From the IMG/VR virus record IMGVR_UViG_3300006789_000083, positions 1-33,328 of that record: 33,328 nt of DNA. One strand, written 5' to 3'. The notes under the pieces were generated by a model. That model did no database searches and had not been told where the DNA came from. It was given only the letters and a program-made list of their open reading frames with translations. The position numbers and the translations under genes are program-made. The DNA comes from a virus. Positions 1 to 33,328 of this stretch are shown here, in pieces. Each line of letters starts with the position of its first letter. The first letter of the stretch is position 1.

Positions 1-1
1 T

Positions 2-97
2 AACACGGCGGCGGTGACCAGCATCCTGCTGTACCCGCCGTCGGATTCCTTTCTACGGGGTACTGAGATGACTCTCTACGGATTGAATAGTTCCTGA
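2..97 (+). CDS. C-terminal end of tail-fibre-like protein (5' truncated by window)
   Basis: An open frame enters from the window edge and stops with the TGA at 95-97. That stop overlaps the ATG of the next gene (TGATG). The 31 visible residues end in TLYGLNSS and can be aligned with the C-terminus of the next protein, which ends in TLYGVTGA. Both share a TAA, a hydrophobic strand, S-x-FL and then the TLYG ending. I infer a tandem paralogue of the same beta-rich virion family. Its start and length lie outside the window. Confidence 0.6.
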   Translation, partial: NTAAVTSILLYPPSDSFLRGTEMTLYGLNSS

Positions 98-627
98 TGG
101 CTACTTTCACTGTTATCGACCACACCGAACTATCGGGCGACACAGCGTCCTACAACGTCACCTCCATCCCGTCGTCCTACGACCACTTGTACGTCACGGC
201 GTCGGTTCGATCCGACTACGTTGGCTACTTTATTTTCCCGCTCCTGACGTTCAATGGTGACTCGGGGACCAACTACTCGGATACCGAAATGCGGGCCATC
301 AACACGACGGCGCTCCAGTCGTCCAGAAACAACTCAAACGCCTACTTGCAGGCAGGGACGATTCAGGCTGACAGTGCAACCGCCGATACGTTCGGGATCT
401 GGAACTGTTGGATTCCGAACTATGCAGGAACTACGGGCTTCAAGGCGGCTTTGGTCAACTCCGTGGCAGAAAACGCTTCTACTACAGCGAGTCAATGGTG
501 CCTAAACCAGACTGCGGGATTGTGGCACTCAACTGCTGCGATCAATCAGATCACATTGGCGATCTTCGATTCGACCAACTTTCTCCAATACAGCACGTTC
601 ACCCTCTACGGAGTAACAGGAGCATAG
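97..627 (+). CDS. Tail-fibre or receptor-binding-like virion protein
   Basis: This 176-residue protein is rich in Ser, Thr, Asn and Tyr, lacks long helices and membrane segments, and looks all-beta. Its start overlaps the stop of a partial paralogue (TGATG). The early segment with SYDHLYVTASVR and the ending FTLYGVTGA are typical of small beta-sandwich proteins encoded among phage tail-fibre genes, though I cannot name the family. A predicted tail-assembly chaperone follows 2 bp later, which fits a distal-tail or host-recognition role. Other possibilities are a head decoration or a tail-tip accessory. Confidence 0.6.
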   Translation: MATFTVIDHTELSGDTASYNVTSIPSSYDHLYVTASVRSDYVGYFIFPLLTFNGDSGTNYSDTEMRAINTTALQSSRNNSNAYLQAGTIQADSATADTFGIWNCWIPNYAGTTGFKAALVNSVAENASTTASQWCLNQTAGLWHSTAAINQITLAIFDSTNFLQYSTFTLYGVTGA

Positions 628-629
628 AA

Positions 630-908
630 ATGGCAAGACAGAAGGTTGTCAACGGGGTCTACTACGACCTGACAGCGGAAGAAGAAGCAGAACTGGATGC
701 GCGGGCTGAGGCTGCTGATCTGGACATGAACATGGTCAGATCGCAACGCAACGGAATGCTGGCAGCAGCAGACTGGACACAGTTGGGTGACGCCGCGTTG
801 GGTGACCATACCGCTGAGGAGTGGGCTGCATACCGCCAGTCGTTGCGGGATCTTCCTGCGACATACAGCCGCGTGTCTGAGGTTGTGTGGCCTACGCCGC
901 CTGAGTAA
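630..908 (+). CDS. Phage tail assembly chaperone-like protein
   Basis: This is a 92-residue protein whose ATG lies 2 bp after the previous stop. An upstream in-frame ATG at 408 would bury the start deep inside the preceding gene and was rejected. The C-terminal half, with the order R-N-G-M-L-A-A-A-D-W-T-Q, then WAAYRQSLRDLP and a final VVWPTPPE, matches the small tail-fibre assembly or tail assembly chaperone proteins (Phage_tail_APC type) that commonly follow fibre genes. The family is thought to assist fibre or tail folding and is often absent from the virion. The N-terminus is Glu/Ala-rich and probably helical. Confidence 0.75.
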   Translation: MARQKVVNGVYYDLTAEEEAELDARAEAADLDMNMVRSQRNGMLAAADWTQLGDAALGDHTAEEWAAYRQSLRDLPATYSRVSEVVWPTPPE

Positions 909-1264
909 TGAACACTCCTACTGATATTCGCCAAGTCAAGATTCCGACCATTGCGGTCGGCCTAATCTTGTCTGTGGCGGTGATCGCTGGGACTATTACT
1001 TGGTCGTCTGCCCGCACCGTTTCACGCATCGACCGTTTGGAGGAATCGGTTGAAGCGATTGAAGATTCGATGGATATGCACGCTTATGCGCGAGTGGAAG
1101 ATGTTTCGGAAGACATTCGGGATTTAGAAACACGGTTGGCAGCGATGGAAGAAATGTGCAACCGTGTGGATGCAATGGAAGAACTGGTGGCGGGTATCGC
1201 CACTTCTGTAAGCGCGCTGTTGATGGAAGCAGAGCAGGACTGGTGGCCTGATGACGACGATTGA
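908..1264 (+). CDS. Single-pass membrane protein with coiled coil
   Basis: The ATG overlaps the last base of the previous stop codon (TAATG). The 118-residue protein has a short polar N-terminus, one hydrophobic segment at about residues 13-31, then a long acidic coiled coil (about 38-105) and an Asp-rich end. This layout (N-in membrane anchor plus periplasmic or cytosolic coiled coil) occurs in spanin-like, holin-accessory and tail-associated proteins. The endolysin and holin sit 8 kb away, so a lysis role is only one possibility. The function is unassigned. Confidence 0.65.
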   Translation: MNTPTDIRQVKIPTIAVGLILSVAVIAGTITWSSARTVSRIDRLEESVEAIEDSMDMHAYARVEDVSEDIRDLETRLAAMEEMCNRVDAMEELVAGIATSVSALLMEAEQDWWPDDDD

Positions 1265-1385
1265 ATACAAGCCTGTTCGCCAGTTCATGGGACAGAACGC
1301 CCGCTCTATTGAGTACGAACTGCGGAAAGTCGCAGAGAAACTGGAAGATCTAGAGGCCCGAGTTGCCGCATTGGAGGCCCCATAA
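1251..1385 (+). CDS. Small coiled-coil protein (44 aa)
   Basis: An ATG at 1251 opens a 44-codon frame that overlaps the end of the previous gene by 14 bp. Its TAA overlaps the ATG of the next gene (TAATG), so it fills the coupled chain exactly. The protein ends in a heptad-like helix (EKLEDLEARVAALEAP). It could oligomerise with the larger coiled-coil membrane protein encoded just upstream. The short length lowers confidence, but the start and stop coupling and lack of a rival frame support it. Confidence 0.55.
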   Translation: MTTIEYKPVRQFMGQNARSIEYELRKVAEKLEDLEARVAALEAP

Positions 1386-1669
1386 TGGGTATTAGACGTA
1401 GTGCAGCCGAATACGGGGCAGGCATTGGGGATCAATCCCTTGCGGTGTCCAATACGGCTGTTGCTTTGACCCCCACTTCAGGGGCAGTTGCCGCAATGGT
1501 GACCAATGGGGATAACGCCATTCGAGTTCGTTGGGGCACCCCGACCGCTTCGGTTGGGCATTACCTCAATCCCCATTCGGTGTTGGAACTATTCGGCGAC
1601 GACCTTGTGGATGTGAAGTTCATTCGGGTCGCTACCGACTCGACCACACACATCACTTACTTTGGGTAG
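1385..1669 (+). CDS. Small beta-rich virion-associated protein
   Basis: This 94-residue protein starts in a TAATG overlap with the upstream 44-codon gene. It is rich in Ala, Thr, Val and Gly with alternating hydrophobic residues and a central segment MVTNGDNAIRVRWGT. That pattern is reminiscent of small phage beta-sandwich proteins that stabilise heads or tails, but I do not recognise a defined family. Its place between fibre-related genes and another repetitive beta protein suggests a structural role. Confidence 0.6.
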   Translation: MGIRRSAAEYGAGIGDQSLAVSNTAVALTPTSGAVAAMVTNGDNAIRVRWGTPTASVGHYLNPHSVLELFGDDLVDVKFIRVATDSTTHITYFG

Positions 1670-1675
1670 TGGACG

Positions 1676-2107
1676 ATGACCACACGGATTTCGCAACGAT
1701 TCGATCAAGTACCTACCGGGGACATCACTGGCGTTACTGCCGGAGATGGTCTGACAGGTGGAGGCACCGAAGGCGATGTCAGTCTTGCTCTGGACCGCGA
1801 TCTTCCCACTCTGGAAGACACTGGTACCGCACGGACTTTGGCGTTGTCGGACGCAGGCAAGATGCTGCGGATGAACAATGGGTCTGCTACTTCTGTGACT
1901 GTCCCGCCGAACGGAACGGTTGCATTCGATGTGGGCGCTCAGGTTGTGATTGCTGCAATGGGGGCGGGGGTTGTCACAGTGGTTGCTGGTAGCGGCGTGA
2001 CTTTACGGTCAAAGGATGCTGCTCTTGCTGTTAGCGCCCAATACGCAACTGTTAGTTGTGTGAAGGTTGGTACCGATGAGTGGCTCGTCTTCGGGGCGCT
2101 CGCTTAG
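1676..2107 (+). CDS. Tail-fibre-like protein
   Basis: This 143-residue protein carries the segment GDITGVTAGDGLTGGG near residues 15-30. The pattern GDIT-x-V-x-AGxGLxGGG is a recurrent beta-helical or shaft-initiating segment of phage tail-fibre and tail-spike proteins. The rest is Val, Thr and Gly rich (NGTVAFDVGAQVVI, VTVVAGSGVTL) and looks like beta-sandwich. It follows the previous gene by 6 bp. I infer a short fibre or fibre-associated protein. The final receptor-binding domain is not identifiable. Confidence 0.7.
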   Translation: MTTRISQRFDQVPTGDITGVTAGDGLTGGGTEGDVSLALDRDLPTLEDTGTARTLALSDAGKMLRMNNGSATSVTVPPNGTVAFDVGAQVVIAAMGAGVVTVVAGSGVTLRSKDAALAVSAQYATVSCVKVGTDEWLVFGALA

Positions 2108-2115
2108 AGGCTGTT

Positions 2116-2538
2116 ATGGCACTTCAATACGTTCCTGCACCATTTGGTCGTGGTGGGTCTGGGCAGCGCACCGCTGAGTTGATGCGGGCGTTGGCTGCTA
2201 ATGATTTTCAACGCTCCGGCATTGGTCGTCAGGAAACTATGGGGCTGTCTGATATGCAGCGCAAGTTTTCGGATATGCGTCGGCGTATCCCGGGTTCTTT
2301 CAATCAGAGAGGGATGCTGGACAGCGGGCAGAGGAATCGTGCGTGGCGTCGGAACTTTGCTGATGAGATGCGCGATGTGAACCGCTTGAAGTTGGGGTTT
2401 GATTCTCAGCGCAACCAGTTGAATCTTGGCGATTTTGCTGCTGAGGGTGCTTATGCGACTGGTGGTCTTCAGAGTGTGATGGGTGATGCTGCTGCGCGGG
2501 CTGCTAAGGCGGCTCAGATTCGTGGGGCGGCGATCTGA
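2116..2538 (+). CDS. Probable internal virion protein, small
   Basis: The 140-residue protein is read from the ATG at 2116. An in-frame ATG at 2080 would extend it into the preceding gene and was rejected. It is strongly helical and basic, rich in Arg, Gln, Met and Ala, with segments such as RRRIPGSFNQRG and an Ala-rich C-terminus. The stop overlaps the ATG of a 727-aa helical protein (TGATG), which is followed by a 1669-aa protein. A small-medium-giant trio before the lysis genes resembles the ejection-protein sets of podoviruses. The assignment is by context and composition, not homology. Confidence 0.6.
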   Translation: MALQYVPAPFGRGGSGQRTAELMRALAANDFQRSGIGRQETMGLSDMQRKFSDMRRRIPGSFNQRGMLDSGQRNRAWRRNFADEMRDVNRLKLGFDSQRNQLNLGDFAAEGAYATGGLQSVMGDAAARAAKAAQIRGAAI

Positions 2539-4721
2539 TGGCTGGCCGCAGAGTTGTTCGGAACCGCCCGGGGGCTTTGGCTGCTGCGGCTACCACTGCG
2601 GCCGCCGATGCGACTCGCAACGCCGAGTTTGAGGCGATGATGGGTTCGATGGGGGGCAGCACGGCTGCCACCGTTGAGCCCGGTTGGGCTGAACAGTCGT
2701 TGGCTCAGGGTTCGCTCCCGGCGAACATTGACCGCACGACGGGCCCTGAGGGCCGGTTGGTGGGGATGATGGGTTCCCCGCCGCCACTGACGGCTGCCGC
2801 AAAGGCGGTGACTCAGGCCGCTGCCGGGGACCGGTTGGATCCCGGGATTGCGTTGCGTAACCGGGTGACCGGGATGACGCAATCGGAGCGTGACCGGGAG
2901 GATTTCTTTGACCGGCAGCCCTTTACCCCAGAGGAGATTGCCTACTTCGAGGCTGCGGTAGACGCAGGTTTCTTCGATCAGTCTGCGCCTTCGCCGGGGG
3001 GAGGGCCCCCTAATACATTTGTACCAGCGCCCGGTACTTATCGTTCAAGCAGCGACGGTTACAAGCCACCGCCGATTGGCAGGGACGAAGGTCGGGGACC
3101 GGGCGGTGGGGGTTTCCAAGGATCTGGGCTCTCAACACCCGCTGGGGGTTATGTACTTCCTCCGAATGACGCACCAATCACTGGCCCTGTCGGCATGTGG
3201 ACACAGCCCGGCGATGGTGCCCAAATGCCGGATCCCGCCGACGAGGAAGCCTTTGAGGCCATTCGCGCTGCGGTAACCAAAGAGTTCGGCAATGCCGACA
3301 GCATTTACAACCCCAAGTACGACACTGAACGGTTTCCAACAATAACCGGCGGCGGCGACGGTGCCCCGGCTGGCGGCGGTGGCTCTCCGGTCGTTGATGG
3401 GCCGGAGACTCCGACATCAGAAACTCTGATGGAAGAAATGTTCACCCAAATGGGCAATGACGCTCAGGCTGCCTATGAGGCATCGGCAGATTTCTATGAG
3501 ACACGCGAGGACGTTCTGTACCAGAACATTCTCGAACTGGAGAAACTCCGCAAGAAAGGCATTGTCGGTGCCGCTGAGGCTGCCCGTCAGGCCCTTATTG
3601 AACTGAAGAACACTCGCACCGAACGGCTGAGGCTCGACGAGATAGCGGCTACAGCGCGTCTTTCTGAACTGGAAGGGATGCGCCGCACTCAGGAAACAGG
3701 TGTTTCTGACGCAATCAAGGCTCGCGGGGCCGGGATGTCCAGCGATTTCGATACTCGCATGGCTGATGCTGAGGCACAGTTGGCAGCGTTGGGGATTACT
3801 GGCGCTAATCCAGAGTTGGCTTCTGCGGGGGCTTTGGGTTCGGCAATGCTGGGGTCGCAGGCTGATTCTCAGCAGGCATTGGTTGATCGGTTCCGAATGG
3901 CCAATGAGCAGGCCGCCGTTGATCGCGGTATGGCTTTGAGCGGGTCTTACGATCAGGCTGGTGTCGATCTCGCTGATCGGCTATGGAGCGCGAATACGTC
4001 GAATGACGCTGCGGAGCAGCAGCGGCTTCAGGCATTGGCTGAGTATGTGATGTCGGATCAGCATTCGTTGGAAGACAAGTACGCCAATCTCAACTTTGCT
4101 AATGACCAGAACTATCGCGGTTTGGTTGGGGCTTTCGATCCAGAAACAAACGAGCGGCTGAACTCAATGGGCGGTTCATTGGGGGCCTCCCATTACAACC
4201 GTTTGATTGGCAATGCTCGTGAGGACGAACTGTTCCAACGGGATTTGGCTGCACGCATAGCAGAACAGGATGCTGCGAATCTTCGGCAGGACAAGTTGAT
4301 CGCTGACCAGCGGGAGCATGAAGCGGATTTCCGTCAGACTGGGTGGGATCGTGCGGACCAGCAGGCTACCGATTCGGCTGCGGCTCGCTCAAGTTTCTTC
4401 AACATGGTTGATGACTACATGGGGTTCGGTTCAGGCACTTCGCAGGGGTTCAGTGCCGCTGGGTTGCTGCCGCAGGTGTACAACTCCTTGTACGGGCAGT
4501 CTGATACGTCGAACCAGATGGCTGTAACAATGCCGAATGGGCAGGTGTTGTATGTGGATCCGATGGAGTTCTTGCGATATGAGCGAGATATCGACAATGA
4601 CATGTTGTCGGGGCCGCAGAATCTGGTTCCATTGAACTTCAATGGGCAAGAGATCATGGTCCCATTGGATTCTATTCAGGACATGGTTTCTGCTGAAGAA
4701 TACATGGCTTACGCCGGTTAG
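2538..4721 (+). CDS. Internal virion / ejection-like protein (727 aa)
   Basis: The ATG overlaps the previous TGA (TGATG). Residues 1-300 are Gly, Pro and Ala rich and apparently disordered, with proline- and glycine-rich blocks around 150-290. From about 300 to 650 the protein is a long Ala, Glu, Gln, Arg and Asp-rich helical region typical of internal core or ejected virion proteins. The C-terminus (about 650-727) is more globular. No enzyme motif is visible. It sits between the 140-aa and 1669-aa proteins, which I read as one morphogenetic set. A scaffold is less likely because a good scaffold candidate lies beside the capsid gene. Confidence 0.6.
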   Translation: MAGRRVVRNRPGALAAAATTAAADATRNAEFEAMMGSMGGSTAATVEPGWAEQSLAQGSLPANIDRTTGPEGRLVGMMGSPPPLTAAAKAVTQAAAGDRLDPGIALRNRVTGMTQSERDREDFFDRQPFTPEEIAYFEAAVDAGFFDQSAPSPGGGPPNTFVPAPGTYRSSSDGYKPPPIGRDEGRGPGGGGFQGSGLSTPAGGYVLPPNDAPITGPVGMWTQPGDGAQMPDPADEEAFEAIRAAVTKEFGNADSIYNPKYDTERFPTITGGGDGAPAGGGGSPVVDGPETPTSETLMEEMFTQMGNDAQAAYEASADFYETREDVLYQNILELEKLRKKGIVGAAEAARQALIELKNTRTERLRLDEIAATARLSELEGMRRTQETGVSDAIKARGAGMSSDFDTRMADAEAQLAALGITGANPELASAGALGSAMLGSQADSQQALVDRFRMANEQAAVDRGMALSGSYDQAGVDLADRLWSANTSNDAAEQQRLQALAEYVMSDQHSLEDKYANLNFANDQNYRGLVGAFDPETNERLNSMGGSLGASHYNRLIGNAREDELFQRDLAARIAEQDAANLRQDKLIADQREHEADFRQTGWDRADQQATDSAAARSSFFNMVDDYMGFGSGTSQGFSAAGLLPQVYNSLYGQSDTSNQMAVTMPNGQVLYVDPMEFLRYERDIDNDMLSGPQNLVPLNFNGQEIMVPLDSIQDMVSAEEYMAYAG

Positions 4722-4730
4722 GCCTCTGTT

Positions 4731-7700
4731 GTGGCCCCGCGTACTAGAGCCGAGTTTCTTGAAGCCCTGACAGGTAAGCCTGCGGCTTTTCCTTCGGCTG
4801 CCCCTAAGCCATACGATCTCAGTCAGATGGTGGCGAAACTGCCACAGCCTAGGATTCTGAATCCGATAGTAAAGGCACCTCCCGAAACCGAGAAGGGCTT
4901 TATGGGGCCCATTGGCAAGTTCATTGAGGTTGTTGATACGCCTCGTGCCGCGATCACATCCTTGGTGAAAGAGTTGGGTGATCTCGCTCAGGGGGAGGGG
5001 TTCTCTGCCAAGGATTGGTGGAACCAGACTGGTGACAACATCTTCTTCGGGGAGGTAATGGACGATTGGGGTATTGATCTCCCGGGCCCGTTGGATCCGA
5101 TTGTTGGTTTCATTGGCGATGTTGCATTGGACCCATTGACTTACTTGGCTGGGGCCGGGTTGGCGATGCGTGGTGCTAGGTCGGGTGAGGTCGCTACTTC
5201 TTTGATAGCGAAAGCCACTCAACTGAGGGGTGCCGCTAAGACGGCTGCTGCTGCCGGGAAGACTGCTGATGCGACGCAGTTGACGACCCGGGCGAAGAAA
5301 CTTACTGATGCTGCGGTGCGTGTGGAACACGCTAAGGGAGCGGCTACCGCTGCGGGTCGAGAGGCTTTGGAGGAGATTGGCTACGACATTGGTTGGCGTA
5401 GCACGGTGTTTGGCACGGGTCGTGTTGGCCGCAAGTTGGTTGAGAAGCCTGTCAATCTGTTGACTGGCGGGAAGTTCACTAGAGCGATGGATGCCCGTCG
5501 TGCCGGGCAGATACCGAAGTGGATTGGGGATTTGGAGATTCCTGCCACCCCCAATCAGATCGCTGACGCAATGGCGTTGCTTCGTAAGGGTGACGCTGCG
5601 GCAATCGGGGCTTTGGATGATGCTACGCGGGTTGCGGCTCAACGTGCGATGAAGATGCCCGCTCAATCTAAGCGTTTCCTTGGGGTTGTGCCTAATGCGA
5701 TAGCGCCGAACGGTGTGTTGCCGTGGGGCACCAAGATGATTGAGGCTGTGTTCCCTGCGCCGGGTCGGATGCTCAGGGCTGCGACTCAGCGCGGAATGAT
5801 CAAGACGTTGGATAAGGCGCTGAACACTAAGCAGCCGATCAAAGCATTGTTGTCGTCGAAGGATCCAGACATGGTTCTTACTGGCATTGAGATGCGGCGA
5901 GCGAACAATGGTCGGATCCGGTTGTCCAGCCAGTTCAAGACTCAGATAGAACCGATTCTTGAAGATGTGGTTGTTGAGGCTCGCAGGTTGGGCGTCAACT
6001 CCCGGGATGTCCAGTTGGCTTCTGAAATGCCGTTCTGGCTGGTGAAGCCCGGTGTTGTATCTAGGGGTGTAGCGGGTGTTGGGGTGGTAAACCCCAACTT
6101 GCCGGTTTCTTTCCGCAACTTGGATGTTGCCGATGCGGAGAGGTTGTACAACAAGACGCGACATTTCTGGAATCACTCTCAGACGGTGTTCAATGATTTG
6201 GCTGGGACGAAGGTTCTGCCCGATTGGGTAAACGACCTGTATGCCGCCCGGTTCTTATCGGACGAAGGCTCAGACGTTGTATTCAAGACCACGAAGGCTG
6301 GCGGGACAGAAATGAGGATCCCGTTCGGCGGCAAGCAATCGCCATTGAAGGGGCGTTCCTATCTGTCGGATGTCGAGTATGACGCCAAGTTCGACCAGTA
6401 TGTGCGGGACCGCACCAAGGGGGTTGGACCGGGGGCGAGGTTCGGGATTGGTTTAGAGAAGGACGCTGCCCGGGTATTGAGAGAAGACCCCGCCTTGCAT
6501 AAGTCCCTGTTGGCTGAGTTCGATCAATCACACTCCAAGATGTTTATGGGTGAGGAACTGGTCGATGAAGCCAAGGGTGTTTCCATTCGGGACCAGATGA
6601 GAAAGATTGGTTCCAGCGAAGATCGGTATGGCGCAGAGTTCAAGGACATGTATGAAGGCGACTTTTACAATGTCGCTAGTCGTTACCTGAGGGCAATGGC
6701 TGATGAATCGGGTCGCCACAAGATGTTCTCCATGTTGGCTGACGCCGGGGTTCTGTATAGAGACCCCGATGTGTTGCATGGTCAGCGCCTGAGCAGGCTC
6801 ACCATTGGGCTGGATGACGCATCTGTAGGTGTTGAGGCCGCGAAGGTCAAGGCGGCGATGATGGCTCAGGCTGCTGAGGAGGGCCTTCCCGAAACGCAAG
6901 TAAAGATTGCGGCTTTGGTTGCTGAGGCGAATGTGCTTGAAGGCGAGTTGGTGCGGCTAATCAAGCAGGCTGAGGCTGCGGCCGTGAAGATCCGCAAGGG
7001 TCAGGCCACATACATGGAAGCATTCCAGCCTCTGTTGGGGAATGCTCATTCGATCAATGCCCGATTGAACGCCATTGAGGATTTGGCGAAAAAGACTAGG
7101 GCTGTAGCCGTTGAGATCGAGAAAGGGGCTACGGGTACTGGCGATTGGATTACAACCGATTTGACCAAGGTCATTGCAGACGCGAGGTCTGCTGCTCGAC
7201 AGGTTATCGACAACGCCACGTTGTCTGCCGGTATGGATGATTCCATCAAGCAGATGGAAGACATTCTCAAAGTGCTGGACGGGCACGACCCGAACAAGTT
7301 GAACCTGAATCATCAGATCAAGGGTTGGGCAGACAAGGTTGCTGAACTTAGAAAGATCGCTGGCAATGATGATGTCGGCACAATGGGTGATGTCCTGTTC
7401 TCTGAGATCAATGATGCTGAAGGCATCGCTGCTCTAATCAAACGGATTGCTTCTGTCGAAGAAAAGCGGGCTTTGACTAAGGCCAAGCAGGTATTCGATG
7501 AGAGCATGTTGGGTCAGCAGGGTCGTTTCGCCCACAAAGGTCGAGGCTCCAAGAACATCTGGGAGTCCAATGAGGTGTCCATTCTTGACGATAAGGGCAG
7601 AACAATCGGCATTGAGCCGGGTATTGAACTGACGCCGCCTGCAACCGGGACCGATATACAAGCAACCCGGGCTCTACGCACAGAGTTGGACGAGGCGACA

Positions 7701-9740
7701 GGTCGGCAGCGTTTGGTGCCCCCCAAGGATGGCGGGCCTCAAGGCACTCAGGTGCCGGGTGAGGCGTCAATGGATACGTTCTCGCCTACTTACCGACCGT
7801 TCACGGTGAAGGATGGCAAGATTGTTGCCAATCCGACGAGGCGTGGCGGGAAACCGATTCCGTCTGCGGACATTGATCCGTTGACGGGCAAGGTCAGGCC
7901 CATTCAGCGCCCCATTGACGACGTAACTCCGAGGTTGACTCCGAAGACAAAGAAGTTCAAGAAGGGGCAGGAGTTCGATGAGGGCGCCATTGCTGCTGAT
8001 CGTGGCATTCAGTTTGCGGAGCGAATGATTGCTCAGGAACTGGAGACTGCCCGGGTGTTGCAGGAGGCAAAGGCGATAGCGGGACGAGGGCTGTCTCAGC
8101 AGCGCGCCCATTTGTTGGACATTGAAACGCAGATCCGGTTGGCTAACGCTGCTGCGGAGCAGGCGCGCGCTTCGTCTTCGTTGACTACGCGGATGACGGC
8201 TTTGGATTCTCACCATGAGGCCGTGCAGGCTTTCAATGAGTTCCGGTTGCTCAAAGGTTTCCAGACGGAGATGACGGATATAACTCGCAATGCTTGGGGG
8301 ATGTCCGGCTTTGACACTGTGGTGGCATCTGCTGAGCAGCGCGAGTTGATGGATGCGGTGTTCAAGTCGTTGTATCGGATTTCCGATACGGGCGCAATGA
8401 ACGATTTCTTCCGCAAGTACGACCAGTTCATGGGCTGGTGGAAAGCGGGTGCTGTTTCTTCATTGGGCGGTTTCTCGTCACGAAACTTCTTGGGCGGCGC
8501 ATGGGTGAACACGCAGATCGCTGGTGTGGACATGGCTCAACACTCAAAGGTGTGGGGCATGTACAAGTTGGCGATGAAGGAAGGCAATGGGGACGTACTG
8601 AAGGGTGCGGCCATGTTGAAGAAAGCCGGCGTTGAACGGAGATTGCGTGGCACGTTTGGTGCCAATAGGTTCAGGACAGCCAGCGGGCAGGACTTCGATT
8701 ACTTCGATCAGATCGTTCAATCGGGTGTAGCCCGGTCGGGTCAGGTCGCAGGAGAGATCGACACTTCGTTGCAGTCGTTCGCAAGGATGGCCCGCATGAA
8801 TGTCGGCGGGAAGACGCGCACCATTGGGCGGTTGGCTCCGTGGTCGTCAGAGTTTGCGCCGTTCTACCAGTTGCGGAACATGAACGAGAAGGTCGAGTTC
8901 ATGCTCAGGGGTGCTGTCGGTATGGATGTAATGCAGAAGGGTGGTTCCATTGATGACGCCGTTGCGGACATTCTGAAGTACCACTTCGATTACAGCCCTG
9001 AAGCGTTGACGCAAACGGAGCGGCATATCCGCCGTTTGATTCCGTTCTGGCGTTGGCAGAAGAACATCGTTCCGGTGTTGGTTGAATCAATGGGGCGTAG
9101 GCCAACTGCTTGGTCGCGGCTCATGCAGATCAAGGGCGAGTTGGAACTACAGAGCGATGCGGAGGGCATGGTGCCCGACTATTACGGTGAGAACTGGGGT
9201 GTCCGGCTACCGTTCTCAACTAAGCATGGGCGCGTGTATACGCTGCCCGACTTGCCGTTCAAGACCCTTCAGCAGTTCTCTAAGGAGCCGACTTCGCCGT
9301 TGCGGACATTCGGTGAAATGATGGCTCCCCCATTGAAGGCTCCTTTGGAGATTTGGTCTGGGAAGCAGGTGTTCGCTGACATTCCGTTCACGGGCCGGTT
9401 CCAGCAGGTGCCGCAGGTGTATGACAACACGCCGGGGCTGATGGAGTTGGCGGGCATGTTCGGGAAGGCGAAGAAGAATAAGCGTGGCGAATGGAAGATG
9501 AGGGACCACGACATCTATGTGATGGATCAGTTCGCGCCGTTCCTTGGTCGGTTCCGGCGAATGGTCCCCAATGAGAGCCGCTATCAGCGGCGCATCATGA
9601 CAACGTGGTTGTCTCAGGTGTTTGGCATTTCGGTGCGAACGAATGACAGGTTTGAGAAGAAGAATCAGATCAGGCAGAACAATGAGGACTTCATGGAGGA
9701 GTTCCGTGATGCTTCTGATCTGCAAGCACGGAACATTTAG
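4731..9740 (+). CDS. Giant internal virion / DNA-ejection protein (1669 aa)
   Basis: The frame opens with GTG at 4731, 9 bp after the upstream stop, and is the largest gene in the window. An early hydrophobic stretch (about 120-150, with GDVALDPLTYLAGAG) could insert in or contact a membrane. Residues near 680-960 and 1090-1160 are Ala/Glu/Lys-rich and coiled-coil-like. The C-terminal third contains FAPFYQLRNMNEKVEF and then RRLIPFWRWQKNIVPVL near residues 1430-1450. This resembles the aromatic C-terminal domains seen in giant phage polyvalent or ejected proteins (LPD38-like). I see no transglycosylase or peptidase active site. The role is inferred from size and from its position before the lysis genes. 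Confidence 0.65.
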   Translation: MAPRTRAEFLEALTGKPAAFPSAAPKPYDLSQMVAKLPQPRILNPIVKAPPETEKGFMGPIGKFIEVVDTPRAAITSLVKELGDLAQGEGFSAKDWWNQTGDNIFFGEVMDDWGIDLPGPLDPIVGFIGDVALDPLTYLAGAGLAMRGARSGEVATSLIAKATQLRGAAKTAAAAGKTADATQLTTRAKKLTDAAVRVEHAKGAATAAGREALEEIGYDIGWRSTVFGTGRVGRKLVEKPVNLLTGGKFTRAMDARRAGQIPKWIGDLEIPATPNQIADAMALLRKGDAAAIGALDDATRVAAQRAMKMPAQSKRFLGVVPNAIAPNGVLPWGTKMIEAVFPAPGRMLRAATQRGMIKTLDKALNTKQPIKALLSSKDPDMVLTGIEMRRANNGRIRLSSQFKTQIEPILEDVVVEARRLGVNSRDVQLASEMPFWLVKPGVVSRGVAGVGVVNPNLPVSFRNLDVADAERLYNKTRHFWNHSQTVFNDLAGTKVLPDWVNDLYAARFLSDEGSDVVFKTTKAGGTEMRIPFGGKQSPLKGRSYLSDVEYDAKFDQYVRDRTKGVGPGARFGIGLEKDAARVLREDPALHKSLLAEFDQSHSKMFMGEELVDEAKGVSIRDQMRKIGSSEDRYGAEFKDMYEGDFYNVASRYLRAMADESGRHKMFSMLADAGVLYRDPDVLHGQRLSRLTIGLDDASVGVEAAKVKAAMMAQAAEEGLPETQVKIAALVAEANVLEGELVRLIKQAEAAAVKIRKGQATYMEAFQPLLGNAHSINARLNAIEDLAKKTRAVAVEIEKGATGTGDWITTDLTKVIADARSAARQVIDNATLSAGMDDSIKQMEDILKVLDGHDPNKLNLNHQIKGWADKVAELRKIAGNDDVGTMGDVLFSEINDAEGIAALIKRIASVEEKRALTKAKQVFDESMLGQQGRFAHKGRGSKNIWESNEVSILDDKGRTIGIEPGIELTPPATGTDIQATRALRTELDEATGRQRLVPPKDGGPQGTQVPGEASMDTFSPTYRPFTVKDGKIVANPTRRGGKPIPSADIDPLTGKVRPIQRPIDDVTPRLTPKTKKFKKGQEFDEGAIAADRGIQFAERMIAQELETARVLQEAKAIAGRGLSQQRAHLLDIETQIRLANAAAEQARASSSLTTRMTALDSHHEAVQAFNEFRLLKGFQTEMTDITRNAWGMSGFDTVVASAEQRELMDAVFKSLYRISDTGAMNDFFRKYDQFMGWWKAGAVSSLGGFSSRNFLGGAWVNTQIAGVDMAQHSKVWGMYKLAMKEGNGDVLKGAAMLKKAGVERRLRGTFGANRFRTASGQDFDYFDQIVQSGVARSGQVAGEIDTSLQSFARMARMNVGGKTRTIGRLAPWSSEFAPFYQLRNMNEKVEFMLRGAVGMDVMQKGGSIDDAVADILKYHFDYSPEALTQTERHIRRLIPFWRWQKNIVPVLVESMGRRPTAWSRLMQIKGELELQSDAEGMVPDYYGENWGVRLPFSTKHGRVYTLPDLPFKTLQQFSKEPTSPLRTFGEMMAPPLKAPLEIWSGKQVFADIPFTGRFQQVPQVYDNTPGLMELAGMFGKAKKNKRGEWKMRDHDIYVMDQFAPFLGRFRRMVPNESRYQRRIMTTWLSQVFGISVRTNDRFEKKNQIRQNNEDFMEEFRDASDLQARNI

Positions 9741-9759
9741 CAGCGACTAGGCTGAGGTA

Positions 9760-10560
9760 ATGGACTTTGTTTCGCGTGAAACGTGGGGGGCTCTTACTCT
9801 CCGTTCGTTGCTGTTGCCTTTGATTGATGCAGACATTGAGGGGGTCGTGGTGCATCACACCACGGGCGGCTCCAATGATCCACAGCAGAAGATCAGGGCT
9901 CACGATAGGTACCATCGGCATACCCGGGGTTGGGGTGGGGGGTTGGCGTACTGCTGGCTGGTGTCTTCGGATGGTCGCATTTGGGAGGGGCGTGGTTGGA
10001 ATCGTGGCGGCGCTACTGGCCGCAAGTGGGATTCTCGCACGGTGTCTGTTGCGTTCATTGGGGATGCTGGCGATGAGTTGCCTGCTGCTGCGGCGGCTGC
10101 GTTGGGGCATGTCATCGAATCGACAAAGAACAGGTACGGCAAGGATTTGTGGGTCAAGCCTCATAGTGATTTCAAGGCGACCTCATGCCCGGGAGACCTA
10201 CTTAGGCAATGGTGTGCCACTTTCGACCCGAAGGCCCCCACAGGGGCTCCTGACGGCTCTGACGGCAATGTTCGTGCCCCGGGGTTCTCTTTGGATTGGG
10301 GGGCCTTAGCGGCCCTGTTTGCCGGTCTGAGGGCAGAGGTCGAACGGAAGCCGTTGCGGCGTTGGCGTCGCAACCACAAGCCTGCGGTGACTGCTATTCA
10401 GGCGAGGTTGGAGGGCCGTGGGTACAGTGTCGGTCCCATTGACGGGATCTACGGACGCAAGACTGCTGCTGCGGTCGAGTCTTTCCAACGACACCAAGGA
10501 TTTTTGCGGCCCAATGGCCGTGTCGGGGTCTCAACGTGGGACGCTGCGTTCATTCAATAG
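9760..10560 (+). CDS. Endolysin: N-acetylmuramoyl-L-alanine amidase with peptidoglycan-binding domain
   Basis: This 266-residue protein has an N-terminal Amidase_2/PGRP-like zinc amidase domain (about 1-155). Candidate zinc ligands are His32 or His33 in VVVHHTTGG, His135 in KPHSDF and Cys143 in TSCPG. This matches the His-His-Cys arrangement of the family. After a Gly/Pro/Asp linker, residues 205-264 form a PG_binding_1 repeat (AIQARL, GPIDGIYGRKTAAAVESFQ). The enzyme would cut the amide between MurNAc and L-Ala at lysis. There is no signal peptide, so release would need the holin encoded just downstream. Confidence 0.93.
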   Translation: MDFVSRETWGALTLRSLLLPLIDADIEGVVVHHTTGGSNDPQQKIRAHDRYHRHTRGWGGGLAYCWLVSSDGRIWEGRGWNRGGATGRKWDSRTVSVAFIGDAGDELPAAAAAALGHVIESTKNRYGKDLWVKPHSDFKATSCPGDLLRQWCATFDPKAPTGAPDGSDGNVRAPGFSLDWGALAALFAGLRAEVERKPLRRWRRNHKPAVTAIQARLEGRGYSVGPIDGIYGRKTAAAVESFQRHQGFLRPNGRVGVSTWDAAFIQ

Positions 10561-10569
10561 AGGCAGGAC

Positions 10570-10716
10570 ATGACTAAAGACAAGAACGACCAGAGCATCA
10601 CGCCGGAAACGCCGGATAATCCCGAAACGATTCCAGACGCCAAGGCTGAGGCCGACCGTCTGCGTTCGCAGGGGTTAGCCAATCAGGCCCACATGCCACG
10701 GTCATTCGGAAAGTAG
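10570..10716 (+). CDS. Small acidic/polar protein (48 aa)
   Basis: The ATG at 10570 opens a 48-codon frame that starts 9 bp after the endolysin stop and ends 6 bp before the holin start. It is polar, with a Pro/Thr/Glu-rich N-terminus and a basic end (MPRSFGK), and has no membrane segment. AGGCAGGA lies just before the start. Its place between endolysin and holin suggests a lysis-cassette accessory, but no function is recognised. Confidence 0.5.
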   Translation: MTKDKNDQSITPETPDNPETIPDAKAEADRLRSQGLANQAHMPRSFGK

Positions 10717-10722
10717 AAACCT

Positions 10723-10893
10723 GTGGACATGAAGGACGCTGTTGAGAGGGCTGTATGGACGGCTGTTGAGGCCGGGCTCGCTGTTCTGGTTATTGCCGAT
10801 GTGTCGTCATGGCGCACTGCTGGCATCGCTGCTCTTGCTGCGGCGATTGCTTGCGTGAAAGCGATTGCCAAGTCCAAGATCAGATCCGACTGA
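10723..10893 (+). CDS. Holin, r1t-like
   Basis: A 56-residue protein starts at GTG 10723, with GGAAAG 9 bp upstream. An in-frame ATG at 10729 is the alternative. The order is a short amphipathic N-terminus (MKDAVERAVWTAVEAG), a first hydrophobic helix (about 14-27), a turn with SSWRTAG, a second hydrophobic helix (about 34-48) and a basic tail (KAIAKSKIRSD). This is the pattern of r1t-type holins (Phage_r1t_holin) common in actinophages. It would permeabilise the inner membrane to release the amidase encoded two genes upstream. Confidence 0.85.
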   Translation: MDMKDAVERAVWTAVEAGLAVLVIADVSSWRTAGIAALAAAIACVKAIAKSKIRSD

Positions 10894-10903
10894 GACTTTA
10901 GCC

Positions 10904-11227
10904 GTGAGTGGTGACAGCCTAGATGTGGCTTGGGACACCTTCATGGACGAACACGGCAATGGCATTCAGGAATGGGTGCTGTCCGAGATGGAACAGACCC
11001 GTGAGATCTTCGATTTCAAGGATGGCACTCACATCAAGTGGGTGGACGGCGACAACATAGGGTTCCTGATTACTCTCAGCGCCGAAGAAGTTTGCGACAT
11101 GCTCACAGCGTGGGAAGACGCCCACCTTGGTTCGCCGCAGGCATCTGATTGGCTGCTGGCCCGATGTGCCAAAGCGTTCGCCATGCTTGAAGTGGCAATG
11201 GGCTTTGACGAAGACGAAACCGAATGA
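10904..11227 (+). CDS. Unknown acidic protein (107 aa)
   Basis: The best start is GTG at 10904, 10 bp after the holin stop. An ATG at 10865 would overlap the holin and was rejected. The protein is acidic and probably alpha/beta, with no membrane segment, recognisable domain or cysteine motif. It is the last plus-strand gene before the convergent minus-strand block, and only 7 bp separate the two stops, leaving no room for a terminator between them. The function is unknown. Confidence 0.6.
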   Translation: MSGDSLDVAWDTFMDEHGNGIQEWVLSEMEQTREIFDFKDGTHIKWVDGDNIGFLITLSAEEVCDMLTAWEDAHLGSPQASDWLLARCAKAFAMLEVAMGFDEDETE

Positions 11228-11234
11228 TCGACCG

Positions 11235-12161
11235 TTAGCGCGCCCTTTGGGGCAGCATGAACAGGCCCCATTCAAGCATCCCGGCGATCACGGAGTACCC
11301 GCAGATGTCGTAGAAGGTGTCTGTCAATGGTTCGGCCATTGGGTCGCCTCTTTGGCGCAGGTTCTCCAGTCTTGCCGCTTTGTCGGAGCATCGAATAACG
11401 ATTCCGGCGTGGCCGAATGACAGGATGTTCTTGTACCCGTAGTCGTGTTGCTTGTCGCTGAGTAGGGTCATCAGTTGGTCGGGGTCAACAGAACCTCTGG
11501 ATTCCAGTATTGAAGCGCCCAGCAAGTCTGCCCACCAGCCCAGAGTCGGGAGTGTGGGGAACTGGCAGCGAGCGGTTTCCAACAAGGACGCAATGGGCTC
11601 GGGCCGTTTCGCTTGAAGGGATTGGAGCGCAAGCATTGACCAGCGGGCTCCGTCCTCCCAGTCCTGCACGCTGCTGATTGGCGGCATCCCCAGTGGGATG
11701 ACTGCCGCCTTTGGTTCGCCTTCGACTATTTCTTGTACCACGGGATAGTCCACCAATGCCTTTCTGAGTCGGATAAGGATTTCGTCACGGCGCCTTGCCA
11801 TTGAAGTCTTGGGTATGTTCAAGACGCGCGCAACGAATCTTAGACTGAGCCGGACATGATAGAGCATGTAGATGATCCACGCATCTTCGTCGGACAGCCG
11901 GTCCATTTCCAATGACACGGCAAGCGACAGGCGTTCTCGACGTTCCCATTCGTCGTAGTTGTCTTCGCCCGGGGGTTCTGACATCAGAAACGCTATTGCC
12001 GCATTGGGGCCTTCGTCACTTGGGATGTCTTCGGGTGGGCGCCCTTCAGACATTTGGTCGGTGACCCATTGGAGGATCGAAGGATCGTAGGCCGAAGTGT
12101 TTCGGTCATAGATTTCTAATCGGTCGGGGTTTATATCACCCCATGTGTAGTTCTCGTGCAT
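11235..12161 (-). CDS. Fusion of sigma-region-4-like HTH and Nmad1 (DUF1599)-like domain
   Basis: This 308-residue protein has an acidic N-terminus and a helical helix-turn-helix at about 75-138. The segment RLSLRFVARVLNIPKTSMARRRDEILIRL is cited here only in parts: RFVARVLNIPKTSMARR resembles sigma-70 region 4. The C-terminal part (about 232-300) has DYGYKNILSFG, GIVIRCSDKAARLENL and DTFYDICGYSVI. This order matches the Nmad1/DUF1599 family, MazG-like helical proteins linked to phage nucleotide modification or pyrophosphohydrolysis. The ATG overlaps the upstream stop (TAATG). It is the last gene of the replication operon. Whether the HTH binds DNA is untested. Confidence 0.7.
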   Translation of the reverse strand: MHENYTWGDINPDRLEIYDRNTSAYDPSILQWVTDQMSEGRPPEDIPSDEGPNAAIAFLMSEPPGEDNYDEWERRERLSLAVSLEMDRLSDEDAWIIYMLYHVRLSLRFVARVLNIPKTSMARRRDEILIRLRKALVDYPVVQEIVEGEPKAAVIPLGMPPISSVQDWEDGARWSMLALQSLQAKRPEPIASLLETARCQFPTLPTLGWWADLLGASILESRGSVDPDQLMTLLSDKQHDYGYKNILSFGHAGIVIRCSDKAARLENLRQRGDPMAEPLTDTFYDICGYSVIAGMLEWGLFMLPQRAR

Positions 12162-12664
12162 TATTCATTGACCCATTCGGAGATTGATTTCAGGTAGTCG
12201 GCCCCGATGATTCGCGTGTTCTTGGAGTCGTACCCAGAGGGTTCTCCCAGTTTCCACGCTTCGTCATGGTCGATCCATCCCAGCATTTCGCAGGCCCTAA
12301 ACTCCGGTTCAATGGGGCGTACTACGAATAGAACTAACCCCTTACCTAGTTGCCGTTTACGAACGGCGGCGTTGTCGGAGGTGCGGACCCTGCGCACTTC
12401 AATGTTGTGACCAACGTCGGCACGGTTCCGGTTCTCTGCGTGCCGGTTCCCGGGCCAAACATGCCCTGACCAGTATTGATTCGTGATTCGAGCCACCGCT
12501 AGTTCCCCAACGCAGGCTGCTACCTGAGCGGTACGGTCGTCTTCCATGTATTTGCGTTTGTAATGAGGGGCGTCGGCTTTCTCCCAGTTCTCAATAAACC
12601 GACGGATACCTACATGGGAAGCCCATTCGTATTCCCACGCTTCTAACTCGATAATCAGGGTCAT
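12161..12664 (-). CDS. Possible PD-(D/E)XK-like nuclease (167 aa)
   Basis: The ATG sits in an ATGA overlap with the RusA gene stop. The middle of the protein has GELAVARI (about residues 53-60), then ADVGHNIEVRRVR and a beta strand GLVLFVVRPI. The order helix-Glu, strand-Asp, strand E-x-R resembles the core of PD-(D/E)XK nucleases, but the usual Lys of E-x-K would be Arg. The neighbours RusA and a Cas4-like nuclease fit DNA processing. The assignment is an inference, and a noncatalytic fold relative is equally possible. Confidence 0.5.
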   Translation of the reverse strand: MTLIIELEAWEYEWASHVGIRRFIENWEKADAPHYKRKYMEDDRTAQVAACVGELAVARITNQYWSGHVWPGNRHAENRNRADVGHNIEVRRVRTSDNAAVRKRQLGKGLVLFVVRPIEPEFRACEMLGWIDHDEAWKLGEPSGYDSKNTRIIGADYLKSISEWVNE

Positions 12665-13014
12665 GCTTTGCGCGCCGATATGTCGTGGATTTGTCGGTCA
12701 TTGACGAATGCGCCGTCTTCACCTTGGAGCCCATCAAACAATGCTTTCAGGTAGTTATCAACGTCGCCGGTCAATGCGGACTTGGTGTCCGGCGTCATTT
12801 CCTTTACGAATACGTTGATCTTGTTCTTGCGGAACGTAACTGAAACATGCACGGGGCGCTCAAAGGTGGGGCCATTGGAATCTCGCCACGCTTCCTTGAT
12901 TGCCGATTCGTAATCGTGCGCTGCCTGCGGGGTGTATGCCCTTCCCCGCCTAGAGAACCGTGGCCGTGGTTTGGCCTTCGGTTTGATATGAATAACGACT
13001 CTATGGGACGCCAC
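12661..13014 (-). CDS. rusA: RusA-family Holliday junction resolvase
   Basis: I place the start at GTG 13014, which overlaps the primase TAG (TAGTG). A start at 13134 would add a 40-residue unrelated tail inside the primase gene. The 117-residue protein begins with a strand and KPKAKPRPRF, then has the catalytic block GDVDNYLKALFDGL (Asp84, Asp86, Lys90) and a second acidic site at Asp106 in FVNDRQI. These match E. coli RusA Asp70, Asp72, Lys76 and Asp91. It would resolve four-way junctions arising in replication or before packaging. Its gene lies between primase and a possible nuclease. Confidence 0.88.
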   Translation of the reverse strand: MASHRVVIHIKPKAKPRPRFSRRGRAYTPQAAHDYESAIKEAWRDSNGPTFERPVHVSVTFRKNKINVFVKEMTPDTKSALTGDVDNYLKALFDGLQGEDGAFVNDRQIHDISARKA

Positions 13015-14033
13015 TACCTCGCTCTGCTCTCCCCTTCCAATAGGGAGGGCTGGTTGTATATGCTTTGCGCCCTTGAAACGAGTTCTTTTATCCGTTGCGC
13101 CCCGTCTTCGCGCCCCGAATATTTCTTCCCCCACCGCCTGTCTAGGTGGGCCACGAGAATCTCAATGGATGAGACCAGATAGCCCTGCCTGAATAGTTCA
13201 CATGCGAACGTGTGCATCATTGCTGATCTATCGTAGTTGCCTTTCGGCCCCCGGCGGGGACCATTGTTCCAGATGTGGTTCGCCAGCCCTTTCAGGTCGC
13301 CTTCATGGTGGCTGCGGAGAGCCCTGACGGGAGCGGAGGGTGCCCTGACGGGTTCAGGCCGGACATACCGGTGCGCTAGAGCCTCAATGGGTTCGGCGTC
13401 GGTTCTGTTTGCGTGTGCTAAACCGGTCCATTCGCCCAATGGGTAAGCATCCATGACCGGGATGCCGTATCGGCCAGCGTCGTTCCTGACCACACACTGG
13501 CGCCCCATTGGGCGAATGGCGGGGTATGGCAAGCGGAGCCCGTTGCCCCAGCCCCCGTTCGTAGTGGGTTGCTTCGGGTAGATTTCCGTCACGGGTGCGT
13601 CCACGATCTGGCAGGCAGCCAGCATGGCTTCCCGCATGACCCGGGCTGACACCCATTCATTGGCGTAGACCCACAGGTGGCATCCTTTGGACCTGCTGAG
13701 TTCAATCCATGCCGCTATGTCGAGTTCGCTCAGGACGCAATGGGTGTTGACTGCGTGGATGAAACTGTCTTCGTCCCCGACATCCCAGTCCACGGCCCCC
13801 CAACGAACCAATGAATCTCCAGCGGCAGCGGGATCGGCGATTGGATACACCCCCAATGGGGTCTGGCCGTCGATATGGCCTAGGGCTGCGTCACGAAGTA
13901 CCGCTGCGGTGGCTGGCACCGGCTCACCGTCCAACTTCCACGGGCGAAACTCGCCGTCAATGTCTTGGGCGAGGCGACCGCCTTGGTGCAGTTCGGCAAA
14001 CTCCCTGATCGTGTCTTCTACACGTTCGCCCAT
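13014..14033 (-). CDS. Archaeo-eukaryotic-type (AEP) DNA primase
   Basis: This 339-residue protein has the AEP primase motifs in order: WGAVDWDV (Asp82, Asp84; metal-binding), SRSKGCHLWVY (His119; nucleotide-binding) and EIYPKQ followed by GNGLRLPY (about 150-170). The arrangement is closest to TOTE-type and phage AEP primases. A helical C-terminal region (about 245-335) may be an accessory or priming-assisting domain. Its start overlaps the helicase gene end by 16 bp, so the two are probably made together. It would synthesise primers for phage DNA replication. No phage DNA polymerase gene is visible in the window, so elongation may rely on the host. Confidence 0.85.
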   Translation of the reverse strand: MGERVEDTIREFAELHQGGRLAQDIDGEFRPWKLDGEPVPATAAVLRDAALGHIDGQTPLGVYPIADPAAAGDSLVRWGAVDWDVGDEDSFIHAVNTHCVLSELDIAAWIELSRSKGCHLWVYANEWVSARVMREAMLAACQIVDAPVTEIYPKQPTTNGGWGNGLRLPYPAIRPMGRQCVVRNDAGRYGIPVMDAYPLGEWTGLAHANRTDAEPIEALAHRYVRPEPVRAPSAPVRALRSHHEGDLKGLANHIWNNGPRRGPKGNYDRSAMMHTFACELFRQGYLVSSIEILVAHLDRRWGKKYSGREDGAQRIKELVSRAQSIYNQPSLLEGESRAR

Positions 14034-15037
14034 TCCCGTTCCTCCAAGTCGTCAATGGTTACCTCACGAACCCGACCACACATCGGGTCCAGAATCATCT
14101 CAATGTCAATGAGCCTGTACGGAGGGCGCTTCTGCTTGCAGACGTTCAGCCTGATGACGTTCTCCAACGCCTTGCGTTCCTTCTCTGAGAGATCGGTTCG
14201 CTTCTTGGGCAGGTAGGTCTCAATGACCACCACTGATTCTGACTCTCCCCCGAACCGGCCACCGTGAAGCCCCGCAGGTTTCCCGGGGTCGCCGGAACCC
14301 CTGCCTGATTGGTGCAACACAATGAGCGGGACATCGGCGTCTTTGGCAAACCTCTTGGCAGACTGCGCCTTACCAGCGACCCCATTGGCGTCAGAGTCCC
14401 CGGCCAGCAACTCCAGATAGTCCAGCACGCAAGCCGTGACCGGCTTCTGCCAGTAATCCTCTGCCTCGTATATCCCCCTGAGCATTGAGTCGAACGTCAG
14501 CGATTGGTCGTTTATCAGCACCCTGTCCAGCAAGCCATTGGCGACTTCCCGTACTTCCTTCAATGCCTGCCGATCACCGGCCTTCAGGTCTTCCTCCATT
14601 TGTGCAGCATTCAACCCCAATGCCATGCACGCCATCTTCTGGACGGCCAACTCCCGGGGTTCATCCGGTGAATAGAAGACACAGGTGAAGTCTTCTGACC
14701 GTTCAAGGTTGTTGATGATCGCCGAATAGGCGACGGTGCTTTTGCCTTGATGTGACTTGCCAAGGATCAAAGCCATGTCCCCATTCTGGAGACCAGATGG
14801 TGCCGTTAGGTCAACTTCCCTGAATCCCCATTGGAATGTGGATTCGTTGTTCAGGTAGGTGACGTAATCCTGAACCGCTGCGGCCGTGGGAGTGAAGAAC
14901 TCCATTGGCGGTTCGGCATCTGGCGTCTGAGAAGGATCAGGGGGGACGGCCCCAGCATCCGGCGTGGAAGGGTCGCCGGAGGGATGGGTCTGGAGCCGTC
15001 CCCTGATCGCATCAGCGCCCAATAGTTGAGCGCCCAT
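14018..15037 (-). CDS. DnaB/RecA-fold replicative helicase-like ATPase
   Basis: This 339-residue protein has a Pro-rich N-terminus (about 18-48) and then a RecA-fold ATPase. Walker A is at residues 93-101 (GKSHQGKST), Walker B near 202-210 (ACVLDYLEL), and a sensor segment VLHQSGRG near 240-247. The catalytic Glu after Walker A and the C-terminal Arg finger are not certain by eye. The layout fits DnaB-type helicases lacking the N-terminal primase-binding domain, or a RecA/Sak4-like ATPase. Adjacency to the AEP primase favours a helicase. It begins 3 bp after the upstream stop. Confidence 0.8.
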   Translation of the reverse strand: MGAQLLGADAIRGRLQTHPSGDPSTPDAGAVPPDPSQTPDAEPPMEFFTPTAAAVQDYVTYLNNESTFQWGFREVDLTAPSGLQNGDMALILGKSHQGKSTVAYSAIINNLERSEDFTCVFYSPDEPRELAVQKMACMALGLNAAQMEEDLKAGDRQALKEVREVANGLLDRVLINDQSLTFDSMLRGIYEAEDYWQKPVTACVLDYLELLAGDSDANGVAGKAQSAKRFAKDADVPLIVLHQSGRGSGDPGKPAGLHGGRFGGESESVVVIETYLPKKRTDLSEKERKALENVIRLNVCKQKRPPYRLIDIEMILDPMCGRVREVTIDDLEEREWANV

Positions 15038-15040
15038 TGA

Positions 15041-15640
15041 CTAGGCGAACAGGTCGATGGACTCGAAGTGAACGTCGCCCTCGCCGTCCACGAAGTATTC
15101 CTTGATGTCTTCGGGGCAGTCCGAAAGGAATAGTTTGGTGTCGGTCTTCTTGTGCTTGAAGTAGGGGGCGTTGGGCTTCCAGTCCCCTGAAGCGATGCGG
15201 TCCCTGTTGTCGAAGAACTCTGCCTTGGGGTCTTCGATCTCAGCCAGATGTGTCCAGAGTGCCGCTGCCTCTGCGTTCACCTTGCCGCCCTTTCGGGGAG
15301 GGGACTTTCGGGGAGGGGACTTTTTGGCTGCCGCAGGGGACGCACCAGCCGACGGCGCCTTGGGGGACGCCTTACCACTCTTAGGCCCGGGAACGCTTTT
15401 GGATAGCACCTGCATGATGCGGCCGTCGTCTTCGACGGAGAAGTCGATACCGGCCTCCGTGTAGACCTGAGACTTGACCTTGCGGCCCAGTTCCTCCGCT
15501 TCAAGGATAAGTTCGTCGCCGGACAGGGTGGGGTCCACCACCTGCGAGATGCTGAGTCGGTATTCCTCGTTCTCGTAGTTGCCGGTGCTGACCTTCGTGG
15601 CGAAGGTGCAGTTGATTACTGACTGCTGTTGCTCAGTCAT
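15041..15640 (-). CDS. Unknown protein, possible ssDNA-binding role
   Basis: This 199-residue protein has an N-terminal strand-rich part (about 8-75, with EEYRLSISQVV), a low-complexity Ala/Pro/Lys linker (about 85-120) that includes SPPRKSPPRK, and a C-terminal part ending in an acidic-aromatic tail (HFESIDLFA). A fold, basic linker and acidic tip is the architecture of single-stranded DNA-binding proteins, and the gene sits directly upstream of the helicase. I see no sequence signature that proves an OB fold, so the role is inferred from context. Confidence 0.5.
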   Translation of the reverse strand: MTEQQQSVINCTFATKVSTGNYENEEYRLSISQVVDPTLSGDELILEAEELGRKVKSQVYTEAGIDFSVEDDGRIMQVLSKSVPGPKSGKASPKAPSAGASPAAAKKSPPRKSPPRKGGKVNAEAAALWTHLAEIEDPKAEFFDNRDRIASGDWKPNAPYFKHKKTDTKLFLSDCPEDIKEYFVDGEGDVHFESIDLFA

Positions 15641-15929
15641 TGGTATGCCTTTCTGATTGTGTCAGGAACTCTGGATCGTAACCGTAGGCCCTATGAACCA
15701 ACAGGTTGTTGTTGTCTGCCCAATCGGCGATTGCCTTTCGGGTTTCGGGCGCTTCAGAAGCGATCCCGATTCTCAATAGAACCCTGAGTGCCGCCCGCAG
15801 GCGACCAACTTCGACGGGTCCGTTGGTGAGAATGGTGTCGTCCCGGTACCAGTAGTGGTCCCGTTCCTCGTCCCAAATGTCGGGGCGGCGTTTCTTCAAG
15901 ATCAGGCGACGGCCTTGGCTCATTGGCAT
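15633..15929 (-). CDS. Unknown small basic protein (98 aa)
   Basis: The frame overlaps the next gene start by 8 bp. The ATG at 15929 is followed by a second ATG two codons on (15923), so the exact start is uncertain. The N-terminus is basic (RRLILKKRRP), and a helical middle has RLRAALRVLLRIGI. No family is recognised. It is part of the replication operon between WhiB and the helicase region. Confidence 0.5.
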   Translation of the reverse strand: MPMSQGRRLILKKRRPDIWDEERDHYWYRDDTILTNGPVEVGRLRAALRVLLRIGIASEAPETRKAIADWADNNNLLVHRAYGYDPEFLTQSERHTND

Positions 15930-15944
15930 TCATTGAAGTGTAGT

Positions 15945-16256
15945 TCATGCGGGCACCCTGTCGAGACCAAGGGCCCGACGGCGACGCCGCTGGCGGGCTT
16001 CCACCCGGCGTGCTTTCTCGCCTAACCCGCCCCACACACCGAACCGTTCGTGCAGGGGGTTGGGTGTCAATGAGAACTCCAAGCATTCGTTCGCTACCGG
16101 ACAACGGGCGCAGACGCTCTTTGCCCGGGACGCAAGCGGGTCGGTGCCGCCCATGTGGGCGGGTTCGGGGAAGAAGATGTTGACATCCATTCCCTTGCAC
16201 GCCGCTTCGTCGAACCAGTCGGGGCGGGGAGCGAATAGCCCCATTCGATCTACCAT
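15945..16256 (-). CDS. whiB: WhiB-family iron-sulfur transcriptional regulator
   Basis: Read from the ATG at 16256, which overlaps the upstream stop by 7 bp, with GGGGG 6 bp upstream. The protein has 103 residues. The four cluster cysteines are C20 (in EAACKG), C49, C52 and C58 (C-x2-C-x5-C in CARCPVANEC), followed by the G-V-W-G-G turn at about 73-77 and a basic C-terminal tail RQRRRRR. This is the complete Wbl signature. Wbl proteins bind a [4Fe-4S] cluster and act with the host sigma factor or DNA. Phage versions can modulate host transcription. The family points to an actinobacterial host. Confidence 0.93.
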   Translation of the reverse strand: MVDRMGLFAPRPDWFDEAACKGMDVNIFFPEPAHMGGTDPLASRAKSVCARCPVANECLEFSLTPNPLHERFGVWGGLGEKARRVEARQRRRRRALGLDRVPA

Positions 16257-17065
16257 GCTGCACCCCCGTCGTAGTGTTTGCCCCGGCATTCAGCCCAATG
16301 GTTGCACCAGTCGGGGTTGCAGTACCAACTCGTCCAACGGTGGGGCCAGACCGACAGTGGGGCTTGAATCAGATCAGCCAATGCCCGGCACTTATCCTTC
16401 AGGGCTTCCCAATCGGCGGGGCCCCGCTCAATGGGAATCCACCCGACCTCCCCGTTCATAAGGAGACAGAGATCGAACCGCTTTGGGGACCATTCGTCCA
16501 GTTCCACTGACCGTGCGTAGGTGTAGACCGTTGACTGTAGGTCGGTCTTCTGCATCTCCCGGGCGTGCATGTCGAAACCTTTATTGGGTTCCATGTTCTT
16601 TGGTTTGGGGTTCTTCCAATCCAGTAGTCGCCCGTCATGGTTCAACCAGTCAGGAGTCCCGGTCAGCCAGATTCGGCGTGTTTCGGTTTCCTCCAACAAC
16701 ACCCTGAAGGTTTCCTCAATGGCAATGGGCATCAGTTCGGGTGCGACCCCCCAGTACCAAGCCTCAAAGTTCGCCCGAATGTGTTTCGCAGTTGTGTCCT
16801 GCTTCTGTTTCCACCACTCCACGTTCGCAAAGTCGGCTTCCATGAGTTCCTCTAGGCGGCGCTCAATGATGTTGATTGGGGTCGCTTCCCCATGCACCAT
16901 CATGTGTCTCCCGACTTCCTCAATGGCGGCGTGGACGACGTTGCCCCGGGACAGGTCGCTGTTGTATCGCTCCGGTACCGGTTCCCGGTACTTCAGCCTC
17001 AACGATTCGGGGCATAGTTCCAACTGGTTCAAGTCCGATTGGTGAATATAGATGTCTGTCATCAT
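16250..17065 (-). CDS. Cas4/RecB-like PD-(D/E)XK exonuclease with probable Fe-S cluster
   Basis: The 271-residue protein begins MMTD and has its first ATG in a chain with the upstream gene. It has the nuclease motifs in order: GNVVHAAIE (His45), a Glu pair near 117-118, TGTPDW (Asp139), LLDWKN (Asp149, Lys151) and Q-x3-Y (Gln177 to Tyr181). Cys18 pairs with a C-terminal set, Cys249, Cys254 and Cys260, the arrangement of the [4Fe-4S] cluster in Cas4 and AddB-type nucleases. It would process DNA ends in phage recombination or replication. Being beside RusA, primase and helicase supports this. There is no CRISPR array or other cas gene here. Confidence 0.85.
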   Translation of the reverse strand: MMTDIYIHQSDLNQLELCPESLRLKYREPVPERYNSDLSRGNVVHAAIEEVGRHMMVHGEATPINIIERRLEELMEADFANVEWWKQKQDTTAKHIRANFEAWYWGVAPELMPIAIEETFRVLLEETETRRIWLTGTPDWLNHDGRLLDWKNPKPKNMEPNKGFDMHAREMQKTDLQSTVYTYARSVELDEWSPKRFDLCLLMNGEVGWIPIERGPADWEALKDKCRALADLIQAPLSVWPHRWTSWYCNPDWCNHWAECRGKHYDGGAAW

Positions 17066-17067
17066 GC

Positions 17068-17859
17068 CTATGCCTCTGCCCTATGCAACCATTGGTAGAA
17101 CGTCATCTTCCGAACGGGGACGCCGTTGACAACGCAAACGGCGGCGTCACCGCTCCCTTTGGTACGGTCGGCCACGTTGCAGAGCGCCGTCCACGCATTC
17201 GACTTTCGTGGGGCCCGTTCCTCTACGACGGCAAGTGCCTGTTCCGATTGCCATAGATCGACAGCCTTATTGCGGGCTGACTCTCCGATTGGGACATAGG
17301 CCCGGTCCGGCGAATCGAATGACCGCCGTTTAGCCCAGCGTTCCACGAACCCTCTAGTGTCCACGGCCAATCCGGCCTCCGCATACTTGCGGGACAGTTC
17401 CGAATAGGTCATTTCGGGATTCGCCCGCAGGTCGTCGTCCAATGACTTCAATGAATCAACGGCGGACTCGACATCAGCGCGAGTGTTATTCTCCGTTGCT
17501 TCTTTCATTAGTTGAGCCATCGGCATCCCGTAGAGACAACTGTGGCAGAGGGTCTCCAATGGGAGGCCACTCAGTAGCCCCACGTTCAGCGCCGCAATGC
17601 GTTTGACCGCTTTGGCCCCGTGGAACCCGAATACGTCGGGGCCTTTCTTTGTGGCCACGAACCCGCCCGTATCGTGCGAGGAATAGTGACGGTAGGCGTC
17701 GGCTGCCTGCACCAATGAGTCGGCGGTAACGCCGCCCATTAGCCGTGCCTCTGCCTGCTCTGCCCGGTACAGCATGGCGCTGTATCGCGCCAGCACTTCA
17801 GCATCTACGAGCCCGTTGTGTTCCGCTATCAGTAGCGTCAGTTGAGCGGGTATCCGCAT
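17068..17859 (-). CDS. Unknown protein (263 aa), first gene of the replication operon
   Basis: The ATG at 17859 is preceded by AAGGGAG (a good ribosome binding site) in the 5' leader after the candidate promoter near 18.0 kb. The protein is largely helical and soluble. A segment with DAYRHYSSHDTGGFVATKKG and C-H-S-C (LCHSCLYG) are the only notable features. The C-terminus (GVPVRKMTFYQWLHRAEA) looks like a small folded domain. No family is recognised. Being first after a terminator and promoter suggests an early replication or takeover protein, but this is inference. Confidence 0.65.
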   Translation of the reverse strand: MRIPAQLTLLIAEHNGLVDAEVLARYSAMLYRAEQAEARLMGGVTADSLVQAADAYRHYSSHDTGGFVATKKGPDVFGFHGAKAVKRIAALNVGLLSGLPLETLCHSCLYGMPMAQLMKEATENNTRADVESAVDSLKSLDDDLRANPEMTYSELSRKYAEAGLAVDTRGFVERWAKRRSFDSPDRAYVPIGESARNKAVDLWQSEQALAVVEERAPRKSNAWTALCNVADRTKGSGDAAVCVVNGVPVRKMTFYQWLHRAEA

Positions 17860-17932
17860 TCAGAACTCCCTTTCTTTCCGCTTTGGGGCACAGCCCCACA
17901 TTGGGCTGGACAGCAGAGAGCAATGCCCGGGT

Positions 17933-17952
17933 GCGACGGCCTTTGCCGTCGC
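17933..17952. other. 8-bp hairpin in 5' leader of the replication operon
   Basis: GCGACGGC at 17933-17940 and GCCGTCGC at 17945-17952 form a perfect 8-bp stem with a 4-nt loop (CTTT). It lies between the candidate promoter at about 18.0 kb and the 17859 start codon. On the minus transcript it would be a leader hairpin, possibly an attenuator, RNA processing site or protein-binding site. A second short stem with GGGGC/GCCCC lies at about 17885-17897. There is no U-tract beside either, so simple termination is unlikely. Confidence 0.5.
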
Positions 17953-17985
17953 TTCCTTAGGGTCCGTCGCTTCTGCCACGGCGCC

Positions 17986-18016
17986 AGCCTACACACCCAG
18001 CGCACGGCTCCGTCAA
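17986..18016 (-). promoter_or_regulatory. Candidate promoter for the replication operon
   Basis: On the minus strand TTGACG (18016-18011) is followed after 17 nt by TGTAGG (17993-17988), or after 19 nt by TAGGCT (17991-17986). This gives a sigma-70 -35 match (5 of 6) and an actinobacterial-style TANNNT -10 hexamer. It lies immediately after a perfect 15-bp terminator and upstream of the 5' leader of the 17859 gene. Position and sequence support a promoter, but hexamers like this arise by chance and no transcript start is known. Confidence 0.55.
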
Positions 18017-18024
18017 GAAATGAG

Positions 18025-18058
18025 AAACGGGTGCCGGGGACAGCCCCGGCACCCGTTT
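18025..18058. terminator. Strong rho-independent, probably bidirectional terminator
   Basis: AAACGGGTGCCGGGG (18025-18039) and its exact complement at 18044-18058 form a perfect 15-bp stem with an ACAG loop. It is the longest uninterrupted hairpin I found. On the minus strand it follows the small-gene block (last stop 18155) and is followed by TTTCTCATTTC. On the plus strand four T residues follow. It separates the early small-gene transcript from the replication operon, and a candidate promoter begins about 9 bp downstream. No gene lies between 17860 and 18154. Confidence 0.85.
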
Positions 18059-18154
18059 TCCCAGCCCAGCAAATAGTTGGCCCTGCCCCCGGGACAGAAT
18101 GGGAGTAAAGAACCCGAAGGCAGGACCAGACCTCACCCTACCAGACCGAAGGGC

Positions 18155-18427
18155 CTATCCCTCGTCCTCCCGGGCGGTGGCCCACATCTTGGAGATCATG
18201 TAGCGGTGGGCCCGTGGCCATTCGCTCTGGTCCGTGAGTTGCTTTCCCTCTAGGCCCTCGTCTACGCCGCAGGGTGAGCAGACGTACACCGCCGGGATGT
18301 CTTCTTCTCCCCGGGTTGTCCGGCTCAATGCGTTTGATTCGACGGGCTCCCTCATTGCTAGGTCGCCGCACCGTGGACAGGGGGTATCCAATAGTGGGCG
18401 TGGATCGGTTATCTGCTTTCCTTTCAT
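18155..18427 (-). CDS. Zinc-ribbon-like small protein (90 aa)
   Basis: Preceded by AGGAAAGG 7-13 bp before the ATG at 18427. Cys17-Cys20 (PCPRCG) and Cys50-Cys53 (VCSPCG) form two CxxC pairs about 30 residues apart, the pattern of a zinc ribbon. The C-terminal half is helical and charged. A competing shadow frame on the same strand (18138-18371) lacks such a motif and was rejected. The function is unknown; small zinc-ribbon proteins in phages can be nucleic-acid binding or protein-interaction factors. It is the last gene of the small-gene block. Confidence 0.6.
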   Translation of the reverse strand: MKGKQITDPRPLLDTPCPRCGDLAMREPVESNALSRTTRGEEDIPAVYVCSPCGVDEGLEGKQLTDQSEWPRAHRYMISKMWATAREDEG

Positions 18428-18431
18428 TCTC

Positions 18432-18767
18432 TTATCCTTTCCTGTTGTCGGCTAGTTGGACAGCCCGGGATCGACAGATTCCGAACTCCCCTGCGATCTT
18501 TCCCCACGACCAGCCCATGTCCCTGAGTCTCTGAATGACCCGGGTTCGGCTGGACTTGATTTCATTGCGAATGACGACATCAACTTCTTTGGCGAGCCAG
18601 TTCAGGGCGTGACCCATTGCGAGCAGCCGTTCGGTTTCGTCGGGGCCGTACTCGACACCCACCTTCTCCACCCATTCGGACATCTCTTTGGCGAATGAGG
18701 GCACTCCGACCGACGGGTCGGGGCCCGGCCTGTTATTGAAGTGCCTGTCGTACTTGTCCTTATCCAT
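18432..18767 (-). CDS. Small HTH protein (111 aa)
   Basis: The start is placed at the ATG at 18767. An in-frame ATG at 18788 would overlap the upstream gene more. The start overlaps the upstream TAA by 8 bp. The C-terminal part, with VIQRLRDMGWSWGKIAGEFG then ICRSRAVQLAD, has a helix-turn-helix spacing typical of transposase or regulatory HTH domains. The N-terminal half is helical with a HALNWLAKEVDVVI segment. It may be a regulatory protein, but no operator was identified. Confidence 0.6.
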   Translation of the reverse strand: MDKDKYDRHFNNRPGPDPSVGVPSFAKEMSEWVEKVGVEYGPDETERLLAMGHALNWLAKEVDVVIRNEIKSSRTRVIQRLRDMGWSWGKIAGEFGICRSRAVQLADNRKG

Positions 18768-19029
18768 TGCGTCCTGCGTCCAGTGCATATCCGATGTCTT
18801 CTCCTTGTTCTATGAGGTCTGCTATTTGGTCAATGAGTTCATCGGCGAGTTCCTCCATCTTGCGGGTGGCGGCGCCCATCGACAGTTCGTATAGCCCATT
18901 GAATGTCGCCCCCCAAACGTAGGTGCTTGCTTCTTCTCTCGTTTCTTCCCTTAGGGCTTCGGCGTCTTCTTCTAGGGCTTCGGCGTCTTCGATGGCCCCT
19001 AGGTGGCGGTTCAATAGGTAGTCATCCAT
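18760..19029 (-). CDS. Small acidic helical protein (89 aa)
   Basis: Read from the ATG at 19029, which overlaps the upstream TGA (19024-19022) by 8 bp. The longer frame from 19134 would cover the upstream gene. The N-terminus has a Glu/Ala-rich repeat (EALEEDAEALREETREEAS) that is likely a coiled coil, and the rest is mainly helical and acidic. No family is recognised. It is one of a run of small genes with mutually overlapping ends. Confidence 0.5.
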   Translation of the reverse strand: MDDYLLNRHLGAIEDAEALEEDAEALREETREEASTYVWGATFNGLYELSMGAATRKMEELADELIDQIADLIEQGEDIGYALDAGRNG

Positions 19030-19219
19030 TGGGGTTCCAGTGGACGAGACCCTTGGGGTCGTAGCCATCCGGTCGGGCCATCGTGACGGCCTTGATAGAT
19101 AGTTGCGTGTCGCTGTCCAGTTCGACCAGTTCAATGAGTTCGTCGGCTACTTCGCCGATGTCCCAGTTGTCGGGGTGCCGGACAACGACCATTAGCGCCC
19201 TCTCAGTTATCGTTGTCAT
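19022..19219 (-). CDS. Small protein (65 aa), unknown
   Basis: The ATG at 19219 sits in an ATGA overlap with the stop of the 19356 gene; an earlier in-frame ATG at 19234 was rejected because of this coupling. The protein is acidic in the middle (VADELIELVELD) with a plausible mixed alpha/beta fold. No motif is recognised. Confidence 0.55.
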   Translation of the reverse strand: MTTITERALMVVVRHPDNWDIGEVADELIELVELDSDTQLSIKAVTMARPDGYDPKGLVHWNPNG

Positions 19220-19356
19220 CCCAATGCCTCGCACAAGGCGTAGTTCGCCTCGTAGTCCGTCTGGTTGGCGTTCGCCAACAGTGTGGACAGGGCCTCCATC
19301 TCGTCCTCGTTCAGAACGATGGTGGTCAGGTTCTTGCCACTCGTTACGTCAGCCAT
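19216..19356 (-). CDS. Small acidic protein (46 aa)
   Basis: The ATG at 19356 is preceded by AAGGAGG with 6 bp spacing, the best Shine-Dalgarno in this block, so I prefer it over an in-frame ATG at 19446. The protein starts MADVTSGKNLTTIVLNEDE and is acidic and mainly helical. It ends in a TGA that forms the ATGA with the next gene. Function unknown. Confidence 0.55.
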   Translation of the reverse strand: MADVTSGKNLTTIVLNEDEMEALSTLLANANQTDYEANYALCEALG

Positions 19357-19495
19357 TTGCTTCCTCCTTATTGCCATTGTTGTTGAGTCGTTCTTGCGTG
19401 GCTGCCATGCCGGAACCATCGCATTCGGGGCACATAGGGCCCTCATCTCCGAATGGGGCGGCTAACCCCCCGCAGTAGGTACACGCCCCGCTCAT
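19349..19495 (-). CDS. Mini zinc-ribbon protein (48 aa)
   Basis: A frame opened by the ATG at 19495 encodes Cys5-Cys8 (CTYCGG) and Cys22-Cys25 (CPECDGSG). This double CxxC pattern resembles the zinc-binding segment of DnaJ-type chaperones or zinc ribbons. Its stop overlaps the start of the 46-aa gene by 8 bp, and its start overlaps the stop of the gene above by 4 bp (ATGA). It fills the gap in the chain exactly. It is too short for many gene finders. Confidence 0.55.
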   Translation of the reverse strand: MSGACTYCGGLAAPFGDEGPMCPECDGSGMAATQERLNNNGNKEEANG

Positions 19496-19890
19496 TGGTG
19501 CTTCCCCTTCTGGTCGTTCCACCGTTGCCCGTGCCGCTCCAGTTGCCTGCGTGTCGCCATGACATGGGCAATGGCCTCATTGCCACCTAGAACACGGTTG
19601 GGGTCGTTGTGGTTGGCGTGGGGTGCAGGCCCGGGGAGGTACTGTTCTTCCTCGTCTTGCTCCAGCCATTTGTCCCAACAGTCGGGGCATAGGTACCCAT
19701 TGGTGATGCTTGGGAACCCTCGATGCTGCATCACGATCTCCCGCTGATTCCTTGTCAGGTAGGGGAACGCTTCCTGTACCAGCATTCGGCCTTTGACGTA
19801 CTGGCGCATTCGCTGGTACGGAACCGTCACGCTATGGATTTCATTGCATTGGTGACAGGTGGCGCTTAGCCGTTCGGTCTCAGCAGCCAT
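19492..19890 (-). CDS. Two-CxxC zinc-ribbon-like protein (132 aa)
   Basis: The long frame here starts at 20313 but overlaps the upstream gene for over 400 bp. The ATG at 19890 overlaps the upstream TAA exactly (TAATG) and is the better start. Cys12-Cys15 (TCHQC) and Cys68-Cys71 (LCPDCW) flank a helical middle with AFPYLTRNQREIV. This arrangement resembles phage proteins in which a CxxC pair surrounds an F-P-x-L-x2-xxRE segment. It is probably a metal-binding small protein of unknown role. Confidence 0.6.
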   Translation of the reverse strand: MAAETERLSATCHQCNEIHSVTVPYQRMRQYVKGRMLVQEAFPYLTRNQREIVMQHRGFPSITNGYLCPDCWDKWLEQDEEEQYLPGPAPHANHNDPNRVLGGNEAIAHVMATRRQLERHGQRWNDQKGKHQ

Positions 19891-20378
19891 TACAGGTAGC
19901 CTCCCTGCCCATTGCCTGAGCCGTAGTCGTTGATCCATTCGGCCGGTACCCCGGCGTCGTCGTCCAGTTCCTCCATTGCTTCTGCCACGACGTTGTTCTC
20001 GTGGTGAACGTGCAGCATGACCGCCGCCCCGGCTGGCATCATCACCATTGGGATGGGCCCCAGTTCCTCGACCCGGGACATGTCGGCAATCATTATCTCT
20101 GCCGCCTGCCAGTCCGCAGACTCTAGGTCGTATTCGTGGGCCGTGATCTTGCATCCCATATGGATGGTGTCGGCCACCAATGGCGGGTACTCGTTGTCGT
20201 TCCCGTACAGGCTCCCGAAGATGAATCGGAACCCCCAGTCGTTGTCCTCGTCTGGTGTGCGGGCGATGACTAGGTACGGCCAGTTTGGCCGGCCGTCGTC
20301 GCTGGCGATCCATTCGCCAATGGCGTTCATCAGTTCTTCGTCGTCCCCGAAGGACTTCCTACCGAACTCTATTGCCAT
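19890..20378 (-). CDS. Unknown acidic protein (162 aa)
   Basis: The ATG at 20378 is preceded by AGGAAGGG 7-14 bp upstream. The longer frame from 20435 lacks this and runs through the intergenic hairpin. The protein is acidic with strands (WGFRFIFGSLYG, PMVMMPAGAAVMLHVHH) and no recognised motif. It heads a translational chain that runs through the next four genes. Confidence 0.55.
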   Translation of the reverse strand: MAIEFGRKSFGDDEELMNAIGEWIASDDGRPNWPYLVIARTPDEDNDWGFRFIFGSLYGNDNEYPPLVADTIHMGCKITAHEYDLESADWQAAEIMIADMSRVEELGPIPMVMMPAGAAVMLHVHHENNVVAEAMEELDDDAGVPAEWINDYGSGNGQGGYL

Positions 20379-20423
20379 GTCGTTGTTCCCTTCCTGTTGT
20401 GTAGAGCGATGGCGCTGCGCCAC

Positions 20424-20457
20424 CGGAACCCTCACCCCTACCCGGGTGAGGGAACCG
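20424..20457. other. Intergenic hairpin
   Basis: CCCTCACCC (20429-20437) and GGGTGAGGG (20444-20452) make a 9-bp stem with a 6-nt loop, extended by CGG/CCG pairs across AA/AA mismatches to 20424 and 20457. It sits between the stop at 20463 and the start at 20378 on the minus strand. There is no U-tract. It could be a processing or stabilising element, or a protein-binding site. Similar GC-rich hairpins occur at other gene-group boundaries in this block. Confidence 0.5.
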
Positions 20458-20462
20458 CTAGA

Positions 20463-20684
20463 TCAGCGTTGCTCTCCCTTCTCCGTGAAGCCTACCACGC
20501 TTGTCAAGTCACCCTGAACAGGGCGACGGTACCATGCGGCGTAGCAGCGCCCCAGCAGAGCCAATAGGCCCACCAGAGCCAGAGCCACGCCGCCACCCCG
20601 TAGACCCCAGAACCCAATGGCTCCGAACCAGCCGCCCAGCCCCATCCCAATAAGGATGCAGTAACCCCAGTCCTCCGTGGTCAT
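20463..20684 (-). CDS. Small two-helix membrane protein (73 aa)
   Basis: The ATG at 20684 is in an ATGA overlap with the stop of the 21043 gene. Two hydrophobic helices at about 8-27 and 32-47 are separated by a GGG turn, followed by a basic linker (RRPVQGD) and a polar tail. It could be a membrane-localised early protein, for example altering the host envelope. A holin role is unlikely because this block is distant from the lysis cassette. Confidence 0.55.
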   Translation of the reverse strand: MTTEDWGYCILIGMGLGGWFGAIGFWGLRGGGVALALVGLLALLGRCYAAWYRRPVQGDLTSVVGFTEKGEQR

Positions 20685-21043
20685 GTCCGGCCCGCCATCT
20701 CATTGGCCAGTTCATCCAGCGCCGGGTAATCCTCTGCCAGTGTCGGATGCTCCAGCAGGCAATCGGTCAACGCCTCAGCCTCCAGCCTGTCCAGTATGAC
20801 CACTCGGGTTGAAGCCTTGGCGGAACCGTCGGCGCTCAGGTTCCATACTCCCCGCCAATGGTGAGCGATTGCCCGGGCTTGATCTAGGTCGGTGCACTCC
20901 AGCCGAAAGATTTGGGTGTCTGATTGGTCGCCCGTTGGCGACTGGCACCAGATCTCGACATGCCCATTGCCTGTGTCGCCTTCTGCGAATACCGCCACCG
21001 GCTCCCCGGGCAGGTCAACTTTCCTCTCATGGTTGGTTGTCAT
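20681..21043 (-). CDS. Unknown protein (120 aa)
   Basis: The ATG at 21043 is preceded by AGAAGGG with 7 bp spacing; an upstream ATG at 21088 was rejected. The N-terminal half is beta-rich and acidic (EPVAVFAEGD, VEIWCQSP) and the C-terminal half is helical (RLEAEALTDCLLEH). No family is recognised. It is the first gene after a hairpin and box module. Confidence 0.55.
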   Translation of the reverse strand: MTTNHERKVDLPGEPVAVFAEGDTGNGHVEIWCQSPTGDQSDTQIFRLECTDLDQARAIAHHWRGVWNLSADGSAKASTRVVILDRLEAEALTDCLLEHPTLAEDYPALDELANEMAGRT

Positions 21044-21064
21044 TGCTTTCCCTTCTGTGTTGTT

Positions 21065-21113
21065 GATCGGTACCGGTAGGCACCGCACCGCCCCGGGAAT
21101 GGGAGAACCCGGG
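21065..21113 (-). promoter_or_regulatory. Intergenic module: GC hairpin plus GGTACC-type box
   Basis: Between the stop at 21134 and the start at 21043 there is a 6-bp CCCGGG stem (21092-21097 with 21108-21113) followed on the minus strand by a box at 21085-21065 whose plus-strand form is GATCGGTACCGGTAGGCACC. A very similar arrangement lies at 22722-22773. In both, the hairpin, the box and the start codon are at nearly equal distances (5-6 bp and 21-23 bp). I read it as a repeated regulatory or processing element. It is not a known promoter. Confidence 0.5.
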
Positions 21114-21133
21114 ACGATGCGCTACTGGCCGGG

Positions 21134-21850
21134 CTAGTCCAATGAGATGATCTGGATGGGCGGGACAGGTAGGGGGCGGTGGTCTTCCGACTCGTCGATC
21201 TCCAACCGCTGCAACCGGGTCGGCCACCATTCGCCCGCCTTGCCCAATGCTTCCTCCACGGTGAGCGTCCCGGGCTCTACGTCGTAGCGGCCCCGGTAGT
21301 AGGTGATGTCGGCCTCAGTGAGCCCAATGGAGCCGCCCTCGTCGTCGTGACGGGCCACTAGGGCATTCCCGGCGAGAGCCCCGCCGCCGTAGCCTGATTC
21401 CTTGGTGGCGACGTAGTTCGTTTGGGCGCCAGCCTTCAATAGCCCTTCGTCGTCAAGCCAGAAGTCTCGCCCGTCGTGGTCGGTTACCACGGTGACGCAA
21501 CCGCCGTCGGCGGCGAGCGCCTGCGATGCGTCCAGCATCTCGCCGGGCTTCACCAGTACGACCGCCATCGTGCCCCATACGGTAATCAGTAGGGTTTCCA
21601 TGTAGTCCGTCTTCTTAGCCGTCGCCTCGTCCAGCCACTGCTCGGCAGCGAGGATGTTCGGGGAGTCTGACAGGAGGTTTTTGACGACCTCGTAGCCCTT
21701 GATGGTTTCCACGGCTTCATCGTTGGCCATCATCTGGTGCAGTTTCGACACCAGTTGCGGATGGGTCAGTTTGTAGGTTCGCCCGTCGTCGCTCACGGTG
21801 GCGTAGTCCATGAGCCACCCCTTGATGGTTTCCCGTTCGTGCTGTTCCAC
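21134..21850 (-). CDS. Unknown protein (238 aa)
   Basis: The start is taken at GTG 21850, preceded by AGAAGGAG with about 6 bp spacing; a GTG at 21898 without a good ribosome site is the alternative. The protein has a helical N-terminal half (KLHQMMANDEAVETIKG, AAEQWLDEATAKKTDY), a central strand (TLLITVWGTMAVVLVKPG) and an acidic C-terminus. No family is recognised. It stands alone between a terminator-like hairpin upstream and a module downstream. Confidence 0.6.
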   Translation of the reverse strand: MEQHERETIKGWLMDYATVSDDGRTYKLTHPQLVSKLHQMMANDEAVETIKGYEVVKNLLSDSPNILAAEQWLDEATAKKTDYMETLLITVWGTMAVVLVKPGEMLDASQALAADGGCVTVVTDHDGRDFWLDDEGLLKAGAQTNYVATKESGYGGGALAGNALVARHDDEGGSIGLTEADITYYRGRYDVEPGTLTVEEALGKAGEWWPTRLQRLEIDESEDHRPLPVPPIQIISLD

Positions 21851-22066
21851 TTGCTGCTCCTTCTGTTGGGCCACCGCTGTCGGTGGCTGTACCCCCACGG
21901 TACACGGTCAAGGGCTCCCCGATCCAACCCTATTGTGTGGCATCCGTCACACCTTCTCACCGTTCGGGTGGCCAACAGCCAGACCCCCAACCATCCAGAC
22001 CGGGGCCCAATGGGCCCAATGAGCCCACCCCACAACCCACCAGACCCGACCCCGAAAACGACGAAA

Positions 22067-22093
22067 GCGCCGGGGCCCAATGGGCCCCGGCGC
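22067..22093 (-). terminator. 12-bp GC hairpin, likely terminator on the minus strand
   Basis: GCGCCGGGGCCC (22067-22078) and GGGCCCCGGCGC (22082-22093) pair perfectly around a 3-nt loop. On the minus strand the stem is followed by TTTCGTCGTTTTC, a U-rich tail. It comes 25 bp after the stop of the 22543 gene at 22118. The 270-bp stretch down to 21851 has no gene: it contains repeated GGGCCCAATG units and C-rich stretches, and a leader with the ribosome site of the next gene. Confidence 0.7.
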
Positions 22094-22117
22094 CGCCGCC
22101 CGGCTTACCGCTACACG

Positions 22118-22543
22118 CTACCGCATGGCGGCGCGCTCAGCGTCTAGCATCTCCTCGTGACCGGCGCGCCCATTGGGCCCATTGGTAGGCATGTTCGCAT
22201 ACCCGGCCCCGGCTAGGATGTCATCCACATCAGCCACCCTTACGGCCCGGCTAGACATCCGATCAACCACCAGAGGGACATCATCCCGGTAACACTCCCG
22301 GCGTATCCCCTTAGTGCCCCATTCGGTACCCCGGGGGTCAACCCTTAGGAACGTGGTTGCTACGCCGTCCATCACGGCCCGATTCACGGCGACGACCGTT
22401 CCGGTGCGACCCGGGAACGCCGCCGCCCCATTGGCCAATGGATGCACCAACACATCACCTAGGGCGATGTCACCGGCTAGCACCATCTCAGGCTTAGCGT
22501 TCGGCCGGAACTTGTCCCGCCATTTGCGTATGTTCTCCATCAT
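22118..22543 (-). CDS. Unknown protein (141 aa)
   Basis: The ATG at 22543 overlaps the TGA of the 51-codon gene above (TGATG), with AGGAGGGCGAG just upstream. A longer frame from 22597 was rejected for this reason. The N-terminus is basic (MENIRKWRDKFR), followed by a strand-rich part with GRTGTVVAVNRAV. Repeated VAD-like turns end the protein. It might be a small DNA- or ligand-binding protein; no family is recognised. Confidence 0.6.
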   Translation of the reverse strand: MMENIRKWRDKFRPNAKPEMVLAGDIALGDVLVHPLANGAAAFPGRTGTVVAVNRAVMDGVATTFLRVDPRGTEWGTKGIRRECYRDDVPLVVDRMSSRAVRVADVDDILAGAGYANMPTNGPNGRAGHEEMLDAERAAMR

Positions 22544-22698
22544 CACTCGCCCTCCTTTAGGTCGATAGTTGTCTTGGCTGCTGCCACACTCACCCATTGC
22601 GACTCCCGTGGGAGTAACGACCAGTGCGGGGCCATAACGGTCACCCGGTAGTCGTCGTCATAGGTCGTGATTGTGTGACCCTTGTAGGTGGTTCTCAT
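22543..22698 (-). CDS. Small protein (51 aa)
   Basis: The ATG at 22698 opens a 51-codon frame whose TGA overlaps the next ATG (TGATG). It starts MRTTYKGHTITTYDDDYRV, which looks like a small beta-hairpin, then has a helical end. The leader ACGAATGGAGTCAATGAATG resembles the leader of the AAA+ gene at 24861. No function is recognised. Confidence 0.5.
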   Translation of the reverse strand: MRTTYKGHTITTYDDDYRVTVMAPHWSLLPRESQWVSVAAAKTTIDLKEGE

Positions 22699-22721
22699 TC
22701 ATTGACTCCATTCGTGTTTCC

Positions 22722-22773
22722 GATTGGTACCAGATAGGCACCGGGCCCGGCCCCGGGGAGATTCCCCGGGGCC
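22722..22773 (-). promoter_or_regulatory. Intergenic module: 11-bp hairpin plus GGTACC-type box
   Basis: GGCCCCGGGGA (22749-22759) and its exact complement (22763-22773) form an 11-bp stem with a GAT loop. Then follows a box at 22743-22722, on the plus strand GATTGGTACCAGATAGGCACC. It repeats the arrangement at 21065-21113 with similar spacing to the next start (22698). There is no U-tract, so this is more likely a regulatory or RNA-processing module than a simple terminator. Confidence 0.55.
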
Positions 22774-22792
22774 CGACCCGCTACCGATTGGC

Positions 22793-23704
22793 TTAGGACC
22801 AACTACGCCCGTACCGGATCGCCTCGCCGGTCTCAGCGGCCTGCCGGACCGCATCCAGTAGGCCCTCCACCGTGACGGTCTCCCCATTGCGGGCCGCCGC
22901 CAATGTGACCGACGGGCCCGCCGCCTGCCGGGGCAAGTCTTCCGGCGTCACATCGTATGGGCCGGTGCCCTGTGAGCCAATGTGTAGGGCCGATTGGAAC
23001 CCCTTGGTCTCCCCGCCTGCACAGGCAAACCCTAGGCGCCGCAACATCGTGGGATGGGCCACACTGTAGGCAACGACCCGGGGATCATAGACGCCCCGGG
23101 AATCGCCACAGAACACGGTATAAACGAACCGGTTCACACCGTTCCTCTTAGTGCCAAAGGTGCGGGCGTCCATTGCGTACACTTCGACGACCGTTCCATT
23201 GGCCCGGGCCCATTCGATGACCGCCGCTATCACGGCGCCACGATTCAACACGGTCTCGGTATTCGTCGCCGACGAATAGCACACCGGGACGATCATTGAG
23301 ACCACCGGGTTCTTCGGTGCCGTGAGGAATGAATCCAACATGCACTCCGGCTCACCCTCAATGAATCGAACCATGTCAATGGACGACCCGGCCACGTCAT
23401 GGATGGTCTCCAAGTCGTGACCAGTGGCCGAACCGGCCAACCGGGCCGCCTCGATGGTCTCAAGTGAGCCTTCCCACCCGTCACCGGTTGCCATGCTCAC
23501 GGCGTCACTCAATGAGCCACCCGCCCACCGGTCACTACTGGATGACCGGTAGCCGGAACGCTCTGCACGCCGGGCGAATGCCGCCACGCTGTCAAAATCC
23601 CGGTAGATGGTCCGGCCGTCACGCCGGTGCCACTTGCCGAGATCGCCGACGGTCACCATGTCGCCGATCTGCCGGTCCCGGGATGATGTGTAGGTGCCGG
23701 TCAT
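22793..23704 (-). CDS. Companion protein of AAA+ ATPase, DUF7192-like
   Basis: The ATG lies in an ATGA overlap with the stop of the AAA+ gene, so the two are translated together. The 303-residue protein begins with a short beta-rich start, then DFDSVAAFARRAERSG. It has NPVVSMIVPVCYSSATNTE followed by LNRGAVIAAVIEW and TVVEVYAM, which resembles the von-Willebrand-like core of DUF7192, a family often paired with CobS/MoxR-like ATPases in phages. A strict MIDAS motif is not clear by eye. It could be a substrate adaptor for the ATPase. Confidence 0.6.
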   Translation of the reverse strand: MTGTYTSSRDRQIGDMVTVGDLGKWHRRDGRTIYRDFDSVAAFARRAERSGYRSSSSDRWAGGSLSDAVSMATGDGWEGSLETIEAARLAGSATGHDLETIHDVAGSSIDMVRFIEGEPECMLDSFLTAPKNPVVSMIVPVCYSSATNTETVLNRGAVIAAVIEWARANGTVVEVYAMDARTFGTKRNGVNRFVYTVFCGDSRGVYDPRVVAYSVAHPTMLRRLGFACAGGETKGFQSALHIGSQGTGPYDVTPEDLPRQAAGPSVTLAAARNGETVTVEGLLDAVRQAAETGEAIRYGRSWS

Positions 23705-24861
23705 GACCGAACACCGGCGGTCAGCGTGTTGATGGCCTCGACATTGAGACCGAACAGAACGCCCATGTCCCGGGCCTCCTGCCGGGTGAATCCGGCATCG
23801 AGCAACCGCACGCCGGCGATGACATCCCGTGTCGAGATGACGTGGTTTAGACCCGCCCGGTTCATGTTCTCACGCATGGTCTGAATCTCAGTTAGCCATG
23901 AGTCGGCGTGGTCCGAATCGCCCATCAGTGAGCGCTCTAGAACCGGGTCGTAGTCCACTTCGAAACCGACGACCAACCGATTCAACGTGGCGGCGTCCAA
24001 GGTGGTCCGGCCGACGTACTGCCGGTCGGCACCCTTGCCGAACGTGTTCATGGTGACGATGACTTTGAAATCGTCGTGCCGGGCCACCATGCCGTCGGGG
24101 AATGAGCAACTCTCCCCGCCGTCCAACATCATGTTGAGCGTGGTGACGATGGCCGGGTGCCCATTGTCCAGTTCGTCCAGAATGAGAACGCCGCCGTTCT
24201 CGTAGGCGTCCCGTGCCGGTGTCCGGTGGTACGAGCCGCCGGCGTCCATGTAGCCGAACAGTTTCGCCGCCGAATCGGTCGGGCCAGTGTTGATGGCATA
24301 CACCGGCAGGCCCAACGCCTTGCCGACCATGCGGCCAATCGTGGTCTTACCGGTCCCGGCCGGGCCAACCAGTTGCACATGGCAACCCGCCGCCAATGCC
24401 CGCAGTACGTCCGGCATCACCGGGTGGTAATGGCCGTCCAATGAGCCGACCGTGGCGCCGTCGGATGTGGTGACCACGATGGGCGCCGTCACGGCGTCCA
24501 ACCGCTTGTACACCGGCGCCATGGACTCATCGACAATCGCCCGAACGGCGTTCTCATCGACACCGGCGGCACCGGCGGCAATGGCCCGAATGGCCGACTC
24601 AATCGCCGACCCGTCACCGGTCGTCGGGACCGGCGGCGTCGCCGCCGCCGTCACCGGTACAACCGGCCTGCCGTCTATGGCGGCGATCATGTCGCCGTTC
24701 GTCATGCTCTGGCTCACTGACACATTCAACGCCGCACAAACCCGGCGTAGGTCCACCCGGTTGAGAGTCTCAAACGACTCCTCCCGGCCCGACCCCTCGA
24801 ACACGGCAACCCGGGAATCCCGGTCAACCCGTTCGACGTTCCTAGCACTTGGCATAGCCAT
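23701..24861 (-). CDS. MoxR/CobS-like AAA+ ATPase
   Basis: This 386-residue protein has an N-terminal helical SAP-like segment (about 28-62), a linker, and an AAA+ core. Walker A is at 166-173 (GPAGTGKT), Walker B at 225-230 (VLILDE), sensor 1 Asn at about 272 (TMNTFGKG) and a candidate Arg finger segment GRTTLDAATLNRL near 284-297. The arrangement matches CobS, the AAA+ subunit of cobaltochelatase and related MoxR proteins. In phages such proteins likely act on a partner, here the next gene. The start has GGGAG about 10 bp upstream. Confidence 0.85.
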   Translation of the reverse strand: MAMPSARNVERVDRDSRVAVFEGSGREESFETLNRVDLRRVCAALNVSVSQSMTNGDMIAAIDGRPVVPVTAAATPPVPTTGDGSAIESAIRAIAAGAAGVDENAVRAIVDESMAPVYKRLDAVTAPIVVTTSDGATVGSLDGHYHPVMPDVLRALAAGCHVQLVGPAGTGKTTIGRMVGKALGLPVYAINTGPTDSAAKLFGYMDAGGSYHRTPARDAYENGGVLILDELDNGHPAIVTTLNMMLDGGESCSFPDGMVARHDDFKVIVTMNTFGKGADRQYVGRTTLDAATLNRLVVGFEVDYDPVLERSLMGDSDHADSWLTEIQTMRENMNRAGLNHVISTRDVIAGVRLLDAGFTRQEARDMGVLFGLNVEAINTLTAGVRS

Positions 24862-25173
24862 GATTCATTCTCCCATTCGTCATGCCCCGGGATGGTCCCC
24901 GGGTACACCGTCACCATACACGATGTGGGCGGCATATACATGCACCGGGAAAGTGAGCCCGTGTCATGGGTTGGATGGTGGCCCACTGGCCCGGCCATCC
25001 ACCGGGACGGGCGGCGGTCCCACCGGTGGCCATCGTGCCCACTGGCGGCGCCGTCAATGGGTCAATGGGAGACCACCGAGACCACTGCCACCGGGCGGGC
25101 GTCGCCGGCGAAGCAGGAAATAGGTGCCCGGCGGGGCCCCTAGGGGGGGTGGGGCACGGCTGTGCGCGACATG

Positions 25174-25221
25174 TATAGATATGGAGGGACGGTGCGTTAG
25201 TTTGCTGCACCTGTACAGGTG
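25174..25221 (+). promoter_or_regulatory. Candidate -10 with downstream palindromic operator
   Basis: TATAGAT at 25174-25180 resembles an extended -10 element (preceded by ATG), and it has no clear -35 partner. About 28 bp downstream a perfect 14-bp palindrome, CACCTGTACAGGTG (25208-25221), could be an operator at about +21 to +34. Direction is uncertain, because the reverse strand also has TATACAT there. The palindrome is directly seen; the promoter role is inferred. Confidence 0.4.
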
Positions 25222-25227
25222 GGGTGT

Positions 25228-25251
25228 CCCTCCCCCCAGACCCCCCTCCCC
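25228..25251 (-). other. G-quadruplex candidate
   Basis: On the plus strand, runs of 3, 6, 6 and 4 C residues are separated by T, AGA and T. The minus strand therefore has four G-tracts with 1, 3 and 1 nt loops, an ideal G-quadruplex motif. A second pair of eight-base C runs separated by TTA follows at 25318-25336. Both lie in the noncoding region upstream of the terminase genes. It may regulate transcription or mark a packaging or replication site; base composition alone could also explain it. Confidence 0.55.
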
Positions 25252-25420
25252 GTTGTCCTGCTTATTTCGGAAGCCTTTAGGGGCTTCCGTGTCGCTTTGC
25301 CTTGGGCTTTTCTATCTCCCCCCCCTTACCCCCCCCTCTTGTCCCAAATGTGGTCAAAGGTTTGATTAGTTCGTGTGGGACACGGCGGCTATTGGGGTGT
25401 ACGGAAGGTTGGAGACTGGT

Positions 25421-25882
25421 ATGCCTCAGAACGGTGGCGGTAAGGGTTGGACTGTTGACCCTGTTTCGGGTGAGCGGGTGATGCCTGCGTCGTGGGAGTT
25501 GTTTTTGGAGTGGTTGTTGTTGGGGCATGAGCGTAAGCCGTTGCATCAGTATGAGTGGGCGGCTGAGAATGGGGTGCATGAGGATTCGTTGCGGAAGTGG
25601 AAGCGTGATCCTAGGTTTATTCGGGAGTGGGATCGTCGGGCTTCGGAAACGAATGTGTCGCCTGAGCGTGTTCAGGGTGTTGTGGATGCGTTGTGGGCTA
25701 AGGCTGCTGATGGGGATGTGAAGGCGGCTGGTTTGTATTTGCAGTATGTCGATAAGTTTACGCCTAAGCGGCGTTTGGTTGTTGATGATGAGCGGGATGC
25801 GGCGGGTTTGTCGGATTCGGACTTGGCTTCTGAGTTGGAGGCTGAGGTTTTTCTTTTGAGGGCGGTTTCTGATGGCGAGTAA
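25421..25882 (+). CDS. terS: Small terminase-like protein
   Basis: The ATG at 25421 has a GGAG six bases upstream; a GTG at 25373 is the alternative. The 153-residue protein has an N-terminal HTH-like region (PLHQYEWAAENGVHEDSLRKW), a helix with DRRASETNVSPERVQ, a second helix (AAGLYLQYVDKF) and a C-terminal TPKRRLVVDDERD, the pattern of small terminases that bind DNA and recruit the large subunit. Position upstream of the large terminase supports it. Coding is rich in T- and G-ending codons, unlike its neighbours. Confidence 0.7.
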   Translation: MPQNGGGKGWTVDPVSGERVMPASWELFLEWLLLGHERKPLHQYEWAAENGVHEDSLRKWKRDPRFIREWDRRASETNVSPERVQGVVDALWAKAADGDVKAAGLYLQYVDKFTPKRRLVVDDERDAAGLSDSDLASELEAEVFLLRAVSDGE

Positions 25883-26624
25883 GCGCGCTATGGGTTCGGT
25901 TGATAGGCGGTCGCCGAGGTATCGGCATGGGGGTGATCCGTTGGGGGAGTTTGCTGTTCCTGATTTGCCTTTTGGGGATGTTGCTGATCGTTCTGAGGGG
26001 TTTATGGGGGATGTTGCTGCTGATCCTTTGGGGGTGGCGTTGACGAGGCAGTTGACGAAGCAGATCCAGAACTTGTTGCCGAAGACTTCGAAGGATTTGG
26101 AGGCGGGACAGCGGATCGCTGAGGGGATTGTGGCTGATGCGTTGGGGGAGATCGCTGGGGGTTCTGAGCCGCCTAGGGGTAGATTCGCTGGGGGTTCTGA
26201 GCCGCCTAGGGGTAAGGTGGGTTCCGAATGGGTGGAGACTGGGCGTGGTTCGCGGGTGAAGCCGCATGAGAATCAGTTTGGCCGTATTGCTGAGCGGCAG
26301 CGTGCTGGTCGGGTGCGTGGTGAGCGTGGTTTTTGGGATAATATCAAGGGTACTGATTGGGATTCCGTCAAGTCTGAGTTGCGTGCCAATAACGAGGGCA
26401 TCATGGAGGGTCTTAGGGGTCTTGGTAGTGGGGTGCGGTCGGGTGCCCATCATGTTGCGGGTTTGTTGCCGGGTGTTGATGGTCCTTCTCAGCCGCCTGC
26501 GATGCCTGTGCCTGAGGGGATGATGGCTCGTGATCGCCGTCGTGCGGCTCTTATGGCGTTGTTGGCGCAGCGGGGCGCTCAGGGTCAGCGTGGCACTATT
26601 GGTATTCGTGGTCGCCGTGGCTAG
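25872..26624 (+). CDS. Unknown Gly/Arg-rich protein with internal repeat (250 aa)
   Basis: The start overlaps the end of the small terminase gene by 11 bp. A tandem repeat with the amino-acid unit AGGSEPPRG lies near residues 95-113, and the C-terminus is basic with RGxRG-type segments. There are no membrane segments. The composition suggests a disordered, perhaps DNA-binding protein. It sits between the two terminase subunits, where a packaging or head-completion accessory would be expected. No family is recognised. Codon use is T/G-rich like the small terminase. Confidence 0.5.
   Translation: MASKRAMGSVDRRSPRYRHGGDPLGEFAVPDLPFGDVADRSEGFMGDVAADPLGVALTRQLTKQIQNLLPKTSKDLEAGQRIAEGIVADALGEIAGGSEPPRGRFAGGSEPPRGKVGSEWVETGRGSRVKPHENQFGRIAERQRAGRVRGERGFWDNIKGTDWDSVKSELRANNEGIMEGLRGLGSGVRSGAHHVAGLLPGVDGPSQPPAMPVPEGMMARDRRRAALMALLAQRGAQGQRGTIGIRGRRG
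26152..26214 (+). repeat. 30-bp perfect direct repeat, period 33 bp
   Basis: Positions 26152-26181 and 26185-26214 are identical, so the DNA repeats with an 11-codon period inside the 250-aa protein. It encodes two copies of AGGSEPPRG plus spacer. Identity at third codon positions suggests recent tandem duplication. It is not a CRISPR array, as there are only two units. Confidence 0.85.
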
Positions 26625-26751
26625 TCACGATTTGGATTACGATGAGTTTGTGGAGGCTCTTGGTGAACGTCCTGCGTTGGATCCGTTTCTCGATGATGAA
26701 CCTTTGGAGTGCGGTTTGGAGTCGCCTGAAACGTGTGAGTCGTGCCAGTGA
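26617..26751 (+). CDS. Small acidic protein (44 aa)
   Basis: GTG 26617 overlaps the stop of the upstream gene. The 44-residue protein is acidic (DLDYDEFVEALGERP, DPFLDDEPLEC) with three Cys near the end (CGLESPETCESC). Its stop overlaps the start of the next mini gene (GTGA). The chain structure supports it, but there is no homology evidence. Confidence 0.5.
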   Translation: MASHDLDYDEFVEALGERPALDPFLDDEPLECGLESPETCESCQ

Positions 26752-26849
26752 GGCATGTGGCTGCCCTTGTAGGTATTGCTACTGGCGTCTTTGTGTGCGC
26801 TGTAATCGTTTTTGTGGTCGGACGCGCGCTTGAACAAGCGTTCCGATGA
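26748..26849 (+). CDS. 33-residue single-pass membrane peptide
   Basis: GTG 26748 overlaps the previous TGA (GTGA) and opens a 33-codon frame. Residues 4-25 (VAALVGIATGVFVCAVIVFVV) are one hydrophobic helix, given here as a position range, and the tail is RALEQAFR. It stops 3 bp before the large terminase start. Such a short peptide in the late operon could be a membrane effector or a translational-coupling device. It is invisible to most gene callers. Confidence 0.5.
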   Translation: MRHVAALVGIATGVFVCAVIVFVVGRALEQAFR

Positions 26850-26852
26850 AGG

Positions 26853-27752
26853 ATGAGTCGGCTATCTGAACTTCGTCAGGAAGCCGAATGGCGTCGTTGT
26901 CAACGCGATGAAGCGTATTTCCTCAGGTCTTATTGGAACATTGCTCATCCGGCGCATGGCCGAATCTTGTTTGATCTCAGGGTCGCCCAGTCTGAGGCTT
27001 TGACCCATTGGGACGACAACCGGTACTCGTTGACGCTGAAGGCCCGCCAGATTGGTTGGACGACACTGGTTGCTGCCCACCAGTTCTGGTTGGCTTGGTT
27101 TCACCCAGATCAGAACATCATTGACTTGTCCCGCACGGAACGGGAAGCGGTGCTGCTTCTGCGGAAAACGAAGTACGGGTTCCAGCATCTGCCGCGATGG
27201 CTGCTGGAGCGGGGCCCTAGGTCATTGGTGGAACACCAGCAACGCATGGCGTTCGATAACGGTTCGCAGATCACATCTATGCCGTCGGCGTCAGACCCGG
27301 CGCGTGGCGAATCAGCGACATTGATCGTCGTGGACGAATGGGCGTTCCTGCCTAACCCAGAGGAAGCATGGGCATCCATTGAACCGGTCGCCGATGTAGG
27401 AGGCCGAATAATCGGCCTGAGTACGGCGAACGGGTCCGGCAACTTTTTTCACCATTTGTGGACGGCGGCGTCGGCGGGAAACAACCGGTTTGCCACCATG
27501 TTTTATCCGTGGTCGGCAACCGGGGATCGTGACGAGTCGTGGTACCAGTCCAAGAAGGAGTCGATGCTGTCGTGGCAGTTGGCTCAGGAGTATCCGTCTA
27601 CCCCTGAAGAAGCGTTCATCAAGTCAGGTAACCCTGTCTTCGATTTGGACATGCTTCAGGAACTGGAAGCGGGTTGCAGGGCCGGCCGTGAAGGCTGGTT
27701 GGCTAACCCGTCTGGCAGGGCTCCTGAGTGGAGAGCGGGGAGGGCGGCATGA
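26853..27752 (+). CDS. terL: Terminase large subunit, ATPase half
   Basis: This 299-residue protein carries the ATPase domain of a large terminase. The Walker A variant is at 63-71 (KARQIGWTT), Walker B at about 157-162 (LIVVDE), and a coupling segment GLSTANG is at 188-194. The motor domain appears complete, but the nuclease domain is encoded in the next frame, which starts in an ATGA overlap. The C-terminal end here is a short linker (GRAPEWRAGRAA). The ribosome site is unusually close to the ATG (GAAGG directly upstream). The complete enzyme would package DNA into the prohead. Confidence 0.9.
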   Translation: MSRLSELRQEAEWRRCQRDEAYFLRSYWNIAHPAHGRILFDLRVAQSEALTHWDDNRYSLTLKARQIGWTTLVAAHQFWLAWFHPDQNIIDLSRTEREAVLLLRKTKYGFQHLPRWLLERGPRSLVEHQQRMAFDNGSQITSMPSASDPARGESATLIVVDEWAFLPNPEEAWASIEPVADVGGRIIGLSTANGSGNFFHHLWTAASAGNNRFATMFYPWSATGDRDESWYQSKKESMLSWQLAQEYPSTPEEAFIKSGNPVFDLDMLQELEAGCRAGREGWLANPSGRAPEWRAGRAA

Positions 27753-28426
27753 GTTTGACTGTGTGGGCTGATCCCGTTGCGATGTCCGGCTATGTGATCG
27801 GTGTTGATACGGCAGAAGGGTTGGGGCACGGCGACTATTCTTGCGCTCAGGTGTTGTGCCTGAACACGGGCGAACAGGTCGCTGTGTGGCACGGCCACAT
27901 CCCTCCAGACGAGTTCGCTCACGAGATCCACAACATGGCGTTGTGGTACCGCGACGCCTTGACCTGCGTCGAGTCGAACAACCACGGGTTGACGACGATC
28001 ACCGAACTGAGACATCTGGGGCATCCGAATCTGTTTCGGAAACGCACATTGAATCAGGCGACAACGAAGATCACGCAGGAATACGGTTTCAAGACGACGA
28101 GAACAACGAAACCTTTGATGATTGACGAGTTGGGGGCTGCTCTCAGGAACAACGAGTTGGCGCTACGCGATCCGTACACGGTCGCAGAGTTGCGGACATT
28201 CGTCAGGAATGAACGCGGCTCTATGAGTGGGTCGCCGCACGACGATAGGGTCATTGCGTTGGCGTTGGCGAATCAGATGCGTAAGTATGCTTATGCCCCA
28301 GAGTTTGTGGCGAAGGTCAATGATTATTGGACGATTGATTGGTTCAATCGTTTGGGGTCTGATGAGGGTGGCGAGCAGATGCGGATTGGCGCTAATGCTG
28401 TCCGTGGGACACGCTTGCCGTCCTAA
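27749..28426 (+). CDS. terL: Terminase large subunit, nuclease half
   Basis: The ATG overlaps the stop of the ATPase half (ATGA). The frame is open from 27728, so a -1 frameshift could also join the two. The 225-residue protein has the RNase H-like nuclease motifs: YVIGVDTAEG (Asp20), CVESNNHG (Glu75) and SPHDDRVIALALA (Asp165/166). It would cut concatemeric phage DNA at packaging. In most phages this is one polypeptide with the ATPase. Here it is split at the interdomain linker without any inserted element. Confidence 0.88.
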   Translation: MSLTVWADPVAMSGYVIGVDTAEGLGHGDYSCAQVLCLNTGEQVAVWHGHIPPDEFAHEIHNMALWYRDALTCVESNNHGLTTITELRHLGHPNLFRKRTLNQATTKITQEYGFKTTRTTKPLMIDELGAALRNNELALRDPYTVAELRTFVRNERGSMSGSPHDDRVIALALANQMRKYAYAPEFVAKVNDYWTIDWFNRLGSDEGGEQMRIGANAVRGTRLPS

Positions 28427-28458
28427 TAGGGATCCCATTCACACCCTAGGAGTAACTA

Positions 28459-28719
28459 ATGGCGAAGTTCGTTTCGCATACCTCCGCGTCGCAGACTGTT
28501 GATGGCGCGTCGGGTAAGAACAACAAGATGAAGCGCGGGACATCAGTGGTGGCCAATGAGGTCGCCCCGGGTGGTTCGCAGAAGGCGACTGAGCGCACAT
28601 CGGGTTCGACAGGTTCTGATGGCGGCGGTACCAAGGGTGCTGGCGTCAACGTGCGTGTCACCCCGGGCAACCAGCACGGCATCACCGGCAAGGTTGAGCC
28701 TGCTTCCAAGCAGCCGTAG
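28459..28719 (+). CDS. Low-complexity small protein (86 aa)
   Basis: AGGAGTAACTA directly precedes the ATG at 28459, a good ribosome site. The protein is Gly/Ser/Thr/Lys rich with no predicted fold (SGSTGSDGGGTKGAG) and a basic beginning. It lies between terminase and portal genes. It may be a virion or head-completion accessory. No family is recognised. Confidence 0.55.
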   Translation: MAKFVSHTSASQTVDGASGKNNKMKRGTSVVANEVAPGGSQKATERTSGSTGSDGGGTKGAGVNVRVTPGNQHGITGKVEPASKQP

Positions 28720-28721
28720 TC

Positions 28722-28991
28722 ATGGCGGTTCTGCCGCCTGAAGCCACTTATGTCGAGTTCTGCGAGTACGTCACGGATCTCAAGGGTCCGAGGTCGGAAG
28801 CGGAGTTGGAAGATTTGTGGTCTTGGCGTCAAAAACTCGTTGGTATCAAGTTTGATATGGGCCGTGGGTATCGCAGCACTCTCCCGTCCGACGAGCAGGA
28901 TCTCACGATGAATCAGCGTGAGGCCAAGGTGATCGCTGAGGCTAAGGCTCAGGGCCGCAACATTGAACCTGTTGGAAAGCGGTGGGTGTAA
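28722..28991 (+). CDS. Unknown protein before portal (89 aa)
   Basis: The ATG follows the previous stop by 2 bp. The protein is mostly helical and acidic to neutral (EATYVEFCEYVTDLKG, EAKAQGRNIEPVG). Its TAA overlaps the portal ATG (TAATG), implying coupled translation with the portal. No family is recognised. Confidence 0.55.
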   Translation: MAVLPPEATYVEFCEYVTDLKGPRSEAELEDLWSWRQKLVGIKFDMGRGYRSTLPSDEQDLTMNQREAKVIAEAKAQGRNIEPVGKRWV

Positions 28992-30901
28992 TGGCCCGTA
29001 AGACCCGTGTTGAACTGCATGAGCAGTACAAGCAGCGGTTGGATTTGGCGAAGCGGTTTCGGAACCATGAGGGTTACGAGAACACTTGGCGGCGACTGAA
29101 CGATTTGTACCGGGGCAAGCATTGGCCTGCCACGACTAGCACGAAGTCGGATTTGATTGCGGTCAATCTGGCGTTTTCGACTATCAATGTGATTGCGCCG
29201 TCTGTCGCCGTGAATCATCCGAAGATTGTGGTGAATGCCAATCAGCCGGAGGATGCTGACCGGGCGGTCTTTGTTGAAGCGGTGATGAACCATATGTGGC
29301 GACACCACGATTTCCGTCGCCCGTTCCGACGCGCTGTGAAGGATTTCTTGATTTTCGGCCACGGGTGGTTGAAAGTTGGTTGGCGGTTCACGGAACAAGA
29401 ACGCAGCATTTCTGATGCTGAACGTGACGACATGTACGATCAGGCGGTCATGGAGGCTGAGGAAGCCGCTATGGAAATGCCTGATATGGCTGGCGAAATG
29501 CCGACCGATGAGGACATCGCAGCGAATCTGCCTTCAACGATGCTTTCCATTGTTGAGGACCAGCCTTTCGTTGAAAGGGTCTCGCCTTACGACATGTATG
29601 TTGATCCTGAAGCAACCTGCATGGATGACATTGCGTGGATTGCTCAACGGATTGTCCGGCCTCTTGAAGATGTTCAAGCGGATAAACGGTATAAGCCTTC
29701 GGTTCGGAAGAAGTTGACCGCTGATGCCGGGTTGAATCCGGCGTATCAGGATCCTTATGATCGTTCGCAGTTCAATGCTGAAACCGACCGGGTTACGTTA
29801 TGGGAGTATTACGACATAGCGTCGAACACTATGGCGGTGTGTTCGGAAACTGGCGACGAGTTCCTGTTGGATCCGACGCCGATGCCGTATGCGTATGGGC
29901 ATCCGTTTGTGATGCTACGCAACTACGACATCCCCGATTTCTTCTATCCGGTGGGCGATCTGGAGTCCATTGAGTCTCTCCAGTTGGAGTTGGATAAGAC
30001 TCGTTCCCAGTTGATGAACGACCGGAAACGGTATGCCCGCAAGTACCTGTACCACGAGCGGTCGTTCGGGCCTGAAGGCCGCGAGGCTTTGGAATCGGAC
30101 ACTGATGGCCGTTTGGTTCCGGTGGTCGATGAGAACAAGCCTCTGAACGAGGTTGTTATTCCGATGCCGCAGGTGCCATTGAGCCCTGAGATCTATAACT
30201 ACAGCCAGATCATCACTGAAGACATCAATGTTGTTTCTGGTGTCAATGAGTATGCGCGCGGTCAGATGCCCGAGATTCGCCGCACGGCGACTGAGGCCAG
30301 CATTATTGCTGATGCGTCCAATGCGCGGGCAGCAGACAAGTTGGCCATTGTCGAAATCGCCATTGGCGATATTGCACGGCGGGTTCTTCAACTCCTTCAG
30401 CAGTACATGACGGGGGAGGCCATGACCCGGGTCGCTCAACGCGATGGCCAAGACATGTTTGTTGAGTATTCCCGCGACGACATCGTAGGTGAGTACGATT
30501 TTACTGTTGAAGGCGGTTCAACTCAGCCAATCAATGACACCATTCGTAAACAGCAGGCTGTTTCATTGCTGAATGCCATTGGCCCATTGGTTGGTACTGT
30601 CATTGACCCCGCCCAGTTGGCTGTTCATGTGCTACGGGAAGGGTTCAACATCAAGAACCCTGAGAAGTTCCTGATGCAGCAGCAGCCGCAAGCCCCCGTT
30701 GACCCCAATAGCCCAGATGGGGCACCTCCCCCGGGGCCAGAGCAGGCCGGCCCAATGGGGTCGGTCCCAATGGACCCAATGGCAATGGGGCAGCCCATTA
30801 CATCGCCAATAGATGGGGCGTTTGCCCCGACTGGCGGTGTCCCGCCTGAGTTGTTGGCTCAGTTGCAGAATCAAATGGGGCTAGAGTTACCTGCCCTCTA
30901 G
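28991..30901 (+). CDS. Portal protein
   Basis: The start at 28991 overlaps the previous stop (TAATG). The 636-residue protein has a portal-like N-terminal region (about 20-130, with NVIAPSVAVNHPKIVVNANQ), a stem and wing region that includes SPYDMYVDPEA, and a helical C-terminal half with NEYARGQMPEIRRTATEAS and many Ala/Gln helices. The C-terminus is Gly/Pro/Met rich. Its TAG ends at 30901, which is also the first base of the tmRNA-like acceptor stem. It would form the packaging vertex. Scaffold and capsid genes follow. Confidence 0.8.
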   Translation: MARKTRVELHEQYKQRLDLAKRFRNHEGYENTWRRLNDLYRGKHWPATTSTKSDLIAVNLAFSTINVIAPSVAVNHPKIVVNANQPEDADRAVFVEAVMNHMWRHHDFRRPFRRAVKDFLIFGHGWLKVGWRFTEQERSISDAERDDMYDQAVMEAEEAAMEMPDMAGEMPTDEDIAANLPSTMLSIVEDQPFVERVSPYDMYVDPEATCMDDIAWIAQRIVRPLEDVQADKRYKPSVRKKLTADAGLNPAYQDPYDRSQFNAETDRVTLWEYYDIASNTMAVCSETGDEFLLDPTPMPYAYGHPFVMLRNYDIPDFFYPVGDLESIESLQLELDKTRSQLMNDRKRYARKYLYHERSFGPEGREALESDTDGRLVPVVDENKPLNEVVIPMPQVPLSPEIYNYSQIITEDINVVSGVNEYARGQMPEIRRTATEASIIADASNARAADKLAIVEIAIGDIARRVLQLLQQYMTGEAMTRVAQRDGQDMFVEYSRDDIVGEYDFTVEGGSTQPINDTIRKQQAVSLLNAIGPLVGTVIDPAQLAVHVLREGFNIKNPEKFLMQQQPQAPVDPNSPDGAPPPGPEQAGPMGSVPMDPMAMGQPITSPIDGAFAPTGGVPPELLAQLQNQMGLELPAL

Positions 30902-30980
30902 GGGGTGAAATGGTTTCGACTCGCATGAAAGCCCCATGTGGGAGCGTGCGAGTACCGGGGTTCGACTCCCCGCACCTCCA
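30901..30980 (+). ncRNA. Compact tmRNA-like (tRNA-like domain) RNA
   Basis: The 5' strand GGGGGTG (30901-30907) pairs with CACCTCC (30973-30979) in a 7-bp acceptor stem with G3:U70 wobble, the alanyl-tRNA synthetase identity pair, and discriminator A at 30980. The 5' side reads TGGTTTCGACT, the conserved tmRNA start signature. CTCGCATG (30920-30927) and CGTGCGAG (30945-30952) form an 8-bp P2-like stem with one G:U. CGGGG, TTCGACT, CCCCG (30956-30972) is a perfect T arm. There is no D stem, no anticodon arm with U33 and no tag reading frame. The first G is shared with the portal stop. CCA is not encoded (ACGA follows). It is not a canonical tRNA or a full tmRNA. Confidence 0.75.
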
Positions 30981-31047
30981 CGATGTGGGACACACCCACC
31001 GTCCTATTAGGAGCAACCAGACGTACTGGACTCCCTAGGAGGGCATT

Positions 31048-31791
31048 GTGCCTGAAGACATGGATCTAACAGAATCCGCTGGTGCGGACACTCTGGAGGC
31101 TTCAACAGAGTTTACAACGGAACCTTCTGACACGGAGATGTACACCATCAAGGTGGACGGATCTGAGGAGGAGGTCAGTCTGAGTGAACTCCAGAACGGT
31201 TACCAACGTCAGGCGGATTACACCCGTAAGACGCAGGAGTTGGCAGCCGAACGGGAACGGTTACAGCAGGCGGAGACCATTGCTCAGGCATTGGAATCTG
31301 ATCCAGAGGGCACTCTGAGGGCGCTTGGTAGCGCATTCGGAGTTTCGGGCAATATGCCGGACGCACCACGCGAATCAGCCGATTCGGGAATGTGGGAAGA
31401 ACCGGACGATCCGATGGCTCAACGGTTGGCTCGCATTGAGTCGCAACTGGAACACCAGCAGTCCCTTACCCGTCAGCAGGCTTTAGACAAGGAAGTAACG
31501 GGGTTGAAAGACCGTTACGGCGATTTCGACGAGAACGCTTTGTTCTCTCATGCGTTGAAAGAGCGGATTCCGAACCTAGAGGCGGCTTACGCCCATATGA
31601 ACTTTGGAGAGGTTGCCGGTGCGGCAGCAAAACTTCAGGCTGATAAGGACGTAACTGAGGCCAAGAGAGATGCTTCCGTTGTTGCTGGTGGTAAAACCAC
31701 AGCATCAGGAGCAGTCGCAGCCAAGGGGTCTGATAAACCACCGTCTTCGATTCGGGAAGCGTTCAGCCTTGCGAAGCAGGCTCATACATAA
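31048..31791 (+). CDS. Scaffolding protein
   Basis: GTG 31048 is preceded by AGGAGGG with 5 bp spacing. The 247-residue protein has an acidic N-terminus, then IKVDGSEEEVSLSELQNGYQ and ADYTRKTQELAAER, a recurrent segment in phage scaffolding proteins, and a long helical middle. The C-terminus is Lys/Ser rich and ends before the capsid gene. Position between portal and major capsid protein, with high helix and charge, supports a scaffold that guides prohead assembly and is later removed. Confidence 0.75.
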   Translation: MPEDMDLTESAGADTLEASTEFTTEPSDTEMYTIKVDGSEEEVSLSELQNGYQRQADYTRKTQELAAERERLQQAETIAQALESDPEGTLRALGSAFGVSGNMPDAPRESADSGMWEEPDDPMAQRLARIESQLEHQQSLTRQQALDKEVTGLKDRYGDFDENALFSHALKERIPNLEAAYAHMNFGEVAGAAAKLQADKDVTEAKRDASVVAGGKTTASGAVAAKGSDKPPSSIREAFSLAKQAHT

Positions 31792-31823
31792 CCGACACAA
31801 ACAACTCTTAGGAGATAACAGTC

Positions 31824-32762
31824 ATGGCTGGTAACAGCAACTTTGACGAGATTCTCTCTACCACCCTGAACAACTACATCCCGAAGTTGACGGATAACGT
31901 GTTCACGGCTCGACCCCTGTTCTATGCGCTGACCAATGGTCAGTCGATCAGGCGAGTAAGTGGTGGAGCGAAGATCGTGGCTCCCATTCTTTATGGGACC
32001 AACAGCACCGCTGCTTCATACAGCGGAACCGACACCATTGCTACCACGGCTCAGACAGGCATTTCGGCTGCTGAGTTCAACTGGAAGCAGTACGCGGCCA
32101 CGGTGACCATTTCGGGCATTGAGGAAGCGAAGAACAACGGTGAGGCTCAGATCATCGACCTGCTGGAAGGCAAGATCTTCCAGACGCAGGAAACGATCAT
32201 CGAGAACCTGAACACCATGTTCTACGGTGATGGCACCGGCAACTCCGGCAAGGATTGGGAGGGCCTCGCGGCTCTTGTCGATGCTACCGGCACCGTTGGT
32301 GGGATTGATTCAACTGCATCAGGTAACGGCTTTTGGGCCTCTACCGAAACTGCCGTTGGTGGCGCAATAACGACCGCCAAGATGGCCACGATGTACAACA
32401 GCGTGTCTGTTGGCAACGATCAGCCGTCAATCATCATCACCACGCAGGATGTCTACGAGGACTACGAGGCCCTGTTGACGGATCAGATCCGTTACACAGA
32501 CACCGACGTAGCCGACGCGGGCTTCCAGAACCTGCTATTCAAGGGCGCCCCGGTGACCTTTGATTCGGCATGTACCTCTGGTGTCATGTACTACTTGAAC
32601 ACCAAGTACCTGCGCCTCGTTGGCCACACTGAGACTTGGTTCAAGCCAACGCCGTTCGTGCGGCCCACGGACACCGACGCTGTGTACAGCCAGATTCTGT
32701 GCTACGGCAACCTCACCGTCACCAACCGTGCCCGACAGGGCAAGTTGACCGGGATCTCCTAG
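31824..32762 (+). CDS. Major capsid protein (HK97-like fold)
   Basis: AGGAG lies upstream of the ATG. The 312-residue protein has the order of HK97-type capsids: a helical N-arm (LSTTLNNYIPKLTDNVFTARP), a spine and E-loop-like region (GGAKIVAPILYGTN), a P-domain with TISGIEEAKNNGEAQIIDLLEGK and ETIIENLNTMFYGDG, and A-domain beta strands with PSIIITTQDVYEDYEAL. It lies after portal and scaffold and before a strong terminator. There is no cleavage site evidence by eye. It is the main head protein. Confidence 0.88.
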   Translation: MAGNSNFDEILSTTLNNYIPKLTDNVFTARPLFYALTNGQSIRRVSGGAKIVAPILYGTNSTAASYSGTDTIATTAQTGISAAEFNWKQYAATVTISGIEEAKNNGEAQIIDLLEGKIFQTQETIIENLNTMFYGDGTGNSGKDWEGLAALVDATGTVGGIDSTASGNGFWASTETAVGGAITTAKMATMYNSVSVGNDQPSIIITTQDVYEDYEALLTDQIRYTDTDVADAGFQNLLFKGAPVTFDSACTSGVMYYLNTKYLRLVGHTETWFKPTPFVRPTDTDAVYSQILCYGNLTVTNRARQGKLTGIS

Positions 32763-32780
32763 ATCCCTGACCACAAATAG

Positions 32781-32827
32781 CCGGATGGCGGCGGCGTGGC
32801 ATGTAGCCGCGTCGTCGCCCCGGTTTT
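32781..32827 (+). terminator. Rho-independent terminator after capsid gene
   Basis: GGCGGCGGCGTGG (32787-32799) pairs with CCGCGTCGTCGCC (32807-32819), 13 bp with three G:U pairs, around a 7-nt loop. CCGG/CCGG pairs extend the base of the stem, with an AT bulge, and four T residues follow at 32824-32827. It lies 18 bp after the capsid stop and before the next gene. It would limit readthrough and help make capsid mRNA the most abundant. The following gene begins 14 bp later with GGAGG. Confidence 0.85.
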
Positions 32828-32841
32828 GATTCGGAGGATTC

Positions 32842-33102
32842 ATGGCGCGAGAGTTCGCTATTGCATACCGGGCTAATGGTCGCCCCGGGAATCAGCCAGC
32901 GGCTGGTGCCCGTGAAGTGCGTTCTGAACGGCATCCGGTATCCAGAGATCGGAACATCCAACGGGTGAATCCGACTCCAGCGAAAGAGCCGGCGCCAATG
33001 CTTCCTACGGCATGTGTAGCCCTGACCCGTGACGGTTCGCCCTGTAAGGCGTTGCCGATTACGGGCGGGGAACACTGTGTGTTTCACCGGAAGACTCTCT
33101 AG
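32842..33102 (+). CDS. Small protein with zinc-finger-like C-terminus (86 aa)
   Basis: The ATG is preceded by GGAGG. The C-terminal part has Cys58-x9-Cys68-x10-Cys79-x2-His82 (in CVALTRDGSPCKALP and CVFHR), which resembles the small phage zinc-finger DUF5763 type. The N-terminal half is Arg/Pro rich and disordered. Its stop overlaps the next start (TAGTG). It may be a structural accessory, and no function is known. Confidence 0.6.
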   Translation: MAREFAIAYRANGRPGNQPAAGAREVRSERHPVSRDRNIQRVNPTPAKEPAPMLPTACVALTRDGSPCKALPITGGEHCVFHRKTL

Positions 33103-33328
33103 TGCAGATTTCAGAGATGCGGTCTTATATCCGCAGCGTTGTAGATATTGATTCAACTGACATCTCTGATGACACAATGAACCGGTTTCTGGGCGAAGGC
33201 TACGACCAGATTTGCTATTCGGAAAAGCGTTGGCCGTTCTTCGAGGTCGAAACGACCTTTAGCACGGTGGCCGACACCAAGGATTATTCATTGGCGACTG
33301 TGGGCGCCAGTGTCACCAATGGGCTTCA
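33102..33328 (+). CDS. Head-tail adaptor/neck protein, 3' truncated by window
   Basis: GTG 33102 overlaps the previous TAG (TAGTG). The 75 visible residues have ISEMRSYIRSVVD, SDDTMNRFLGEGYDQI and KRWPFFEVETTFSTVADTK. This order (short helices, then a W-P-F-F-E strand) is typical of phage head-completion or adaptor proteins encoded after the capsid gene. The C-terminus lies outside the window. Confidence 0.65.
   Translation, partial: MQISEMRSYIRSVVDIDSTDISDDTMNRFLGEGYDQICYSEKRWPFFEVETTFSTVADTKDYSLATVGASVTNGL

Follow-up and report, generated by a model that had tools for sequence, protein, structure and literature searches.

An 80-nt phage gene for the tRNA-shaped end of tmRNA, without the tag-coding message

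Canonical tmRNA (Rfam RF00023, ~350 nt) joins a tRNA-like domain (TLD) to a message domain with a resume codon and a tag reading frame. Forms reduced to the TLD have been described in several settings. In phages the form is already known once: mycobacteriophage DS6A encodes a TLD-only tmRNA (Mao et al., 2009, cited in PMC4131195 and PMC11915505), which consists of little beyond the tRNA-like domain, has no tag frame and is reported to inhibit E. coli tmRNA. A TLD-only molecule of DS6A type reportedly inhibits tmRNA strongly, chargeable or not (PMC4131195). Organelles also have tmRNAs with a TLD and no tag frame; the mitochondrial ones are kept together with SmpB, and those of Mallomonadaceae plastids are ~65 bp long (PMC11915505). 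The same minimal architecture is found in TLD fragments made in the laboratory, which are active with SmpB and EF-Tu on ribosomes (Shimizu and Ueda, 2006; Neubauer et al., 2012, via PMC3929946, PMC2481249 and PMC8363625). A TLD fragment and SmpB suffice in vitro for A-site entry and peptidyl transfer, and polyalanine is made as the chain is handed from TLD to TLD (PMC2481249, PMC3929946), while delivery of artificial TLD fragments to ribosomes by SmpB and EF-Tu has been demonstrated and a truncated tmRNA has been crystallised on the ribosome with both proteins (PMC8363625).

We analysed a window of 33,328 nt, positions 1 to 33,328 of IMG/VR virus record IMGVR_UViG_3300006789_000083. It contains an 80-nt gene that corresponds to the tRNA-shaped end of tmRNA and lacks the part that codes for the tag. 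The gene and its neighbours are arranged as follows.

28982..30901, + strand: portal protein gene (open reading frame; PHROG 156, E=1e-23, and PHROG 1216)
30901..30980, + strand: tag-less tmRNA-like RNA, tRNA-like domain plus P2 arm, 80 nt to A73 (Rfam RF00023 and family model R1)
30901..30907, + strand: 5' half of the 7-bp acceptor stem, G3 at 30903, partner 30973-30979
30908..30920, + strand: D-loop-like segment AAATGGTTTCGAC, read from the sequence
30921..30951, + strand: P2 arm TCGCATG/CGTGCGA, plus the pair C30920:G30952 (predicted fold, family covariation)
30932-30942, + strand: internal hairpin CCC-CATGT-GGG capping P2, with AAAG 5' of it (predicted fold)
30952..30955, + strand: variable region GTAC, A30954 being the equivalent of E. 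coli A334 (A in 114/114 distinct members)
30956..30972, + strand: T arm CGGGG-TTCGACT-CCCCG (family covariation)
30973..30980, + strand: 3' half of the acceptor stem, U70 at 30977 and discriminator A73 at 30980 (sequence, Rfam alignment, family comparison)
31048..31791, + strand: head scaffolding protein gene (PHROG 3927, E=3.4e-16)
31824..32762, + strand: major capsid protein gene (PHROG 9953, E=1.5e-72)

The element has in common with canonical tmRNA the G3:U70 acceptor, A73, the TTCGAC of the D loop, the T arm, P2 and the SmpB-contact bases; it differs in having no resume codon, tag frame or pseudoknots, and the lack of a message sets it apart from the canonical tmRNAs. Its tRNA-like parts are a 7-bp acceptor with G3:U70, A73, a T arm and a reduced D arm. 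Just 35 nt separate TTCGAC from the T arm, which excludes a message domain and leaves no room for the pseudoknots PK1-PK4; the P2 loop holds a 3-bp hairpin instead. This one-piece, phage-encoded TLD with a short P2 and no message has the architecture of the DS6A type. DS6A, reported as a single case, is a temperate mycobacteriophage, whereas the present element belongs to an unclassified virus and is flanked there by the portal and scaffold genes. It contrasts with the organellar molecules, each its organelle's only tmRNA and in mitochondria usually permuted, in standing beside a bacterial host that should have its own tmRNA, and with the artificial TLDs, which are laboratory constructs, in being a natural cut-down molecule.

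Covariance-model searches supported this assignment. The RF00023 match at 30901-30983 scores 69 bits (gathering score 47; E=4.7e-25) and reaches from one end of the model to the other, with nearly all of the message region deleted. The family model R1 scores the element at 80.7 bits. ARAGORN reported no tRNA or tmRNA in the region, which implies that standard annotation would overlook the element. The predicted fold has a minimum free energy of -37.8 kcal/mol, with a z-score of -3.05, and none of 200 shuffled sequences folded equally well. The element has no cloverleaf with D stem and anticodon arm, and a tRNA with an odd anticodon arm was rejected on the ARAGORN result, on the unpaired D segment of the family structure and on cmscan, in which the tmRNA model was best. 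A two-piece (permuted) tmRNA was also rejected, as the 5' and 3' halves stand in normal order within the 80 nt. CCA is not encoded after A73 in the window, where the next bases are CGA, and a scan of the surroundings found no promoter- or terminator-like sites above chance level.

The original prediction had described the start, ends and pairs of this RNA correctly, including the 7-bp acceptor GGGGGTG/CACCTCC with G3 (30903) opposite U70 (30977) and the perfect 5-bp T stem CGGGG/CCCCG around TTCGACT. Its 8-bp P2-like stem is right provided that the pair C30920:G30952 is counted. The 17-nt length given for the P2 loop is likewise right, but the loop is not open: it is predicted to fold as AAAG-CCC-CAUGU-GGG-AG, and a small inner hairpin of this kind is common to most of the family. 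L194, L202, L133 and L217 have a bare P2 stem-loop with no inner hairpin and reach down to ~65 nt (L194), a length that resembles the reported plastid forms.

Comparison within the family, whose collection is described below, provided evidence for selection on the structure. In the model-based alignment of 60 distinct sequences, pairing is kept in 95.3% of cells and 18 of the 22 base pairs change on both sides; double-change cells number 394 compared to 116.5 in shuffles, and the covariation score is 0.751 compared to 0.147 when shuffled and ≤0.112 when slid. By helix, P2 is paired in 92.5% of cells with double changes in all 7 pairs, the inner helix is paired in 88.3%, and the T arm is paired in 99.0% with double changes in 4 of 5 pairs. 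The 60-sequence alignment was fitted to the structure, whereas a gap-free test of P2 was not: P2 had never been selected for, and when it was read from the fixed motifs, 6.1 of 7 positions paired compared to 2.99 ± 0.17 with shuffled partners. Similarly, the 5' half of the acceptor lay outside the search pattern, and 87 of 94 distinct matches still form all seven pairs. A lack of compensatory changes in homologous phages had been named as grounds for abandoning the proposal; the abundance of double changes is the opposite result. Judged from its sequence and its relatives, the element is a conserved, structured RNA of alanine type.

The alanine identity is strict. The 3:70 pair is G:U in 114/114 distinct members and never G:C or A:U; U70 belonged to the search pattern for this set and G3 did not. 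A search that placed no constraint on base 70 gave 88 full acceptors, of which 87 had G3:U70, and the sole exception (L353) is unlike a TLD in appearance, so that the loss of G3:U70 in relatives for which the original prediction had asked us to look did not appear. The bases that would contact SmpB are conserved as well. By the cryo-EM account in PMC8363625, the tryptophan pocket of SmpB is formed by A15, U17 and A334, and G19 packs on SmpB; in the numbering assigned in this analysis, the equivalents of E. coli U17 and G19 are U30916 and G30918, and the A334 equivalent is A in all 114 distinct members. In members found without requiring TTCGAC the motif varies (e.g., GTAGAC and GTTGAC in L223 and L255), and U17 and G19 are mostly kept. 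CCA is encoded in a minority of members only. A search of 37 records found no SmpB gene, which argues against SmpB supplied by the phage and implies that host SmpB would serve.

A scan of IMG/VR for TTCGAC with a T arm close behind gave about twenty such elements, and adding TCCAC at the 3' end gave at least 120 matches. Two complete scans with fixed acceptor letters found 46 and 40 contigs, of which the matches listed before had contained 17 and 16, respectively; from this recovery we estimate that ~300 IMG/VR contigs carry the exact search pattern. The loci collected from these scans number at least 164, with 114 distinct elements, and such counts are exact-pattern lower bounds. By contrast, among 84,980 cellular species, represented by one genome each, the same pattern occurred in 73 stretches, of which ~14 were true members by parse. 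One of these lies within a cyanobacterial tRNA array. Another is on a 130,604-base contig of the Prochlorococcus sp. AG-409-P03 assembly, and the IMG/VR viral contig L360 is also 130,604 bases long. The rarity in cellular genomes and this viral counterpart imply that the gene is mainly a phage gene. Tag-less tmRNA genes also stand in the tRNA clusters L272 5901-7347 (cyanobacterium), L300 568-1659 (Cellulosimicrobium) and L327 1769-2310 (Terracoccus), which are perhaps prophages or tRNA arrays.

The family model was seeded with members of equal length, as a MAFFT alignment of all lengths placed the 5' end wrongly. BLAST matches occurred in the cultured Streptomyces phages Shaeky, LuckySocke, GiJojo, pSt2308, Alone3, BRock, Riptide, Tomas and Naboo, and the model confirmed six (Shaeky, LuckySocke, pSt2308, BRock, Riptide and Tomas), none of which has an annotation at the element's position in its record. 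Several other BLAST matches were limited to the T arm (Microbacterium, Arthrobacter, Pseudomonas, S-CAM1, Gordonia, Caulobacter, phiGD17-1 and Ruegeria); under the model they either fell far short of family scores or gave none, and they were dropped.

At the home junction, PHROG matches to the flanking portal and scaffolding genes agree with the placement originally proposed. The portal stop TAG occupies 30899-30901, and its last base is G1 (G30901) of the RNA. Among the portal relatives, L222 is identical here, and the orthologues in L223 and L255, whose portal identity is 84-87%, have diverged in sequence but keep the fold with changed pairs. In relatives with junction sequence from the 81% portal group and beyond, 60-77 nt lie between the genes and no element was found. 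The shared stop base is present in the window as first described but is not a conserved feature of the junction, since the RNA of L223 and L255 begins 3 nt past the portal stop. A shared TAG-stop base recurs in L046, L129, L162 (exonuclease-like gene), L180 (methyltransferase-like gene) and the L009 group, where a cut by RNase P would strip the upstream mRNA of its stop codon; an overlap of ssrA and smpB reported in Carsonella (PMC4131195) offers a comparison. Across the family, gaps to upstream genes vary freely, a spread that looks like tight packing. An actinophage host, which had been presumed, is not borne out by the capsid protein, whose nearest relatives in isolated phages are at most ~40% identical and have mixed hosts.

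Two other features of this region were seen. A conserved leader follows the portal gene at 30985-31039 of the window and at the corresponding position in L223-L256, in the relatives examined, whether the RNA is present or absent. It reads TGGGACA..., then GGAG-CAA-CC...GG-A-CTCC ahead of the scaffold gene's AGGAGG site, in L229 GGAG/CTCC is replaced by the compensatory GGAA/TTCC, and the leader may control translation of the scaffold gene. For the terminase large subunit, the sequence gives two overlapping frames (26853-27752 and 27728-28426) that match different parts of terminase families; a split gene, a frameshift or an assembly error are alternatives for 26853-28426.

Elsewhere, copies in head operons occur in unrelated phages: in L022 and L132 the element lies between the head maturation protease and major capsid genes, in L149 near the portal gene and in L150 between terminase and capsid. 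In L136, L217, L219 and L046 it adjoins replication or recombination genes, and 25 of 113 IMG/VR loci have a tRNA gene within 1 kb, in 23 on the same strand. Riptide (W01 94862-95130) and Tomas (W02 97147-97421), with L333 1177-1253 and L123 1478-1555, have a full-length tmRNA together with a separate tag-less one, which suggests that the two forms do different jobs.

The element probably works like the tRNA half of tmRNA. On balance we judge it probable, by a modest measure, that the element is charged by the host, enters stalled ribosomes in place of host tmRNA, competes with it and lowers tagging. The RNA would be transcribed with the late head genes and then excised by tRNA processing enzymes. 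The invariant G3:U70 and A73 suggest that the host CCA-adding enzyme and AlaRS would turn it into Ala-RNA, and the conserved SmpB-contact bases suggest that host SmpB and EF-Tu would bring it to ribosomes stalled on broken mRNA. There the nascent chain would move onto alanine, and the RNA would give no resume codon and no tag. In rivalling host tmRNA for SmpB and stalled ribosomes, it would cause tagging and proteolysis to fall in late infection. An alanine-charged decoy of trans-translation had been suggested at the outset; the tag-less tmRNA-like RNA and its intact alanine identity stand, and the role in trans-translation is plausible.

Two observations sit uneasily with competition as the whole account. 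The DS6A-type inhibitor reportedly acts whether or not it is chargeable (PMC4131195), so inhibition alone leaves the invariant G3:U70 unexplained, and the full-length tmRNA of Riptide and Tomas would be odd if the purpose were to shut off tagging. A tentative alternative, which is possible though doubtful, is that tag-less rescue or untemplated alanine tailing is itself the purpose, with charged RNA and SmpB freeing or extending stalled chains so that the phage regains ribosomes. The invariant G3:U70, by which charging matters, the two phages that retain both forms, the message-less tmRNA that mitochondria keep with SmpB (PMC11915505) and the in vitro relay of a growing polyalanine chain between TLDs (PMC2481249) are all consistent with it. 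However, polyalanine synthesis is known in vitro only, with no indication of how the chain gets released, and the DS6A form gave inhibition when expressed (PMC4131195, PMC11915505). The possible outcome resembles alanine tailing by RqcH (RQC), in that untemplated alanine is put on stalled chains, by analogy only: RqcH is a protein factor that uses ordinary tRNA-Ala on split 50S subunits. We consider rather unlikely the wider proposition that a widespread phage family runs the tRNA half of trans-translation alone in vivo via host SmpB, with successive charged TLDs adding untemplated alanines or passing the chain to release, and tag-less rescue replacing host tagging.

That the RNA merely titrates SmpB, uncharged, is quite improbable. 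The SmpB-contact bases are conserved and the TLD-only inhibitor reportedly acts chargeable or not (PMC4131195), but a pure SmpB sponge needs no charging, and the strict G:U at 3:70 in 114/114 members argues against it. The original prediction had also offered a tRNA-like fold at which RNase P parts portal mRNA from scaffold and capsid mRNA. The element does lie exactly between genes with a stop-codon base shared, and a cut before G30901 would take off the last base of the stop. The 3-nt spacing in the orthologues L223 and L255 and the variable upstream gaps nevertheless weaken this proposal, many copies are in tRNA clusters or next to replication genes, and a mere cleavage site would not preserve G3:U70 and the A334 equivalent; we rejected punctuation as the main role and regard a processing signal as very improbable. 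It is barely conceivable that the element is a relic, either a decaying message-less tmRNA gene or the remnant of an attachment site. Phages do integrate into tmRNA genes and prophages contain fragments of them, yet both halves are retained here with extensive covariation, which already contradicts decay, and the RNA recurs in many unrelated phages and sits inside a late operon. An attachment site was rejected in view of the two halves and the location between head genes. The element thus has the look of a functional tool with which the phage intervenes in ribosome rescue, not of a relic.

The original prediction was unaware of any earlier report of such a molecule, but the DS6A element is one. 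What appears new is how widely the family occurs, how strictly it keeps G3:U70 and that it is placed in head-gene operons. In a non-exhaustive search of open-licence literature, we found no paper on a broad family, its covariation, the invariant alanine pair or late-operon placement, and expert tmRNA surveys name one phage with a tag-less tmRNA. If the family is real and active, many phages disturb or replace a quality-control pathway of nearly all bacteria by means of an 80-nt RNA. The family would provide a diverse set of naturally occurring TLDs in which the tRNA function of tmRNA stands apart from the messenger function. Experiments are practical because several cultured Streptomyces phages have the RNA, and two old questions become testable: how a lone TLD affects stalled ribosomes in vivo, and for what reason organelles retain message-less tmRNA.
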